Assembly (NCBI RefSeq): GCF_003933245.1
Contig: NZ_QUSX01000002.1
Span: 682,001-746,000 of the forward strand
Length of the DNA: 64,000 nt
Source: Maribacter algicola
GTDB lineage: Bacteria; Bacteroidota; Bacteroidia; Flavobacteriales; Flavobacteriaceae
Reading direction: 5' to 3'
A model generated the notes under the pieces. It was not told where the DNA came from and searched no databases. It saw only the letters and a list, made by a program, of their open reading frames with translations. The position numbers were made by a program, and so were the translations under genes. Shown in pieces: positions 1 through 64,000 of the stretch; within the stretch, counting starts at the first letter, position 1; each line of letters begins with the position of its first letter.

Positions 1-2
1 TG

Positions 3-794
3 CAAAGTATGCCTAACGAAACCGGGGTCTTTTATATGCATAACAAGGATGGGGACGTCATTTATCTAAGTAAAAGCACGGATATCAAAAAAAAGGTGAA
101 CCAATTGTTTACCAAATCCGGGGACCGCGCCAGAAAGCTGACCAAAGAGACAAGGAAGGTCACCTATGAGAAAACGGGAAGTGAGCTGGTGGCACTTTTA
201 AAGGAGCATCAGGAACTTTTAAAAAACAGGCCCAAATACAGTCCCGTCCCTAGAAAAAGAATGTTCTCCCATTCATTATGTCTTTCAAAAAATGAATTTG
301 GATACTTGGAACTAAAACCGACTATCCTAAGCAAGTGTTCCGATCCTTGGGGATATTTCAACGGGGAATTCAGTGCGAAAAACCATTTGTATAAAATTAC
401 CCGTGAATTCCTATTATGTGATAAGGTCAACGGCATTAGCGAGGCAAGGGGGAATTGTTCCAACTATAAAGAGGGCAATTGCAATGGGGCATGCATACAA
501 AAGGAAACAACAGGGAATTATAATGAACGGGTCATGGAGGCCTTGCAAAAATATAGCCTAAAGAACAAGGATGTCCTATTGGTTGATAAAGGCCGCGAAT
601 TGGGCGAAAATTCAGTAATACTTATCAGGAAAGGATCTCTGGTAGGGGTAGGTTATTATGATCTAAACCATCAAATAAATAATATTCATATATTAGAAAC
701 CTTGATTACCCCTATGAACGCCACCCATAATGCCAACTTTATTATAGAATCCTATCTTAGAAAGAAAAAAATAAATAAAACCATTGCGTTGTAA
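3..794 (+). CDS. Exonuclease/GIY-YIG nuclease protein, 3' part only
   Basis: This is the C-terminal part of a gene that begins before the window; the frame is open back to base 3, so the Met at base 9 is probably internal. The visible residues begin with a GIY-YIG nuclease core: GVFY followed about 10 residues later by VIYLSKS, which corresponds to the YVGKS strand. A C-terminal region with several cysteines (CSNYKEGNCNGAC) follows. In Bacteroidota this arrangement is usual in proteins whose N-terminus is a DnaQ-like 3'-5' exonuclease, often annotated as DNA polymerase III epsilon, and which resemble the UvrC-like nuclease Cho. The exonuclease domain is not in the window, so that part is inference. 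A role in DNA repair is likely. The stop is 6 bases before the next gene. Confidence 0.7.
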   Translation, partial: QSMPNETGVFYMHNKDGDVIYLSKSTDIKKKVNQLFTKSGDRARKLTKETRKVTYEKTGSELVALLKEHQELLKNRPKYSPVPRKRMFSHSLCLSKNEFGYLELKPTILSKCSDPWGYFNGEFSAKNHLYKITREFLLCDKVNGISEARGNCSNYKEGNCNGACIQKETTGNYNERVMEALQKYSLKNKDVLLVDKGRELGENSVILIRKGSLVGVGYYDLNHQINNIHILETLITPMNATHNANFIIESYLRKKKINKTIAL

Positions 795-800
795 ATAGCA

Positions 801-1661
801 TTGAGCAAGGAGCAAAAAAATACAAGTTGGAAACATAAGCTACATGAGATAATTTATGAAGCAGATACCCCAATGGGTAAGTGGTTCGATATTATTCTGA
901 TTATCCTTATACTTTTCAGTGTACTTCTCATTATGTTGGAAAGTGTGAAAAGTATTGATACGGAATATCATTTGACACTTTTGACCCTTGAGTGGATCAT
1001 AACCATTTTCTTTACCATAGAATATATTGCAAGAATTATATGTATTCAAAAACCTAGTAAGTATATCTTTAGTTTTTATGGGATTATAGATTTTTTATCC
1101 ACCATTCCCTTGTATCTCTCCTATATTTTGGCAGGCTCCCAAGTATTGCTTGCGGTGCGAGCGTTCAGGTTGTTACGGGTTTTTAGGATTTTGAAACTGG
1201 TTCAGTTTTTAGGGGAAGCCTCACAATTGAAAAGTGCCTTGAAGGCAAGTAGTGCCAAGATAACTGTATTTTTATTTGCAGTGCTGATACTGTCCGTAAT
1301 GTTGGGTACCTTGATGTATCTTGTAGAGGGAGATGAGGCAGGTTTCACCAGTATACCCATGAGTATTTACTGGACCATTGTAACCCTGACTACCGTGGGT
1401 TATGGTGACATTGCCCCAATAACGCCTCAGGGTCAATTCATTGCAACCATAATAATGCTATTGGGTTATGGTGTTATTGCTGTACCCACTGGAATGGTCA
1501 CCGTGGAATTTGGGAAACGATTCAAGGCCTTAAAAACAGGCGAAGAGCATGTAGAGAAATTCGTCCATGTGAATACCCAGGCCTGTCCGGTTTGTGCCAA
1601 GGAAGGTCACAGGGACGATGCCAGTCATTGCTATAACTGTGGAAGTTTGCTAAATGTGTAG
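801..1661 (+). CDS. Voltage-gated-type K+ channel with C-terminal zinc ribbon
   Basis: This is a six-transmembrane ion channel of 286 residues. The S4-like segment near residues 119-135 has regularly spaced arginines (RAFRLLRVFRILK). The K+ selectivity filter TTVGYGD is at residues 197-203, between the pore helix and S6. The last 25 residues form a small zinc ribbon, CPVC (262-265) and CYNC (277-280). The start is taken as TTG at 801 because the first in-frame ATG (codon 25) would remove the amphipathic lead-in to S1. The gene starts 6 bases after the nuclease gene and overlaps miaA by 8 bases, so the genes are probably cotranscribed. K+ selectivity is well supported by the filter; the role of the zinc ribbon is unknown. 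Confidence 0.88.
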   Translation: MSKEQKNTSWKHKLHEIIYEADTPMGKWFDIILIILILFSVLLIMLESVKSIDTEYHLTLLTLEWIITIFFTIEYIARIICIQKPSKYIFSFYGIIDFLSTIPLYLSYILAGSQVLLAVRAFRLLRVFRILKLVQFLGEASQLKSALKASSAKITVFLFAVLILSVMLGTLMYLVEGDEAGFTSIPMSIYWTIVTLTTVGYGDIAPITPQGQFIATIIMLLGYGVIAVPTGMVTVEFGKRFKALKTGEEHVEKFVHVNTQACPVCAKEGHRDDASHCYNCGSLLNV

Positions 1662-2577
1662 TAAAGTCCTTATTTCCATAATCGGACCCACAGCCATAGG
1701 AAAAACAAAACTGGCCATACTTTTGGCAAATCATTTCAAGACGGAAATTATTTCTGCAGACTCAAGACAGTTTTTCAAAGAAATGGCGATTGGTACGGCA
1801 GTACCATCCACATGGGAACTTTCACGTGCAGTGCATCATTTCATACAACACAAAAGTATCCACGAACCCTATTCTGTGGGCGATTTTGAAAAAGATGCCC
1901 TCAACACATTGGAAGGGTTGTTTCAAAACCATAACATAGTCGTTATGGTTGGTGGTAGTGGCCTCTATGTTGACGCCGTTACAACAGGACTGGATTCCTT
2001 TCCAAAAGTGGACAGTGGTATCCGTGAAACACTCAACAAAGAATTGATGGATAACGATATTGAAATCCTTCAGTCGAAACTCAAGGTACTAGATCCCTCT
2101 TATTATGAAAAAGTAGATCTTCAAAATCCACATCGCTTAATCAGGGCCTTGGAAATCTGTATTGGTACCGGTAAATCGTATTCCAGCTTTTTAAACAAAC
2201 CAAAAGGGCAAAGAAATTTTAAGGTATTATCCATAGGTTTGAAAGCCGATAGGAAAGTAATTTATGATAGAATAAACGAACGCGTCGATATTATGATGAA
2301 GGACGGATTACTGTCCGAAGTACGATCGCTCCTTGATAAGCGGGATTTGAATGCCTTGCAAACCGTTGGTTATAAAGAGCTTTTTGAGTATTTCAATGGA
2401 AATTGGACCTTGGATTTTGCCGTTTCCGAGATTAAAAAAAATACCCGAAGGTTCGCAAAAAGACAAACTACTTGGTTTAAGAAAAACCCTAATACCCTTT
2501 GGATAGCATACAACTATCTTGAAAATGAAATGATAGCCCAAATTGAAGAAGCAGTAGGAGAATTACAAAATGAATGA
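1654..2577 (+). CDS. miaA: tRNA dimethylallyltransferase
   Basis: MiaA transfers a dimethylallyl group to N6 of A37 in tRNAs that read codons starting with U, a modification that stabilises codon pairing. The 307-residue protein has the usual length. It carries the P-loop GPTAIGKT (11-18), the DSRQ motif (36-39) that recognises substrate, and the C-terminal KRQTTWFKK segment typical of the family. The ATG at 1654 overlaps the channel gene by 8 bases, and the stop overlaps the gluconokinase start by 8 bases, which suggests translational coupling along one transcript. Identification is secure. Confidence 0.95.
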   Translation: MCSKVLISIIGPTAIGKTKLAILLANHFKTEIISADSRQFFKEMAIGTAVPSTWELSRAVHHFIQHKSIHEPYSVGDFEKDALNTLEGLFQNHNIVVMVGGSGLYVDAVTTGLDSFPKVDSGIRETLNKELMDNDIEILQSKLKVLDPSYYEKVDLQNPHRLIRALEICIGTGKSYSSFLNKPKGQRNFKVLSIGLKADRKVIYDRINERVDIMMKDGLLSEVRSLLDKRDLNALQTVGYKELFEYFNGNWTLDFAVSEIKKNTRRFAKRQTTWFKKNPNTLWIAYNYLENEMIAQIEEAVGELQNE

Positions 2578-3064
2578 AGCAAAGATTATATACGTGATGG
2601 GCGTTTCCGGTTGTGGAAAATCTACTATCGGGAAATTATTAGCGGAAAAATTGGGATATTCCTTTTACGATGGCGACCATTACCATCCAAAAGCCAACAT
2701 AGACAAAATGAGCAAGGGCATACCTTTGGATGACAACGATCGTACAGGTTGGCTGGAAACTTTGAATGATCTAGGAAAGAAGCACCAGAAAAAGGGTGCT
2801 GTCATTGTATGTTCTGCCTTAAAATCCAAGTATAGGGAAATCTTGAGGGCAGGTATTGAGGAAACGACCATTTTTCTGTTCTTGAAAGGTACTTTGGAAG
2901 TCATTGGCCATCGGCTTAGTTTAAGAAAAGGGCATTTTATGCCAAAGGAATTGCTCGAATCCCAATTTATGACATTGGAAGAACCTGAAAATGCCCTCGT
3001 GGTATCCATTGAACATAGTCCCGAAGAAATCGTTGATCGGGTTATAGCCCTATTAGAAAACTAA
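2570..3064 (+). CDS. Gluconokinase, GntK type
   Basis: This is a small P-loop kinase of 164 residues that would phosphorylate D-gluconate to 6-phosphogluconate, feeding the pentose phosphate or Entner-Doudoroff route. The Walker A motif GVSGCGKST is at residues 11-19. It is followed by the family signature YDGDHYHP and by PLDDNDRTGWL, both typical of the GntK/IdnK family rather than of shikimate kinase. It overlaps miaA by 8 bases and is followed at once by a strong terminator, so it closes this operon. No gluconate transporter or dehydrogenase lies nearby, so the physiological substrate is inferred from the family. Confidence 0.88.
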   Translation: MNEAKIIYVMGVSGCGKSTIGKLLAEKLGYSFYDGDHYHPKANIDKMSKGIPLDDNDRTGWLETLNDLGKKHQKKGAVIVCSALKSKYREILRAGIEETTIFLFLKGTLEVIGHRLSLRKGHFMPKELLESQFMTLEEPENALVVSIEHSPEEIVDRVIALLEN

Positions 3065-3092
3065 AAAAGCACCTATAAAGGTGCCTTTTTTA
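3063..3092. terminator. Bidirectional intrinsic terminator
   Basis: A GCACCT/AGGTGC stem with an ATAA loop is flanked by A6 on the left and T6 on the right. It therefore has a U-run on both strands and can end both the gluconokinase transcript (+) and the converging response-regulator transcript (-). Confidence 0.85.
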
Positions 3093-3109
3093 GTTACTGT
3101 GCAATAGCA

Positions 3110-3823
3110 TTACTCGTCCTCAGATTTTATAACCAAACGGAAGCCTTCGCCATGGATGTTCAAAATCTCTACACTATCGTCCCGTTTTAGGTATTTTCTA
3201 AGTTTGGCAATATACACATCCATGCTTCGGGAAGTGAAATAGTTGTCATCCCTCCAAATTTTTGTGAGGGCCAACTCCCTGGGCATCAAATCGTTTTCAT
3301 GAAGGGCCAAGAGACGTAGAAGCTCATTTTCCTTGGGGGATAATTTAATGGATTCTTCATCCTTATATTTTAAAAACCTTAGTTTTGAATTTAGGTGAAA
3401 ACCTCCAATTTCAAATTCAAACTTCTTGCTTTCGGCCAAACTACTGGAAGCCTTTCTTTGAAGTATCGCCTTAAGTTTCATCAATAGCACCTCAGAATCA
3501 AAAGGTTTGTTTAGATAATCATCTGCACCTGCCTTATATCCTTTTAGTACATCCTCCTTCATGGTCTTCGCGGTCAAGAAAACGATAGGAACATTTTCAT
3601 TTTTCTCCCGTATTTCTTTCGCCAAAGTAAATCCGTCCTTATAGGGCATCATAACATCCAGAATACAAATATCAAAATTGTCCTTTTTAAATTTCTCGAA
3701 CCCTTCCATACCATTCTTGGCCAAGGTTACATCGAAATCGTTCATGGATAGATAGTCCTTAAGGACAATTCCAAAATTTGGGTCATCTTCTACTAAAAGT
3801 ATCTTTTTATTTACTGTTTCCAT
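3110..3823 (-). CDS. OmpR/PhoB-family response regulator, RprY-like
   Basis: This 237-residue response regulator has an N-terminal receiver domain with the acidic pair D13/D14, phospho-acceptor D56 (in CILDVMMP) and a conserved Lys in YLNKPF. The C-terminus is a winged-helix DNA-binding domain. It lies 5 bases downstream of a histidine kinase that is almost certainly its partner. The pair resembles RprX/RprY of Bacteroides fragilis. Regulated targets cannot be read from the sequence, although PhoB-type boxes upstream of the kinase suggest autoregulation. The gene ends at a bidirectional terminator. Confidence 0.9.
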   Translation of the reverse strand: METVNKKILLVEDDPNFGIVLKDYLSMNDFDVTLAKNGMEGFEKFKKDNFDICILDVMMPYKDGFTLAKEIREKNENVPIVFLTAKTMKEDVLKGYKAGADDYLNKPFDSEVLLMKLKAILQRKASSSLAESKKFEFEIGGFHLNSKLRFLKYKDEESIKLSPKENELLRLLALHENDLMPRELALTKIWRDDNYFTSRSMDVYIAKLRKYLKRDDSVEILNIHGEGFRLVIKSEDE

Positions 3824-3828
3824 AATTT

Positions 3829-5409
3829 TTAAATTAAAGGGAGTTTAATGTAGAAAGTGCTTCCTTTATCTTTTTCACTTTCCGCGTATACTTCCCCTTG
3901 ATGATCATCTACTATTTTTTTTACGTAGGCCAATCCTAGCCCGTGGCCTTTAACATTATGAATATCTCCTGTATGTTCTCTATAGAACTTCTCAAAAACT
4001 CTCTTTAATACAGCTTTGCTCATTCCCGGACCTTGGTCCTGTACCTTTATCACAATGTTGTTTTTAACTACTTCCGTGTAGACATCTATCTTGGGGGCAT
4101 CGATCGAGTATTTTATTGCGTTGTCCAAAATATTGACTATCACATTGGTAAAATGCATTTCATTGGCCAAGACTTCAGATCGGTGTGCATCTAAATGTGT
4201 TTCAATATAACCGCCCCTATCCTGCACAATGAGCTCCACGTGGGTAATCGCATCATTTATTATATCGTGGGCATCTACCCTATCCTTACTGATATCCAAT
4301 TGGTTTTTCTCCAATTTGGATATGCGCAATACATTTTCTACTTGGGCATGCATACGTTTGTTCTCGTCCCGAATCATCTGTAAATAGCGCGAAACCTTTT
4401 CCTGGTCCCCAATTATTTTAGGGTTTCTTATGGCTTCCACCGCTAGGTTGATTGTTGCAATGGGGGTCTTGAACTCGTGCGTCATATTATTGATAAAGTC
4501 CGACTTAATCTCCGATATCTGTTTTTGCCTGATAAGTTGGTATATCGCCCCGGAATATGCAATGACAATTATCAGGGTAAACAAAAGTGATAATAAGGCC
4601 AAACCTAATATAGACTGTAACAAAAAGCGCTTTTTCTTTGGGAAGGAAACCAATAGATCAAAATTGGATATCCCATCAAGATCGGTAAACAGTGGGGATT
4701 TATAGATATTCGCTTCGGAATATTTGAATTTTCGGGATTTCAACTTTGTCGGTAGACCATTGCTGTACACCCCATATTCAAAAGCTATATCAACGCCCCT
4801 ATCCTGCAATTCACGTTGCACCAACAATTCTATCTCCTGTTTTGAAACCCTTTTGTGTATAGGCACTCTTTTGGCATAGGTCGTGAACAAATCTTCCATG
4901 GCGATTTTATCAACATCCCTAAGTCCCCCAATCTTTTCTATTCTTTGAATAGGCGTCAACCTAAGGGCCTTACCGTCAATATCATAATCCTCCCTAAAGA
5001 TCGATGTGGTTCGCTTGCTTGTATAGTTTTTGATGAAAGTGGTATCGCCCACTTCACCGTTATCAAAGAACGTTGACGAAATTCCGTAATCTTCTTCTAG
5101 GATACCATGTTCATATAACAATATCTCATTGGAATTGACATCCCTGTCTATGAAAAAGAAATTTCTAAATTGGGTCTCCTTCAATTCCCCGATGCTATCC
5201 TTTGCATACAGATACCTATCGAAGTAATTTTTCTTCTCCCGCTCCTCTATCTGATTGGTAACACTGTTGAGCGCCTCAGAAACAACATTCGAAAATTGTT
5301 CCTCTTTGTTCTCAACGGATTTTTTTATCCAAATGCTTTGAATAAAAATCAACCCTACCAGAGAAAGGCTCATTAGAACTACCAAGAGAACAAATAACCT
5401 CTTATTCAT
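3829..5409 (-). CDS. Sensor histidine kinase, RprX-like
   Basis: This membrane sensor kinase has 526 residues. There is one TM helix near residues 5-27, a periplasmic sensor region of roughly 240 residues with no domain I recognise, and a second TM helix near 268-292. The kinase core follows: H-box THEFKTP, N-box NILDNAIKY, G1 DQGPGM and G2 GLGLAYVKKI. All catalytic elements are present. It lies upstream of its response regulator, with the stop 5 bases before it. A set of TTAAC direct repeats lies 45-75 bases upstream of the start and could be the binding site of the cognate regulator. The signal sensed is unknown. Confidence 0.92.
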   Translation of the reverse strand: MNKRLFVLLVVLMSLSLVGLIFIQSIWIKKSVENKEEQFSNVVSEALNSVTNQIEEREKKNYFDRYLYAKDSIGELKETQFRNFFFIDRDVNSNEILLYEHGILEEDYGISSTFFDNGEVGDTTFIKNYTSKRTTSIFREDYDIDGKALRLTPIQRIEKIGGLRDVDKIAMEDLFTTYAKRVPIHKRVSKQEIELLVQRELQDRGVDIAFEYGVYSNGLPTKLKSRKFKYSEANIYKSPLFTDLDGISNFDLLVSFPKKKRFLLQSILGLALLSLLFTLIIVIAYSGAIYQLIRQKQISEIKSDFINNMTHEFKTPIATINLAVEAIRNPKIIGDQEKVSRYLQMIRDENKRMHAQVENVLRISKLEKNQLDISKDRVDAHDIINDAITHVELIVQDRGGYIETHLDAHRSEVLANEMHFTNVIVNILDNAIKYSIDAPKIDVYTEVVKNNIVIKVQDQGPGMSKAVLKRVFEKFYREHTGDIHNVKGHGLGLAYVKKIVDDHQGEVYAESEKDKGSTFYIKLPLI

Positions 5410-5412
5410 TAT

Positions 5413-5485
5413 AATGTTAAAATTAATTATTTACAGGGAAGGCCTGAGTACGTTTAACCAAACCTTAACACAAATGTTAAAATTA
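5413..5485 (-). promoter_or_regulatory. Direct-repeat boxes upstream of the two-component operon
   Basis: On the + strand TTAAC occurs at 5454 and 5465 and TTAAA at 5477, giving an 11-12 bp period, the spacing used by PhoB/OmpR-family regulators. In addition, a perfect 13-bp direct repeat AATGTTAAAATTA occurs at 5413-5425 and 5473-5485; the second copy includes the coaE stop. The position just upstream of the kinase start suggests autoregulation. This is inferred from pattern only. Confidence 0.4.
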
Positions 5486-6076
5486 GATGTCCTTAGTAAA
5501 ATCAAGGAGAACGCGATGTACCTCTGCCACCTTTTCATTTGTTTCTTTCAGGTCGATATTTTCAATGACAAAGTCCGCCAAGGGTAACTTCTCCACATCG
5601 TCCAATTGATTCTGCATTCTTGCCACGATATCCTCACGGGTACTTTGGTCTCGGTTTAAAATGCGGTCTATCCTATATTCCATGGGAGCGGTCACCAATA
5701 CGACCTTGTCGTAAAATTCTTGTGCATTATTTTCAAACAACAAGGCCGTTTCCTGAATCACATAAGGATAATCCTGTGCCTTACACCATTTCTTAAAATG
5801 TTTTCGAACCGCAGGATGTACAATTTCGTTAAGCTTTTTTAGCATATCCGTATTCTTAAAAACCGATTTAGCAATGTAGGATCGATTCAAATCTCCGTCC
5901 AGATAGGCCAATTCCCCAAACAGGTCGATCAGTTCTCTTTGGATCGTTTTGGAGGAATGCATAAGTTTCTTGGCTTCCACATCTGAATTGTATACGGGAA
6001 CCCCTAATTTTTCGAACATCCTTGCAACGGTTGTCTTTCCACTTCCAATGCCTCCCGTAAGACCAATTATTTTCAT
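5483..6076 (-). CDS. coaE: Dephospho-CoA kinase
   Basis: CoaE performs the last step of coenzyme A synthesis, phosphorylating the 3'-OH of dephospho-CoA. The 197-residue protein starts with the P-loop GLTGGIGSGKT (5-15). It contains the family motifs VYNSDVEAK, VHPAVRKH and ETALLFENN, and the later DQSTREDI segment. Length and motifs are normal. It follows the YbbR-domain gene by about 85 bases, an arrangement I regard as common in Flavobacteriia. A second CoA gene, coaBC, lies 6 kb upstream on the same strand. Confidence 0.95.
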   Translation of the reverse strand: MKIIGLTGGIGSGKTTVARMFEKLGVPVYNSDVEAKKLMHSSKTIQRELIDLFGELAYLDGDLNRSYIAKSVFKNTDMLKKLNEIVHPAVRKHFKKWCKAQDYPYVIQETALLFENNAQEFYDKVVLVTAPMEYRIDRILNRDQSTREDIVARMQNQLDDVEKLPLADFVIENIDLKETNEKVAEVHRVLLDFTKDI

Positions 6077-6161
6077 TGTTTATGCGTCATTTATGCCCAA
6101 GAAACTGGTACGCCCATGCATTATTTTTAATCCTCCGTGCCAAGTGCTTTTCATGGTTGTT

Positions 6162-7121
6162 TCATTCCCTTTTCAATATGAATTCAACCTCTTTGGTCTT
6201 CAGGATGGCGTTGTTGATTTTTTCTGGCTTCTCCTTCAATATCAAGGATAATACATTTTGGTTGCGTTCCCCTACTTGACCATAATCTGCAACTACCATA
6301 AAATCATCTGGCGAAATATCCTTAAGAATATCCAATTTAGCCTGACAGACTACTTGAACAACATCTGGGAACATTCTCACCTTTACACTGTCCGGAAGGT
6401 TGAAAATGGTTACGGGCACATCAAATACCTGTTCCGAAAAGCGATATACCTTACCCGTAATCGTTACCTGGAAAGGTTCAAAATTGGTTTCGACCAGCTC
6501 CCTCGATTTCACCAAGGTAAGCTTTTGTGAGAAATCGGCATCTAGGTTCAACAACTCTACATAGGACGTATGGACACTTTGCACGGTATCTATCTGATTT
6601 TTTGGTCCTTTTATAAGGATCATTTTCGGTTCAATGACCAAAGAATCCATTAAGGCGTGGTTTTTTGCTAACGTAATATTAAGCCTAGGTATAACAGGTA
6701 CTTCTTTCGATTGTAGCGGTGTAAATTCAACAAAAATGGTATCGTTGTCCATTTCCAGCAGCTCCATATCGCTTGATAACTGTGCTTGAACCTGTTTTTT
6801 GTAAACCGACGGCGGTATAAAATAACGGCCGTTTCTTTTTCGTACTTCAGCAAGGTTTATCTGTATATTTTTCTTTCTTATGCCAAAACCTATAAATTGA
6901 AATCCTACGGCCCTAAGACTTACCTGTAATTGATTTTTTTGGGTTTTTTCCAACAGAAAATCCCGTGGCACGTTCACGTAATTTAAATGGAAATAAGTTG
7001 TCCCCACAAACGTTTGTGCAAGATTGTTTACGAACCATGCCAGAAAGGAGAAAAACAAAAAGACCAGGAATACCTTGACCTTTCTCTTTTTTAAAGCTGT
7101 TTTAATCCTATCTAAAATCAC
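6162..7121 (-). CDS. YbbR/CdaR-domain membrane-anchored protein
   Basis: This 319-residue protein has a single N-terminal TM helix (about residues 17-35, VFLVFLFFSFLAWFVNNL) followed by extracytoplasmic beta-rich repeats of the YbbR type. Bacterial YbbR (CdaR) proteins of Bacillota control the diadenylate cyclase CdaA, but no cdaA lies nearby and the role in Bacteroidota is not established. The start overlaps the end of the glycosyltransferase gene by 4 bases, so they are cotranscribed, with coaE downstream. Assignment rests on architecture, length and the recurring ybbR-coaE pairing. Confidence 0.72.
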   Translation of the reverse strand: MILDRIKTALKKRKVKVFLVFLFFSFLAWFVNNLAQTFVGTTYFHLNYVNVPRDFLLEKTQKNQLQVSLRAVGFQFIGFGIRKKNIQINLAEVRKRNGRYFIPPSVYKKQVQAQLSSDMELLEMDNDTIFVEFTPLQSKEVPVIPRLNITLAKNHALMDSLVIEPKMILIKGPKNQIDTVQSVHTSYVELLNLDADFSQKLTLVKSRELVETNFEPFQVTITGKVYRFSEQVFDVPVTIFNLPDSVKVRMFPDVVQVVCQAKLDILKDISPDDFMVVADYGQVGERNQNVLSLILKEKPEKINNAILKTKEVEFILKRE

Positions 7122-8134
7122 GATTTGTCCTTAGTTTGAAAAAACAATTTTGGAAATATTGCCTCCGGTGTGCTTTTACTAAATGTAGTATAAATAGTGG
7201 ACTTCAAAAAACCAAAACCGTAGCCCAAAAATTGGACCAGCGTAGCAAAAAGTGCCATAATGGAAATTTTGATACTTTTCGTTTTTATTAAGGCATCCAA
7301 TAACAAGGCTGAAAAATAAAGAACAAAACAGATAAAGGGTGTCTTAAAACCCAAAAAGATGAACCCAATGGAAATCAACAAGGTAACTATGAATATGGTA
7401 GGGAACCAATAAGTCAATTTGGCCGTGGACGGATGCCATCTATTCAATATGGGCCTTACCATTCCAAATTTTTTCACTTGCATGTAAAATTTGTTCCAGT
7501 CGATCCTTCGTTTATGGTACACAAAGGCTTCGGGTATCAATTTGGTTTCATATCCCTTTTCCCAAATACGAATTGTCAGGTCTGGATCCTCGCCCGGATG
7601 GATGTTCCCGTACCCGCCGGTTTTTTCAAAAGCTTCCTTGGATATGCCCATATTAAAACTTCTGGGCTGGAATTTGTTTATGGCGTCTTTTCGTCCTCGT
7701 ATTCCTCCTGTAGTCAAAAAGGAGGTCATGGCATAGTTGATAGCCTTTTGAACATCGCTAAAGGAAGGGTGGGCCGCATCTGGACCGCCAAAACAATGTA
7801 CAAATTCCTTGGTTAGGCTCTTTTCTATTTCATCCAAGTACTGGGAAGGCAGAATGCAATCCGAATCCAAGACAATAAAGTAATTGCCTTGGGCATTTTT
7901 CATTCCAAAATTGCGGGAATCTCCTGGTCCTGAATTGGGTTTTTGGTAGTAAGAAATATGTAACCTATTGCGGTACAAATCTACCACTTCCTTGGCGGGT
8001 ATTGTGGAACCGTCTTCTACGATCACCACCTCAAAATCCTTGGAATAGGTCTGTAATAAAAGACTTTCCAAGAGTTCTTCAATTTCATTGGGTCTGTTAA
8101 ATACTGGAATTATAAACGAGAATGACACATTCAT
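7118..8134 (-). CDS. Family 2 glycosyltransferase with C-terminal membrane helices
   Basis: This 338-residue enzyme has a GT-A fold. The N-terminal SFIIPVFNRP segment, EDGST, and a DXD-type VLDSDC metal/nucleotide site (about residues 92-96) are clear, as is a GEDPDL acceptor motif. Hydrophobic segments between roughly residues 235 and 310 predict two to four membrane helices. Family 2 enzymes of this shape transfer sugars to lipid carriers or surface polysaccharides; the specific sugar cannot be told. It is the first gene of a short run with the YbbR gene and coaE. Confidence 0.82.
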   Translation of the reverse strand: MNVSFSFIIPVFNRPNEIEELLESLLLQTYSKDFEVVIVEDGSTIPAKEVVDLYRNRLHISYYQKPNSGPGDSRNFGMKNAQGNYFIVLDSDCILPSQYLDEIEKSLTKEFVHCFGGPDAAHPSFSDVQKAINYAMTSFLTTGGIRGRKDAINKFQPRSFNMGISKEAFEKTGGYGNIHPGEDPDLTIRIWEKGYETKLIPEAFVYHKRRIDWNKFYMQVKKFGMVRPILNRWHPSTAKLTYWFPTIFIVTLLISIGFIFLGFKTPFICFVLYFSALLLDALIKTKSIKISIMALFATLVQFLGYGFGFLKSTIYTTFSKSTPEAIFPKLFFQTKDKS

Positions 8135-8181
8135 TTCAAACTTTCAAGTAATTAAAGCCCCAGAAATCCCTGATTACCCTT

Positions 8182-8988
8182 TTAGAATTTGTCTATGACT
8201 TCCTGACTGACCCCGGTGTTGGAAAAACCGCCGTCATGGAATAGGTTCTGCATGGTCACTTTTCTGGTAAGGTCAGAAAACAAGGTAATGGTATAGTCGG
8301 CACAATCTTGGGCGGTCGCATTGCCCAAGGGCGACATTTTCTCAGCATAGTTGATAAAACCGTCAAATCCTTTGATTCCTTGTCCCGCAGTAGTGGCTGT
8401 CGGCGATTGGGAAATCGTGTTTACTCGTACCTTTTTCTCCTTTCCAAAGAAGTATCCAAAACTACGTGCCACGGATTCCAGATAGGCCTTGTTATCTGCC
8501 ATGTCGTTATAATCAGGAAAGGTACGTTGTGCGGCCATATAGGTTAAGGCTACAATACTGCCCCATTCGTTCATGGCATCATTTTTATATAAGGATTGCA
8601 TTACTTTATGAAAGGAAAGTGCGGAAACATCCCATCCCTTGGCCGTAAAATCATAATTCTCATCCGTATAGGACCTTCCTTTACGCACATTTACGGACAT
8701 CCCAATGGAATGTAGTACAAAATCCAACTTGCCACCCAAAATCTCCATGGACTTGGTGACCAAATTCGCCAAATCTTCTTCATTGGTAGCGTCTGCAGGA
8801 ATGATTTCAGAACCCGTCTTTTCGGCCAATTCCTTGATCTGGCCCATTCTCATGGCTATAGGCGCATTGGTAAGCACAAAAGTTCCGCCTTCCTCATGGA
8901 CCCGTACCGCGGTTTTCCAGGCGATTGAATTTTCATCCAACGCACCAAATATGATTCCTCTTTTTCCTTTTAATAGATTATACCCCAT
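8182..8988 (-). CDS. fabI: Enoyl-[acyl-carrier-protein] reductase (NADH)
   Basis: FabI reduces the trans-2 double bond of enoyl-ACP in the last step of each fatty acid elongation cycle. The 268-residue protein is a divergent short-chain dehydrogenase: a nucleotide-binding start (GIIFGALDENSIAW), LDFVLHSIGM, and the FabI-type catalytic Tyr-X6-Lys in PDYNDMADNKA. The segment SQSPTATTAGQGI matches the FabI substrate loop. It stands alone between recN and the glycosyltransferase; a TAnnTTTG box 31 bases upstream suggests its own promoter. Two other fatty acid genes, fabG and fused fabZ, are elsewhere in the window. Confidence 0.94.
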   Translation of the reverse strand: MGYNLLKGKRGIIFGALDENSIAWKTAVRVHEEGGTFVLTNAPIAMRMGQIKELAEKTGSEIIPADATNEEDLANLVTKSMEILGGKLDFVLHSIGMSVNVRKGRSYTDENYDFTAKGWDVSALSFHKVMQSLYKNDAMNEWGSIVALTYMAAQRTFPDYNDMADNKAYLESVARSFGYFFGKEKKVRVNTISQSPTATTAGQGIKGFDGFINYAEKMSPLGNATAQDCADYTITLFSDLTRKVTMQNLFHDGGFSNTGVSQEVIDKF

Positions 8989-9018
8989 GATTATTGGTTC
9001 TTAGTGTTTTTAATGTCT

Positions 9019-9026
9019 CAAAGATA
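9019..9026 (-). promoter_or_regulatory. -7 promoter element for fabI
   Basis: TATCTTTG on the - strand matches the Bacteroidota -7 consensus TAnnTTTG exactly and lies about 30 bases upstream of the fabI start codon. I see no well-spaced -33 TTG, so the call is moderate. Confidence 0.5.
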
Positions 9027-9062
9027 TTTAAAATATGCCAATTGGATTTTAGGCAACGACAA

Positions 9063-10715
9063 TTAATTTAACAATTGTCTGGCATGGGCCAAGGCGGATT
9101 CAGACACTTCGTTGCCCCCTAACATCTGGGCCAGTTCCACTACGCGCTCATCATTGGAGAGTTTTCGCATATTGGTTTGGGTACCTTCTGAAGTATCGGT
9201 CTTAAATACCTTAAAATGGTGGTTTCCCTTGGAAGCGACCTGTGGAAGGTGCGTAATGGAGAATACCTGCATGTCCTTGCTCATTTCTTTCATGATATCT
9301 GCCATTCTATTTGAAATTTCCCCGGATACGCCCGTATCTATTTCATCGAACATAATGGTGGGCAGTTTTTCATATTTCGCCAATATGGCCTTAATTATTA
9401 GCATGATCCTGGAAAGCTCCCCTCCCGATGCTACTTTTTTTAGTTCGCCATAATCGCTGCCTTTGTTGGCGGTAAACAAAAAGGAAAGTTCATCCATACC
9501 ATTGCCCTTAAAGGTATCCACACTTTCCAGTTGGATATGAAATGAGGCACTTGGCATTCCCAAGTGTGCCAAATCCTGTTCCAATTGTTGTTTCAAACTG
9601 GGAATAACAGCGTTTCTTTTTTCCCTTAGTACGAGTGCCTGTTCCTCCAAAGCCGATTCCAGATCCTGAAGCTCCCTGGTTTTAATCGCTATTTTTTCAT
9701 CTAAATGGGCCGTTTCAAATGCCTTTTGGGAAAGTTCCTCCCTGATTTTGATCAATTCCAATATCTCTGAAACCCCGTGTTTTTTCTGTAGGTTGTACAA
9801 CGATTGCAACTTGGCGCTGGTTTCTTCCAAAAGTTCCGGATTGGATTCAATGTTATCTTGAAAGGCCTGAAGCTCGGTATTGATGTCGTCCATTTCAATA
9901 TATACGGATTGGATGCGCTGGTACAGGCTTTCGTATTGTTTACCAAATCCAGAAAGTCTGGATAGAGTACCTTTCAATTCGGATAAAAGCGATGTAAGGC
10001 CAATCTGCTCGTCGTTCATCAATTGATCCCCCTTGGAAAGTTCCTCCATAATCAACTCCACATTGTTCAGTTGCTCGTATTGCTCCTCCAATTCCTCCAA
10101 AATGCCTTCCTTTAAGGGAGCTGCTTCCAATTCTGTTAAGAGAAAATCGTTATAATCCTGTTCCTTTAAGGCATTGTTCTGAAAATCAATTAAATCCTCG
10201 AGCTGCTTTTTTGTTGAGCTATAGGTGGTGAGGGTCTTTCTAAAGTCCTGAAGACGGACCTTATTATCTGCCAAAGCATCTATCAATTTTAACTGAAAAT
10301 CATTTTCGGTCAATCTCAGTGTCTGATGCTGGGAATGTATATCGATCAAGCGTTCACCTAGTTGTGTCAATACATCCAAAGTTACCGGTGTATCGTTAAT
10401 AAAGGCACGGGATTTTCCGCTGGGCAAAATTTCCCGCCTAATGACCGTGGTGTCCTCATAATCCAAATCGTTCTCTTTAAAAAAAGACTGTAAACCGTAG
10501 TCCTTGATCTGAAAATAGGCTTCAATGACGCATTTACGTTCCTTATCACGCAGCGATGATAAATCGGCCCTCTTTCCCAACACCAAGGATAGGCCTCCCA
10601 AAAAGATAGATTTACCCGCACCCGTTTCTCCGGTAATAATGGTAAAACCCGCGTCCAGACTCACCTCTAAACTATCGATCAGCGCGTAATTGTCTATGGA
10701 AAGATTGGTCAACAA
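9063..10715 (-). CDS. recN: DNA repair protein RecN
   Basis: RecN is an SMC-like ATPase that acts early in double-strand break repair. The 550-residue protein has Walker A GETGAGKS at residues 29-36, a long coiled-coil middle (roughly 150-370, rich in Glu, Leu and Gln), the ABC signature VASGGELSRIML and Walker B TIMFDEIDTGVSG near the C-terminus. This is the full RecN layout and length. It follows DUF4835 after a 185-base gap that holds a dispersed repeat, so it may have a separate promoter. Confidence 0.95.
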   Translation of the reverse strand: MLTNLSIDNYALIDSLEVSLDAGFTIITGETGAGKSIFLGGLSLVLGKRADLSSLRDKERKCVIEAYFQIKDYGLQSFFKENDLDYEDTTVIRREILPSGKSRAFINDTPVTLDVLTQLGERLIDIHSQHQTLRLTENDFQLKLIDALADNKVRLQDFRKTLTTYSSTKKQLEDLIDFQNNALKEQDYNDFLLTELEAAPLKEGILEELEEQYEQLNNVELIMEELSKGDQLMNDEQIGLTSLLSELKGTLSRLSGFGKQYESLYQRIQSVYIEMDDINTELQAFQDNIESNPELLEETSAKLQSLYNLQKKHGVSEILELIKIREELSQKAFETAHLDEKIAIKTRELQDLESALEEQALVLREKRNAVIPSLKQQLEQDLAHLGMPSASFHIQLESVDTFKGNGMDELSFLFTANKGSDYGELKKVASGGELSRIMLIIKAILAKYEKLPTIMFDEIDTGVSGEISNRMADIMKEMSKDMQVFSITHLPQVASKGNHHFKVFKTDTSEGTQTNMRKLSNDERVVELAQMLGGNEVSESALAHARQLLN

Positions 10716-10740
10716 AACTGTAAAAATTTAAATAATCAAA

Positions 10741-10905
10741 GGTAATCTATTTCAGGTATCAAATTCAAGCTCAAATTTAAATGCAAGAATCAGGTTCAAT
10801 TTGGTTGTTGGCTGTTCGTTGTTAGATGGAAATAAAAACGGAAGTACAAGAATCAAGTCCGTATTAACCCACTAATCTACTAGCTTCCAAATCACTAATT
10901 TCAAT
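10741..10905 (-). repeat. Intergenic dispersed repeat, copy A
   Basis: The reverse complement of this stretch aligns with 16550-16688. The best block reads CAAC-C-AAATTGAAC here and CAAC-T-AAATTGAAC in the other copy, with 3 transitions in 24 bases, preceded by shared TAGTGGGT and GACTTGAT segments. It fills the gap between DUF4835 and recN and touches the DUF4835 stop. I see no coding capacity. Confidence 0.6.
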
Positions 10906-11788
10906 ACTTGATTTCGTTCCAGGTGCTGGAATACAAAGGGGCAATTTTGTTGAGGGTCTCCTTCAGCTTCACGATATCCACCTTGGGACCATCGGAGAAA
11001 ATATTCTGGATTTCTTCGGATTTTGCATCGAAAAAAGTCTGTATCAAAAAAGCATTGGGCCTTCTATTGATCATGGTCTGGAATAGGTTCATGGTACCGG
11101 CTATAATCTGTTTTCCGGTACTATTGTTATCCGCCAAAATGTCCAATCCCTTTCTGTGATAATTGTACATGGCCACCCGGTACTCCTTGTAGGTATTGGA
11201 AAGTAGGTTGTCTACCAATTCAAACCTGCTACGATCCGTGGTTTGCGTCCAACCAGAATAATTACTCCCCTGTGCCTGGGTCACGATGCTTTGTGCCTTT
11301 CTATAGAAATCGGTGCCACCTTCCAAAGAGAACGTATCGGCGTCCAGCCCTAAAATGACATAGACATAATAGGCCACCACGGCCACTAGGTTTGATTCAA
11401 ACACGTTTTCGTTAAAGACCAGGGGCTGAAACTCAATATATTGAAAGTTCAATTGGTTGTCCTTATAGTTGAATACCGGACTTTCATAGGATGTATTGTA
11501 AACGGGTCTTGAGGACTGTATTTGAATGGTACCGCTAAAACGATCCGATTCATAATCCGTGATCGTGATGAACATTTGGGCATTGACCCGTTCATTTTCC
11601 TTATATACCCTATTCGTCCACTTGTTCTTGTTCACAAAATCGCTCAAGGAGCGTTCCAAGGTCTTAAATATTTGCTGATTGGTCTGTGAAACCTGATCGG
11701 AGTTTATGGTTACCGTACAGTTCAATTCCTGTGCACGAAGCGAAACTAAGGTGAAAACTAGAAGTAGAACTGGAAACAGTTTACGCAT
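10901..11788 (-). CDS. DUF4835 family secreted protein
   Basis: This is a protein of about 295 residues with an N-terminal signal peptide (RKLFPVLLLVFTLVSLRAQ) and a beta/alpha periplasmic body. I recognise it as the DUF4835 family, found in Bacteroidota between coaBC and recN; its function is not established. I chose the Met at 11788, which overlaps the coaBC stop by 8 bases and gives a compact signal peptide; a Met at 11809 is also possible and would add seven residues. Conserved placement in the rpoZ-coaBC block suggests expression with those genes. Confidence 0.78.
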   Translation of the reverse strand: MRKLFPVLLLVFTLVSLRAQELNCTVTINSDQVSQTNQQIFKTLERSLSDFVNKNKWTNRVYKENERVNAQMFITITDYESDRFSGTIQIQSSRPVYNTSYESPVFNYKDNQLNFQYIEFQPLVFNENVFESNLVAVVAYYVYVILGLDADTFSLEGGTDFYRKAQSIVTQAQGSNYSGWTQTTDRSRFELVDNLLSNTYKEYRVAMYNYHRKGLDILADNNSTGKQIIAGTMNLFQTMINRRPNAFLIQTFFDAKSEEIQNIFSDGPKVDIVKLKETLNKIAPLYSSTWNEIKY

Positions 11789-12986
11789 AACGTATTTTAA
11801 CAATTTCATTTAGGATGTCCTTGGCAACAGCGGCCTTGGTTTTTAGTTCAAACGTCTGGATTGCCAAATTGGTATCCAAGAAGGTAATTTTATTGGTATT
11901 GCCCCCAAATCCAGCTCCTGTATCGTTAAGTGAATTCAGCACAATGGCATCCAGGTTCTTGCGTTTGAGCTTGACTTTGGCATTCTCAAGTTCATTTTCC
12001 GTTTCCAAGGCAAAGCCCACCAGATATTGGTTTTTTTTCTCCTGACCGAAGGTATAGAGGATATCCCTGTTTTTTACCAGATCGATTTGCAGCTCGTTAA
12101 CGGATTTTTTAATTTTTTGTTCAGCCCTAACCTTGGGTTTGTAATCCGCAACAGCTGCGGCGCAGATGACGATATCCGCATCGGCATAATGCCCGTAGGC
12201 AGCCTCATACATGTCATCCGCAGAAACGACCCGTATCAATTGTATCCTATCATTTTCAACATCGTATTTTGAGGGCCCCGATACCAAAACCACATTCGCA
12301 CCCAGCGCTGCTGCCGCCCTAGCCAATTCAAATCCCATTAGTCCGGAGGAATGATTTCCAATGAACCTTACGGGATCTATGGCCTCGTAGGTAGGCCCAC
12401 CAGTAATCAGGACTTTTTTTCCATTTAGAGGCAGTCCTTCCAATAGATAATTATTGATAAATGCGACAATGTCTTCCGGCTCCGCCATTCTTCCTTCCCC
12501 GTGCAGACCACTTGCCAATTCGCCCGAGGTAGCGGGTATCATAATATTCCCGAAGGATCCCAAGGCCTTAAAGGATTTTTTTGTAGTGGGGTGTTGGTAC
12601 ATGTCCAGGTCCATTGCCGGGGCATAGAAGACCGGACACTTGGCAGAAAGGTAGCATGCCAACAATAGATTATCCGCAGCACCATTGGCCATTTTGGATA
12701 AGGTATTGGCCGTTGCCGGGGCAATCAGCATCAAATCCGCCCAAAGGCCCAAGGCCACATGGTTGTTCCAATCCGTGGTATTGTTTTCGACCTTTACAAA
12801 ATTGGAAACTACCGGATTTTTGGAGAGGGTAGCCAGGGTCAAAGGGGAAACAAAAGAACTGGCGCTATCGGAAAGTACTATCTTCACGTTAGCGCCAGAT
12901 TTTATCAATAAACGGACGAGAAAGGTTGTTTTATAGGCTGCTATCCCTCCGGTAATGCCTAAAAGGATGTTTTTGCCGCCCAACAT
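11781..12986 (-). CDS. coaBC: Phosphopantothenoylcysteine decarboxylase/synthetase
   Basis: CoaBC joins 4'-phosphopantothenate to cysteine (CoaB, C-terminal) and decarboxylates the product (CoaC, N-terminal, FMN). The 401 residues contain the flavin site GITGGIAAYK, catalytic His76, the CoaB motifs GGPTYEAIDPVRFIGNHSSG and AAAVADYKP with its Lys. Two CoaC motifs are unusual compared with E. coli: PAMNxxM is PAMDLDM (Asp126) and the Cys motif LACGxxGxGRM is LASGLHGEGRM (Ser159). I believe this is common in Bacteroidota. It lies 5 bases after rpoZ. Confidence 0.94.
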   Translation of the reverse strand: MLGGKNILLGITGGIAAYKTTFLVRLLIKSGANVKIVLSDSASSFVSPLTLATLSKNPVVSNFVKVENNTTDWNNHVALGLWADLMLIAPATANTLSKMANGAADNLLLACYLSAKCPVFYAPAMDLDMYQHPTTKKSFKALGSFGNIMIPATSGELASGLHGEGRMAEPEDIVAFINNYLLEGLPLNGKKVLITGGPTYEAIDPVRFIGNHSSGLMGFELARAAAALGANVVLVSGPSKYDVENDRIQLIRVVSADDMYEAAYGHYADADIVICAAAVADYKPKVRAEQKIKKSVNELQIDLVKNRDILYTFGQEKKNQYLVGFALETENELENAKVKLKRKNLDAIVLNSLNDTGAGFGGNTNKITFLDTNLAIQTFELKTKAAVAKDILNEIVKIRYA

Positions 12987-12991
12987 ATACC

Positions 12992-13324
12992 TTATGCGTC
13001 TTTCTCCGTATTTCTGTGATAGATTTTATCTTTCAACCACTCTTCTACGGCCAATGCATGTGGTTTGGGAAGTTTTTCGTAGAACTTGGAAACCTCAATT
13101 TGTTCCTTGTTCTCAAAAACCTCCTCCAAGCTATCGCTGTAGGTGGCGAACTCTTCCAATTTTTCCAACAATTCCTTTTTTATTTCGGAATTGATCTGCA
13201 CAGCACGCTTGGCCGTTATGGAAATCGCCTCATAAATATTATTGGTAGGGGCATCAAATTCATTTCGATTGATGGTTACCGTTGAAACAGGCGCTTTGGA
13301 GCTTTTTAAATCGTTCATATTCAT
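12992..13324 (-). CDS. rpoZ: RNA polymerase omega subunit family
   Basis: This is a 110-residue protein of the omega type found in Bacteroidota, which helps assemble the beta' subunit. It contains the core omega-like helix NIYEAISITAKRAVQINSEIKKELLEKLEEF. Bacteroidota omega is longer and more divergent than that of E. coli, so recognition rests on this segment and on placement between bamD and coaBC, mirroring the rpoZ/CoaBC linkage seen in many bacteria. It is 5 bases upstream of coaBC and 12 bases downstream of bamD. Confidence 0.85.
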   Translation of the reverse strand: MNMNDLKSSKAPVSTVTINRNEFDAPTNNIYEAISITAKRAVQINSEIKKELLEKLEEFATYSDSLEEVFENKEQIEVSKFYEKLPKPHALAVEEWLKDKIYHRNTEKDA

Positions 13325-13336
13325 AATGAAAACTAG

Positions 13337-14161
13337 TTATTTAGATTCTTCTATTGTATTGAATTTCAGTAATTCCCTGTTGATCCGCTCCAATAGCTGC
13401 GCGGATTCCTTTTCATATTTGGTGCTGGGATATTGCTTTTTTAAGGTCTGATAGGCTTCCATGGCTTCAGTGAGACGTTCCTCTTGAAGGCTTTCAAAAC
13501 TATTCATCGCCAAATGGGTCAGGGCTTGTACCTTTACAAAATAGGCATCCTCCCTGAATATGGAGCCTGGAAAATCCGAAATGAAATTATCGCTTGCGGC
13601 AATGGCGGATTTCAACATGTCATAATTAAATTCTCCCAGCTTGTTATACTGCTTTAATATCTCAAACGCCTTTTTCTCCTTTTTTCTTGTAAGCTCCTGT
13701 GCCATGGCATTGGCTTCGGCAAAAAATTCAGACTCCGAATACGTGTTAATAAAGTTCTGCAGTTTTAGGAGTGCCTTGTCCGTATCTGTCTGGTCCAAGG
13801 AATAGGTAGGGGAAAGCTCGTAATAGCTTTTTGCCCCTAAAAAGGTTGCTTCGGCCAGCTTGTCACTTTTGGGATAGGATTTTATGAAACGCTCAAATTG
13901 ATAACCTGCCATATTATAGTCCCCGCGCTTGAAATAACTATCGGCCAAAAAGAACATAACCCGCTCCCCTTGGGGCTTGCCCACATATTTGGGTGCTATT
14001 TGCTCGAATAGTCGGTTGGCACGCTTGAAGTCCTTCTCCTCGTAGAATTTTTCGGCCATATCATACTTGGCCTTTAAATCCTCGTTCTTGAGTACTTTTT
14101 GGTACTCGCTACAGGATTGTAGAACCATTAGAAACAGCCCTAAAACAAAAAAATGTCTCAT
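13337..14161 (-). CDS. bamD: Outer membrane assembly lipoprotein BamD
   Basis: BamD is the essential lipoprotein of the BAM complex, which inserts beta-barrel proteins into the outer membrane. The protein has a lipoprotein signal (FFVLGLFLMVLQSC) and tetratricopeptide-like repeats (for example FYEEKDFKRANRLFEQIAPKY and DYNMAGYQFERFIKSYP). The Met at 14173 is also available, but an exact -7 element at 14178-14185 would place the transcription start at or after it, so the Met at 14161 (MRHFFV) is preferred. It heads a bamD-rpoZ-coaBC-DUF4835 transcript. Confidence 0.9.
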   Translation of the reverse strand: MRHFFVLGLFLMVLQSCSEYQKVLKNEDLKAKYDMAEKFYEEKDFKRANRLFEQIAPKYVGKPQGERVMFFLADSYFKRGDYNMAGYQFERFIKSYPKSDKLAEATFLGAKSYYELSPTYSLDQTDTDKALLKLQNFINTYSESEFFAEANAMAQELTRKKEKKAFEILKQYNKLGEFNYDMLKSAIAASDNFISDFPGSIFREDAYFVKVQALTHLAMNSFESLQEERLTEAMEAYQTLKKQYPSTKYEKESAQLLERINRELLKFNTIEESK

Positions 14162-14177
14162 TCTAAAAAACATTTTG

Positions 14178-14185
14178 CAAAATTA
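14178..14185 (-). promoter_or_regulatory. -7 promoter element for bamD operon
   Basis: TAATTTTG on the - strand matches TAnnTTTG exactly. It ends 5 bases before the upstream Met codon of bamD, which argues for the downstream Met at 14161 as the real start. Confidence 0.5.
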
Positions 14186-14283
14186 GTGATTATCAACGGA
14201 TTTAAAAAACATTTTTAATCTGTCAAAAATAAGGGCATTCAAGGTTACAATCACTTCATTTGGCATGGATTTAACGAAGCGTT

Positions 14284-15174
14284 CTAAGCGGGGATTTTGG
14301 TAAGGGAAGCGATAAAGTTGGCGATTTTATTCTTTAGCCCCGGGGTGGCCTCCAACAACGGCAATCGTACGGACGCCCTGCAAATGCCCAGAATCTCGAA
14401 TATGGCCTTGATGCCGGCTGGATTCCCCTCCTCAAAAATAAGGCTCATACCCTCCTGCATCATATAATGCAGCTCGTAGGCTTCTTCACTGTTGCCGTCC
14501 ATACCCAAACCTACCATTTGTGAAAATGCTGATGGCAATCCCTGGGCGATTACGGAAATCACCCCTTCCCCACCAGCCAATATGGTGGGCAAAGCCGTAA
14601 TATCGTCCCCTGAAAGTACCAAAAATCCATCCGGCCTTTGCTCTATCAACTCCATGACCTGAACCATATTCCCACTGGCCTCCTTGATGGCTACGATATT
14701 GGAAAAATCACGTGCTAATCTCAGGGTTGTAGCGGGTAGCATGTTACTACCGGTCCTCCCGGGCACATTATACAGTATGATTGGCAAGGGAGAAGCTTCC
14801 GCGATTGCCTTGAAATGTTGGTAAATCCCTTCTTGGGTAGGTCTGTTATAGTAGGGCGAAACCGAAAGAACGGCATCAAAATGGGAGAGATCCGTAGCCT
14901 GGATTTCCTCGATGATGGCCGCAGTATTGTTCCCTCCAATGCCAATGACCACCGGAAGCCTTCCACTATTGGCCTCCAAAATGGTGTCCATGACCACTTG
15001 TTTTTCATGTTTGGTAAGCGTAACGGATTCTGCCGTAGTTCCCAAAGCCACCAGATAGTCCACGCCACCATCAATATTAAAGGATACGATATCCGCCAAA
15101 GCGTCCACATCCACCTGGCCCTCCGTCGTAAACGGGGTTATCAGCGCCACTCCTGTTCCCTTTAATTTTTCCAT
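14284..15174 (-). CDS. dapA: 4-hydroxy-tetrahydrodipicolinate synthase
   Basis: DapA condenses pyruvate with aspartate semialdehyde, the first committed step to lysine and diaminopimelate for peptidoglycan. The 296-residue TIM barrel has the pyruvate-binding GTTAES motif, Tyr109 in SPYYNRPTQEG, catalytic Tyr135 in YNVPGRTG and the Schiff-base Lys164 in VAIKEASGN. Length is standard. It starts 1 base after the DUF6913 gene, so the two are cotranscribed from the divergent promoter region near 15715-15736. Confidence 0.95.
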   Translation of the reverse strand: MEKLKGTGVALITPFTTEGQVDVDALADIVSFNIDGGVDYLVALGTTAESVTLTKHEKQVVMDTILEANSGRLPVVIGIGGNNTAAIIEEIQATDLSHFDAVLSVSPYYNRPTQEGIYQHFKAIAEASPLPIILYNVPGRTGSNMLPATTLRLARDFSNIVAIKEASGNMVQVMELIEQRPDGFLVLSGDDITALPTILAGGEGVISVIAQGLPSAFSQMVGLGMDGNSEEAYELHYMMQEGMSLIFEEGNPAGIKAIFEILGICRASVRLPLLEATPGLKNKIANFIASLTKIPA

Positions 15175-15175
15175 G

Positions 15176-15709
15176 CTAAATTTCCTTAAAAACGCTTAAA
15201 TATTTTTTCAATTCTTGTTTGAACGTTTTAAAATCGGATATCGGGGTATTCAAGATAAGATCATTGTAAGTAGGGCCCACCGACCCAAAACCTACTTTGA
15301 TTCTTGCCTTTGTCCTAACGGACATAAGGTTTAACAACAGGTTGTTATCATCATAGTAGTTCACCAATAAATCGTATTCCCTGTTCAAGAACTCCAACGC
15401 GTAGCTATTCTGAATCTCACCGTTCCATCCCAAATCCTTATTGGAAAATATGGGTGTGGAATAGGGAGAATTTTTGTCATAATAACTTTTATAGCCAATG
15501 ATTTTTACCGCATTGGGCCTTAAAGAGAAATCTTCCAAAAATTGATAGAACATGTCAGAGGTATCAAACTTGTCCAAATCTACAATACAACCCAAAGAAC
15601 GTATCCCTTTCTCACGGGTACTTACATACCCCGGTTTTTCCAGCTCCTGCTTAATAAATTTAAGTCCGGAATTCTGTTTAAACTTGTCCTTAATTCCTTT
15701 TAAAAACAT
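15176..15709 (-). CDS. DUF6913 family protein
   Basis: This 177-residue soluble protein has no signal peptide or TM helix. I recognise it as the DUF6913 family, small proteins restricted to Flavobacteriia and relatives that are usually found directly upstream of dapA; function unknown. Conserved-looking segments include GCIVDLDKFD, NYYDDNNLLLNLMSVRTKARIKVGF and a lysine-rich C-terminus. It is translated 1 base ahead of dapA, which suggests a link to lysine/cell-wall synthesis only by context. Confidence 0.72.
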   Translation of the reverse strand: MFLKGIKDKFKQNSGLKFIKQELEKPGYVSTREKGIRSLGCIVDLDKFDTSDMFYQFLEDFSLRPNAVKIIGYKSYYDKNSPYSTPIFSNKDLGWNGEIQNSYALEFLNREYDLLVNYYDDNNLLLNLMSVRTKARIKVGFGSVGPTYNDLILNTPISDFKTFKQELKKYLSVFKEI

Positions 15710-15714
15710 GTATT

Positions 15715-15736
15715 TTTACATTTCTACAAATGTAAA
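15715..15736. promoter_or_regulatory. Palindromic divergent promoter region
   Basis: A perfect inverted repeat TTTACATTT-CTAC-AAATGTAAA fills the 45-base divergent gap. The - strand copy reads TACATTTG (15734-15727), an exact -7 box for DUF6913-dapA. The + strand copy reads TACATTTC (15717-15724), a 7/8 match for the nucleotidase gene. The boxes face each other with 2 bases between them. Confidence 0.5.
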
Positions 15737-15754
15737 TAATATCCGTTCAACTGT

Positions 15755-16540
15755 ATGGCGAAGTTAAAACACTTTGAATGTTTAAAAATACAACATTTTG
15801 TTATATTTATAACTTTTGTTGGAGTTGTGTCCTGTCATCAATCCTCCAGTACCTTGCTAAAAATCAGCGGAAAGCAGGTAGTGGTCGATAGTACCTATGT
15901 CCCTGTGGATTCCATTTCTGAATATATACTTCCTTACCATGAGCATGTGGAGTCGGTTTTGGACAGTACTTTGGCCTATGCCCCATGGGACATTAGCAAA
16001 GTGGACGGTACCTACAACACCAGTGCAGGAAATCTTATGGCGGATATCATTCTGAAACAGGCAGCCCCCATTTTTAAAAGCCGATCCGGTAAGGATCTAG
16101 ATTTTGTGTTGTTGAACCATGGCGGAATCCGTTCCAATATATCAAAGGGAAATGTATCCGCACGTACGGCTTTTGAGGTCATGCCCTTTGAGAACTCTAC
16201 CGTAGTTGTGGAATTAACCGGGAAATCTGTCAAGGAAATGCTAGCCTATCTCATCAAATCAAAAAGGGCACATCCCGTAGCTGGCATACAATTGGTTTTA
16301 GACAAGGACGACCGCATTCAATCCCTTAAGATTGGAGGCAAGCCCTTTGATGAAAACAGAAACTATTATGTGGCCACATCAGACTATTTAGTGTCCGGAG
16401 GTGATAATATGGTGTTTTTTAAGGATGCCTTGGAAGTGACGGACATCGATTATAAGATTCGGAGTGCCATGATCGATTATTTTACTAAGGTGGATACACT
16501 TTCGCCCAAGGTAGATTTAAGATATTATAAGGTGGAATGA
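15755..16540 (+). CDS. 5'-nucleotidase C-terminal-domain lipoprotein
   Basis: This 261-residue protein contains only the C-terminal, substrate-binding half of a UshA-type 5'-nucleotidase: NTSAGNLMADI, NHGGIRSNI, and SDYLVSGGDNMVFF, the motifs that hold the nucleoside. There is a hydrophobic N-terminus ending in VVSC, a lipobox, so it is probably a lipoprotein. The catalytic metallophosphatase half is encoded separately by the second gene downstream of the start of this block (16690). The two proteins probably work together in the periplasm. The start ATG follows a symmetrical divergent promoter. Confidence 0.87.
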   Translation: MAKLKHFECLKIQHFVIFITFVGVVSCHQSSSTLLKISGKQVVVDSTYVPVDSISEYILPYHEHVESVLDSTLAYAPWDISKVDGTYNTSAGNLMADIILKQAAPIFKSRSGKDLDFVLLNHGGIRSNISKGNVSARTAFEVMPFENSTVVVELTGKSVKEMLAYLIKSKRAHPVAGIQLVLDKDDRIQSLKIGGKPFDENRNYYVATSDYLVSGGDNMVFFKDALEVTDIDYKIRSAMIDYFTKVDTLSPKVDLRYYKVE

Positions 16541-16549
16541 ATGTTGGAT

Positions 16550-16688
16550 TTTGGTAGTTAGTGAACTAGCTATTAATGAACTAGTGGGTGAAAATAGACT
16601 TGATACTTATACGTGTATTTGGTATTTTCATCTTAAAATGTACAACCAACAACCAACAACTAAATTGAACTTGATTTTTGAACTTAAT
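16550..16688 (+). repeat. Intergenic dispersed repeat, copy B
   Basis: This stretch is the second copy of the repeat at 10741-10905, in opposite orientation. Shared blocks are TAGTGGGT, GACTTGAT, CAACCAACAAC and AAATTGAAC-TGATT-TTG, in the same order. It separates the two halves of the split nucleotidase and ends immediately before the second start codon. Confidence 0.6.
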
Positions 16689-16689
16689 A

Positions 16690-17595
16690 ATGGATAGAAG
16701 ACAATTTGTTTCACGAACGGTGGCTGGGTCGGTAATGGTATCGGCAGGGGGGCTTTGCCTTAATTCCTGTACGGACAGAAAAAAACACCTGACCGTCCTG
16801 CACACCAATGACGTGCATAGCCACATTGACCCCTTTCCCTTGGACCATGCAGACTTTCCTGGATTGGGAGGGCTTGCCCGTAGGGCGGGTTTGGTGCAAA
16901 GCATACGGGAAGAAAATCCCAATACCCTGCTTTTGGATGCCGGCGATATTTTTCAGGGTACCCCCTATTTTAATTTTTACGGCGGCGAACTGGAGTTCAA
17001 GCTGATGAGCAAATTAAAATATGATGCTACCACTATTGGGAACCATGACTTTGACAACGGCATTGATGGCCTTTTGGCCCAGCTCCCCTATGCCAGTTTT
17101 GATTTTCTCATCGCCAATTATGATTTTTCCAATACGGTCTTGGACGGTTACACAAAACCTTATAAAACCTATATACGGGATGGTATCAAAGTGGGCATTT
17201 ATGGTCTTGGTATTAAACTGACAGGATTGGTGACCAAAAAATTGTACAAGGAAACCGAATATCTGGATCCCTATGAAATAGCTTCTGACATGGAAACCCG
17301 GTTAAGGGTAACTGAAAAATGTGATGTGGTTATTTGCCTCTCCCATTTGGGCTATAGCTACGAAAACGAAAATAGACCGGATGACCTCACCCTGGCCCAG
17401 CGAACTAGGTATACCGATTTAATCATTGGCGGCCATACCCACACCTTTTTGGAACGCCCCACCATAGTGAAAAATGCTAGCGGACGTGACATTTTAGTTA
17501 ATCAAGTGGGTTGTTTTGGTGTGAACCTGGGCAGGATCGATTTTTATTTTGATGCCGATGGTCCTACTGCCCAAGGCATCACTATATCCGTTTAA
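16690..17595 (+). CDS. 5'-nucleotidase metallophosphatase-domain protein
   Basis: This is the N-terminal, catalytic half of a UshA-like 5'-nucleotidase as a separate protein of about 301 residues. The metal-binding motifs are complete: LHTNDVHSH, DAGDIFQGTP, GNHDFDNG, CLSHLG and GGHTHTF. The N-terminus MDRRQFVSR has a twin-arginine pattern and a Cys in LNSC at about residue 27, so it may be a Tat-exported lipoprotein. I start at ATG 16690; a TTG at 16678 would add four residues ahead of the twin Arg without benefit. The C-terminal domain is provided by the upstream gene. Confidence 0.9.
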   Translation: MDRRQFVSRTVAGSVMVSAGGLCLNSCTDRKKHLTVLHTNDVHSHIDPFPLDHADFPGLGGLARRAGLVQSIREENPNTLLLDAGDIFQGTPYFNFYGGELEFKLMSKLKYDATTIGNHDFDNGIDGLLAQLPYASFDFLIANYDFSNTVLDGYTKPYKTYIRDGIKVGIYGLGIKLTGLVTKKLYKETEYLDPYEIASDMETRLRVTEKCDVVICLSHLGYSYENENRPDDLTLAQRTRYTDLIIGGHTHTFLERPTIVKNASGRDILVNQVGCFGVNLGRIDFYFDADGPTAQGITISV

Positions 17596-17599
17596 GTAA

Positions 17600-18061
17600 A
17601 TGAAACAGGAAGGATTTCTTAGAACGGATTCCAGGAACGGCGACTTTCAGAAGTTGGTGCAGTTATTGGATGCGGATTTGGCCGAGCGCGATGGTGAGGA
17701 AACTGCCTTTTATTCCCAATATAACGGTATTTCCCAGCTAAGGCACTGTATAGTCTATTGGGTAGATGGCGTTGCGGTAGGCTGCGGGGCCTTTAAACGT
17801 TTTGATGAACAAAGTGTGGAGGTAAAGCGAATGTACGTGGACCCCAAAATGAGGGGCAAGGGTATTGCCTCCAAAATTTTGAAGACCCTTGAGGCGTGGG
17901 CACGCGAACTTGGTTTTACAAATATCGTACTGGAAACAGGGCTTCGGCAACCGGAAGCCATCGGTCTTTATAAAAAAAACGGTTATGCCGTAACGGCCAA
18001 TTACCCTCCCTACGTAGGCGTGGAGAATAGTGTGTGCTTCAAGAAGAAAATTGGACAATAA
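17600..18061 (+). CDS. GNAT-family N-acetyltransferase
   Basis: This 153-residue protein has the GNAT fold. The acetyl-CoA binding loop is visible as MYVDPKMRGKGIASKIL, followed by helix LKTLEAWARELGF and the last strands VLETGLRQPEAIGLYKKNGY. Substrate cannot be predicted. It begins 4 bases after the metallophosphatase stop and is probably cotranscribed with it. Confidence 0.87.
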   Translation: MKQEGFLRTDSRNGDFQKLVQLLDADLAERDGEETAFYSQYNGISQLRHCIVYWVDGVAVGCGAFKRFDEQSVEVKRMYVDPKMRGKGIASKILKTLEAWARELGFTNIVLETGLRQPEAIGLYKKNGYAVTANYPPYVGVENSVCFKKKIGQ

Positions 18062-18097
18062 AAAATTAGGAATTTAAACACTACCCCGTTTCTAAAC

Positions 18098-18703
18098 CTA
18101 CCTCTCCTCACTTTTCTTGGGATCATATATAACAATTATCTGAATTAGTATGGCGAGAACAATCAGCACATATATTTCAAGTTGGGTAAACAATTCTACG
18201 GTATCCACAGCTTTTTTACTGATGTTCATTTGACGGTTACCTTCGCTTAACTGAATTTGTGAAAGGTCATATAGATTTTCATTGATATCATCAATACTTG
18301 ATTGAAGAAGTTCCTCTTGTGTCTTCCCAGATTCAACAAATTTCGCTTCTTGAGCTTCTAGTTCCACAAGATTACCCTTGAGTTCGCCAAAGACTTTTGC
18401 TTCTTCTTTGGTCAATTTGGTTTCTTGATATCGAAGAATCAAATTTTGAATCTTGTCATCTATCACCATGGCCCTGTCTTTGTAAAAAGTGGAGTCCTTC
18501 CGTACCATAGCAAGCTCCTTTTCCTGAATATATCTGGCTATTTCATAAATGATATCCTTTACTACCAGACGATCCTCATAGATTGAGGTGACGGAATTCC
18601 TAACCCTTAAAAAATTATTTCGGTCAATGAGATTTGTGGCTATGATCAGTACAAAAATCATTAATATACCCAAAACCCATTTAATCTTGTTCAGTATCGA
18701 CAT
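18098..18703 (-). CDS. Membrane four-helix sensor-like protein, no output domain
   Basis: This protein of about 201 residues has a TM helix near 8-24, a long helical extracytoplasmic region (about 130 residues, rich in Glu, Lys and Leu) and a second TM helix near 174-192 with a short cytoplasmic tail. The layout and segments such as NLILRYQETKLTKEEAK resemble the four-helix-bundle ligand domain of methyl-accepting chemotaxis proteins, but there is no HAMP or signalling domain. The ATG at 18703 is chosen because AAAAGGA lies 6 bases ahead; a TTG at 18709 is less likely. Function unknown. Confidence 0.6.
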   Translation of the reverse strand: MSILNKIKWVLGILMIFVLIIATNLIDRNNFLRVRNSVTSIYEDRLVVKDIIYEIARYIQEKELAMVRKDSTFYKDRAMVIDDKIQNLILRYQETKLTKEEAKVFGELKGNLVELEAQEAKFVESGKTQEELLQSSIDDINENLYDLSQIQLSEGNRQMNISKKAVDTVELFTQLEIYVLIVLAILIQIIVIYDPKKSEER

Positions 18704-18996
18704 TTCCAATCCTTTTAAGAGTTATAATTTAAAAATACAAAACGATTATGAATTATATCAGCTTTTAAACATCCTAGAAATTAATTTGATAACACTTAAC
18801 CAATTTTATTGTTGGGAGTTTGTTTTTTATATAAATACAAACAGCAATGATAGTTATACTTCCATAAACGACCAGCATTTTCACAATGAAGCAGTGAAAG
18901 TTTTACAATAATGCATTCTAAAAAGGAATTCATGCATAAAAACAGAAATTAATTTAATCCTTAAATTTCAAGTCTTAAAAAAAATAGAAAAACCAT
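18704..18996. other. AT-rich divergent intergenic region
   Basis: This 293-base gap separates the four-helix membrane gene (-) from the pyridoxamine-oxidase-like gene (+). It is very AT-rich, with a GTTTGT...ACAAAC inverted repeat around 18829-18852 and two ATGCAT sites near 18910-18938. I see no coding sequence or RNA gene. Confidence 0.4.
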
Positions 18997-19542
18997 ATGG
19001 GAAAAAAGTTACCAGGAATAGGTTCCGAACAAAGGGCGTTTATAGAAAATCAGCATATATTCTTCGTGGGGACAGCTGCTTCCGATGGACGTGTAAACGT
19101 ATCCCCAAAAGGAACCGATAGCCTGAGGGTAATCCATGAGAATAAAGTAGTTTGGTTAAACTTGACCGGGAGCGGTAACGAAACGGCTGCGCATCTTATT
19201 AAAAACAATAGAATGACTATCTTGTTCTGTGCTTTTGAAGGGAAACCCATGATTTTAAGGCTTTATGGAAATGCAGCAATTTTCCACAAGCGTGATGAAG
19301 GATTTAAAAAATATGCCCATTTATTTCCCCCAAATGCGGGAGCCAGACAAATTATAGAAATGCAGGTGGATTTGGTCCAAACGTCCTGTGGCTTTGCCGT
19401 GCCTTTTATGGATTACAGAGAGGAACGCACCACCTTAAACCTCTGGGCTGAAAAGCAAGGTGAGGAAAACATAATGGAATATTGGAAAAACAAGAACACC
19501 CAAAGTATTGACGGATTCGAGACGAGGATTTTAGAAGAATAA
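18997..19542 (+). CDS. Pyridoxamine 5'-phosphate oxidase-like flavoprotein
   Basis: This 181-residue protein has the split beta-barrel fold of the PNPOx family (residues about 10-120), with TAASDGRVNVSPKGTD and VVWLNLTGSGNETAAHL, as in the subfamily that binds FMN or F420-like cofactors. It lacks features of true PdxH, so vitamin B6 synthesis should not be assumed. C-terminal residues MDYREERTTLNLWAEKQGEE are typical of the same subgroup. It is probably monocistronic, with the DUF1080 gene 36 bases later. Confidence 0.82.
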   Translation: MGKKLPGIGSEQRAFIENQHIFFVGTAASDGRVNVSPKGTDSLRVIHENKVVWLNLTGSGNETAAHLIKNNRMTILFCAFEGKPMILRLYGNAAIFHKRDEGFKKYAHLFPPNAGARQIIEMQVDLVQTSCGFAVPFMDYREERTTLNLWAEKQGEENIMEYWKNKNTQSIDGFETRILEE

Positions 19543-19578
19543 GCTACAAGATATTTAATACCTAAACGACCAACAAAA

Positions 19579-20307
19579 ATGAAAAAATTATTAAGCATTG
19601 TATTAATTTTTGGCCTGGTATGTTCTTGTGATTCCAACAAAAAGAAATCCGTACTCAAAGCTGAGCCCCAAGATCAGAGTGATTGGGTAGTCATTTTCGA
19701 TGGAACATCGACCAGTGCCCTAAGAGGGTACGGAATGGACGAATTTCCCCAAGAAATCTGGTATGTTGAAAATGGAGCTTTAATTGCCAATCCAGATACC
19801 ACCAATAGGGACCTAATCACAAAAGAGCGTTTTAAGGACTTTGAATTGGAGTATGAGTGGGCCGTGGACACAGCAGCCAATTCCGGTGTATTCTTTCATA
19901 TGCAGGAAGACTTGACCATGGAATCTGGTAATGGGAACAGTCCCAATTGGTTGGACAATTATGAACTACAAATCTTGGATGATGAAAATTTTTATGACAC
20001 CCTCGCCGTGCGGTCTGCTGGTTCCTTATATGATTTAATCAAACCTGTAAACAAGGAATTAAAACCTATTGGAAACTTTAATAGGGCCAAGCTAATTCAT
20101 AATAATGGGCATGTTGAGCATTGGTTGAACGGAAAAAAAATTATTGATTTTACCATGGACAGTCCGGAAATGAGGGAATTGCTGGGGCAAAGCAAGTTCA
20201 AGGAAAATCCAGAGTTTCATTCAGATAAGGAAGGCCACATTATGTTTCAACACCATGGGCAACGGGTATATTTCAAGAATATTAGGGTAAGGCGACTTGA
20301 ACCTTAG
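19579..20307 (+). CDS. DUF1080 (3-keto-disaccharide hydrolase-like) lipoprotein
   Basis: This 242-residue lipoprotein (signal IVLIFGLVCSC, Cys near residue 17) carries a DUF1080 jelly-roll domain: WVVIFDGTSTSALRGYG, FELEYEWAVDTAANSGVFF, NYELQILDDEN and a final strand VYFKNIRVRRLEP. The family includes 3-keto-glucoside hydrolases and concanavalin-like sugar-binding domains, so a role in carbohydrate breakdown at the cell surface is likely but unspecific. It converges on the his operon with only 14 bases between the stops. Confidence 0.86.
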   Translation: MKKLLSIVLIFGLVCSCDSNKKKSVLKAEPQDQSDWVVIFDGTSTSALRGYGMDEFPQEIWYVENGALIANPDTTNRDLITKERFKDFELEYEWAVDTAANSGVFFHMQEDLTMESGNGNSPNWLDNYELQILDDENFYDTLAVRSAGSLYDLIKPVNKELKPIGNFNRAKLIHNNGHVEHWLNGKKIIDFTMDSPEMRELLGQSKFKENPEFHSDKEGHIMFQHHGQRVYFKNIRVRRLEP

Positions 20308-20321
20308 AAATTTTTTTCAGC

Positions 20322-20921
20322 TTACTTTTTTCGCTTCATCAACTCGGATTCAATATCCTTCAAGGTAAATCCTTTCGCCTGTAATAGAATCAAATAGTGA
20401 AAAAGCAAATCGGCACTTTCGTAAAGAAACAGGTCATCCTTATCATCCATGGCCTCTATAACGGTTTCAACAGCCTCCTCCCCTACTTTTTGGGCAATTT
20501 TGTTGATGCCCTTTTCAAAAAGGGATGCCACATAAGAGGCATCGCCTTTGGCCGCTTTCCTACGTTGCGCAATCGTATTTTCCAATTCTGAAAAGAAACC
20601 AAAACTAGAAGTATTTTCCTCGTTCCAACAGGTATCGCTTCCGGTATGGCAGGTAGGTCCAACCGGATTGACATAAATCAAAAGCGTGTCGTTATCACAA
20701 TCGTTCTTAATGCTCACCACGTGCAGAAAATTTCCGCTTTCCTCGCCTTTGGTCCACAGACGTTCCTTGGTTCGGCTATAAAAAGTAACTTTTCCACTTT
20801 CTTGGGTCTTTTGCAAGGCTTCTTCGTTCATATAGCCCAACATGAGCACATTTTTTGTTCTGGCATCTTGGATGATGGCAGGAACAAGTCCGTCCGTATT
20901 CTTTTTAAAATCAGCTTTCAT
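20322..20921 (-). CDS. hisIE: Phosphoribosyl-AMP cyclohydrolase/phosphoribosyl-ATP pyrophosphatase
   Basis: This bifunctional enzyme of histidine synthesis performs steps 2 and 3: hydrolysis of phosphoribosyl-ATP (HisE, residues about 105-199) and opening of the adenine ring (HisI, about 1-100). HisI motifs are MLGYMNEEAL, TFYSRTKERLWTKGE and the zinc-binding GPTCHTGSDTCW. HisE has the helical GDASYVASLF and KVGEEAVETVIEA motif. It is the last gene of the his operon, 9 bases after the racemase gene, and has no obvious terminator. Confidence 0.95.
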   Translation of the reverse strand: MKADFKKNTDGLVPAIIQDARTKNVLMLGYMNEEALQKTQESGKVTFYSRTKERLWTKGEESGNFLHVVSIKNDCDNDTLLIYVNPVGPTCHTGSDTCWNEENTSSFGFFSELENTIAQRRKAAKGDASYVASLFEKGINKIAQKVGEEAVETVIEAMDDKDDLFLYESADLLFHYLILLQAKGFTLKDIESELMKRKK

Positions 20922-20930
20922 GTGATATTT

Positions 20931-21626
20931 CTATTTGGCCAGTGCAAATTTCACGGCCTCATTTGCATGTATTTGTGTCGTATCAAAGGTAGGAATATTG
21001 CAATGTTCCTGTTGTATTAACAGCGGGATTTCCGTGCAGCCTAAAATTACTCCTTGTGCCCCAAGTTCTTCCGCTTTACCTATAATGGCTTGGTACTCCT
21101 TTCTGGAATCAGGCAAGATTATCCCTTTTGCGAGTTGCGTGTAAATGATGTTATGAACCAACTCTTGGTCCGTTTCACTGGGAACCATGGTCGTTATTCC
21201 AAATTGATTCTTCAGGATATCCTTATAAAAATCAAGCGCCATGGTGTATTTGGTACCCAACAAGAGAACTTTGTCCAATCCTTGGGTTACAATGGACTCC
21301 CCAGTGGCTTCCGCTATATGCAATAGTGGTATACTGGTACTTTCCTTGATGCTGTCCGCACAAAGATGCATGGTGTTGGCACCGATTAGAATAATCTCTG
21401 CCCCTGCATTTTCCAATCGCTTTCCAATTTCCGCAAAGTCGGTATTCAATGATTCCCAATCTCCCCTACTTTGCTTTTCGGATATTTCTTGAAAATCGAC
21501 TGACTCCAGTATTAACTTACAGGAATGCGATTCGCCAAGGGCTTTATTCACGGCTTCGTTTAAATACCGATAATATAATTGCGTGGATTGCCACGTGATA
21601 CCACCAATTAGTCCAATTTTTTTCAT
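20931..21626 (-). CDS. Aspartate/glutamate racemase family protein (YgeA-like)
   Basis: This 231-residue protein has the two-domain racemase fold (GLIGGITWQSTQLYY at the start). The C-terminal catalytic Cys is present, C197 in LGCTEIPLL. The N-terminal catalytic position, Cys in most family members and Thr in E. coli YgeA, is Ala83 in IGANTMHLC. It may therefore not be a two-base racemase, or may use another residue. It sits inside the his operon between hisF and hisIE, 20 bases from hisF and 9 from hisIE. Substrate unknown. Confidence 0.8.
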   Translation of the reverse strand: MKKIGLIGGITWQSTQLYYRYLNEAVNKALGESHSCKLILESVDFQEISEKQSRGDWESLNTDFAEIGKRLENAGAEIILIGANTMHLCADSIKESTSIPLLHIAEATGESIVTQGLDKVLLLGTKYTMALDFYKDILKNQFGITTMVPSETDQELVHNIIYTQLAKGIILPDSRKEYQAIIGKAEELGAQGVILGCTEIPLLIQQEHCNIPTFDTTQIHANEAVKFALAK

Positions 21627-21646
21627 CGATTCTTTATTGCTTGATT

Positions 21647-22402
21647 CTAAATCCTAACTGGGATTCCCTGTTTGTTTAATTCCTTCTTTAAATCCTTAAT
21701 GTTTATTTCTTTAAAATGAAATACACTGGCGGCCAAGGCTGCATCGGCCTTCCCTTCTTTAAAAGTATCTGTGAAATGATGCATCGTTCCAGCACCACCC
21801 GAAGCAATTATAGGAATATTAAGTTCATTGGACAACCGGGCCAACGCCTTATTGGCAAAGCCATCCTTGGTGCCATCATGATCCATGGAGGTAAACAAAA
21901 TTTCCCCGGCTCCACGTTCTTCCACTTCCTTTGCCCATTCAAACAACTTACGTTTCGTGGGGACCTTTCCGCCAACTAAATGCACAGTCCATTCTCCTTC
22001 TATCTGTTTGGCATCGATTGCCACAACGATGCATTGGGAGCCGAATTTGGCCACCAGGTCGTTGATCAATTGGGGATTCTTAACTGCGGAGGAATTTATG
22101 GACACCTTATCCGCTCCATTCTGAAGCAAAATATCTACGTCCTCCACAGAGGATATTCCACCACCTACCGTAAAGGGAATACTCACCTTTTCGGCTACAT
22201 GGTACACCAAATCCGCCAAGGTTTTCCTTTTTTGCTCCGTTGCAGAAATATCCAAGAAAACCAACTCATCGGCACCTTCCATGCTATAGATTTCCGCTAA
22301 TTCCACAGGGTCTCCCGCATCTCTTAAATCTACAAAATTGACGCCCTTTACGGTTCTTCCGTCCTTGATGTCCAAACAGGGTATGATTCTTTTTGCAAGC
22401 AT
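21647..22402 (-). CDS. hisF: Imidazole glycerol phosphate synthase subunit HisF
   Basis: HisF is the cyclase half of IGP synthase. It uses ammonia from HisH to make imidazole glycerol phosphate and AICAR. The 251-residue TIM barrel has the catalytic aspartates in IPCLDIKDG (near residue 11) and VVAIDAK (near 130), and phosphate-binding GGGISS and SGGAGT. It follows the DinB gene by 24 bases and precedes the racemase gene. All catalytic residues are intact. Confidence 0.96.
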
Positions 22403-22426
22403 TCTTATCGATTGTAAAGCGTGACG

Positions 22427-22942
22427 TTATCCATTTTTAGTATTCAAATCCATTCCATCATAAAAACCTAGATCCTTATCCCTCAAAAGCTTTACCCAAA
22501 AAGCAATTTGGCCCGTGTGGTAGGAAAAATGTTCCACCGCATGCAGAATGACTCCTACCCCGGAAAAGGAAAAACCTTGAACGGAACGAATCTTGACCAT
22601 TTGCTCCGGCTTGGTGTCAAAAATGACCCTTTTGGCATCATCCACCGTATTCTCCAATTTTTTAATCAATTCCTCCTTGGTAAGCCCATCTTTGGTTTGA
22701 AACTCGGCATCCCTATTACGCACATCGTCCACTTCACCCAAAGAAGAAATAATGTATTGGGTCATATTTCCACATAGGTGAAGGATAAGGTTCCCGATAC
22801 TGTTGAGGGAATCATTTGGTTTTTTCCAAATTTCGTTATCGGTTACGTTTCCAAGACTTTTTTTGATCATCCGTGTACTTTCGTCCATGCGGAACAGGGC
22901 ATTTTTGACCAGCTCCTCTATTAATTGTGCTTCCTTATCCAT
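22427..22942 (-). CDS. DinB/DUF1572 family protein
   Basis: This 171-residue four-helix-bundle protein belongs to the DinB-like superfamily. The putative metal ligands are His in [14 protein letters not shown] and the pair in [14 protein letters not shown]. The family includes thiol transferases dependent on bacillithiol and many proteins of unknown role. It is inserted between hisA and hisF; its start overlaps the hisA stop by 8 bases, so it is made with the his enzymes. No known step of histidine synthesis needs it. Confidence 0.83.
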
Positions 22943-23714
22943 GTTTCAATATAAAATCCTCCAATTGTTTCAACGTAATTCGATTTTCATATATGGCCTT
23001 ACCAATTATAGTCCCCTCACAGCCCAGTTCCGCCAGTTTTGGAAGCTCGTCAAAAGTTGAAATTCCACCTGAAGCAATTAACTTTATGGGATTTTCCGGT
23101 GACGTTTCCCCAATTATTTTTTCATAGAGTTGAAACGAGGGTCCTTGCAGCATTCCGTCCTTGGAAATATCGGTACAGATCACATAGCGAATACCTTTCT
23201 TTTGATATTCCTGAATAAAAGGAATAAGGTCTTCGGTCGATTCTTCCTGCCATCCGGAAACAGCCACTTTTTCTTCCATGGCATCGGCTCCAAGAATTAT
23301 TCTTTCCGACCCATGTTCATTCAGCCAACCAAGAAATACTTCCCTGTTTTTTACCGCTATGCTTCCACCGGTAATTTGACTGGCACCACTTTCAAAGGCG
23401 ATTCTCAAATCATCATCTGTTTTTAAGCCACCACCAAAATCGATTTTCAAATTGGTATTTGTGGCTATTTGTTCCAAAACTTTATGGTTTACGATATGCT
23501 TGGATTTTGCTCCATCCAAATCTACCAAATGCAGGTGTTGTATACCATGGGCCTCAAACTCCTTGGCAACTTCCAAAGGATTTTCATTATAGATTTTCTT
23601 GGTATCATAATCTCCTTTGGAGAGACGCACACACTTACCTTCTATGATATCTATGGCTGGGATTATCCGAAGCCCCTTAGCTCCCAAAGGGGGGATACTG
23701 TTTTCAATTTCCAT
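22935..23714 (-). CDS. hisA: ProFAR isomerase
   Basis: HisA isomerises ProFAR to PRFAR (step 4 of histidine synthesis). The 259-residue TIM barrel contains [33 protein letters not shown] and ASGGIST. HisA usually begins at the MRIIPAIDI strand; here 16 extra residues ([16 protein letters not shown]) precede it and there is no Met at the normal place. The segment [10 protein letters not shown] is encoded by a copy of a short dispersed repeat. The gene sits 2 bases after hisH and overlaps the DinB gene by 8 bases. Confidence 0.95.
23671..23700 (-). repeat. Dispersed CCCC/AAAGGGG repeat inside hisA 5' end
   Basis: The stretch AGCCCCTTAGCTCCCAAAGG and the following GGGGATAC resemble the + strand reverse complement of 58724-58753, with about 21 of 30 positions identical. 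It encodes the nonstandard N-terminal residues of HisA. Short elements of this type (CCCC...TTTGGGGG) are known to be scattered in Bacteroidota genomes. Confidence 0.55.
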
Positions 23715-23716
23715 TT

Positions 23717-24310
23717 TTATAGTGCTAGAAAGTTTCTCAATATGTTCGCTCCATAATCCCCGGATTTCTCCGGATGGAATTGGGTGCCATAAAAATTATC
23801 CTTTTGAAGTGCGGCGCTGTAGTCCCACCCATAGGTACATTGAGCAATCGTTTCCTTGCACAACGGAGCATAAAAGCTGTGCACCAGATACACATAATCC
23901 TCTTGAAGCCCCATAAATAAGTCTGATCCTAAATGTTCTATTTTATTCCATCCTATTTGGGGTATTTTTATGGTGCCTGTTGGGCTTTGCGGAACGAATC
24001 TTTTTACATCAACATCAAAGATACCTAGGCCATTCGTATTGCCTTCTTCTGAACCGTTGCACATCAACTGCATTCCCAAACAGATACCCAAAACCGGTTG
24101 GGTAAGATTGGGAATCAATTGGTCCAATTGGCTTTCCCTTAGTTTTTTCATTGCACTACTGGCCTCTCCTACCCCTGGGAAGATAACTTTGTCCGCATTT
24201 TGTATTTCATCTGCATCATTGCTTAGAAAAGCATCGTACCCCAACCTTTTTATAGCAAATTTGATACTTTGGATGTTTCCTGCTCCATAATTTATTATAA
24301 CTATTTTCAT
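23717..24310 (-). CDS. hisH: Imidazole glycerol phosphate synthase subunit HisH
   Basis: HisH is the class I glutamine amidotransferase that supplies ammonia to HisF. The 197-residue protein has the nucleophile Cys in [10 protein letters not shown] (near residue 80) and the His/Glu pair in QFHPEKSGD, plus the oxyanion-loop [10 protein letters not shown]. It overlaps hisB by 4 bases (ATGA junction) and precedes hisA by 2 bases. Its partner hisF is two genes downstream. Confidence 0.96.
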
Positions 24311-25449
24311 AACACGCCCTTCGTAGATGGTAGGACCATTTTTTCAACGTCCCGCTTTACCGCCATTTTTATACTCTTTGCAAAGGCCTTGAAAATAGCC
24401 TCAATTTTATGGTGTTCATTGGTACCTTCGGCCTTAATATTTAGGTTGGCCTTGGCACCGTCCGAAAAGGATTTAAAAAAATGATGGAACATCTCCGTAG
24501 GCATGTCCCCGATTTTTTCACGTTTAAATTTGGCATCCCAAACTAACCAATTCCTACCTCCAAAGTCGATGGCTACCTGTGCCAAACAATCGTCCATAGG
24601 CAAACAAAACCCATACCGCTCGATACCCAATTTGTTACCCAAAGCTCGATAAAAAACTTCCCCTAAGGCAATACCTGTATCCTCAATGGTATGGTGTTCG
24701 TCTACTTCCAAGTCCCCTTTTACTTTAATTTTCAGGTCCATTTGTCCGTGACGCGCCAATTGGTCCAACATATGGTCAAAAAACGCCAGTCCAGTATTGA
24801 TATCGCTTTTTCCCGTACCATCCAAATTCAACTCGATAAGGATATCCGTTTCGTTGGTTTTACGATGTGTAGAAGCCGTTCTATCCTTCAGTTTTAAGAA
24901 CTCATAGATTTTTTCCCAATCGTTGCTTTCCAAGGCAATGTAGGAATCAAGTTCTTCTCGTTTCACCGTAATTTCGCCGGTGCCCAGATGAGTTTCGTCA
25001 TTGATGAAGATACCTTTGGCACCCAAATTCTTAGCGAGTTCCATATCTGTTAATCGGTCGCCAATAACAAAGGAATTTTTAAGGTCGTAATCGTTGGAGA
25101 AATATTCAGTAAGGAGTCCGGTACCCGGTTTTCTGGTATTGGCGTTTTCATGGGGAAAGGTGCGGTCCAGGAATACTTTATCGAAAACCACGCCTTCATT
25201 TTCAAAGGATTTAAGAATGAAATTATGAACGGGCCAAAAGGTTTCTTCCGGGAAGGAATCGGTTCCCAAGCCGTCCTGATTGGTAATCATAACGAGTTCA
25301 TAATCCAGTTCCTTGGCGATTTTACCTAGAAAAGTAAAGGCCTTTGGAAAGAAAATCATTTTTTCAAAAGCGTCGATCTGTTCGTCCGCAGTTTCCTTAA
25401 TGATCGTACCGTCACGATCTATAAATAGGACTCTTTTTTTATTTTCCAT
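24307..25449 (-). CDS. hisB: Histidinol-phosphatase/imidazoleglycerol-phosphate dehydratase
   Basis: This bifunctional HisB has 380 residues. Residues about 1-165 form the HAD phosphatase (FIDRDGTI nucleophile motif, [20 protein letters not shown]), which makes histidinol. Residues about 190-380 form the Mn-dependent IGP dehydratase, with DHHxxED-type metal sites in EHHTIEDTG and [14 protein letters not shown]. The fusion is found in Enterobacteria and many Bacteroidota. It follows hisC by 2 bases and overlaps hisH by 4. Confidence 0.96.
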
Positions 25450-25451
25450 GT

Positions 25452-26498
25452 TTAGGACAATTCTTTTAAAGATTCAATTAATTTTTCGTTTTCCCTATGT
25501 GTCCCCACCGTAAATCTCAATGTGTTTTCACAAAGGGGCTGGGTAGTTCTATTTCTAATGACAATCCCTTTCTCCAACAATTGTCCATATCTGAGCGACG
25601 CATCATCCACTCTAGCAAGAATAAAATTGGCATCGGTTGGATATACTTGTTCTACAAATTGAATGGTTTTTAACGATTGTTCCAATACCCTTCTTTCTTT
25701 AAGGATATTTTCAACTTCTTTGTTAATTTCCTCCAGATTCAATACCCTTTCCAATGCCCGTTGTTGGGTCAATTCATTGACATTATAGGGCGGTTTTATT
25801 TTGTTCAATACCGATATTATTTCTTCCGAAGCAATACAAATTCCTAAGCGAATTCCAGCCATTCCATAGGCCTTGGAGAGCGTTTGCGTTACCACCAAAT
25901 TGGGGTATTCAGATAATTTGGAAACCCAACTTTCCTCAGAAGAAAAATCAATATAGGCCTCGTCGATGACCACCAGACCCTGAAAGGACTGTAATAAAAA
26001 TTCTATGCTTTCCGCCGCAAAACTATTCCCGGTGGGGTTGTTGGGAGTGCAGAGAAATAATAATTTAGTACGTGTATCCACGTTTTTCAAAATGGACGCT
26101 ACATTCGGCTGAAAATCATCCATTAACAATACTTCCCTGTTCTCGACCACATTGATATCAGCCAAAACCTTATACATACCGTATGTAGGTGGTAGGGTAA
26201 TAATGTTGTCTACCTTAGGTTCACAAAAAGCTCTGTAAAGGAGATCTAGTACTTCGTCACTTCCATTACCCAAGAGTATATTTTCCTGTCTGATACCTTT
26301 ATGTTGGGCCAGGATGGACTTTAAACTTCTTTGTTGGGGGTCGGGATATCGATTGACACCATTCTGAAAAGGGTTTTCATTGGCATCCAAAAAAATCATT
26401 TCCGAACCATCCGACACATATTCGTCCCGTGCAGAGGAATAGGGTTTTAGACCTTTTAAGTTTTGACGGATCAAATTATTTAAATCGAACATTTTCAT
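25452..26498 (-). CDS. hisC: Histidinol-phosphate aminotransferase
   Basis: HisC transaminates imidazole acetol phosphate, a PLP enzyme of fold type I with about 348 residues. It shows the PLP Lys in [29 protein letters not shown] and the final [11 protein letters not shown] start at the ATG at 26498 ([13 protein letters not shown]), 1 base after the hisD stop. An in-frame ATG at 26531 would add 11 residues, but those are encoded by a dispersed repeat inside the end of hisD and look spurious. Confidence 0.94.
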
Positions 26499-26499
26499 A

Positions 26500-27813
26500 T
26501 TAAGATTTCTCGACTTCACTGGAAATGACACTATTTATTTCATTCAATCGTAAGGTTACCGCATTTTTATGTGCCTGCAACCCTTCGGCCTCCGCCATTA
26601 GTTCTATCGCTTTGCCAATGTTTTGAATGCCTTTTTGGGTTATTTTCTGAAACGTCATACTCTTCATAAAACTATCAAGGTTTACCCCACTGTACTGCTT
26701 TGCATATCCATTGGTAGGCAGTGTATGGTTGGTGCCCGAAGCATAGTCGCCAGCACTCTCCGGAGTATAGTTCCCAACAAATACTGACCCGGCATTCTCC
26801 ACATTTTCAATAAAAAAGTCCTCTTCTTCGGCACAGATAATATAATGTTCGGGTCCATATTCATTGATCAAATCAACTGCCGTTTTTTTATCATTAACAT
26901 AGATGAGTTTGCTATTTTTTATAGCCTTTTGGGCGATTTCCTTTCTTGGTAAATCCACCATTTGAATTTCTACTTCAACTTCAACTTTATCCAACAGGTC
27001 CTTTGAGATAGAGACTAAAATCACTTGGCTATCCACACCGTGTTCGGCCTGGCTCAACAAGTCAGAGGCTACAAAAGCTGGGTTTGCAGAACCATCCGCA
27101 AAAACCAAGAGCTCACTGGGTCCTGCCGGCATATCAATGGCCACCCCATATTTAGTCGCTATTTGCTTGGCAACCGTAACGTATTGGTTGCCCGGACCAA
27201 AAATCTTATACACATGTGGAACCGACTCCGTTCCAAATGTCATTCCCGCAATGGCTTGGATACCCCCTACTTTAAAAATTTTGGTAACCCCACAAAGTGC
27301 TGCCGTATACAAAATAGCAGGATTTACTTTTCCTTCCTTGTTTGGGGGAGTACAAAGTACTATTTCCTTGCATCCGGCCAATTTAGCAGGGATCGCCAAC
27401 ATGAGAATGGTAGAAAACAAGGGCGCAGTACCTCCAGGTATGTATAGACCTACTTTTTGAATTGGTCGTTTTTCTTGCCAACAATCCACCCCAGGTGCAG
27501 TTGTTACGAAAACTCTTTCCGTTTTTTGGGCCTTGTGGAATTCTTCGATATTGCTTTTGGCCAGTTGAATGGCTTTTTTCAATTCCTTCGAAACATGCAG
27601 ACTCGCTTGATCTACTTCCTCTTGGGTCACCCCTAGGGTGTACAAAGAAACTCCGTCAAACTTCTCCGTATACGTTTTCAAAATGGAATCCCCTCCTTTT
27701 TTTACTTCGGCAAAAACAGTATCCACAATATCCTCAATGTCGGACACGGTCTGCGTTGGTCGTTTAAGTATAGTGGACCACGATTCTCTACTAGGGTTAT
27801 AAATCTTGTTCAT
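26500..27813 (-). CDS. hisD: Histidinol dehydrogenase
   Basis: HisD oxidises L-histidinol to L-histidine in two NAD-dependent steps using Zn. The 437-residue protein has the usual signature (ESVPHVYKIFGPGNQYVTVAK, DMPAGPSELLV, SQAEHGVDS, EYGPEHYI and the C-terminal HTLPTNGYAKQYSGV). The last nine residues, VISSEVEKS, come from a dispersed repeat and lie beyond the normal HisD end. An 81-base gap with hairpins separates it from hisG upstream. Confidence 0.96.
   Translation of the reverse strand: MNKIYNPSRESWSTILKRPTQTVSDIEDIVDTVFAEVKKGGDSILKTYTEKFDGVSLYTLGVTQEEVDQASLHVSKELKKAIQLAKSNIEEFHKAQKTERVFVTTAPGVDCWQEKRPIQKVGLYIPGGTAPLFSTILMLAIPAKLAGCKEIVLCTPPNKEGKVNPAILYTAALCGVTKIFKVGGIQAIAGMTFGTESVPHVYKIFGPGNQYVTVAKQIATKYGVAIDMPAGPSELLVFADGSANPAFVASDLLSQAEHGVDSQVILVSISKDLLDKVEVEVEIQMVDLPRKEIAQKAIKNSKLIYVNDKKTAVDLINEYGPEHYIICAEEEDFFIENVENAGSVFVGNYTPESAGDYASGTNHTLPTNGYAKQYSGVNLDSFMKSMTFQKITQKGIQNIGKAIELMAEAEGLQAHKNAVTLRLNEINSVISSEVEKS
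26502..26529 (-). repeat. Dispersed repeat at the hisD/hisC junction
   Basis: On the - strand it reads GTCATTTCCAGTGAAGTCGA then GAAATCTT. It matches the widespread Bacteroidota element of consensus TGTCAyyyCGAGCGnAGTCGA and is related to 39953-39977. It supplies the last codons of hisD and ends at the stop codon. Confidence 0.6.
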
Positions 27814-27894
27814 TTCTTAAATAGCAATTAGCCCTTGGCTAATAATTAATAATAATGTTAGGCGAATAGCAAAAAGCTAACAGCCAATAGCCTT
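27814..27894 (-). repeat. Hairpin-rich spacer between hisG and hisD
   Basis: The stretch contains ATTAGCC-CTT-GGCTAAT (27827-27843), a 7-bp stem, and a second series AGCTAACAGCCAATAGCC near 27870-27890. The AACAGCCAA string also occurs in repeat copy A, so this may be a decayed relative. It could tune processing or expression between hisG and hisD. Confidence 0.4.
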
Positions 27895-28752
27895 TTATAA
27901 AACCATCTTCTCAATAGGACAAACCAAAATACCTTCAGCACCGGCCTTCTTCAATTCATCAATTACCTCCCAAAAAGTATCCTTATCTATTACCGTATGA
28001 ACCGAGCTCCACCCCTCTTCTGCCAATGGCAACACAGTTGGGCTGCGCATTCCTGGTAATAACTTCAGTATTTCCTGTAACTTCTCGTTTGGGGCGTTTA
28101 ATAGTACGTATTTTGATTTCCTGGCCCTTAGGACGGATTGTATCCTAAACTGTAGTCTTTTAAGCAAAGCTTTGCGTTCCTCCGAGATTTGGGGCGACAC
28201 AGCCAATACAGCTTCACTGGTCAACATTACTTCTACCTCCTTCAAATTATTCTTGAACAGCGTACTGCCACTAGATACGATGTCACAGATGGCATCAGCC
28301 AAGCCAATATTTGGGGCTATCTCCACAGAACCATTTATGATGTGTAGATCTGCACGAACCCCTTTTTTCTTTAAATAATTGGTAACAGTATTGGGGTATG
28401 ATGTAGCAATGCGTTTTCCTTCAAAATCCTGAACGGATTTATACTTGACCGACTTAGGTACCGCCAAGGACACCTTGCATTTTGAAAAACCAAGTTTTTC
28501 CGCAATGGAAATGTCGGCTCCCTTTTCTATCAATACGTTTTCACCAATGATGGCAACATCCACCACACCGTCCCTCAAATACTGGGGAATATCACCATTA
28601 CGTAGGTAAAACACTTCCATGGGAAAGTTTCGGCTAGAGGCTTTTAACTGATCTTTCCCATTGTCAATGGAAATACCACAGTCCTTTAGAATCTGAAGGG
28701 AGTCTTCATTGAGTCTTCCCGATTTTTGAATAGCAATCCTAATCTTTGTCAT
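27895..28752 (-). CDS. hisG: ATP phosphoribosyltransferase, long form
   Basis: HisG is the first and feedback-controlled enzyme of histidine synthesis, joining ATP and PRPP. At 285 residues it is the long form with a C-terminal ACT-like regulatory domain (about 205-285), so HisZ is not needed. Catalytic-domain motifs include IRIAIQKSGRL, DVAIIGENVL, IATSYPNT and DIVSSGSTL; the last binds PRPP. It is the first structural gene of the operon and lies downstream of the leader peptide and terminator, so it is probably controlled by attenuation. Confidence 0.96.
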   Translation of the reverse strand: MTKIRIAIQKSGRLNEDSLQILKDCGISIDNGKDQLKASSRNFPMEVFYLRNGDIPQYLRDGVVDVAIIGENVLIEKGADISIAEKLGFSKCKVSLAVPKSVKYKSVQDFEGKRIATSYPNTVTNYLKKKGVRADLHIINGSVEIAPNIGLADAICDIVSSGSTLFKNNLKEVEVMLTSEAVLAVSPQISEERKALLKRLQFRIQSVLRARKSKYVLLNAPNEKLQEILKLLPGMRSPTVLPLAEEGWSSVHTVIDKDTFWEVIDELKKAGAEGILVCPIEKMVL

Positions 28753-28791
28753 TATCGATTTTTAATTTTAGTTGGCAAATATTATCAGAGC

Positions 28792-28828
28792 CAAAAACAA
28801 AACCCGTTTGATTGCTCAAACGGGTTTT
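28792..28828 (-). terminator. His leader attenuator terminator
   Basis: On the - strand a 13-bp perfect stem AAAACCCGTTTGA/TCAAACGGGTTTT with loop GCAA is followed by GTTTTTGG. It lies between the leader peptide and hisG. Its 5' arm can also pair with the end of the leader peptide sequence (CTCAAGCG at 28872-28865 with CGTTTGAG at 28822-28815), giving an antiterminator. Confidence 0.85.
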
Positions 28829-28858
28829 AAAATATGTTTGTAATACTACAATACATTT

Positions 28859-28915
28859 TTACCTCGCTTGAGAGCAAGTATAAAAATGATGATGTGTATT
28901 ATTGTTTTTTCTCAT
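28859..28915 (-). CDS. hisL: His operon leader peptide
   Basis: A short ORF of 18 codons encodes MRKNNNTHHHFYTCSQAR, with three adjacent CAT histidine codons at positions 8-10. It lies 106 bases upstream of hisG and 30 bases upstream of an intrinsic terminator. This is the classical layout of a histidine attenuator: a ribosome stalled at the His codons leaves the later part of the leader free to form an antiterminator, while a ribosome reaching the stop lets the terminator form. Identification comes from codon content and position, not from homology. Confidence 0.82.
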   Translation of the reverse strand: MRKNNNTHHHFYTCSQAR

Positions 28916-28985
28916 TTCGATGTAAAAATAAAATTTAATTTTCTTGTGTAAAAGAATATTTTTGAAAAATAACAATTTAAACAAA

Positions 28986-29801
28986 TTAGTTATTTCCTAG
29001 AATTAAGGGCAATCCGGATTCTCCCCCACCTATTACGATAACCTTGGCGTTTGGAGATTCTGACATACGAAGCGTAGCATCTATTCCCTTATCCCTTAAA
29101 ATTTGATCGTTCAATGACGCACTCAAAATCCTATTGGCATCTGCCTTACCCTGTGCCTCAATCCTAACTTTTTCGGCTTCCTTTTCTGCCGTAATCAATC
29201 GAAACTCATATTCCAACGACTCTTGTTCCTGCTTTAATTTACGCTCTATGGCGTCTTTTATAGTGGGAGGAAGCGTTACATCACGTACCAAGATTTCATT
29301 TAACTGAATGTACTCATCGTTTACAATTTTTTTGGTTTCTTCAAAGATTTCCATTTGAATGGCATCCCTTTTACTTGAATAAAGCTGTTCCGGAGTATAA
29401 CGGCCAACTACCGATCTTGCGGCAGATCGTATGGTAGGCAATAAAACGCGTTGTACATAATCCTCTCCCTTTTGCTGATGCAATTTACCCAGGTCGTCGT
29501 ATTTGGGCTGAAACCAGGCGGACGCATCCAACTTGATATCCAATCCATTGCTAGAAAGCACGTTCATTTTTTCGAACACCTCCTGTTGCCGAACTTCGTA
29601 TATAAAAACCTTGTTCCATGGGGCAACTAGGTGAAATCCTTCACCCATAGGCGGCTGGTCCGTTACGACCCCGTTACCAAAAGTTTTGTAAAGTACACCC
29701 GCTTCTCCGGAACCTATGGTCACGGCAGACTTGGATATTAAGATAACCAACACTATAAAAATGAATATTGCCGGTAAGGCAATTTTTGGTAATTTGTCCA
29801 T
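28986..29801 (-). CDS. Prohibitin/SPFH-domain membrane protein
   Basis: This 271-residue protein has one N-terminal TM helix (about residues 8-25) and an SPFH/band 7 domain (GEAGVLYKTFGNGVV to about 210), followed by a coiled coil rich in Glu, Lys and Ala (LEYEFRLITAEKEAEKVRIEAQGKADANRI) and a glycine-rich tail. Such proteins form large rings in membranes and hold proteases or other partners. It follows the VWA protein gene by 11 bases. The partner is unknown. Confidence 0.88.
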   Translation of the reverse strand: MDKLPKIALPAIFIFIVLVILISKSAVTIGSGEAGVLYKTFGNGVVTDQPPMGEGFHLVAPWNKVFIYEVRQQEVFEKMNVLSSNGLDIKLDASAWFQPKYDDLGKLHQQKGEDYVQRVLLPTIRSAARSVVGRYTPEQLYSSKRDAIQMEIFEETKKIVNDEYIQLNEILVRDVTLPPTIKDAIERKLKQEQESLEYEFRLITAEKEAEKVRIEAQGKADANRILSASLNDQILRDKGIDATLRMSESPNAKVIVIGGGESGLPLILGNN

Positions 29802-29812
29802 TATAAATTTGT

Positions 29813-31822
29813 TTAGATTAAACCGTTATACTTTCTGAGGAACCACTCCAATGTGAAGGCCAAAATGATAATGGCCAATAGTATCCTGTAATCTATCAAA
29901 GATACGATATTTTCAACGCTTTTCTGTATGGGAACATAGTTGTTATTGGCACTTATATCGTTTATCAGAACATCTATTTGGTCCGGAAAATAGGAAGAGC
30001 CTCCTGTATTGTCGGCCAACAATGCCATTTTTTTGTAATCACTTGAAACAAATTGTTTCTCAAGGTCGAAATCTGAAATAACAAAGCTTCCCTTTTTAGC
30101 AATTTCTTCGCCTACAACTTCTACCAAAAACTCATAGTCTCCAGGGGCCAGGTCGCTTAGATCCGCTTCATAGTACCCATTCTTGATGGCCATAGACCGT
30201 GAAGTTGAACGCCCACTATCCAAATGCGTCAAGGTGATGTTCAAGATGGCATTTGGGTCGAACAAATAAGCTTTGTCAAAATAGGTAGCCGTAATTATCG
30301 CGGCATTGCTACCTTCGTACAAACTATTGTATTCCAAGTTTAGCCTTTCCTTTTTTGCACTTCCGGAAAGATATCTTACCAGTGTACCCAAAAAACCATC
30401 GAAATTGGAAAACTCTCCCGTATTGCGGTAGGTTTGTGCCCTCCATCTCCAAATATCCGTACCTACCCAGAGTCCCTTTTTCCATGAATCGTTTTCAAAG
30501 ACACTGAGCATTGGTGAATTAATATTCACGCCCTTTATTTCCGAATCCATTAACACATCGAATGGGGAATTGATTACTAAGGGACCGGCATCGCTCGTTA
30601 AGGGAGGAAAACTATCGGTATCAAAATTGGAAATGTCAAAATTGGAAAAACCTACATTCAGTCGACCGAACACTTCCTGTGCCGGATAACCTAACTCAAC
30701 CTCAAAATCGTCCTGAACCTGGTTGAGAAAGCTAAAGTCTGTATTGACACCTGTAATGATCAAGTAGTTGGATTTTTTGTTCTTGATGTATTGGAAAATG
30801 GAATTGAAACTTCTGGTGGGTTCATAAAGGAAAAAAATATCCATTTCTTCCAACTCATTGGTCGGGGAATTTGGTTTTAGTACATAGACTTTGCGCTGTT
30901 CATTACTTTCTATGGCCTTTTTGAATGCGCCCAAATCAGGATGTAGTACCTCAGAAACAATCCCAACATTTGTCTTTTCATCAATGACTTCCACAGTGGT
31001 CTCACGTGTATTATTAATGACATTCCTTTCTGAAGGTAATACTGAAGCGCTAACTAGTATTCGTTTTAGTCCTACACTACTAGCATCGATAAGGGTATTT
31101 ACAGTCTGAAAATTTTTGGATTCCGATAAATTTAGATTATCGGAAAAGACAATTGTATTGCCAATTTTAACATCAATCTTCGTTGTTATTTCCCCACTTC
31201 CATGATATCTAACATAGGTTTCCAAGGGAAATCTATTGTTTAGGAAGGCATAAGTGTTGGTAATTACAGGGCCCAATGCCAAATCCCTATAGGCCGTGGT
31301 ATCGCCAACGGTTACGGTGTAAATGACTTTGTTTTTTCCCTTAGTATAGGTATAGTCCCTTCCAACATTCTGGTTTCCATCAGAAATAAGAAGCATTGCA
31401 CCCTGTTTTCGTCTGAACGCCTCATTTATATTCGAAATAGGTAGGTGAATATTGGTCAATTTATCCGTAAAGGATAGACTGTCCATGGGCTTTACGTCTT
31501 CTCCAAAGACAAAATGATTTATTGAAAACCTATCTTTAAGTCCTTCAGCATTATCAAGCTTGGACAAAATGGATTTGATCTCGCTTTCATTGTTTTTTAC
31601 CGATGAGGAATTGTCTACCAAGACATTCAAAACCGGATTTTCTATAGTAAACGTGGTGTTGGAAAATTGTGGATTGATAAGTAAAAGTAAAATCCCAAAT
31701 ACCCCAAAAAACCGTAAAATTGCCAAGTAAATTGATAATTTGGCCCTTTCATATTGAAGCAGTGCCACCAAAATAGCCACCAGGGCGGCTAAAATAATAA
31801 GTAGGACTGTTTCAGTTCGCAT
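29813..31822 (-). CDS. VWA-domain membrane protein
   Basis: This large protein of 669 residues has two TM helices at the N-terminus (roughly 5-23 and 30-50), a von Willebrand A domain (about 60-175, with LNVLVDNSSSVK as a metal-site start and AMLLISDGNQNVG), an extended extracytoplasmic region with beta-rich domains, and one TM helix near the C-terminus (DYRILLAIIILAFTLEWFL). The layout resembles membrane proteins of the BatA/YfbK-neighbour type, but no MoxR AAA+ ATPase is nearby. It is 11 bases upstream of the prohibitin gene. Function unknown. Confidence 0.78.
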   Translation of the reverse strand: MRTETVLLIILAALVAILVALLQYERAKLSIYLAILRFFGVFGILLLLINPQFSNTTFTIENPVLNVLVDNSSSVKNNESEIKSILSKLDNAEGLKDRFSINHFVFGEDVKPMDSLSFTDKLTNIHLPISNINEAFRRKQGAMLLISDGNQNVGRDYTYTKGKNKVIYTVTVGDTTAYRDLALGPVITNTYAFLNNRFPLETYVRYHGSGEITTKIDVKIGNTIVFSDNLNLSESKNFQTVNTLIDASSVGLKRILVSASVLPSERNVINNTRETTVEVIDEKTNVGIVSEVLHPDLGAFKKAIESNEQRKVYVLKPNSPTNELEEMDIFFLYEPTRSFNSIFQYIKNKKSNYLIITGVNTDFSFLNQVQDDFEVELGYPAQEVFGRLNVGFSNFDISNFDTDSFPPLTSDAGPLVINSPFDVLMDSEIKGVNINSPMLSVFENDSWKKGLWVGTDIWRWRAQTYRNTGEFSNFDGFLGTLVRYLSGSAKKERLNLEYNSLYEGSNAAIITATYFDKAYLFDPNAILNITLTHLDSGRSTSRSMAIKNGYYEADLSDLAPGDYEFLVEVVGEEIAKKGSFVISDFDLEKQFVSSDYKKMALLADNTGGSSYFPDQIDVLINDISANNNYVPIQKSVENIVSLIDYRILLAIIILAFTLEWFLRKYNGLI

Positions 31823-31872
31823 TAATTGAAATTGTATTGATGACTTTTAGAAGTCCATAAGTATAGGAATAC

Positions 31873-32622
31873 CTAGGTTAACATACCACCATCCACATTA
31901 AGGACTTGTCCGGTGACATAGGCCGATAAATCCGATGCAAAGAACAGGCATGCGTTAGCAATATCCTCTGTGGTTCCCCCTCGTTTCAAGGGAATCCCAT
32001 CCCGCCAACCTTGGACCGTTTTTTCATCCAGCTTTTCCGTCATTTCAGTTTCTATGAAACCTGGGGCGATGGCATTGCATCGAATATTTCTGGAACCAAG
32101 TTCCAATGCGACCGATTTTGTAAACCCGATCATACCAGCTTTGGAAGCTGCGTAATTGGTCTGCCCGGCATTTCCTTTCACCCCTACCACACTGCTCATA
32201 TTGATAATAGACCCTTTTCGTTGTTTTAGGAAGGTACGCTGTGTGGCCTTGGTCATGTTGAAGACGGATTTTAGGTTGATGTCCATCACTGAATCAAAAT
32301 CCTCTTCGGACATACGCATCAACAAATTATCCTTTGTAATACCCGCATTGTTTATTAGAACATCGATTACCCCATCAAAATCCTTCAACACCTCTGTTAC
32401 AAGTGTTTCGGCCTCGGCGTAGCTTGCCGCATTACTTTTATACGCTTTCGCTTTTACACCTAGCCCACTAAGCTCTTTTTCCAATTCCAATGCAGGAGTT
32501 TCGCTAGAACTATAGGTAAATGCTATGTTGGCACCATGTTGGGCAAATACTTTGGCTATTCCCTTTCCAATGCCACGACTGGCACCGGTTATGATTACAT
32601 TTTTTCCTTCTAAAAGTTTCAT
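31873..32622 (-). CDS. fabG: 3-oxoacyl-[acyl-carrier-protein] reductase
   Basis: FabG reduces 3-ketoacyl-ACP with NADPH in fatty acid elongation. The 249-residue short-chain dehydrogenase has the cofactor motif TGASRGIGKGIA, NNAGIT, the catalytic Ser in INMSSVVG and Tyr/Lys in NYAASKAGM, and FabG-type DGGMLT at the end. It is the first gene of a run with the VWA and prohibitin genes (50-base gap) and follows sucD across a terminator. Confidence 0.93.
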   Translation of the reverse strand: MKLLEGKNVIITGASRGIGKGIAKVFAQHGANIAFTYSSSETPALELEKELSGLGVKAKAYKSNAASYAEAETLVTEVLKDFDGVIDVLINNAGITKDNLLMRMSEEDFDSVMDINLKSVFNMTKATQRTFLKQRKGSIINMSSVVGVKGNAGQTNYAASKAGMIGFTKSVALELGSRNIRCNAIAPGFIETEMTEKLDEKTVQGWRDGIPLKRGGTTEDIANACLFFASDLSAYVTGQVLNVDGGMLT

Positions 32623-32670
32623 TTAATAGTTATTTCTATGGTCGTTCATCAAATATAAGTATATAGGCGA

Positions 32671-32697
32671 AAAAAAATCCCGCAAAAACGGGATTTT
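32671..32697 (-). terminator. Intrinsic terminator after sucD
   Basis: A perfect AAAATCCCG/CGGGATTTT stem with loop CAAAAA is flanked on the - strand by T7. It lies 22 bases past the sucD stop and also precedes fabG. Confidence 0.8.
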
Positions 32698-32718
32698 ACT
32701 ATAGATTTTAAGTGAGTT

Positions 32719-33591
32719 TTATGACATTACTTCTTTTACCTTAACACCTATCTCGGCAGGGGAATCCACTACATGAATACCATGTTCCCGCATTATCTTC
32801 TTTTTGGCCTGGGCCGTATCGTCACTTCCACCCACAATGGCTCCCGCATGTCCCATGGTTCTACCTGCTGGGGCGGTTTCACCTGCTATAAAGCCAACAA
32901 TCGGCTTTTTGCTACCACTCTCCTTATACCATTTTGCGGCATCAGCTTCCAACTGACCACCAATTTCACCAATCATTACCACGCACTCGGTTTCTGGGTC
33001 GTTAATCAAAAGCTCAACCGCTTCCTTGGTCGTTGTTCCAATAATCGGGTCACCTCCAATACCTATGGCCGTGGTGATTCCCAATCCCTGTCTTACCACT
33101 TGATCAGCGGCCTCATAGGTAAGCGTGCCTGACTTAGAAACGATTCCAATAGTCCCTTTCTTAAATACGAAACCTGGCATGATACCTACCTTGGCCTCTC
33201 CAGGCGTAATGACACCTGGGCAGTTTGGGCCAATCAACCTACAGTTCCTGTCCTTCACATAGTTGGCAGCAATGACCATATCTGCGACGGGTATGCCTTC
33301 GGTAATGGTAATAATAACTTTGATTCCAGCATCGGCGGCTTCCATAATGGCATCGGCGGCGAAGGCAGGTGGAACAAAAATGATGGAAGTATCTGCACCT
33401 ACTTTTTCAACAGCTTCGCTAACGGTATTAAAAACAGGTTTTCCCAAATGCTCTTGGCCACCCTTTCCCGGAGTTACTCCTCCAACGATATTGGTGCCAT
33501 ATTCTATCATTTGCTCGGCATGAAAAGTACCTTCACTTCCTGTAAATCCCTGTACAATTATTTTGGAATCCTTGTTTACTAAAACACTCAT
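32719..33591 (-). CDS. sucD: Succinate-CoA ligase (ADP-forming) subunit alpha
   Basis: SucD is the catalytic subunit of succinyl-CoA synthetase, which makes ATP or GTP from succinyl-CoA in the TCA cycle. The 290 residues include the CoA-binding [31 protein letters not shown] and the phospho-His segment GHAGAIVGG. The beta subunit sucC is not in the window, so the two subunits are encoded apart, as in many Bacteroidota. A -7 element is present 119 bases upstream. Confidence 0.95.
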
Positions 33592-33709
33592 ACTGCTGTT
33601 TGGTTTTTATTGGCACCGTCAATGGGTAAATACCAGTTGACTTGCCTAGAAATTAAAAATAGTTCCTTGCGAATGCCTCGTAGGCTAGCCCCGAGGTAGA
33701 ATTCTTTTG

Positions 33710-33717
33710 CAAAAATA
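33710..33717 (-). promoter_or_regulatory. -7 promoter element for sucD
   Basis: TATTTTTG on the - strand is an exact TAnnTTTG match, 119 bases before sucD. A GAATACT/AGTATTC inverted repeat at 33731-33746 lies just upstream, near the lpxD-paralogue stop; it may be a weak terminator. Confidence 0.4.
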
Positions 33718-33752
33718 TATGATTGACAAAGAATACTAAAGTATTCCGCTTC

Positions 33753-34688
33753 TTATTTATCCTCAAGTTTTTTTAATATTTCTGGAATTCTTTTAGTGTA
33801 AGCCAATTGTTTGAGCTTTTCCCTTGATTCTTCTATAGGAGTTCCAAAATAGCTTTTACCTCCCGCAACCGATTTGGTAACTCCTGTCTGTCCCATAATA
33901 ACCGCCTTTTTTCCTATTGTAATGCCACTATTGGTCCCAACTTGGCCCCAAAGGGTCACTTCATCTTCAATGACCACGCAACCTGCAATACCCGTTTGGG
34001 AAGCTATCAAACACTTTTTGCCTATAACGGTATCATGACCTACATGTACTTGATTGTCCAACTTGCTACCTTCGCCTATGGTCGTGTCGCCGGTAACGCC
34101 CCTATCTATGGTGCACAGTGCTCCAAGGTCCACATTGTCCTCTAGAACGACCCTTCCTCCTGATAGTAATTTATCAAAACCCTCTGGCCTATTTTTATAG
34201 TAGAAGGCATCGGACCCAAGCACGGTACCAGCATGGATAGTAACTCCGTTCCCAATGATACAATTGTCATAAATGCTCACGTTGGAATGGATCACACAAT
34301 TGTTGCCAATGGTGACGTTGTTTCCAATAAATACATTAGGTTGTATCACGGTATTTTTTCCAATTTTGGCCGAATTGGATATCGTTCTGACCGAAGCAAC
34401 AAAGGGACTAAAATACTGGGTGAGTTTGTTGAAATCCCTGAAAGGATCATCTGAAATCAAAAGGGCCTTGCCCGATGGGCAATCTACCTCTTTATTGATA
34501 AGAATCACCGTAGCATTGGAATTCAAGGCCTTATCATAATACTTTGGATGATCTACAAATACGATATCCCCTTGTTCCACCACATGGATTTCGTTCATGC
34601 CCATCACAGGAAAATCTGAATCACCAACATAGTCGGTTTGTATGATTTCTGAAATCTGTTTAAGGGTGAATGTAGTTGGAAATTTCAA
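33753..34688 (-). CDS. LpxD-like UDP-3-O-acylglucosamine N-acyltransferase paralogue
   Basis: This 311-residue protein has an N-terminal uridine-binding-like domain (about 1-100) and a left-handed beta-helix of hexapeptide repeats (for example IGKNTVIQPNVFIGNNVTIG and VVIEDEVTLWG). It is an LpxD family member and the second one in the window; the other (37524) lies in the lpx operon with the clear catalytic AHNV. Here the equivalent is VHVGHDTVIG, which retains a His. It may acylate a different UDP sugar. It follows efp by 10 bases. Confidence 0.8.
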   Translation of the reverse strand: MKFPTTFTLKQISEIIQTDYVGDSDFPVMGMNEIHVVEQGDIVFVDHPKYYDKALNSNATVILINKEVDCPSGKALLISDDPFRDFNKLTQYFSPFVASVRTISNSAKIGKNTVIQPNVFIGNNVTIGNNCVIHSNVSIYDNCIIGNGVTIHAGTVLGSDAFYYKNRPEGFDKLLSGGRVVLEDNVDLGALCTIDRGVTGDTTIGEGSKLDNQVHVGHDTVIGKKCLIASQTGIAGCVVIEDEVTLWGQVGTNSGITIGKKAVIMGQTGVTKSVAGGKSYFGTPIEESREKLKQLAYTKRIPEILKKLEDK

Positions 34689-34698
34689 GGACGTCGTT

Positions 34699-35265
34699 TT
34701 ATTCTTTTACGCGTTCCATATAGGAACCGCTGGAGGTATCGATTTTAATTTTATCGCCCTCGTTAATGAATAAGGGTACATTTACCTCGGCACCCGTTTC
34801 AACCTTTGCAGGCTTCGTAGCGTTGGTGGCCGTATTTCCCTTTACACCAGGTTCCGTATACGTTACTTCCAAAACTACACTGGCAGGCATTTCCACGGAT
34901 AAGGGCATGCTATCCTCCGTATTGAACATGATCTTTACGACTTCACCCTCCTTCAAAAGTCCCGGAGCGTCAAGAGCACCCTCTGATAACGTAAGCTGGT
35001 TGTAGTCCTCCGTATTCATAAAATGATAAGTCTCCCCTTCTGCATACAAAAATTGATAGGAGCGTGTCTCCACACGCACGTCCTCAATCTTGTGACCTGC
35101 GGAGAACGTGTTGTCCAAAACTTTTCCGGTAGTAACGCTCTTAAGTTTCGTTCTTACAAAGGCTGGGCCCTTGCCTGGTTTAACATGCAAAAATTCGATA
35201 ATCTTATAAATATCGTTATTGTATCTAATGCACAATCCTTTTCTAATATCCGATGTAGATGCCAT
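34699..35265 (-). CDS. efp: Translation elongation factor P
   Basis: EF-P rescues ribosomes stalled at polyproline. The 188 residues form the three beta-barrel domains; the domain I loop reads HVKPGKGPAFVRTKL with Lys32 at the position that is modified in many bacteria. No epmA or epmB-like gene is nearby, so the modification is unknown. It starts 55 bases after a -7 element and is separated from lpxA, so it may be transcribed independently. Confidence 0.95.
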   Translation of the reverse strand: MASTSDIRKGLCIRYNNDIYKIIEFLHVKPGKGPAFVRTKLKSVTTGKVLDNTFSAGHKIEDVRVETRSYQFLYAEGETYHFMNTEDYNQLTLSEGALDAPGLLKEGEVVKIMFNTEDSMPLSVEMPASVVLEVTYTEPGVKGNTATNATKPAKVETGAEVNVPLFINEGDKIKIDTSSGSYMERVKE

Positions 35266-35319
35266 TCTTATTTACTTAAAATGATTTATGTTAAACTACT
35301 ATTTAAAAACAAGTAGCTG

Positions 35320-35327
35320 CAAAATTA
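35320..35327 (-). promoter_or_regulatory. -7 promoter element for efp
   Basis: TAATTTTG on the - strand matches TAnnTTTG exactly. It sits between the lpxA stop and efp, about 55 bases upstream of the efp start. Confidence 0.5.
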
Positions 35328-35333
35328 AGGTAA

Positions 35334-36119
35334 TTAACTATTACTGAAATACCCTTTCATGATTCCTCGTTGGGAATCCCTAATAAACTGCAGTATTTCG
35401 TCCCGCTCCGGAGTTGCCTCCATCTCTGCTTCCAAAATTTGGACCGCCTGGGTGTTGTTGTAATTTTTCTGATATAGAATTCTATAGATATTCTGAATCT
35501 CCCTTATTTTTTCCGATTGGTATCCTCTCCGCCTAAGTCCAACGGAATTTATACCTACATAGGAAAGTGGCTCCCTGGCCGCTTTTACATACGGTGGCAC
35601 ATCCTTTCTAACCAGCGATCCCCCTGTAACAAAGGCGTGCTGCCCTACCGATACGAATTGATGTACAGCAACCAAACCGGCCAAAATGACGTTGTCGCCA
35701 ATAGTCACATGTCCCGCTAGAGTAGAATTATTCGAAAAAATACAATTATTTCCTACCAAACAATCGTGGGCGACATGGCAATAGGCCATGATAAGACAAT
35801 TTTTCCCAATGACCGTTTTCATACGGTCAGAAGTTCCTTTATGGATAGTGGCACACTCCCTTATGGTGGTTCCGTTTCCTATGACCACGGTTGTTTCCTC
35901 GCCTTTATACTTTAAGTCTTGCGGAGGTGCGGAAATGACGGCACCAGGAAAAATGTTGCAATTTTTTCCAATTCTTGCCCCCTCCATGATGGTGACATTG
36001 GAACCGATCCATGTACCTTCACCAATCGTTACATTGTTGTGTATGGTGGTAAACGGTTCAATTACTACGTTCTTTGCAATCTTTGCGCCTGGATGGACGT
36101 ATGCCAGCGGCTGATTCAT
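35334..36119 (-). CDS. lpxA: UDP-N-acetylglucosamine acyltransferase
   Basis: LpxA adds the first 3-hydroxyacyl chain to UDP-GlcNAc in lipid A synthesis. The 261-residue protein is a left-handed beta-helix of hexapeptide repeats (IGEGTWIGSNVTIMEGARIG, LAGHVTIGDNVILAG) with catalytic His in MAYCHVAHDCLVG. The C-terminal helical part ends in RGIMKGYFSNS. It follows the lpxC/fabZ gene by 10 bases. Confidence 0.95.
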   Translation of the reverse strand: MNQPLAYVHPGAKIAKNVVIEPFTTIHNNVTIGEGTWIGSNVTIMEGARIGKNCNIFPGAVISAPPQDLKYKGEETTVVIGNGTTIRECATIHKGTSDRMKTVIGKNCLIMAYCHVAHDCLVGNNCIFSNNSTLAGHVTIGDNVILAGLVAVHQFVSVGQHAFVTGGSLVRKDVPPYVKAAREPLSYVGINSVGLRRRGYQSEKIREIQNIYRILYQKNYNNTQAVQILEAEMEATPERDEILQFIRDSQRGIMKGYFSNS

Positions 36120-36129
36120 ATAGTTTCGA

Positions 36130-37527
36130 TTATTTTGATTTTACGATTTGGGCCATCAGTTCCGCCTCCGAAACCAATTTATCATTAGCATAGGCATAAG
36201 CTTGCATATGACAGATACCTCTTCTTATGGGCGAGATTAAATCGCACTTAAAAATTAAGGTATCCCCGGGAAGTACCGGCCTTTTAAACTTCACATTGTC
36301 CATTTTCATGAAGAACGTCAAATAATTTTCAGGGTCCGGTACGGTACTCAAGACCAAGATCCCTCCCGTTTGGGCCATTGCCTCCACTTGTAAAACTCCC
36401 GGCATAACGGGTGCTCCCGGAAAATGCCCCACAAAGAAAGGTTCGTTCATGGTAACGTTTTTCACACCTACGACATGTGAATCCGATAACTCCAAGATTT
36501 TATCGACCAACAAAAATGGTGGCCTATGTGGCAACATCTTCATGATTTGAGTGACATCCATTAAAGGAGTTTGGCTCAGATCATATTTGGGCACATTGTT
36601 TCTTTTCTCCAACTTTATGATTTTGGATAACTTTTTAGCGAACTGGGTGTTTACAAAATGGCCCGGTTTGTTGGCAATTACCTTTCCCCTGATTCTCATA
36701 CCTGCAAGTGCCAAATCACCAACCACGTCCAAAAGCTTGTGACGTGCGGCCTCATTGGGTTGATGCAAGGTTAGGTTGTCCAGTATTCCATTGGGCTTAA
36801 CGGATAGTTTCTCTTTGTTGAAGGCCTTTTCCAGTTTTTTCATGGTTGCCTCTGAAATTTCCTTGTCAACGTAGACGATGGCATTGTTCAAATCACCTCC
36901 TTTGATCAGTCCGTTTTCCAAAAGCATTTCAAGCTCGTGCAAAAAACTAAAGGTACGTGCTGCAGAAATCTCCTTTTTAAAATCGGATATTTTTTCAAGA
37001 GTAGCGTTTTGGGTACCCAATACCTTAGTCCCAAAATCCACCATGGTGGTCACTTGATACTCATCTGCGGGTATTACGGTAATTTCGCTACCGCTGGATT
37101 CATCCTTATACGTCAATACCTCCTTTACCACATATTCTTCCCGCAATGCTTCTTGTTCCACAATGCCTGCCTTTTCAAGAGCCGCTACAAAGAACTTTGC
37201 GGAACCGTCCATAATGGGAGGTTCTGGAGAATCCAACTCTATGAGGACATTGTCAATTTCAAGACCTACGAGGGCGGCCAATACATGTTCTGAAGTATGG
37301 ATTTTCACCCCATTCTTTTCAAGATTGGTGCCTCGCTGGGTGTTTACCACATAATTGGCATCGGCCTCAATGATCGGTTCCCCTTCAAGGTCTACACGCT
37401 TAAATTTATAGCCATGGTCTTCAGGAGCGGGAACAAATTTTATGGTTACGTTCTCTCCTGTATGCAAACCAACACCGGTAAGGGAAACCTCTTCCCCAAT
37501 GGTGCGTTGTTTTTCGTTTGTGTTCAT
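36130..37527 (-). CDS. lpxC/fabZ: Bifunctional LpxC deacetylase/FabZ dehydratase
   Basis: This 465-residue fusion is typical of Bacteroidota. Residues about 1-300 are the zinc deacetylase LpxC, the committed step of lipid A synthesis: THxGEN-like HTGENV, His in IHTSEHVLAALVG and AARHKLLDVVGDLAL, and KPGHFVNTQ. Residues about 320-465 are the hotdog FabZ dehydratase (LPHRPPFLLVDKI, GVLQVEAMAQTGG). Fusion joins a lipid A enzyme to the dehydratase that competes for the same hydroxyacyl-ACP. It overlaps lpxD by 4 bases. Confidence 0.96.
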   Translation of the reverse strand: MNTNEKQRTIGEEVSLTGVGLHTGENVTIKFVPAPEDHGYKFKRVDLEGEPIIEADANYVVNTQRGTNLEKNGVKIHTSEHVLAALVGLEIDNVLIELDSPEPPIMDGSAKFFVAALEKAGIVEQEALREEYVVKEVLTYKDESSGSEITVIPADEYQVTTMVDFGTKVLGTQNATLEKISDFKKEISAARTFSFLHELEMLLENGLIKGGDLNNAIVYVDKEISEATMKKLEKAFNKEKLSVKPNGILDNLTLHQPNEAARHKLLDVVGDLALAGMRIRGKVIANKPGHFVNTQFAKKLSKIIKLEKRNNVPKYDLSQTPLMDVTQIMKMLPHRPPFLLVDKILELSDSHVVGVKNVTMNEPFFVGHFPGAPVMPGVLQVEAMAQTGGILVLSTVPDPENYLTFFMKMDNVKFKRPVLPGDTLIFKCDLISPIRRGICHMQAYAYANDKLVSEAELMAQIVKSK

Positions 37528-38552
37528 CGTCGATCCTTATTTTCCAAGTTGTCGATTCTGTTAATTATTTTAGGTAAGTTTTTAAAGTGTACGTAGGATT
37601 TATTGAAGTCACCATAATTAAGGGCTGGCGATCCCTGTAGGACTTCGTTGTCCTTTACATTTCTTCCTATTCCGGACTGTGCCTGAATCTTGACATTATT
37701 GCCAATAACAATATGTCCCACGATTCCAACTTGTCCCCCTATCATGCAATGCTTTCCTATCTTGGTGGAACCTGCTACTCCGGTTTGGGCCGCAATCACG
37801 GTATGTTCCCCTATTTCCACATTATGGGCAATCTGAATTTGATTGTCCAACTTTACACCTTTTCTCAATATGGTAGAACCTAAGGTGGCCCTATCGATCG
37901 TAGTGCCTGCCCCAACATCCACATTGTCCTCAAGAATAACGTTTCCCGTTTGAGGCACCTTGCTGAATTCTCCATTGGAATTTGGGGTGAAACCAAAACC
38001 ATCGGCACCTATAATAACACCACTGTGAACTACACAATTATTACCGATGATACTTTCCGAATAAATCTTCGCCCCGGCAAAAACTACCACATTATCACCA
38101 ATTCTCACATTGTCGCCAATATAGACGTTCGGATAGATTTTCACATTATTCCCAATGACTACGTTGCTGCCTATATAGGAAAAGGCTCCTAAATATAATC
38201 CATCCCCAAATGTTGCGGAATCCGATTTAAAAACCGGTTGCTCAATACCAATCTTATTATTTTTTACCTGGTTGTAGTACTCCAGTAATTTAGAGAATGA
38301 TTTGTAGGCGTCCTCAACCTTAATTAGGGTGGTTTCCAAATGTTGTTCCGGAATGAAATCCTTGTTTACAATGGTAATGGAAGCTCTTGTTTTGTAAATA
38401 TGGGCCGTGTACTTTGGGTTGGCCAAAAAGGTCAAAGAGCCCTTTTCACCCTCCTCGATTTTGGCCAATTTATGAACGGCTATCTCTGGATTTCCATGGA
38501 CTTCACCCTCTAAAATACCCGCAATTTGACCTGCTGTAAACACCATGGGCAC
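37524..38552 (-). CDS. lpxD: UDP-3-O-(3-hydroxyacyl)glucosamine N-acyltransferase
   Basis: LpxD adds the second acyl chain in lipid A synthesis. The 342 residues have the N-terminal domain (about 1-100), a long hexapeptide-repeat beta-helix and the catalytic His in QIAHNVEIGEHT. It is the first lpx gene after the HD hydrolase, with a 17-base gap, and its stop overlaps lpxC/fabZ by 4 bases. The classical identity is better supported than that of the paralogue at 33753. Confidence 0.94.
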   Translation of the reverse strand: MPMVFTAGQIAGILEGEVHGNPEIAVHKLAKIEEGEKGSLTFLANPKYTAHIYKTRASITIVNKDFIPEQHLETTLIKVEDAYKSFSKLLEYYNQVKNNKIGIEQPVFKSDSATFGDGLYLGAFSYIGSNVVIGNNVKIYPNVYIGDNVRIGDNVVVFAGAKIYSESIIGNNCVVHSGVIIGADGFGFTPNSNGEFSKVPQTGNVILEDNVDVGAGTTIDRATLGSTILRKGVKLDNQIQIAHNVEIGEHTVIAAQTGVAGSTKIGKHCMIGGQVGIVGHIVIGNNVKIQAQSGIGRNVKDNEVLQGSPALNYGDFNKSYVHFKNLPKIINRIDNLENKDRR

Positions 38553-38569
38553 AAATGTAAGAAAAATTG

Positions 38570-39799
38570 TTATACGGCCTCTTTAGGGTAACAGATATAA
38601 TATTTGATGACAGTTTTTGACAGGGCTTTAATATTCAAGTGGTCCGAAAGTTTTGCCACATCTACGATTTTACCATTTTTTCGTAATATGTGGATGTTTT
38701 GGCTTTCCTGATTGTAGGCCCTATTCTCGATTTCTCCCGTAAAAAAGAAATAGGAGATTTCATCGTCCGTAGTTAGCCCTAACAACGCCCCTACCTTTTC
38801 TTTCTTTTTGGATAATTTCTCCTTCTTAATGGGTTCTTTCTTTACCTTTATGTGCAAGAGTTTTCTATTGATGAGCATTTTGCAAAGTGTGGCCAATACT
38901 CTATCCTCGGCGTCCTGCCAGTTTTTTATGGCCGAAAGGATATCAACGTCATCCAGTTTGGAGAACAATTCAAGAACCTTGGCGTCAAAGTTCTCAAGAT
39001 GTATATCGTTTTGTAGAAAAAACAGCAATGGCGTACTACCAAATAGGTTTACGCCATTATTGATTAAAAATCGGGCCCTTTTCAAAATACTGATCAGTAT
39101 CTGTTCCGCTACTACCCCTGTTTTATGTAGATACACCTGCCAATACATAAAACGGCGGGCCATTAAAAACTTTTCCACGGAATAAATCCCCTTCTCCTCC
39201 ACTACGAGATTACCGTCTACCACATTCAACATGGTGATGAGCCTATCGGCATTGGTATTCCCTTCAGAAACCCCGGTATAGAAACTATCCCGCTTTAGAT
39301 AGTCCAATCGGTCCATATCCAGCTGGCTTGAAACCAATTGATTCAAAAACTTCTTGGGATGTTTCCTAGTAAATATTGAAATGGCCCCATCCAACTCACC
39401 TTTAAAAACAACATTCAGTTCTTTCATGAATTGCATCGATATATACTCGTGGCTCAGCCCGTTTACGATACTATGTTCCATGGCATGTGAAAATGGTCCA
39501 TGACCTATATCGTGTAAAAGAATCGCCCCCAAAAGTCCCTTCTCGTCCGCCTCCGAAATATCCACCCCTTTATAGCGAAGTACTTGTATCGATTTTTGCA
39601 TAAGGTACATGCTACCCAAGGCATGGTGAAACCGGGTATGGTGTGCACCCGGATATACCAAATAAGAAAGCCCCATTTGGGAAATTCTACGCAATCTCTG
39701 AAAATACGGATGAGCAATCAGGTCAAAAATCAAATCACTGGGTATACTAATAAATCCGTAAATTGGATCGTTGAATATGGTAAGCTTGTTGGGTTTCAT
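38570..39799 (-). CDS. HD-domain phosphohydrolase (SAMHD1/dGTPase-like)
   Basis: This 409-residue protein has an HD hydrolase domain near residues 50-175: FHHALGSMYLM, LLHDIGHGPFSHAMEH and SSQLDMDRLDYLKRDS, the last with metal-binding Asp. These motifs match the dNTP triphosphohydrolase/SAMHD1-like family. The C-terminal half is divergent. It heads the lpxD operon; I know no biochemical link with lipid A. A -7 box and a palindrome lie upstream. Confidence 0.85.
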   Translation of the reverse strand: MKPNKLTIFNDPIYGFISIPSDLIFDLIAHPYFQRLRRISQMGLSYLVYPGAHHTRFHHALGSMYLMQKSIQVLRYKGVDISEADEKGLLGAILLHDIGHGPFSHAMEHSIVNGLSHEYISMQFMKELNVVFKGELDGAISIFTRKHPKKFLNQLVSSQLDMDRLDYLKRDSFYTGVSEGNTNADRLITMLNVVDGNLVVEEKGIYSVEKFLMARRFMYWQVYLHKTGVVAEQILISILKRARFLINNGVNLFGSTPLLFFLQNDIHLENFDAKVLELFSKLDDVDILSAIKNWQDAEDRVLATLCKMLINRKLLHIKVKKEPIKKEKLSKKKEKVGALLGLTTDDEISYFFFTGEIENRAYNQESQNIHILRKNGKIVDVAKLSDHLNIKALSKTVIKYYICYPKEAV

Positions 39800-39827
39800 T
39801 TAACACAAAGAAATTACATCTGATTTT

Positions 39828-39859
39828 CAAAGTTATGCAAATAAATGAGGTAATACCTC
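39828..39859 (-). promoter_or_regulatory. Promoter and palindrome upstream of HD gene
   Basis: TAACTTTG on the - strand (39835-39828) is an exact -7 match, 29 bases from the HD start. A perfect 13-bp palindrome GAGGTA-A-TACCTC lies at 39847-39859, near where the -33 region would be, so it could be an operator. Confidence 0.42.
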
Positions 39860-39860
39860 G

Positions 39861-40010
39861 TGTTTAGAATAGAGATCTGAGATGTGAGATGTGAGACTTG
39901 GGATAGAAGATGTGAGACTTGAGGTATTCAATACCAACAACGAAAAACGAACTGTCACCCTGAGCACAGTCGAAGGGAACCAGTCACGAATTACGAGCAG
40001 CGATAAACGT
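39861..40010. repeat. Degenerate GAGATGTGAGA and GTCACCC repeats
   Basis: The stretch 39871-39922 repeats GAGATGTGAGA-like units (for example GATGTGAGACTT twice). At 39953-39977 the sequence TGTCACCCTGAGCACAGTCG then AAGGG matches the element known from many Bacteroidota. A second small palindrome GGTATT-C-AATACC is at 39923-39935. No coding potential is seen. It sits between the HD gene and porX. Confidence 0.55.
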
Positions 40011-40023
40011 TTAAGAATATTGG

Positions 40024-41568
40024 ATGAACAAAATAAAAATTCTTTGGGTAGATGATGAAGTGGATCTCTTAAAGCCTCACATTCTCTTTCTACAAAATAA
40101 AAATTATGAAGTGATTACCTGCCAAAGCGGACAAGAAGCTTTAGAAGAACTCGAAAAGACACGCGTGGATATCGTTTTTTTGGACGAAAATATGCCCGGC
40201 ATTTCCGGACTTGAAACCCTGAGCGAAATCAAGGTCATCGATTCCTCCTTGCCCGTGGTGATGATTACCAAAAGTGAGGAAGAATTTATTATGGAAGAAG
40301 CCATTGGTTCAAAAATCGCCGATTACCTTATAAAGCCGGTAAACCCCAATCAAATACTGCTCTCGCTGAAAAAGAGCCTGGACCATTCTAGATTGGTATC
40401 GGAAAAGACAACCAGTAACTATCAGCAGGAATTTCGGAAAATTGCTATGAACCTTTCCATGGTCAATTCCTTTGAGGAATGGACGGAGCTTTATAAAAAA
40501 CTGATTTATTGGGAGCTTCAACTGGAGCAAATTGAGGATAGCGGTATGTTCGAGATTTTGGAATCCCAAAAAATAGAGGCCAACAATCAATTTGGAAAGT
40601 TCATCGATAAAAATTACGAAGATTGGTTCCATGGTGCAGAAGCCCCCGTAATGTCCCATACCCTTTTTAAAAATTGGATAGCCCCAGAAATAAAGGAAGG
40701 AAAAACACTGTTGATCGTTGTGGACAATCTGCGATACGACCAATGGTATTCCTTTGAGGACACGGTAGGTTCCTTTTACAAAAAGACCAAGGAAAAGTCC
40801 TATTATAGTATTTTGCCCACGGCCACCCAGTATGCACGAAATGCGATATTTTCTGGACTTACCTCATTGGATATGGAGAAAAAATATCCAGATTGGTGGA
40901 AGAACGATACGGATGAAGGAGGCAAAAACCTTTATGAAGATAAATTTTTGGAGGCGCAATTGAAGCGATTGGGACTCGATTTAAAATGGGAATACCACAA
41001 AATTAGTAGTCTAAAGCAGGGAAAACACTTATCACAGAATTTCAAATCCCAAAAAGACAACGATCTTACGGTGATTGTCTACAATTTTGTGGACATGCTC
41101 TCCCACTCCAAAACGGAGATGGAAGTTATTAAGGAATTGGCTTCCAATGACAAGGCATACCGATCACTTACCCAGAGTTGGTTCAAGAATTCCCCTCTAT
41201 TGGAAATTATTCAGCAAGCCCAGCAATTGGGCATGAAATTGATTATAACAACGGACCATGGCACTATCAATGTAAAATCCCCATCCAAGGTCATTGGGGA
41301 TCGGGATACGAGTTTAAACCTGCGCTACAAAACGGGCCGGAGTCTAAGTTATGAGGAAAAGGATGTCTTCGCTGCCAAGGATCCCAAAAGTATTTTCCTG
41401 CCCAACATCAACGTAAGTAGTTCCTTTATTTTTGCCAAGAACGACCTATTCTTTGCCTATCCCAACAATTACAACCATTACGTAAGTTATTACAGGAATA
41501 CTTACCAACATGGGGGTGTTTCTTTGGAAGAAATGATCGTTCCTTTTGTAGTTTTGGAACCCAAATAG
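40024..41568 (+). CDS. porX: Type IX secretion response regulator PorX
   Basis: PorX is a response regulator fused to a PglZ-type alkaline phosphatase superfamily domain; with PorY and sigma factor it controls type IX secretion genes. The 514 residues have a receiver domain with acidic D10/D11 and phospho-acceptor D54 (VFLDENMPG), and a zinc phosphatase domain (VVDNLRYDQWY, ILPTATQYARNAIF with the nucleophile Thr, TTDHGTINV). No PorY histidine kinase or T9SS structural gene is nearby. It is followed at once by tsaE (6-base gap). Confidence 0.92.
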   Translation: MNKIKILWVDDEVDLLKPHILFLQNKNYEVITCQSGQEALEELEKTRVDIVFLDENMPGISGLETLSEIKVIDSSLPVVMITKSEEEFIMEEAIGSKIADYLIKPVNPNQILLSLKKSLDHSRLVSEKTTSNYQQEFRKIAMNLSMVNSFEEWTELYKKLIYWELQLEQIEDSGMFEILESQKIEANNQFGKFIDKNYEDWFHGAEAPVMSHTLFKNWIAPEIKEGKTLLIVVDNLRYDQWYSFEDTVGSFYKKTKEKSYYSILPTATQYARNAIFSGLTSLDMEKKYPDWWKNDTDEGGKNLYEDKFLEAQLKRLGLDLKWEYHKISSLKQGKHLSQNFKSQKDNDLTVIVYNFVDMLSHSKTEMEVIKELASNDKAYRSLTQSWFKNSPLLEIIQQAQQLGMKLIITTDHGTINVKSPSKVIGDRDTSLNLRYKTGRSLSYEEKDVFAAKDPKSIFLPNINVSSSFIFAKNDLFFAYPNNYNHYVSYYRNTYQHGGVSLEEMIVPFVVLEPK

Positions 41569-41574
41569 TCTTCA

Positions 41575-41988
41575 ATGGAACTGGTTTATAAAGAAAGTGA
41601 CATTCAAGAAATCTCGAAATCAATTTTGAAGGAAGTTGCTTTAAAAACATTTGCCTTCTATGCCCCCATGGGTGCCGGAAAAACTACCTTGATCAAAGCC
41701 CTTGTCAAGGAGTTGGGAGCTGTGGATGAAGTAAGCAGTCCTACCTTTGGACTGGTCAATGAATATGCGGATGGTGAAGGAAATCTTATTGCTTACCATT
41801 TTGATTTTTACCGACTGAAGGATGAAATGGAAGCCTTGGATTTTGGGTTGGAGGATTATTTTAACACGGATGCCTATATTTTTATGGAATGGCCCGAAAA
41901 GATTCCTTCACTTTTACCTGAGAATTTGGTATCCTTAAAAATTGAAATTCTGGATGCGACAACCAGAAGACTAACATCATTTGGATAG
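41575..41988 (+). CDS. tsaE: tRNA threonylcarbamoyladenosine ATPase TsaE
   Basis: TsaE is the ATPase partner of TsaB/TsaD in making t6A37 of tRNAs. The 137-residue protein has the P-loop APMGAGKTTLIKA (about residues 31-43), SPTFGLVNEY and FMEWPEKI, all family marks. It directly follows porX and precedes an AT-rich regulatory region. Confidence 0.93.
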   Translation: MELVYKESDIQEISKSILKEVALKTFAFYAPMGAGKTTLIKALVKELGAVDEVSSPTFGLVNEYADGEGNLIAYHFDFYRLKDEMEALDFGLEDYFNTDAYIFMEWPEKIPSLLPENLVSLKIEILDATTRRLTSFG

Positions 41989-42069
41989 GTGCCAACTAGA
42001 ATCACCTCTGTTTTCTGAAATAAACCACGTCGTCTAGAGAAGGATTTTATTGTATTTTTTCGATGAAAC

Positions 42070-42162
42070 ACATTGAAATCGATAAAATGTACATTTTTCA
42101 CGTTGAAATACGCAATTTTAACGTTTAAACGCATTATGTTTGTCCATTTTTTCTTACGTTTG
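42070..42162 (+). promoter_or_regulatory. Direct-repeat operator and -7 box upstream of small peptide
   Basis: ACATTGAA (42070), ACGTTGAA (42100) and ACGTTTAA (42121) repeat upstream. The last two start 21 bp apart, the spacing of LytTR-type sites, and match the GTTnA core. TACGTTTG at 42155-42162 is an exact -7 box, 37 bases ahead of the small-peptide start. Confidence 0.42.
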
Positions 42163-42198
42163 CACTAGAACAAGTAGAGTACTAACTAAAAACCCCTA

Positions 42199-42342
42199 AT
42201 GAAAATGAAAAACAAAAGAACTTTTTTGGCCTCTTTGGCTTTAGGATTTTTCTTGTTGGCTATGACGGCCCCAATTATAACTCCTGATGATGCTACTGTT
42301 AGCGTTGATAGGTCAAAAATAAGAGTGCCAGGCAGACAGTAA
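42199..42342 (+). CDS. Small secreted peptide, 47 residues
   Basis: This short ORF (47 codons, ATG 42199, stop TAA 42342) encodes a signal-peptide-like start: Lys/Arg-rich MKMKNKRTF, hydrophobic LASLALGFFLLAMTA, then a polar tail PIITPDDATVSVDRSKIRVPGRQ, giving perhaps 24 mature residues. It has a good promoter about 37 bases upstream and is followed by the membrane-protein gene 56 bases later. I do not recognise a family. A peptide acting outside the cytoplasm is inferred from the signal-like N-terminus only. Confidence 0.55.
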   Translation: MKMKNKRTFLASLALGFFLLAMTAPIITPDDATVSVDRSKIRVPGRQ

Positions 42343-42398
42343 CACTTTTTTATTGTAGACTCAATAATTAATGAATTTAGTCGTTGTCATAATGTTAG

Positions 42399-43085
42399 AT
42401 GTTATTCGCATTAATGGCAAAGATGAAAAATTACAAAAGATTAAGGGCTAGGAAGAGAATCCTTTTGGAGTCTTCTATAGCCTTTTTTATTGTTTTATCT
42501 CCCTTTATTTTTAAAGCGCATGTTTATTTTCCGCAGACGGCGACTTTTAGAATTGATTTTTTGGGTATTGAAATCAAGGATAACGGGTTTGAAGATGTAA
42601 ATACTTATGTCTGGTTTTTGGTTGGAAAGATTGTTCCATTATACTTGTTAATCTTATGGTTTCTTTCTTCAAGGGATTGGTGGTACCATATTATTCTAAT
42701 TCCCATAGCAATGTATGCTTTCCAATTGTTTGAAGTATTATTTATCAATGATGAAGCAGTTGATACTGCCAACTTGTTATGGCTTTTACCAATCTGTATG
42801 ATCGTTATTCCTTTTGTCTATTTCATCAGAATTAAGTTATATGATAAATACGTCCATGGTATCGATTTGGAGGCTATGGAAGCGGAATTGGAGGAATTAA
42901 AGGAAAAAAATATTTCCGATGGGTATACATCGAATATCAAAAATGACATAGAAGATACCAAGGATGAATTAAATCAAGAGTCACTTGCGGAGGAAATAGA
43001 CAGAAAACTTTCTACCGATAGTATCGAGCAAGGTCTAAAAATATTCCAAGAGAAACTTCAAAACTGGTTCCATTTTAAATTCTAA
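42399..43085 (+). CDS. Three-helix membrane protein, unknown
   Basis: This protein of about 220-228 residues has three or four hydrophobic segments: ILLESSIAFFIVLSPFIF, YVWFLVGKIVPLYLLILWFL, WYHIILIPIAMYAFQLF and LLWLLPICMIVIPFVYFI. A charged cytoplasmic tail (about 160-228) follows, with Glu-rich LEAMEAELEELKEKN and possible coiled coil. The start is uncertain: ATG at 42399, 42414 or 42423 are all in frame. I know no function. It is the gene after the small secreted peptide and upstream of alanine dehydrogenase. Confidence 0.62.
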   Translation: MLFALMAKMKNYKRLRARKRILLESSIAFFIVLSPFIFKAHVYFPQTATFRIDFLGIEIKDNGFEDVNTYVWFLVGKIVPLYLLILWFLSSRDWWYHIILIPIAMYAFQLFEVLFINDEAVDTANLLWLLPICMIVIPFVYFIRIKLYDKYVHGIDLEAMEAELEELKEKNISDGYTSNIKNDIEDTKDELNQESLAEEIDRKLSTDSIEQGLKIFQEKLQNWFHFKF

Positions 43086-43131
43086 TAAGGTCTTTCCAAA
43101 ACTTTGCAAAGGGTCATTTATCTAAAAATCG

Positions 43132-43164
43132 TACATTTGATTTAGGACTAAAAAGTCCTTTTTT
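43132..43164 (+). terminator. Hairpin with T-run and -7 box before ald
   Basis: A short AGGACT/AGTCCT stem with AAAA loop (43144-43159) is followed by T5 and lies 12 bases before ald, so it can terminate the upstream gene. An exact -7 box TACATTTG at 43132-43139 would place the ald transcription start at about the hairpin base. Confidence 0.55.
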
Positions 43165-43176
43165 AGATACCCTTAT

Positions 43177-44376
43177 ATGAACCAACCTAGCTCTCCTTTT
43201 AGTAAACAGCAACTACTGCCGCAAGAGGAAACCCTGGAAGTCCTTAGACAAAAAGGGGAACTATTTATTGGTATACCCAAGGAGAACCAATACCAAGAAA
43301 AACGTATTTGCCTAACCCCAGACGCAGTAAACGCCATTACATCCAACGGACACAGGGTTCTACTGGAATCAGGTGCTGGTGAAGGGGCCAACTTTACTGA
43401 CAAGGATTATGTGGATGCCGGTGGTGAAATTACAAGGGACACAAAAAAAGTGTTCTCCTGTCCGTTACTATTAAAAGTAGAGCCCCCCACCCTTTCAGAG
43501 ATTGCCATGATACACCCACAAACAACGGTGATATCGGCCTTGCAAATCAAAACACAAAACAAAGGTTACTTTGAGGAGTTGGCCAAAAAAAGAATTACGG
43601 CCATTGCGTTTGAATACATCCGCGATGAAGATGGCAAATATCCCGCAGTACGGTCATTAAGTGAAATTGCCGGAACGGCTTCCGTTCTTATTGCTGCAGA
43701 ACTCATGGCGGCGACCAACAAAGGAAATGGACTCATGTTTGGCAACATAAGTGGGGTACCACCTGCGGAAGTGGTCATCATTGGTGCCGGAACCGTTGGG
43801 GAATATGCCGCACGATCGGCCATAGGACTTGGGGCCAATGTGAAGATTTTCGATAATTCAATAACCAGGCTGCGAAATATTCAGACCAATCTTAAACAAA
43901 CCGTTTATACTTCCACGATTCAACCTAAAAATCTTTTAAAGGCCTTAAAACGCTGTGATGTGGCCATTGGAGCTACCAGAGGTAAAGGTAGGTCTCCCAT
44001 AATCGTTACGAGTACCATGGTGGAACACATGAAAAAAGGAGCGGTCATTATCGATGTGAGTATTGATACGGGCGGCTGTTTTGAAACTAGTGAGATTACC
44101 AACCATAATAAACCCACTATAGAGAAATCTGGTGTACTCCACTACGGAGTGCCCAATATACCCTCAAGGTATCCAAAAACGGCTTCGGTTTCCATCAGTA
44201 ATATTTTCACCCCGTATCTACTAAAAATCGGTGAGGACGGAGGTTTGGAAAACTCGCTTCGCTTTGACAAGGGGCTTCGTAACGGACTCTATATGTACCA
44301 TGGTATACTAACCAATAAATCTGTTGGGGATTGGTTCGACCTCTCCTATAGCGATATCAACTTCCTAATTTTTTAG
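43177..44376 (+). CDS. ald: Alanine dehydrogenase
   Basis: This 399-residue enzyme interconverts L-alanine and pyruvate plus ammonia with NAD. It carries IGIPKENQYQEKRICLTP, the catalytic region YIRDEDGKYPAVRSLSEIAG, the Rossmann site VVIIGAGTVGEYAARSAIGLG and GRSPIIVTSTMVEHM. An extra 30 or so residues precede the usual start, a feature I recall for Bacteroidota alanine dehydrogenases. It starts 12 bases after the hairpin. Catabolism of alanine or ammonia assimilation are both possible. Confidence 0.88.
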   Translation: MNQPSSPFSKQQLLPQEETLEVLRQKGELFIGIPKENQYQEKRICLTPDAVNAITSNGHRVLLESGAGEGANFTDKDYVDAGGEITRDTKKVFSCPLLLKVEPPTLSEIAMIHPQTTVISALQIKTQNKGYFEELAKKRITAIAFEYIRDEDGKYPAVRSLSEIAGTASVLIAAELMAATNKGNGLMFGNISGVPPAEVVIIGAGTVGEYAARSAIGLGANVKIFDNSITRLRNIQTNLKQTVYTSTIQPKNLLKALKRCDVAIGATRGKGRSPIIVTSTMVEHMKKGAVIIDVSIDTGGCFETSEITNHNKPTIEKSGVLHYGVPNIPSRYPKTASVSISNIFTPYLLKIGEDGGLENSLRFDKGLRNGLYMYHGILTNKSVGDWFDLSYSDINFLIF

Positions 44377-44446
44377 AAATAGGACTCCTTGCTTTCGACA
44401 TCCGCATTAAACCGTTAATTTTACCCTCTAATTTTTAATATGTATC

Positions 44447-44830
44447 ATGTCTTTTTTAAAGCGATTGGGATTTTATTTGGGCGGACTTGCCATCGGGATT
44501 GTTTTCTTGGCAATGTTTCTTCGGAAAAAATCGGATGAAACAGGAGTCAGTTTTTGCTATTTCCCCAACTGTAGGACCTTAAAGGACATTCGGTCCAAAT
44601 CATTATATTATTCAAACGAGGTAGAAAGACAACTAGCGGAAAAGGAATTGGATAGTTTGGATATCGTTTATCTGCTCACTGAAGGGGATGTGGATTTCTC
44701 TGCAAGCAACACCAAAAGTTCTCCTTGTAAATCTTACTTCATTGAAGGTGATAAAGGGGATTTAAAATTGGAAGCTTGGGTTAAGAACTGTCCTGATAAG
44801 GCCAGTATTGAATCGGTCTCTATTAAATAA
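44447..44830 (+). CDS. DUF4258-like small membrane-anchored protein
   Basis: This 127-residue protein has one N-terminal TM helix (LGFYLGGLAIGIVFLAMF, residues about 7-24) and a soluble domain with cysteines (CYFPNC, SSPCKSYF, CPDK). I place it with DUF4258, a small domain of unknown function found in Flavobacteriia next to alanine dehydrogenase. Its stop is adjacent to that of the converging proline dehydrogenase gene (44831). Confidence 0.6.
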   Translation: MSFLKRLGFYLGGLAIGIVFLAMFLRKKSDETGVSFCYFPNCRTLKDIRSKSLYYSNEVERQLAEKELDSLDIVYLLTEGDVDFSASNTKSSPCKSYFIEGDKGDLKLEAWVKNCPDKASIESVSIK

Positions 44831-45997
44831 CTAGATTTTTCTCCGTTTACGTTCCTTCTTCAACAAGGAAAGTTCCCTACTTGTTTGCCCCGCTACCGAA
44901 GTGTTCTCCTCCGCCCTGCGGATCAAATAGGGCATAACGTCCCTAACCGGTCCAAAGGGAAGGTATTTTGCCACATTATAACCATGGGCAGCGAGGTTAA
45001 AGGAAATATGGTCGCTCATTCCGTAAAGTTGTCCAAACCAAATGTCCTTGTGATTGTTATCCACTTTCTTTTCCTTCATCAACTGCATTAGCTTATAACA
45101 GCTATTTTCATTATGTGTTCCTGAAAATATGGACATTACCTCCAAATTTTCGAGCATATAGGCGATAGTGGCATCAAAATTTTCGTCGGTAGCCGCTTTT
45201 GACTCGCAAATAGGGCTTGGGTATCCCTTTTCCCTGGCCCGCTCATTTTCCTTTTCCATATAGGCGCCACGAACTACCTTGATTCCGATCTTAAATCCTT
45301 CCTTGTCAGCACGTTCGTGCAAATCCTTTAAATACGGTAACCTATCCCATCTATAGGTCTGCAAAGTATTAAAGACAATCGCTTTCTTCTTGTTGTATTT
45401 GCGCATCATGTCCTCGGCAAGCTGGTCGGCTGCATCTTGCATCCAGCTTTCTTCCCCATCTATCAACAAAGAGACATCCAGGTCATGCGCCTTTTTGCAC
45501 ACTTTATCAAATCTATTGATGACCCGTTGCCATTCGGCCTCTTCCTTTTCTGATAATTTCCCTCCTTCGCTTATCTTTTGGTATAGGGCAAATCTTCCAA
45601 ATCCGGATGGTTTGAACACGGCAAACGGAATGGCATCCTTTTCCTTGACAAAATCCAAGATTTTCAAGATCATTTCCGTGGCGTTGTCAAAAGGGTCTTC
45701 TTCATCCTTGCCCTCCACCGAGTAATCCAAAACGGAGCATACCCCCTTTTCGAACATTTTGTCCACAACCGGCATGCAGTCGGCTTCATTGACACCTCCG
45801 CAAAAATGATCGAAGACCGTGGCCCTAATAAGACCCTCTACAGGAAGATGGGCCTTAATGGCAAAATTGGTCATTGCCGTCCCTATCTTTACAAGTGGCT
45901 CATTGGCAATCATCTTAAAGAGAAAATAGGCCCGTTCCAGTTCAGAATCCGTCTTTAAGGAAAAAGCGGTTGCCGTATTCTCAAAAATAGCATCCAT
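44831..45997 (-). CDS. Proline dehydrogenase
   Basis: This 388-residue flavoenzyme oxidises L-proline to pyrroline-5-carboxylate. It shows the FAD-barrel motifs LLIDGEESWMQDAA, VFNTLQTYRWDRL, GIKVVRGAYMEKEN and FGQLYGMSDHISF, and the late RRAEEN motif. The monofunctional form lacks the P5C dehydrogenase part of PutA, which is not in the window. The -7 box at 46020-46027 marks a probable promoter, and the gene diverges from aroB. Confidence 0.92.
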   Translation of the reverse strand: MDAIFENTATAFSLKTDSELERAYFLFKMIANEPLVKIGTAMTNFAIKAHLPVEGLIRATVFDHFCGGVNEADCMPVVDKMFEKGVCSVLDYSVEGKDEEDPFDNATEMILKILDFVKEKDAIPFAVFKPSGFGRFALYQKISEGGKLSEKEEAEWQRVINRFDKVCKKAHDLDVSLLIDGEESWMQDAADQLAEDMMRKYNKKKAIVFNTLQTYRWDRLPYLKDLHERADKEGFKIGIKVVRGAYMEKENERAREKGYPSPICESKAATDENFDATIAYMLENLEVMSIFSGTHNENSCYKLMQLMKEKKVDNNHKDIWFGQLYGMSDHISFNLAAHGYNVAKYLPFGPVRDVMPYLIRRAEENTSVAGQTSRELSLLKKERKRRKI

Positions 45998-46019
45998 ATG
46001 CAGACAATTATTAAGGCAT

Positions 46020-46027
46020 CAAAGATA
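46020..46027 (-). promoter_or_regulatory. -7 promoter element for proline dehydrogenase
   Basis: TATCTTTG on the - strand is an exact TAnnTTTG match 22 bases upstream of the start. On the + strand a near match TTATTTTG (46064-46071) may serve aroB. Confidence 0.45.
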
Positions 46028-46116
46028 AAGACAGGATTTATATTCTATTGATTAAAATAACCATTATTTTGCGCTCTTAAATTAAAGTTTTTTGGTCGAT
46101 ATATAATTTAGGTTCC

Positions 46117-47178
46117 ATGCAGTCCATAGTATCAGATTCTTATTCGGTCCATTTCGACAAAATGGCATTTGAGGTTCTAAATTCACACTTAGCTTCCCAT
46201 AACTACTCCACTATTTTTGTTTTGGTGGACGAGAACACCCATGAATTGTGTTTGCCGCAATTTATGTCTGAAATTGCAGGGGAGTATACTTTTGAAATCA
46301 TTGAAATAGAATCAGGGGAAATCAACAAAACCATAGAAACTTGTGTAGGTGTTTGGGAAGCGCTTTCCGAACTTGGTGCGGACCGAAAGAGTCTCATGAT
46401 CAATCTGGGCGGAGGAGTCTTGACGGATCTTGGGGGGTTTGTGGCCTCTACCTTTAAAAGAGGGATTCACTTTATAAACGTACCTACTACCCTTTTGTCC
46501 ATGGTTGATGCTTCCGTTGGAGGAAAAACGGGTGTTGATCTTGGGCCCTTGAAAAACCAGATTGGGGTCATCAATCAGCCGGAAATGGTTTTGATAGTAT
46601 CGGAATTCCTGGAAACATTGAATGAAAGACAGATTACCAGTGGCTTTGCAGAAATGCTCAAACATGGTCTTATTGGAGATTCGGATTATTGGGAATCGCT
46701 AAAAGAGGTACGTTCCATCAACGAATTAAAAAATCATATTTTTCCTTCCGTAGAATTTAAGAACAAGGTAGTGCTACAGGACCCTACCGAACAAAACATT
46801 CGTAAAATCTTAAATTACGGACATACCTTGGGGCATGCCATAGAGTCCTACTTTTTGGAAAATGTAAACAAGGAAACCTTGCTACATGGCGAGGCTATTG
46901 CCATAGGAATGATTACGGAGGGATACCTTTCGTACAGGATTACCGGATTGTCCCATGAGCAGCTGGAGGATATAAAAACCACCTTTTTGAAGTACTACAA
47001 AAAAATTGAATTTACCGAAAAGGATATCACGGCTATTCTTGAACTTTTGAAGTATGACAAAAAGAATTCACACGGAAACATCAATTTTGTCCTCTTAAAT
47101 CGTATTGGTAAAGCCCAAATTGATGTAACCATTTCTCCCGATTTATTTAAGCAAGCCTTTGCATACTACATGGAATAA
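46117..47178 (+). CDS. aroB: 3-dehydroquinate synthase
   Basis: AroB closes the ring of DAHP to give dehydroquinate in the shikimate pathway, using NAD and Zn. The 353-residue protein has NLGGGVLTDLGGFVA, PTTLLSMVDASVGGKTGVD and KNQIGVINQP, with the metal ligands in LNYGHTLGHAIES and LLHGEAIAIGM. It is a single gene, diverging from proline dehydrogenase. Confidence 0.95.
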   Translation: MQSIVSDSYSVHFDKMAFEVLNSHLASHNYSTIFVLVDENTHELCLPQFMSEIAGEYTFEIIEIESGEINKTIETCVGVWEALSELGADRKSLMINLGGGVLTDLGGFVASTFKRGIHFINVPTTLLSMVDASVGGKTGVDLGPLKNQIGVINQPEMVLIVSEFLETLNERQITSGFAEMLKHGLIGDSDYWESLKEVRSINELKNHIFPSVEFKNKVVLQDPTEQNIRKILNYGHTLGHAIESYFLENVNKETLLHGEAIAIGMITEGYLSYRITGLSHEQLEDIKTTFLKYYKKIEFTEKDITAILELLKYDKKNSHGNINFVLLNRIGKAQIDVTISPDLFKQAFAYYME

Positions 47179-47240
47179 AATTTTCATATACTAAAACCAC
47201 TGTTTCACAACTCTTTACATTTATGCGTTGATTAAATAAT

Positions 47241-47285
47241 TAGTTTAGGTCAAGAATAAAATAAAACCGCAACTAACCTAAACTA
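47241..47285 (+). promoter_or_regulatory. 10-bp inverted repeat adjoining a start codon
   Basis: TAGTTTAGGT (47241-47250) and ACCTAAACTA (47276-47285) are perfect complements separated by 25 A-rich bases. The second arm ends 2 bases before the ATG at 47288. In mRNA the stem would cover the translation start region of the small acidic protein. Confidence 0.5.
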
Positions 47286-47287
47286 TT

Positions 47288-47626
47288 ATGATCAGACGAC
47301 TTATCGACTACAAAAAATTAGACCATCGGCTTGCTTCCCTGTTAATCGAAAAATATCCCTATGGCTATGGTGATGAAGACATTATCGTATTCAAAAATGC
47401 CCATGGCGAATTTGTGGAAGCCGTAGAACTTAGAACAGAGGATACGCTGTACTTGGTTAAGATCAGCAAAAGTCTTTCAAATTTCATTGCCAACTTTGAA
47501 GATGCCATAGAAAAGGAACTTGAAAGTAAAACTCCCGAAGAAGTAATGCGGGAAGAAGAAGAAATCATTCCTGAAATGGAGATGAACTATGAATCCGATG
47601 AGGATGCGTATTCAGAGTATGATTAG
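47288..47626 (+). CDS. Small acidic protein, unknown
   Basis: This 112-residue soluble protein has an N-terminal region beginning MIRRLIDYKKLDHRLASLLIEKYPYGYGDEDI, a central strand-helix and a very acidic tail (about residues 75-112, EELEE/EDE-type: MREEEEIIPEMEMNYESDE). No signal peptide or TM helix. I do not recognise a named family. The gene follows aroB by 109 bases and may be independently regulated by the inverted repeat before its start. Confidence 0.68.
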   Translation: MIRRLIDYKKLDHRLASLLIEKYPYGYGDEDIIVFKNAHGEFVEAVELRTEDTLYLVKISKSLSNFIANFEDAIEKELESKTPEEVMREEEEIIPEMEMNYESDEDAYSEYD

Positions 47627-47627
47627 T

Positions 47628-48143
47628 CTATGAATATTTTTCCATTAGGATATTGGCGTGATACTTTTGGTGCCCGCTAATGGCAAAACCCAATGCGGCG
47701 ACACTCCACATAATTCCACTTGCAGTCCCCACCCGACCCAATTGGGCATTTCCCAAATTTTTGAACAGGGTGATGGTAGCATTGCGAACGGCCAAGTAGT
47801 CCTCAAGGATATCCTCTTTGGTCCTATTGAGACTATTGCTTTCAAAAATGTATGCATCCTGATCAAAACCGGGCAATTCAACCTTGTCGTTTCTTGAAAA
47901 CCGGAAGGCCCTATATTGGAAAATACGCTCCGTATCAATGATATGGATCAATACCTCGGCAACGGTCCATTTATTTTCGCCATAGGCATAGCCAAGTTGC
48001 TCCAAGGGAAGGTCCTTTACATAATCTAGAAACCACTCCTTTCCTTCATAAAAGGCATCCATAAGATTAACGTCTTCCAACGTATTTATATACGTATCAT
48101 AAAAGTTGGAAGTACCAAAATCCGGTAATTCTGATTTTCTCAT
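47628..48143 (-). CDS. DinB family protein
   Basis: This 171-residue protein of the DinB-like four-helix superfamily has metal-ligand residues: His in VAEVLIHIIDTERIF and the pair in SGHQKYHANILMEKY. It is of the same superfamily as the his-operon DinB protein but not a close copy. Members are often metal-dependent hydrolases or transferases with unknown substrate. It converges with the acidic-protein gene (1-base gap) and is downstream of the Lrp gene across a terminator. Confidence 0.85.
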   Translation of the reverse strand: MRKSELPDFGTSNFYDTYINTLEDVNLMDAFYEGKEWFLDYVKDLPLEQLGYAYGENKWTVAEVLIHIIDTERIFQYRAFRFSRNDKVELPGFDQDAYIFESNSLNRTKEDILEDYLAVRNATITLFKNLGNAQLGRVGTASGIMWSVAALGFAISGHQKYHANILMEKYS

Positions 48144-48166
48144 ACTTTTTGGCCCAGGGTTACGTC

Positions 48167-48195
48167 AAAAAAGCCCAATCAAAAATTGATTGGGC
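48167..48195 (-). terminator. Intrinsic terminator after lrp
   Basis: A 10-bp perfect stem GCCCAATCAA/TTGATTGGGC with three-base loop is followed on the - strand by T6. It lies 23 bases beyond the Lrp stop and 23 bases ahead of the DinB gene. Confidence 0.87.
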
Positions 48196-48218
48196 CCTGC
48201 AATATCGTAAAAAATAAA

Positions 48219-48698
48219 CTAAAGTTCGTTAAAAATGGTGTGCATCAACCGTTTCTTGTCATTGAAACTTTCTTCCAAGGAAATCATGGTCTCCGTTCTA
48301 CTGATACCATCGATATCATCAATCTTGAAAATGATGTTTTTGGCGTGTGTGGTATCCTTTGCCCTGATTTTACAGAAGATATTAAACTTCCCCGTGGTAA
48401 TGTGCGCAATGGTAACGTTTGGAATCTGGTTCAAACGTTCAAGCACAAATTTGGTCTGATGCGTTTTTTCCAAGAATATACCCACATAGGCAATGAAAGC
48501 ATAGCCAAGTTTAACATAATCCAACGTAAGCGATGAACCTTTAATAATTCCGGCTTCCTCCATTTTCTTCACCCTCACATGTACAGTTCCTGCGGAAATT
48601 AAAAGTTTTTTTGCAATATCGGTAAAAGGTGTTCTGGTGTTATCGATTAACATATCCAGAATTTGGTGGTCAATTTCGTCTAATTTAACTTTACCCAT
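48219..48698 (-). CDS. Lrp/AsnC family transcription regulator
   Basis: This 159-residue regulator has an N-terminal winged helix (DEIDHQILDMLIDNTRTPFTDIAKKL, residues about 4-55) and a C-terminal RAM ligand-binding domain (about 70-150, with GSSLTLDYVKLGYAFIAYVG and MISLEESFND). Members respond to amino acids. An imperfect palindrome 50-80 bases upstream (48752-48778) is a likely autoregulatory site. The M14 peptidase gene just upstream may be a target. Confidence 0.92.
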   Translation of the reverse strand: MGKVKLDEIDHQILDMLIDNTRTPFTDIAKKLLISAGTVHVRVKKMEEAGIIKGSSLTLDYVKLGYAFIAYVGIFLEKTHQTKFVLERLNQIPNVTIAHITTGKFNIFCKIRAKDTTHAKNIIFKIDDIDGISRTETMISLEESFNDKKRLMHTIFNEL

Positions 48699-48715
48699 AG
48701 TTGATTAATTTTATG

Positions 48716-48778
48716 CAAAAATAAAAAATATTAAAAAGAATTATAAAGATTATTACGTTTTTATACGAAAATCGTAAT
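48716..48778 (-). promoter_or_regulatory. Promoter and operator of the Lrp-family gene
   Basis: TATTTTTG on the - strand (48723-48716) is an exact -7 match 18 bases from the start. Upstream lies a 27-bp imperfect palindrome, ATTACG-n-TTTT ... AAAA-n-CGTAAT (48752-48778), sized and symmetrical like an Lrp dimer site. Confidence 0.5.
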
Positions 48779-48807
48779 GTCCGTAAACCTAACCAAAATT
48801 AATCTTA

Positions 48808-49914
48808 CTATTTTATCAATTCAGGGATTTTTTGGGAACTCAACCATTGCATGTCTTCCTTATTAAGACAATCCACTGTTTTGTGCCCAAAATATTGACC
48901 TGTCCGGAAGCCTTTTTCAGCAATGAAAGGAACGAATATTATTCTATTTTTTGTCAATATTTCCTTGTAAATCAAGGAGATACAATCATTTTCCCGCAAA
49001 GATTTATCCAAGACATAGGCATTTTCCAAAAGGATATCTACATATAATTTGTTGTTTTCCGGGATTTTATAATAGTCCTCCAGAGGATAGTTGTTCATCC
49101 GCTCATGGGCTATGGTATCTATAGCCTTATAAAGGGATTTGAAAATATATTCACGCGTCTTTTCCCTTTGGTAATCTTCGTGATAATGACCTGCTTCAAA
49201 AAGAATGGTGGGAATTCCTTCCATTTGAAATGCATCTCCAACACAATTTGGATTAAAAGAATCATCAAACCGACCAACTTGACCTGGTATCAATTTTTGC
49301 AGCTCATAATCCATGGCCGCGATAATGTTCATGGCGACACTTCTGGATGATGAGTTGTTTCGTCCTTCATCAAAAGAAGGAGCCAAAAAAGATACCGTTG
49401 CGGGTCTTTCTTTTTTGCCCACGTTGAAAATGGTCCGTTGATCATGAAGATTAAAACAATAGTTAGGACTAAAATCTTCAAATGTTTTTCTTAGCACTTG
49501 GCTCTCAGGTTGACTTTTTTTCTGGGCATCCCTATTTAGGTCGATTTGATTTGCATTGAATCTGGTGTACGCATTTGCGCCATCCGGATTAAGAATGGGA
49601 ATTATTTTTAAGGTCACTTTTCCCAAAAGTTCGCTGGCCAACGACGATTCGTTCTTTAGAAAACTGAGCAAATCAAGTGCCGCTTTGGTCGTAGTGGATT
49701 CATTTCCATGCATTTGAGACCACATAAAAACGCGTTTTGCTCCATGGCCAACGCTTATTCCATAAATGGGTCTTTCTTCAACGGAGCGCCCTAATACCTC
49801 CAAATGAAATGGGTCGTCCAAGGAATTTAGGAATCCTTCAATATGTGTGTTGGTTACATACCTGCCTTCAACGGTAGTCACTTTATAATTCAAATAATTA
49901 GTGTAGTCCCACAT
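48808..49914 (-). CDS. M14 family zinc carboxypeptidase-like protein
   Basis: This 368-residue protein contains the M14 zinc site: HGNE in SQMHGNEST (His and Glu ligands) and the third His in NYCFNLHDQRT, with NPDGANAYTRFNANQIDLNRD between them, where N-R is the substrate-binding pair. LFEAGHYHEDYQRE would contain the catalytic Glu. No signal peptide is evident, which suggests an intracellular role such as peptide recycling. It lies just upstream of the Lrp gene. Confidence 0.85.
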   Translation of the reverse strand: MWDYTNYLNYKVTTVEGRYVTNTHIEGFLNSLDDPFHLEVLGRSVEERPIYGISVGHGAKRVFMWSQMHGNESTTTKAALDLLSFLKNESSLASELLGKVTLKIIPILNPDGANAYTRFNANQIDLNRDAQKKSQPESQVLRKTFEDFSPNYCFNLHDQRTIFNVGKKERPATVSFLAPSFDEGRNNSSSRSVAMNIIAAMDYELQKLIPGQVGRFDDSFNPNCVGDAFQMEGIPTILFEAGHYHEDYQREKTREYIFKSLYKAIDTIAHERMNNYPLEDYYKIPENNKLYVDILLENAYVLDKSLRENDCISLIYKEILTKNRIIFVPFIAEKGFRTGQYFGHKTVDCLNKEDMQWLSSQKIPELIK

Positions 49915-50187
49915 ACGTTTGTACTAATTGGGCGAAAATAATATAATCTTGTAACATACCCCCATACTTTGTGGAATCCTCTTCAATATGCGTTTTCTAA
50001 ACGTATTTAGTACCTATAGAGCTAATAGGTAAAATTCAAAAGTGGACAATAGCCAGAAAACAAGTTTAGTTATTGGATACAATAACAAGAGGTTCCAATA
50101 AAAGCCATACAAACTTTAACAAAAGTTTTGGCAGTCTTACTGGTTTTCCAAGAATTGGGAAACGCCAATTTTATTTAAATTGCAGCC
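49915..50187. other. Divergent intergenic region
   Basis: This 273-base gap between the M14 gene (-) and the small lipoprotein gene (+) contains a short hairpin TACCTAT/ATAGGTA at 50011-50031 and a CAAAAGTTTTG palindrome near 50118-50128. I find no exact -7 box for either gene and no coding sequence or RNA gene that I can support. Confidence 0.4.
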
Positions 50188-50565
50188 ATGTTGAAAAAAG
50201 TGTTTTTTGTTGTATTTGCATCAATTTCCCTAATATCTTGTTATACCCCCAATAGGGATTGTCAAGCATATAAAACCGGCGAGTTTCTTTTCAATTATAG
50301 CATTGGAGATTCCCTTAAGCAAGGGCGGTTTGTAAGAGGGTATAATTATAGTATAGATTATTATGACAATAAGATCGACAGTGCGTCCATTCGCTGGCTC
50401 AATGATTGTGAGTTCGTCTTACAGGATTTAAAAAGCAAAGTAGGCATTCACTATAAAATTATAGGGACAACCGATACCTCCTATACCTTTGAATACAAAA
50501 ATGCGGTAAAAGATCCCAATAGAAAGAATGTTGTAAAAATTGGTACTGCTTATAGGGTTCAGTAA
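50188..50565 (+). CDS. Small lipoprotein, unknown
   Basis: This 125-residue protein has a lipobox (FVVFASISLISC, Cys near 18) and a small beta-rich domain (RDCQAYKTGEFLFNYSIGD, SIRWLNDCEFVLQDL). In Flavobacteriaceae, similar proteins are sometimes labelled 'DNA topoisomerase IV', which I think is an error spread from linkage with parC/parE; here parC and parE are 3-8 kb away. The sequence shows no topoisomerase feature. Function unknown. Confidence 0.75.
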   Translation: MLKKVFFVVFASISLISCYTPNRDCQAYKTGEFLFNYSIGDSLKQGRFVRGYNYSIDYYDNKIDSASIRWLNDCEFVLQDLKSKVGIHYKIIGTTDTSYTFEYKNAVKDPNRKNVVKIGTAYRVQ

Positions 50566-50899
50566 AGAATCAAGAATCAATAATAAAGTACAATCTTAAA
50601 TACAAGTATCAATTTGAGTACCAAAAACGGGTATATTCAAAATAATAATTAAATCTATAATTATTTCACCCTTCCACTCCCGTAGAAATCTACTTTTTCA
50701 ATACTTCACATCTTCACTATTTCACCGGGACATTTGGTAAAATTCGTTCTTAACTGTATAGTCTGAGTTTAAAGAAATTAAAATTCTTGAATTTTAAGTA
50801 GTATTGTCAATAGAAAGGAGTTTTGATGGATTCACACCAAAATTAATTAGTACCTTGAGGAATAGGTAACTAAAAAATGAAAACACGTATTTAATCAAG
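50566..50899. other. Intergenic region with palindrome and hairpin
   Basis: This 334-base gap begins with A/T-rich CAAGAATCAAGAATCAATAA repeats that may be a relative of copies A and B. It holds a 9-bp palindrome TTAAAATTC-TT-GAATTTTAA (50778-50797) and a TTAGTACCT/AGGTAACTAA hairpin (50847-50873, one bulge) before the oxidoreductase gene. No ORF is supported. Confidence 0.42.
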
Positions 50900-52366
50900 A
50901 TGAAAAAATCAAACAAAAAAAAGCATTCAATCAGCCGGAGGGACTTTGTTAAGAAAAGTGCATTGGCCTCCTCTATTTTCATTGTTCCTAGAAACGTACT
51001 AGGAGGTCCTGGATTTATTTCACCTAGTGACCAACTGAACCTTGCGGCCATTGGCTCTGGCGGTAAAGGGTTCAGTGATATCACCAATGCTTCCGTAAAT
51101 GGCAGGGAACGTGTGGTAGCACTTTGTGATGTCGATTTTACGGGATCCGCTTCCAAGGCCGTGGAGTCCTTTCCAAAGGCAAAACTTTTTGATGATTTCA
51201 GGGAGATGCTGGACAAGAAAAAAAATATTGATGCCGTAACTATATCAACACCAGATCACGTGCATGGTCCAGCCGCAAAATATGCCATGGAAAGAGGTAT
51301 CCATGTGTATGTTCAAAAACCTATGACCCATAATATCAAGGAAGCCAGAAAACTAACCCAAATGGCACGTGATAATAAAATTGTTAGCCAAATGGGAAAT
51401 CAAGGAGGTTCCAATCCCTTATTGGGGATGGTCCAAAAATGGATCGACGATGACAAAATAGGTGCCATCAATAAAGTTCAAATTTGGACGAACAGACCTG
51501 TGTGGCCACAAGGTATTCAAATGCCAAAGGCCGATGCCAGCCTAAAACCAAAAGACTTGAATTGGGACCTTTGGTTGGGACCTGCCGAGGAACGACCTTA
51601 TATTCCCAATTTGCACCCTTTCAATTGGAGAGGCTGGTGGGATTTTGGAACAGGTGCACTAGGAGATGTTGGCTGCCATTTGGTTGATATTCCTTTTAGG
51701 ACCTTAAATTTAAAATATCCAACGGCCGCAGAATGTAGTGTGGGTTCCGTATATACGCAAATGTGGACACCGGACTATTATCCAGAAGGATGCCCCCCTT
51801 CTTCGTTTATTACGCTAAATTTCGATGCAACTGCGAAAACAAAATCACCCATTGAAATGACATGGAGCGACGGCGGTATCAGACCGGCACATCCAGATAT
51901 CATTCCCGCCAATGACGATATAGGTGGAAAGAACAGTGCCAATGGGGTACTTATTATTGGAGAAAAAGGAATCATATCAACCAATATCAATGATAGTTCC
52001 CCATTGATGCCAAAATTGTATCTAAACGATGGTACAACGGAATTTGGACCAGAAGTAGAAGAAAATCTTGAACCGGAATATGGGCACCAACGTAAATGGG
52101 TGGACGCCTGTAAAGCCGGATTTGGAAGTGAGGAACACTTATCCTTAACATCTTCCTTCGATTATGCCGGCCCAATGACGGAAACAGTGCTAATGGGTAA
52201 TCTAGCTATTAGAAGCTACATGCTCCGCAAGGAAAATGAACAAGGGCAAATGGACTTTTTTGCACGCAAGAAGTTGTTATGGGATGGCGAAAACATGCGT
52301 ATTACCAATTTAGAAGAGGCCAATCAGTTTGTAGGCAGAACCTACAGGGAAGGTTGGGAAGTATAA
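50900..52366 (+). CDS. Gfo/Idh/MocA family oxidoreductase with Tat-like signal
   Basis: This 488-residue protein has an N-terminal SRRDFVKKSALASSIFIV Tat-type signal, a Rossmann domain (LAAIGSGGKGFSDI, VVALCDVDFTG) and the conserved HVYVQKPMTHN, in which Lys of the EKP motif is kept as QKP. The C-terminal beta-sheet domain follows (about 190-430). Such exported sugar oxidoreductases occur in Bacteroidota polysaccharide use. Substrate unknown. Confidence 0.88.
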   Translation: MKKSNKKKHSISRRDFVKKSALASSIFIVPRNVLGGPGFISPSDQLNLAAIGSGGKGFSDITNASVNGRERVVALCDVDFTGSASKAVESFPKAKLFDDFREMLDKKKNIDAVTISTPDHVHGPAAKYAMERGIHVYVQKPMTHNIKEARKLTQMARDNKIVSQMGNQGGSNPLLGMVQKWIDDDKIGAINKVQIWTNRPVWPQGIQMPKADASLKPKDLNWDLWLGPAEERPYIPNLHPFNWRGWWDFGTGALGDVGCHLVDIPFRTLNLKYPTAAECSVGSVYTQMWTPDYYPEGCPPSSFITLNFDATAKTKSPIEMTWSDGGIRPAHPDIIPANDDIGGKNSANGVLIIGEKGIISTNINDSSPLMPKLYLNDGTTEFGPEVEENLEPEYGHQRKWVDACKAGFGSEEHLSLTSSFDYAGPMTETVLMGNLAIRSYMLRKENEQGQMDFFARKKLLWDGENMRITNLEEANQFVGRTYREGWEV

Positions 52367-52382
52367 TCTATATTTTTGGAAA

Positions 52383-53339
52383 TCAATTAGGTCTATTAAA
52401 GACTACCTCTGGGTTGGCGTTCCTTTGCGCTTCAAATAGCCGTTGTTGTTGTTTTACGGTCATCGTACTACCATCGTGGCTCCAACCCGGAGGTCCAAAA
52501 ATATACATGAATTTATGTGACCACTTGTCGGACTTTTTTACATCGTTCCAAATATCCTTGAACTCATGGGTTAGTATAACTAACGGGTTATAGGAATTTG
52601 GAGCATGAATAACCCCAAATTTCACATCAATATCATCATCGAGTTCCTTCCACGTGCCAAACATTTTGTCAAAAATGTTCAAGAATCCACCGTGGTTTTT
52701 ATCCAAATATTCCACATTCTGTGAGTGGTGCACTTGGTGCATGGTATGCGTATTGAAAATTTTTTCTATCCAACCCATTTTAGGCACATACTTACTATGT
52801 AACTGGAATTGCCAAAACGATTCTATGGCAAGGCAGAATATTACCACTTCCACGGGAAAACCCACAGCGGGCATCCACATATAGAAAAACGGCTTATACA
52901 ATAGGGTAAACCACCCATTTCTGATGGCCGTCCCTAAATTAAAATGGTCCGATGAATGGTGCACTATATGCGCGGCCCAAAGAATCCTAATTTCGTGATT
53001 TGCCCTATGAAACCAGTAATAGGTAAAATCATCAGCGAGCTGGCAAAGTAGAAATATATACCACTCATAGCCAAAGGACTTATACCCCATGATGTTCATC
53101 CTAACTCCATCTACCATAGGATTAAACAGTTCATAGGTGAAATTAAAGACGACGATCAATACCGTAACCTTGATCAAGGGGCCCAATATAGCCGATCCAA
53201 TTCCCATGGCCCCACTAGCCATTAGATCTTTCCAGACGTAAAGTTCCTTATCGCCATGGGTATGACTATATGTTAATTCCAATAAGATAAAAGCTATAAA
53301 ACAGGGTACGCCGTAAATCAGGGGGTTCGTTAAATCCAT
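52383..53339 (-). CDS. Sterol desaturase/fatty acid hydroxylase family protein
   Basis: This 318-residue integral membrane protein has several hydrophobic segments and the histidine boxes of the di-iron hydroxylase/desaturase superfamily: WFHRANH, HIVHHSSDHFN and TMHQVHHSQN. The substrate is probably a lipid or hopanoid-like molecule. The stop converges on the oxidoreductase gene with a 16-base gap. Confidence 0.9.
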   Translation of the reverse strand: MDLTNPLIYGVPCFIAFILLELTYSHTHGDKELYVWKDLMASGAMGIGSAILGPLIKVTVLIVVFNFTYELFNPMVDGVRMNIMGYKSFGYEWYIFLLCQLADDFTYYWFHRANHEIRILWAAHIVHHSSDHFNLGTAIRNGWFTLLYKPFFYMWMPAVGFPVEVVIFCLAIESFWQFQLHSKYVPKMGWIEKIFNTHTMHQVHHSQNVEYLDKNHGGFLNIFDKMFGTWKELDDDIDVKFGVIHAPNSYNPLVILTHEFKDIWNDVKKSDKWSHKFMYIFGPPGWSHDGSTMTVKQQQRLFEAQRNANPEVVFNRPN

Positions 53340-53435
53340 TTATTTTTATGATTTCGCCAAATATAATTAGAAAAGGTTCTTATGAAACCTAAATAGAATA
53401 ATTCATTTCTATTAAACTATAAATAAATCAAAAAA

Positions 53436-53870
53436 TTAACGTTGTTGCTGATTTTTTAAAATGGAATTCTGCTCCTTCATGAGACTTTCCAAATTGGACA
53501 AAAGCTCAATGTTTTTTGGGGTAGCAACTTCAGCATTGGCTGGGTCTTCTGATTTTTCCTTAAACTTATTTATGAATTTGAGCATCATAAAAATGGTGAA
53601 GGCGATAATGCCAAAGTCTATGATTACCTCTAAAAACTCACCATATCCTATTGCGACTTCTTCCATATTTTCCATGCCCTCTCTTAGAATCCATTTTTTG
53701 TTTCGAAGATTGACGTCATCCGTCATTAGCGATAAGGGTGGCATAATAACCTTTTTTACCAGGATATTCACCACTTCATTGAAGGCTGAACCGATAATAA
53801 TACCGATGGCCATATCGATCATATTACCCTTTACCGCAAAATTTTTGAACTCCTTAAAAAGATCTTTCAT
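53436..53870 (-). CDS. mscL: Large-conductance mechanosensitive channel
   Basis: MscL opens a wide pore on osmotic down-shock. The 144-residue protein has the N-terminal amphipathic helix and pore helix FKNFAVKGNMIDMAIGIIIGSAF, a periplasmic loop around 45-75, the second TM helix (DFGIIAFTIFMMLKFINK) and a C-terminal helical bundle. Length is typical. It lies 12 bases after parC. Confidence 0.95.
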   Translation of the reverse strand: MKDLFKEFKNFAVKGNMIDMAIGIIIGSAFNEVVNILVKKVIMPPLSLMTDDVNLRNKKWILREGMENMEEVAIGYGEFLEVIIDFGIIAFTIFMMLKFINKFKEKSEDPANAEVATPKNIELLSNLESLMKEQNSILKNQQQR

Positions 53871-53882
53871 TTCCTTTCAAAT

Positions 53883-56567
53883 TTAAAACAGGGTAATCTG
53901 TCCTTCTTCTCCCTCATTATCCAACGGTTCATTTTGACTAGTGGTACCATTACCTTGTTTTCCTTCCATTTCCGAAGAAATATTCTCTTCATCCACAACT
54001 TCTATTTCTTCCGCGTCTTCAGGTTCTTTCTCCTCAAAGGGAAGAGGCTCCAGCAAGTTAATATTCTTTACCTTTTCAGTAGTCAATTGATTGCCCATGG
54101 CCTTAATTCCCTTAACCGAAATAAAATCCTCCAGTTCCACCCTGAGGTTTTCCTTTGCCTCCTTGCCCCTTGGTTTTGGAAACTCTACCTCTACGACTGG
54201 TAACCAATCTGTAGAAACGATTTCCAAATAGGATTTGGGATGTTCCGTAATAAAGGTTTCCTCCTTATTTTCGTTTTCAACATGGAACCTTTTTACATAA
54301 AAACGTTCCTTTTCCCCCTCCCAATAGATGGCCGAGATTGGTTTATTGGGGTTGTATTTTTCCAGAACGACCATGTCCTCGTCAAAATGGGAGGTCAGAA
54401 CGGGCTGAATGGTTTTTACAACGCCTTTTTGGGTAATAATCAACAATAAATCATCGCCCTTAAATTCCCCTATCAATTCTCCTCTACCGTCTACGTTCAA
54501 CCTTCTAACCACATCATCAAACCAAATCTTTCTGGGTTTTAAGGTGGAAACGCCTTTTTCCTTCAGCTCTATGCGCTTCACGGAATATTTGGTGACAATA
54601 TTCCCTTTGGAAGTTCGGCCTTTAATAATGACATCGGCAAAATCGATATCCCACTTCAGTTTTTTGATGCTTCCAGCCTGCCGCAAATTAACGGTAACGA
54701 CTTCCGCTTCCCCGTTTGGATTGGCGGAAAAATACAGTACTTGGGAATTGGGGGTTCCGGCGGTCAAATCATAGCTTTTGTCCCTAGTAATGGAAGTGAC
54801 ATTGAATCTCTTAATGTAGGAGGCGCCACCTTTACCATCTTTATAAATCATATTATATATAGTGCGCTTGTCCTTTTTCTTAAAAACGGCTACGTGGATA
54901 ATGTTTTTACCAACAAATGTCTTGGCGTCTACCTTGGTTACCTGCATGGAACCATCCCTTGTAAATACTATTATATCGTCAATATCGCTACAGTCGGTTA
55001 CATACTCATCCCGCTTTAGGGAAGTTCCCACAAAGCCTTCCTCCCTGTTCACATACAGCTTGGTGTTTCTAATGACTACTTTTGTGGCCTCAATGTCATC
55101 GAATATGCGAATCTCAGATTTTCTTTCCTTGTCCTTTCCGTAAGTGGTCTTCAAGTTCTTAAAATAATCAATGGCATACTCCACCAAATGTTCCAAGTGA
55201 TGCTTTACTTGGGCTATTTTGTCCTCAAGGCTTTCCAAATGTTGTTGAGCCTTTTCCAAATCGAATTTGGAAATACGCTTTATTCTAATTTCTGTTAGGC
55301 GAACTATATCCTCTTCGGTAACGGGGCGGCGTAAGTGTGTCGTGTATGGTTTCAAACCTTTGTCAATAGCCGCAATCACACCTTCCCACGTTTCTTCTTC
55401 CTCAATATCCCTATAGATTCTGTTCTCAATGAAAATTCTTTCCAGCGAAGCGAAGTGCCATTGCTCTTCCAGTTCGGAAAGTTGAATTTCCAACTCCTTT
55501 TTCAACAAATCAACCGTAGCATCCGTTGAACGTTTCAGCATTTCGGTCACCCCTATAAATAATGGCTTATTGTCCTCTATAATACAACCCAACGGGGAAA
55601 TGGAGGATTCGCAGGCAGTAAAGGCATACAGTGCGTCTATCGTTTTGTCCGGTGATATCCCAGAGGGCAGATGCACCAATATTTCGACTTCCGCGGCCGT
55701 ATTGTCCTCAATTTTCTTGATCTTGATTTTGCCCTTGTCATTTGCCTTAAGAATGGAATCAATCAAGGTAGAAGTATTGGTTCCATAGGGTATTTCATTG
55801 ATGACCAAGGTGTTTTTGTCCAATTGCGATATTCTGGCCCGCACCCGAATCTTTCCTCCCCGTAAACCGTCATTGTAATTACTTACATCGATAATACCTG
55901 CCGTAGGAAAATCTGGAAACAACGTAAACCGTTTTCCTTTTAGGTGTTTAATGGAAGCATCTATCAGCTCATTGAAATTATGGGGCAAGATTTTGGTCGA
56001 AAGGCCTACGGCGATCCCTTCCGCTCCTTGTGCCAATAATAACGGGAATTTTACGGGCAGGTTAACCGGTTCCTTTTTCCGTCCATCATAACTTAATTGC
56101 CACTCTGTAATCTTTGGGCTGTATACTACTTCGAGTGCAAATTTGGACAATCTGGCCTCAATGTATCGGGAAGCGGCCGCACTATCTCCAGTATGTATAT
56201 TTCCCCAGTTTCCTTGGGTATCGATTAATAAATCCTTTTGGCCCAATTGCACCATGGCATCGGCAATACTGGCATCCCCATGGGGATGATACTGCATGGT
56301 ATGTCCAACAACATTAGCGACCTTGTTGTATCTACCGTCATCCAATTCCTTGAGCGAATGCATGATTCGCCGTTGAACAGGTTTAAAACCATCCTCAATG
56401 GCGGGTACGGCACGTTCCAAAATAACGTAGGAAGCATAGTCTAGAAACCAATCCTTGTACATTCCAGTAACCCGCGTAAGGGCCTCGGACGAATCGTCTT
56501 TTATTGGCTGTTGACCTTCCGATAGGTTATCGTGCTGTCCTTCGTTCAATTCTTCATTTTCTTCCAT
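53883..56567 (-). CDS. parC: DNA topoisomerase IV subunit A
   Basis: This 894-residue subunit cuts and rejoins DNA to decatenate chromosomes. The active-site Tyr is in AAASRYIEARLS (near residue 122), with GNWGNIHTGD before it and the tower/coiled-coil and six-bladed C-terminal domain after it. The final 60 residues are acidic and low-complexity. The neighbour parE, and the GyrA/ParC type with this tail, support topo IV over gyrase. Confidence 0.9.
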   Translation of the reverse strand: MEENEELNEGQHDNLSEGQQPIKDDSSEALTRVTGMYKDWFLDYASYVILERAVPAIEDGFKPVQRRIMHSLKELDDGRYNKVANVVGHTMQYHPHGDASIADAMVQLGQKDLLIDTQGNWGNIHTGDSAAASRYIEARLSKFALEVVYSPKITEWQLSYDGRKKEPVNLPVKFPLLLAQGAEGIAVGLSTKILPHNFNELIDASIKHLKGKRFTLFPDFPTAGIIDVSNYNDGLRGGKIRVRARISQLDKNTLVINEIPYGTNTSTLIDSILKANDKGKIKIKKIEDNTAAEVEILVHLPSGISPDKTIDALYAFTACESSISPLGCIIEDNKPLFIGVTEMLKRSTDATVDLLKKELEIQLSELEEQWHFASLERIFIENRIYRDIEEEETWEGVIAAIDKGLKPYTTHLRRPVTEEDIVRLTEIRIKRISKFDLEKAQQHLESLEDKIAQVKHHLEHLVEYAIDYFKNLKTTYGKDKERKSEIRIFDDIEATKVVIRNTKLYVNREEGFVGTSLKRDEYVTDCSDIDDIIVFTRDGSMQVTKVDAKTFVGKNIIHVAVFKKKDKRTIYNMIYKDGKGGASYIKRFNVTSITRDKSYDLTAGTPNSQVLYFSANPNGEAEVVTVNLRQAGSIKKLKWDIDFADVIIKGRTSKGNIVTKYSVKRIELKEKGVSTLKPRKIWFDDVVRRLNVDGRGELIGEFKGDDLLLIITQKGVVKTIQPVLTSHFDEDMVVLEKYNPNKPISAIYWEGEKERFYVKRFHVENENKEETFITEHPKSYLEIVSTDWLPVVEVEFPKPRGKEAKENLRVELEDFISVKGIKAMGNQLTTEKVKNINLLEPLPFEEKEPEDAEEIEVVDEENISSEMEGKQGNGTTSQNEPLDNEGEEGQITLF

Positions 56568-56590
56568 TCAGAAGCAATCGTATTTCAAGT

Positions 56591-58453
56591 TTATTTTTGA
56601 TTTTCCTCGATCAGGTCAATCTCTACTTTCAAATTCTCTATGATAAATTCCTGTCTGTCCGGTGTGTTCTTACCCATATAAAAATTCAACAATTCCTCAA
56701 TTGACATGGCTTTGTCGAGCATTACAGGCTCCAGACGAATATCGTCCCCAATGAAATGTTGGAACTCACCAGGAGAAATCTCGCCCAATCCCTTAAATCG
56801 CGTTATCTCAGGTTTCCCGGATAGCTTTTGGATAGCCGCCCTTCTTTCCTCATCACTGTAACAATAAATGGTTTCCTTTTTATTGCGCACCCTGAACAAT
56901 GGGGTCTGTAATATATATAGGTGGTTTTCCTTGATCAATTCTGGAAAGAACTGCAGAAAAAAGGTAATGAGCAATAAACGAATATGCATCCCGTCAACAT
57001 CCGCATCGGTAGCAATAACTATATTGTTATACCTAAGGTCTTCCATGGACTCTTCAATGTTCAAGGCCGCCTGCAGCAAATTGAATTCCTCATTTTCATA
57101 CACTATTTTCTTGGACATACCGTAGGAATTGAGCGGCTTCCCACGAAGACTGAATACGGCCTGGGTATTCACGTCCCGGGATTTTGTTATGGAACCGGAT
57201 GCCGAATCTCCCTCTGTTATGAACAAGGTGCTTTCCAATCTTCGGTCATTTTTCATATCCCCCAAATGCACCCTGCAATCCCGTAATTTTTTGTTGTGAA
57301 GACTTGCCTTTTTAGCTCGGTCCCTGGCCAATTTTCGTATGCCTGAAAGTTCCTTCCGTTCTTTTTCGGCCATGATAATCTTCCTTTGAAGCTTATCCGC
57401 TGTTTCCGGATTCTTGTGCAAATAGTTATCCAACTGCGTGCCTAAAAAGTCGTTAATGTAGGTTCTCACCGTTGGAAAATCACCGCCCATATCCGTGGAG
57501 CCCAATTTCGTCTTGGTCTGACTTTCAAATACAGGTTCCATGACCTTTATAGAAATTGCAGAAATGATGGATTTCCGAATATCTGAAGGGTCGTAATTTT
57601 TTCCGTAAAAATCCCGAATCGTCTTTACAATGGCTTCCCTGAAAGCTGCTTGGTGGGTTCCCCCTTGCGTTGTGTGCTGGCCGTTTACAAAAGAATGGTA
57701 CTCCTCGCTATATTGGGTCTTACTGTGGGTTATGGCTACCTCTATGTCCTCTCCTTTTAGATGGATAACGGGATAGAGCATATCATCCATGTTATTATTA
57801 TCCTCCAATAAATCCTTTAGGCCATTTTCCGAGTGGAATTTCTCACCATTAAAAACGATGGTAAGACCCGGATTTAGGTACACGTAGTTCTTGAGCATGC
57901 GTTCCACGTACTCGTTACGGTACTTGTAATTTTTGAAAATACTTTCGTCTGGAACGAACGTGACTTTGGTTCCCTTCCTTTTTGTGGTATCCTCAGGACC
58001 TTCCTCTTTGTCCAGATTACCAAAACTGAATTGTGCGGTCTTTACCTGATTGTCCCTCGAGGACTGGACCTCAAAAAAACTGGAAAGTGCGTTTACCGCT
58101 TTGGTTCCTACACCGTTTAACCCTACCGATTTTTTAAACGCACGGCTGTCATATTTGCCGCCGGTGTTCATTTTGGAAACAACGTCCACCACCTTTCCCA
58201 AAGGTATGCCCCTACCGTAATCCCGAACCTTAACGGTCTTGTCCTTGATGGTAATCTCAATGGTCTTTCCGGCACCCATCACGAACTCGTCGATACAGTT
58301 ATCGATGACTTCCTTGAGCAAAATATAGATTCCGTCGTCCGCTGAAGAACCGTCCCCCAATTTTCCGATGTACATACCGGGTCTTAATCGGATGTGTTCC
58401 TTCCAATCGAGCGAGCGTATATTATCTTCGGTATACTGAGATTCTTGGGACAT
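56591..58453 (-). CDS. parE: DNA topoisomerase IV subunit B
   Basis: This 620-residue ATPase subunit drives topoisomerase IV. GHKL motifs are [35 protein letters not shown] and THQAAFREA; the TOPRIM domain follows with [11 protein letters not shown] and [13 protein letters not shown]. At 620 residues it is shorter than gyrase B with insert. The stop is 23 bases before parC, so they share a transcript. Confidence 0.92.
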
Positions 58454-58752
58454 TTAACTAAAATTTATGAAAGTGATGCTAAAGATAGCCAGACTCCCAT
58501 AAAGATAAAACCCCTGTAGCTTAAAGTAATTAACAATAGATGGCCCTGTATTGTTGATAGTAAAGCCACTTTAGCCTCAAAAGTTGGAATTTGAAACAGA
58601 TGCTGTTTATCAAACTAAAATTTGCAATTCACCCATGCTGATGTGTAACGTGGAAAATTGAAGCCTTCCTATTGATAAACCAACCAATGAAGCCAAATAT
58701 AAGAAGGGTTTTACGCTAAATTTAGGATTTCCCCTTTGAGGGTTAGAGGGCT
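58454..58752 (-). other. Gap with CCCTTTGAGGG repeat
   Basis: This 299-base gap follows ychF on the - strand. The end (58724-58753) reads, on the - strand, AAAGCCCTCTAACCCTCAAA then GGGGAAATCC, a relative of the repeat inside hisA. A near -7 box TATCTTTA (58487-58480) lies 27 bases before parE. No ORF or RNA is supported. Confidence 0.45.
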
Positions 58753-59847
58753 TTACACGTTGAATCTAAAGTGCATCACATCGCCATCCTTAACGATATA
58801 TTCCTTGCCTTCCACACGCATTTTACCCGCTTCCTTAACCTTTGCCTCGCTACCAAATTTCACGTAGTCATCATAGGCAATCACTTCGGCACGGATGAAG
58901 CCTTTTTCAAAATCGGAATGGATAACCCCCGCCGCTTGAGGTGCGGTAGCGCCCACGGGAATGGTCCATGCCCGTACTTCCTTGACCCCTGCCGTAAAGT
59001 AAGTTTCAAGATTTAGGAGTCGGTATGCACCACGTATCAACTTGGCCGACCCTGGCTCTTCCAAACCAAGGTCTTCCAAAAACATCTGGCGTTCCTCATA
59101 GGTTTCCAATTCCGTGATATCGGCCTCCGTACCTACGGCTAGGAAAATCACTTCTGCATTCTCGTTGGCAACGGTTTCCTTTACTTTTTCCACGTAGGCA
59201 TTTCCTGTAGATGCCGACTCCTCGTCTACGTTACAAACGTACATAACAGGTTTGTCCGTTATAAACTGAAGCGGTTTTACGAATTCTATCCTATCCTCCT
59301 TTGAAATATCGATGGCCCTAACGGAAATACCGGATTCCAAGCCATTCTTTATGGCCATCAAAACCGCCTCCTCCTTTTGTGCTTCCTTATTTCCAGTCTT
59401 AGCGGCTCTTTTAACTTTTTCCAATTTCTTGTCCACGGTTTCCAAATCCTTCAGTTGAAGCTCCATGTCAATGGTTTCCTTATCCCGAATAGGATTTACG
59501 CTACCATCTACATGAACGATGTTGTCATTGTCAAAGCACCTCAATACGTGAAGGATGGCATCGGTCTCACGGATATTTCCCAAAAATTGGTTTCCAAGAC
59601 CTTCGCCTTTACTGGCCCCTTTGACTAAGCCAGCTATATCTACAATCTCCACGGTAGCAGGTACAACTCGCTCAGGTTTTACCAGTTCCTCCAGTTTTTC
59701 CAATCGTGAATCGGGCACGTTTACAACGCCAATATTGGGTTCTATGGTACAAAATGGGAAATTGGCACTTTGTGCCTTCGCGTTGGACAAACAATTAAAA
59801 AGGGTCGATTTTCCCACATTGGGCAATCCCACGATTCCTGCTTTCAT
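58753..59847 (-). CDS. ychF: Ribosome-binding ATPase YchF
   Basis: YchF (OLA1 type) is an ATP-binding member of the Obg GTPase family that binds ribosomes. The 364-residue protein has the P-loop [12 protein letters not shown], the switch [21 protein letters not shown] and a C-terminal TGS domain ending [18 protein letters not shown]. All normal. It is separated from parE by the repeat-bearing gap. Confidence 0.95.
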
Positions 59848-59935
59848 TTTTTCTGAGGTTAGGTACTAGACGTAAAAAGCTAGACTGTTATTTTCGGCCG
59901 CAAATATAACTCTTACTTGGCTATTAATCATATCA

Positions 59936-59962
59936 AATAAAAAACCCGAACGCCGTTCGGGT
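59936..59962 (-). terminator. Intrinsic terminator after ferredoxin
   Basis: ACCCGAAC-GCC-GTTCGGGT forms an 8-bp stem with three-base loop. On the - strand it is followed by TTTTTT, so it ends the ferredoxin transcript. Confidence 0.85.
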
Positions 59963-60004
59963 ATATCAATTGAATATCGTTTATGATCTAAACCGATTTT
60001 CCGA

Positions 60005-60358
60005 TTAATCTTCCGGATGCATAAAGGCCTGTTTGGCCAACAGCGTTTCTTCGGATTCCACATGGTCCTCATCGGGCACACAACAATCCACAGGACATAC
60101 GGCGGCACATTGGGGCTCTTCATGGAAGCCCATACATTCCGTACACTTATCCGGTGCTATGTAATAGACTTCATCGCTAATGGGTTCCTGGGCATCATCA
60201 GCGTTTACCGCCTTGCCATTTGGCAATACAACGTCACCCTTCAGAGAAGTACCATCCCCATAGCGCCATTCATCGGCACCTTCATATATTGCAGTATTGG
60301 GACATTCCGGTTCGCAAGCCCCACAGTTTATACATTCGTCTGTTATTATTATAGCCAT
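60005..60358 (-). CDS. 2[4Fe-4S] ferredoxin, Alvin-type
   Basis: This 117-residue electron carrier has two Cys clusters, [12 protein letters not shown] and [21 protein letters not shown], with an insert of about 30 residues between them. The second cluster has the spacer of Allochromatium-type ferredoxins (eight residues between the second and third Cys). It diverges from the acyl-CoA reductase/serC/serA block, a pairing I see repeatedly in Flavobacteriia, so it may donate electrons in that pathway, but this is context only. Confidence 0.92.
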
Positions 60359-60440
60359 AATTTAATTTTTATTTAATATGGATTCAAAAATTAAAACCAT
60401 CTTTGGGTACTTCTGTCCCGCACTTTTTCAATTCAGAATC

Positions 60441-60460
60441 TTACTTTTGCACAAAAGTAA
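60441..60460. promoter_or_regulatory. Palindromic bidirectional promoter
   Basis: TTACTTTTG-CA-CAAAAGTAA is a perfect inverted repeat. Each half contains an exact -7 box, TACTTTTG, one on each strand (60442-60449 + and 60459-60452 -). The boxes face each other with a 2-base gap, as at 15715-15736. It lies between ferredoxin and acyl-CoA reductase. Confidence 0.6.
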
Positions 60461-60487
60461 ACCCTAGTAAACTTGTATACAAATATA

Positions 60488-61561
60488 ATGGCAGAACAAC
60501 CAGAAACTATAAAAGCTTTTGTTAAACTCGGAGAATTTTTGGGTGATTACTGCCAATTTGCCAAAGGGAACCTTGAATTTAATGAAGACCAAATTAAGTG
60601 GTTGCATAAACTGGATGATTTGGTGGCAAGGGCTGCGAGTCATAACGGTTGGTTCACCCAGGGAAATATTTTATACGCTTTTGAACAATGGTCCACCGCA
60701 TTGAAAACCGATAACTTAAAAAAATGGTTGGACCAATACGATATTCAAAATTCCAACCCAATGACCGTAGCCATTATTATGGCAGGCAATATTCCCTTGG
60801 TTGGATTTCATGATTTTTTATCGGTTTTGGTGACAGGAAACAAGGCGCTTGTAAAGTTATCCAGCAATGATAAAATTTTGTTGCCCTTTTTTACCGAATA
60901 TCTAACAACGCTGGAACCCCTACTTTTAGGGTATATAAAATTTTCGGATGAAATCCTGACCGATTATGATGCGGTAATCGCTACGGGAAGCAACAATACC
61001 GCCCGCTATTTCGAGTATTATTTCGGCAAAAAACCGAACATTATTCGAAAAAACAGGAACTCCGTAGCGATTATTCATGGTGACGAAACACCCGAAACTC
61101 TTTCGCTTTTGGGCGAGGATATTTTCCGATATTACGGGCTTGGATGTAGAAGCGTATCCAAAATCATGGTTCCCCGGGGATATGATTTTGACAACTTCTA
61201 CAAAGCCGTTTACTCATTTAAGGATATCATTGACGAGAACAAGTACGCCAATAACTACGACTATAACAAAGCGGTTTATCTTATGAGCGAATTCAAGTTT
61301 TTGGATAACGGTTTTCTTTTATTGAAAGAGGATGCAGGTTATGCCTCGCCCATAGCTTCCCTTTTTTATCAATATTATGATTCCAAGGAGTATTTGGATG
61401 AGACCTTAAAAAGGGATGCAGATAAAATCCAGTGTATTGTTTCTTCCAGACCCAGAAGAGACCACATTGCCTTTGGTGATTCGCAAAAACCAGCGCTTTG
61501 GGACTATGCGGATGGCGTGGACACTGTTGAATTCCTGTTAAAAATATCCAACAATAATTGA
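60488..61561 (+). CDS. Acyl-CoA reductase (LuxC-like)
   Basis: This 357-residue protein of the LuxC family would reduce acyl-CoA or acyl-phosphate to aldehyde with NADPH. The catalytic Cys is in YYGLGCRSVSKIMVPRG; VAIIMAGNIPLVGFHDF and KLSSNDKILLPFF mark the cofactor site. I use ATG 60488 (MAEQPETIK); a TTG at 60473 is possible but weak. It precedes serC by 61 bases. A metabolic link to serine is not evident. Confidence 0.85.
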   Translation: MAEQPETIKAFVKLGEFLGDYCQFAKGNLEFNEDQIKWLHKLDDLVARAASHNGWFTQGNILYAFEQWSTALKTDNLKKWLDQYDIQNSNPMTVAIIMAGNIPLVGFHDFLSVLVTGNKALVKLSSNDKILLPFFTEYLTTLEPLLLGYIKFSDEILTDYDAVIATGSNNTARYFEYYFGKKPNIIRKNRNSVAIIHGDETPETLSLLGEDIFRYYGLGCRSVSKIMVPRGYDFDNFYKAVYSFKDIIDENKYANNYDYNKAVYLMSEFKFLDNGFLLLKEDAGYASPIASLFYQYYDSKEYLDETLKRDADKIQCIVSSRPRRDHIAFGDSQKPALWDYADGVDTVEFLLKISNNN

Positions 61562-61622
61562 ATCTATCTTTATTCTAAATCAATAGAAATTTCTGACCTT
61601 TATCCCCTTAATCAATTAAAAA

Positions 61623-62687
61623 ATGCAAAAACATAATTTTAGTGCCGGACCATGTGTTCTTCCGAGAGAAGTCCTTCTTAAAGCTTCTGAGGCTGTAATG
61701 GATTTTAACGGTTCTGGACTATCGTTAATAGAAATCTCCCACCGTAGTAAGGATTTTGTGGCCGTCATGGATCGTGCCCGATCCCTCGTTTTGGAACTAT
61801 TGAATCTTGAAGGAAAGGGATACCATGCCCTATTCCTACAAGGGGGTGCCAGCATGGAGTTTTTAATGGTTGCCTATAACCTTCTAGAAACGAAGGCAGG
61901 TTATCTAAATACGGGCACTTGGAGCGATAAAGCAATAAAAGAGGCCAAACTCTTTGGAGAAGTGGTAGAAGTAGGATCTTCCAAGGACGAGAACTTCAAC
62001 TACATCCCAAAGGGCTATGCTGTTCCTTCCGGATTGGATTATTTGCACCTTACTTCCAATAATACCATATTCGGTACCCAGTTTAAAAAATTTCCTACGA
62101 CAGACGCACCTTTGGTCTGTGATATGAGTTCCGATATTTTCTCAAGGGTGCTGGACTTTTCAAAGTTCGATTTGATTTACGCAGGAGCGCAAAAAAACAT
62201 GGGTCCTGCCGGAACTACCTTGGTTGTTGTGAAGGAGGAAATATTGGGTAAGGTATCTAGAAAAATACCTTCCATGTTGAACTATAAAATTCATATCGAC
62301 AAAGAAAGCATGTACAACACTCCGCCTGTATTTGCAGTGTATACTTCCATGCTCACCTTGGAGTGGCTAAAAAACCTTGGAGGAATCGCCGCCATTGAGC
62401 AAATAAATGAGAAAAAAGCACAGTTGCTTTATTCTGAAATCGACTTGAATCCCGTATTCGAGGGATATGCCAATAAAAACGACCGTTCCATTATGAATGC
62501 CACCTTCAACCTAACGGAGGAAGGACTTAAGGATACTTTTGAAGCTATGTTGAAAGAAGCCGGAATCAATGGCCTTAACGGACACCGATCAGTTGGTGGA
62601 TACAGAGCCAGTATGTACAATGCGTTATCTCTAGAGAGCGTTGGCGTCCTAGTGGATGTAATGAGCGAAATGGAACGCAAAGCATAA
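61623..62687 (+). CDS. serC: Phosphoserine aminotransferase
   Basis: SerC transaminates 3-phosphohydroxypyruvate (step 2 of serine synthesis). The 354-residue PLP enzyme begins HNFSAGPCVLPREVL, with the PLP Lys in YAGAQKNMGPAGT, the Trp/Gly segment LNTGTWSDKAIKEAKLFG and the final NGLNGHRSVGGYRASMYNA. It ends 4 bases ahead of serA. Confidence 0.95.
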   Translation: MQKHNFSAGPCVLPREVLLKASEAVMDFNGSGLSLIEISHRSKDFVAVMDRARSLVLELLNLEGKGYHALFLQGGASMEFLMVAYNLLETKAGYLNTGTWSDKAIKEAKLFGEVVEVGSSKDENFNYIPKGYAVPSGLDYLHLTSNNTIFGTQFKKFPTTDAPLVCDMSSDIFSRVLDFSKFDLIYAGAQKNMGPAGTTLVVVKEEILGKVSRKIPSMLNYKIHIDKESMYNTPPVFAVYTSMLTLEWLKNLGGIAAIEQINEKKAQLLYSEIDLNPVFEGYANKNDRSIMNATFNLTEEGLKDTFEAMLKEAGINGLNGHRSVGGYRASMYNALSLESVGVLVDVMSEMERKA

Positions 62688-62691
62688 CAAA

Positions 62692-63642
62692 ATGAAGATA
62701 TTGGCGAACGATGGAATATCCGATAAGGGTATTTCTCTTCTTGAAAATAAAGGATTTAAAGTAATTACAACGCATGTTGCCCAAGAGCAGCTAGGAAACT
62801 ATATAAACCAGAACGATGTCACCTGTCTTTTGGTTCGAAGTGCCACCAAGGTGGATAGAAACTTAATCGATGCCTGTCCCAAGCTAAAGCTTATTGGCCG
62901 TGGTGGCGTAGGTATGGACAATATAGATGTGGAATATGCCCAGAAAAAGGGCATTCAAGTAATAAATACGCCATCTGCGTCCTCACTATCCGTGGCGGAA
63001 TTGGTATTTGCCCATCTATATGGAGGCGTTCGTTTTTTATACGATGCCAATAGAAATATGCCTTTAGAGGGGGATAGCAAGTTCAAACAGCTAAAAAAAA
63101 CCTACGGAAACGGGAAGGAGCTTGCCGGTAAGACTTTGGGCATTATAGGTTTTGGCCGGATAGGTCAGGCGGTAGCCAAATTGGCCTTGGGTGCTGGAAT
63201 GAAAGTAATTTTCTTTGACCCCTTGTTGGACGACGTTTCTTTGACCCTCTCCTTTTTTGATGGACAATCCGTGACATTCAATCTAAAAAAAACGGATAAG
63301 GACCAATTGTTAAAAGTGTCCGACTTTATTACCGTTCACGTTCCTGCACAGAAAAATTACGTTTTGGGCAGCAGGGAATTTGAATTGATGAAAGATGGTG
63401 TAGGTATCATCAATGCGGCCAGAGGTGGCGTTATTGATGAAGTTGCCCTCGTGGATGCTTTGGAAAGCAATAAGGTCTCCTTTGCAGGGATGGACGTGTA
63501 CGAGTCGGAACCCCAACCTGAAATTAGGATACTAATGCATCCAAAAATATCCTTGACACCACACATTGGAGGCGCTACAAACGAAGCACAGGACAGGATA
63601 GGAATTGAGTTGGCGGAACAAATAATTTATCATTTTAAATAG
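62692..63642 (+). CDS. serA: D-3-phosphoglycerate dehydrogenase, short form
   Basis: This 316-residue D-2-hydroxyacid dehydrogenase probably oxidises 3-phosphoglycerate, step 1 of serine synthesis. It has NTPSASSLSVAELVF, the Rossmann motif LGIIGFGRIGQAVA, catalytic Arg in NAARGGVID, Glu in DVYESEPQP and His in LTPHIGGATNEA. It lacks the C-terminal ACT domain, so feedback by serine is not expected. It follows serC by 4 bases. Confidence 0.9.
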   Translation: MKILANDGISDKGISLLENKGFKVITTHVAQEQLGNYINQNDVTCLLVRSATKVDRNLIDACPKLKLIGRGGVGMDNIDVEYAQKKGIQVINTPSASSLSVAELVFAHLYGGVRFLYDANRNMPLEGDSKFKQLKKTYGNGKELAGKTLGIIGFGRIGQAVAKLALGAGMKVIFFDPLLDDVSLTLSFFDGQSVTFNLKKTDKDQLLKVSDFITVHVPAQKNYVLGSREFELMKDGVGIINAARGGVIDEVALVDALESNKVSFAGMDVYESEPQPEIRILMHPKISLTPHIGGATNEAQDRIGIELAEQIIYHFK

Positions 63643-63708
63643 TGTTTTTTTGCAACTTTTTTGAACTCTTTTTGTACATTACCATCAGAACATTAAATTA
63701 ACTATAAA

Positions 63709-64000
63709 ATGGCAGGATTATTAGACTTATTGAATAGCCCAATAGGCAAGCAATTAATTAGCGGTGTCGCCGGACAGACCAATCAACCGGAAAATAAAAC
63801 GGCCGATGTACTTAGCATGGCCATGCCACTTATTTTGGGTGCCATGAAAAAAAATGTAAAATCCCCAAATGGCGCGGAAGGTTTGATGAGTGCCTTGAAC
63901 AACAAACACGACGGTAGTATTTTGGACAATCTGGGAGGACTGTTCCAAGGAGGTGTGGATGATTCCGTAATTAATGACGGGGCCGGTATCCTTGGCCATG
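63709..64000 (+). CDS. DUF937 family protein, 5' part only
   Basis: The gene runs off the window end. The 97 visible residues (MAGLLDLLNSPIGKQLISGV, ADVLSMAMPLILGAMKKNVK, GGLFQGGVDDSVINDGAGIL) match the DUF937/YidB-like family, small helical proteins of unknown role. The ATG at 63709 follows serA by 66 bases. Confidence 0.8.
   Translation, partial: MAGLLDLLNSPIGKQLISGVAGQTNQPENKTADVLSMAMPLILGAMKKNVKSPNGAEGLMSALNNKHDGSILDNLGGLFQGGVDDSVINDGAGILGH

Follow-up and report, generated by a model that had tools for sequence, protein, structure and literature searches.

Whether the DNA that precedes hisG in Maribacter algicola carries a histidine attenuator, and how widely such a design is shared among the Bacteroidia, is the question raised by positions 28792 to 28915 of the stretch analysed here (64,000 nucleotides of contig NZ_QUSX01000002.1, hereafter the window). 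The features discussed lie on the minus strand. The his operon (20322..28752), delimited from ORF translations, contains what we take to be hisG, D, C, B, H, A, F and IE, together with two other interspersed ORFs; these names were assigned by recognition, and that of hisG (27895..28752) also by comparison with the hisG genes of relatives. Upstream of it lies an 18-codon ORF (28859..28915; MRKNNNTHHHFYTCSQAR), with its ATG at 28915-28913 and its TAA at 28861-28859, whose three consecutive His codons (28886..28894) would act as the sensor. From the end of this ORF to the hisG start at 28752 there are 106 nt. Just 5' of hisG, a 13-bp terminator hairpin (28799..28828) is apparent in the sequence, in the minimum-energy fold and in the RNAalifold consensus, with arms at 28828-28816 and 28811-28799 (the latter termed region 4), a GCAA loop, and a U-rich run at 28793..28802. 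Both the leader ORF with its three His codons and this terminator had been described, at the same positions, in the initial annotation.

The alternative pairings involve three further segments. Region 3 (28815..28824; CCCGTTTGAG), defined from the sequence, shuffles, alignment and the consensus fold, is common to the terminator (3:4) and to a putative antiterminator (2:3). The 5' arm of the latter, region 2 (28862..28872; CTCAAGCGAGG), is located inside the last leader codons and is supported by shuffles, arm swaps and the family alignment. The complementarity first proposed, between CTCAAGCG (28872-28865) and CGTTTGAG (28822-28815), stands; its extension, proposed as 11 pairs with a 2-nt bulge, differs slightly in our reading, as by eye we count 10 pairs with a bulged A at 28864. 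A leader hairpin 1:2, in which region 1 (28874..28878; CTTGC) pairs with 28867-28863, emerged from the minimum-energy fold and from covariation, and had no place in the earlier account. That account also included a small hairpin between regions 2 and 3 (28834..28856; ATGTaTTGTA, 28856-28847, with TACAAACAT, 28842-28834), a weak candidate that can be drawn from the sequence but is absent both from the minimum-energy fold of the window and from the RNAalifold consensus of 67 relatives. A TGTATTG motif 3' of the leader stop is frequent among hisG leaders of the family, as at 28856-28834 in the window. The minimum free energy of the 124-nt RNA is -39.1 kcal/mol; shuffled versions average -16.1 (z -7.0), and none of 200 is as low. 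The 2:3 duplex scores -15.7, with shuffles averaging -7.2 (p 0.005, the smallest value that 200 shuffles can give). In its sequence and predicted folding, the window contains the following elements of a his-type attenuator: a leader ORF, an intrinsic terminator, an exclusive antiterminator, and a 1:2 hairpin that would mask region 2.

We compared this region with those of relatives. Eighty loci came from genome records with hisG 80-97% identical (including Maribacter, Zobellia, Arenibacter, Muricauda, Cellulophaga and Aquimarina), and 198 more comprised 30 from a class search, 80 further class stretches, 28 new ones from a family search and 60 further family stretches. hisG was found in 171 of 395 class genomes and 251 of 299 family genomes; outside the family, the best-matching 96 of 157 genomes with hisG were read. 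Removal of 10 duplicates left 268 distinct hisG upstream regions. A His-rich leader ORF (7 to 45 codons long, with three or more His codons inside a 6-codon stretch) was present in 262 of them, as compared to 96 of 5360 dinucleotide shuffles (1.8%), and both leader and terminator were found in 250, and in 29 of the 32 families sampled outside that of the window. These 250 loci were divided into four groups: A (79 from genome records), B (23 close family loci, with which the window belongs), C (69 distant family loci) and D (79 from other families). In 232 of the 250 leaders, three or more His follow one another without a break, and both His codons are used (CAT, 875; CAC, 151), hence their third positions vary. 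The His codons, whose conservation in relatives had been put forward as a check, are therefore kept across the class. In three loci (L008, L009 and L021), a CAG to TAG change shortens the peptide by three codons while the partner segment of region 3 is retained, which suggests that the last codons (QAR) are kept for pairing.

Some of the loci that miss the leader or the terminator criterion have other designs. Among the 6 of 268 that fail the former, L040 has a leader with two adjacent His (MKNQNTYHHFFSCSQAR), and in L119 a terminator and an ORF resembling a leader can be made out by eye. Twelve loci with a leader fail the terminator score; in one (L149) a terminator-like hairpin can be seen by eye, and the leaders of L168 and L169, which have no terminator by score, may be chance ORFs. 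Five loci outside the family (L139, L154, L161, L164 and L170) display, by eye, His leaders ending HH.HH(S/L)S and a palindrome or near-palindrome across the leader stop (e.g., ATTCCTCTTAAGAGGAAT in L154), with no terminator by score before hisG; perhaps they represent a Rho-dependent or translational variant. Likewise, four loci of a single family (L187-L190) have His leaders such as MEQYKLHHLHLHHHHFVVNR and no terminator by score before hisG, and show by eye a hairpin inside the last leader codons (e.g., CACCACTTTGTGGTG in L188).

The 2:3 pairing of the antiterminator was better than in 200 dinucleotide shuffles (p <= 0.05) in 203 of 250 loci, namely 72/79 in A, 21/23 in B, 61/69 in C and 49/79 in D; it fell short of this threshold in 30 of the 79 loci outside the family. 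When confronted with 159 distinct terminator arms, region 2 preferred its own, which ranked at 0.198 on average over the 250 loci (0.243 within D), where chance would give 0.5. In several loci, regions 2 and 3 have been fully replaced together: ATAGGTG with CGCCTAT (L098), AGGTAGGCT with GGCTTACCT (L124), and TCGTGGCAGGTTT with AGGCTTGCCGCGA (L151). For the family alignment, L065 was dropped from 68 loci because its terminator looked mis-assigned; in the remaining 67, 91.6% of the 2:3 cells are paired, compared to 18-48% when the pairing is slid. Within these 67 loci, two-sided 2:3 changes are at chance level (51 of 500 shuffles reach the count) and RNAalifold returns the terminator only, while the 1:2 hairpin has 83.0% of cells paired and 15 two-sided cells, with a covariation score reached by 0 of 500 shuffles. 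The compensatory changes that had been called for are thus found between lineages, where both sides of 2:3 change together, but not inside the Flavobacteriaceae, where 2:3 hardly varies. On a tree, we counted 110 two-sided kept 2:3 events against a null mean of 360, and 134 such 3:5 events over all tips (3:5 being defined below) against 189, both nulls being inflated as swapping arms scrambles relatedness. From this count only the paired fraction is informative (2:3, 0.850 against a null maximum of 0.794; 3:5, 0.769 against 0.721). The permutation tests, whether by arm swaps or loop covariation, lessen the effect of relatedness but keep part of it. Taken together, the shuffle, arm-swap and between-lineage evidence upholds the proposal of mutually exclusive antiterminator and terminator stems.

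A transcription start downstream of 28859 would have spoken against attenuation, as the initial annotation pointed out. We found a Bacteroidota-type -7 box (TATTTTTA) upstream of the leader at 28923..28930, on the basis of the sequence, close relatives and a position rule; it differs from the consensus TAnnTTTG at its last base, which counts against the fit to an attenuator. With the box spanning -12 to -5, as in Flavobacterium psychrophilum (PMC9723704), and a spacing of 4-5 nt reported for F. johnsoniae (PMC6847099), the position of the box predicts a start at 28918, 3 nt 5' of the leader AUG, a prediction that passes this check. A box TAnnTTT(G/A) predicting a start 3 or 4 nt 5' of the AUG occurs in 66/79 loci of A and 22/23 of B (window included), while the strict TAnnTTTG (predicted UTR of 0-5 nt) gives only 29 sites in the 79 A loci and 3 in the 23 B loci; in C and D, predicted UTR lengths are scattered, often 13-15 nt. 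The leaderless class amounts to 5.5% of F. psychrophilum mRNAs (PMC9723704). If the predicted start is right, the leader mRNA of the window would be nearly leaderless, an addition to the earlier account.

These observations led us to favour, with a probability of about 0.92, a ribosome-mediated leader-peptide transcription attenuator of the his operon. The transcript would begin about 3 nt 5' of the leader AUG. When His-tRNA is short, a ribosome would stall at the His codons and hinder the 1:2 hairpin, so that region 2, being free, would pair with region 3, the terminator would be blocked, and hisG would be transcribed. When His-tRNA is plentiful, a ribosome at the stop would cover region 2, 3:4 would form, and transcription would end. 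Without a ribosome, 1:2 would form and termination would be favoured. A ribosome usually covers some 15-16 nt past the first base of the P-site codon. By this measure a ribosome at the third His would cover most of region 1 and leave region 2 free, while one at the first or second His would stop just short of region 1. The earlier claim that a stalled ribosome frees region 2, and that one at the stop covers it, agrees with this footprint, depending on the His codon.

That the leader is a chance ORF 5' of an ordinary intergenic terminator, with no regulation involved, is a notion to which we give very little credit. A terminator alone would give the same fold, but this would not account for the excess of His-rich leaders (262/268 versus 1.8% of shuffles), for the preference of region 2 for its own region 3, or for the position of the terminator between the promoter box and hisG. 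A T-box, a riboswitch or a protein-bound leader appears just as improbable. The window has sub-threshold Rfam matches to PyrR (34.1 bits, cut-off 54) and L10_leader (26.8, cut-off 44), but these, like a Trp_leader match, were rejected as being below gathering scores; nothing in the window attains the gathering score of any Rfam family, no T-box was detected at E up to 10 within 28600-29000, and the His codons and stem geometry would be left unexplained. What had been observed at this locus is confirmed at the positions given, and its interpretation as an attenuator is supported.

In the same genome, the region 5' of pheA has a leader ORF (MTKQYFWNGFYFYFFFKRGTGLL) and, after it, a terminator-like hairpin (AAAAGTCCCGTGAAAAACGGGACTTTT), a Phe/Tyr-type attenuator; 5' of trpE, another leader ORF (MKKTWWWNNLRQHS or MKTMKKTWWWNNLRQHS) also has a terminator-like hairpin after it, a Trp attenuator. 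The presence of Trp and Phe leaders in the same genome counts in favour of the his attenuator reading. By eye, no leader was seen at the two ilvD loci of this genome.

Many relatives carry an additional element, which we term segment 5: a stretch between the terminator and hisG that is complementary to region 3 and the terminator loop. Examples are GUUUGAGACAAU with AUUGUUUCAAAC (L238), GUCUGAGUAAAU with AUUUACUCAGAC (L111), AUCUGAAUAAU with AUUGUUCAGAU (L255), and GUUUGAUAAAUU with AAUUUAUCAAAC (L235). Loci with too little sequence 3' of the terminator were left out, giving 229 of the 250 for the shuffle test of its pairing with region 3 (3:5) and 221 for the position and loop tests. At least 9 of 10 positions pair with the terminator 5' arm and loop in 102 of 221 loci; reversing the arm leaves 21 such loci, and substituting its reverse complement leaves 1. 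In 88 of these 102 sites, the segment stops 13-20 nt short of the hisG start. Since the register was set by the stem alone, pairing of the loop provides an independent test: 163 of 256 loop pairs (64 distinct combinations) are complementary to segment 5, where permutations give 113 on average and 138 at most, and all four loop positions pair in 61 of 117 loci (12 on average and 23 at most under the null). Among the 83 well-paired sites, the best 3-nt interval for the distance to hisG (14-16 nt before it) holds 58, and the best one for the distance to the terminator holds 30 (sd 4.9 versus 7.0). In the C group, the spreads are alike (sd 6.7 to hisG versus 5.7 to the terminator), and the spacing argument that ties segment 5 to the hisG start is moderate. 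The 3:5 pairing exceeds shuffles (p <= 0.05) in 35/75 loci of A, 3/22 of B, 44/67 of C and 14/65 of D, with arm-swap ranks of 0.253 (A), 0.202 (C) and 0.424 (D, near chance). Segment 5 is therefore strong in C, partly present in A, rare in B and patchy in D. The window has only a degenerate remnant (28771..28780; ATTTGCCAAC), likened by eye to GATTGCCAAGC and similar sequences, whose pairing with region 3 and the loop (-5.3 kcal/mol, p 0.48) is no better than in shuffles; it does not qualify as an attenuator with segment 5, as many relatives do. By eye, the pheA and trpE leaders of this one genome lack segment 5 and could hardly accommodate it, hence we rejected it as a general trait of the attenuators of this genome. 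We also judged a DNA operator formed by the region 3/segment 5 repeats unlikely, given that the repeats differ in sequence from one lineage to another and yet preserve their complementarity.

In those relatives, region 3 and the loop would also pair with segment 5, in the window at most vestigially, and the likeliest role of this pairing would be a second control, on hisG translation. In F. johnsoniae, mRNAs are weakly paired from -20 to +20, and initiation benefits from adenines at -12 and -13 (PMC6847099), so that a helix whose end lies near -15 could influence it, in one sense or the other. Together with this spacing, the loop covariation suggests a second, translational layer. Tentatively, and at a little short of even odds, region 3 may be a three-way switch (pairing with 2, 4 or 5) in many Flavobacteriaceae and some other Bacteroidia, by which a single stalled ribosome would control both transcription and translation of hisG, the clade of the window being in the course of losing the translational arm. 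Rather less likely, segment 5 is no repressor, and either keeps the hisG start region open or is a functionless leftover. The helix end at 14-16 nt (58/83) falls at the border of the -20 to +20 zone, where F. johnsoniae mRNAs have little structure (PMC6847099), the element is degenerate in the window, and the minimum-energy fold of the read-through leader has 3:4 in 66 of 80 segment-5 loci and 3:5 in 14, the median cost of 3:5 being 2.95 kcal/mol; the covariation of loop and segment 5 (163/256, null maximum 138) nevertheless argues against the absence of any function. It is more doubtful still that segment 5 acts in trans, with the terminated short RNA (region 3 and loop) pairing with read-through hisG mRNA and repressing its translation or destabilising it. 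The complementarity running from the loop into the stem and the preferred position near the hisG start would suit such a role, and the Sinorhizobium meliloti trp attenuator RNA does act in trans on trpDC mRNA (PMC7298713), but pairing in cis fits the data equally and the window barely has a segment 5.

The his leader of E. coli has 7 His codons, and Rfam RF00514 (His_leader) describes the enterobacterial his operon leader. Like the enterobacterial attenuator (hisL), the window has a His-codon leader peptide, a leader hairpin, an antiterminator and a terminator before hisG; unlike it, the window has 3 His codons, no Rfam match and a predicted start 3 nt before the AUG, and its relatives have segment 5. 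RF00514 gave no gathering-score match in the window and none at E up to 10 for 28600-29000. Use of attenuation in Bacteroidota had been called less described, which is right, but the field is not empty: in F. psychrophilum, of the same family, hisG and pheA are among the structured 5' elements that recur in other genera and have no Rfam hit (PMC9723704, published in 2021), and the authors report "strong clues" for leader-peptide attenuation before its amino-acid operons. That hisG element, a structured transcribed leader of the same gene for which attenuation is suspected, means that the attenuator is not new in kind; in the passages of PMC9723704 that describe it we found no regions, covariation or segment 5. 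In the largely openly accessible literature, only this study bears directly on a his attenuator in Bacteroidota, and we found no description of segment 5. Among other systems, the S. meliloti trpL transcript is leaderless, starting at the leader AUG, and its terminated RNA is a small RNA (PMC7298713); this is trp in another phylum and was measured there, as against a predicted 3-nt 5' UTR in the window. A His leader peptide outside the Proteobacteria is also reported in bacilli, for hisZ and a hisS paralogue (PMC2965389), another gene and phylum, and leader-like short ORFs in Bacteroides thetaiotaomicron by Ryan et al. (PMC7366714).

Taken alone, the window is a further his attenuator of classical anatomy, suspected before in the family, of which relatives carry a variant. 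What the analysis adds is the breadth and covariation across the Bacteroidia, a start predicted to be near-leaderless and, in relatives, segment 5. For attenuation by a leader peptide, RNA polymerase and ribosome must be closely coupled. Bacteroidia mRNAs are without Shine-Dalgarno sequences (PMC6847099), and the presence of his attenuation across the class, with a leader mRNA predicted to be near-leaderless in one clade, offers a way to test such coupling in the phylum. Segment 5, for its part, would bring a layer of translational control to a regulatory RNA that is among the best known.
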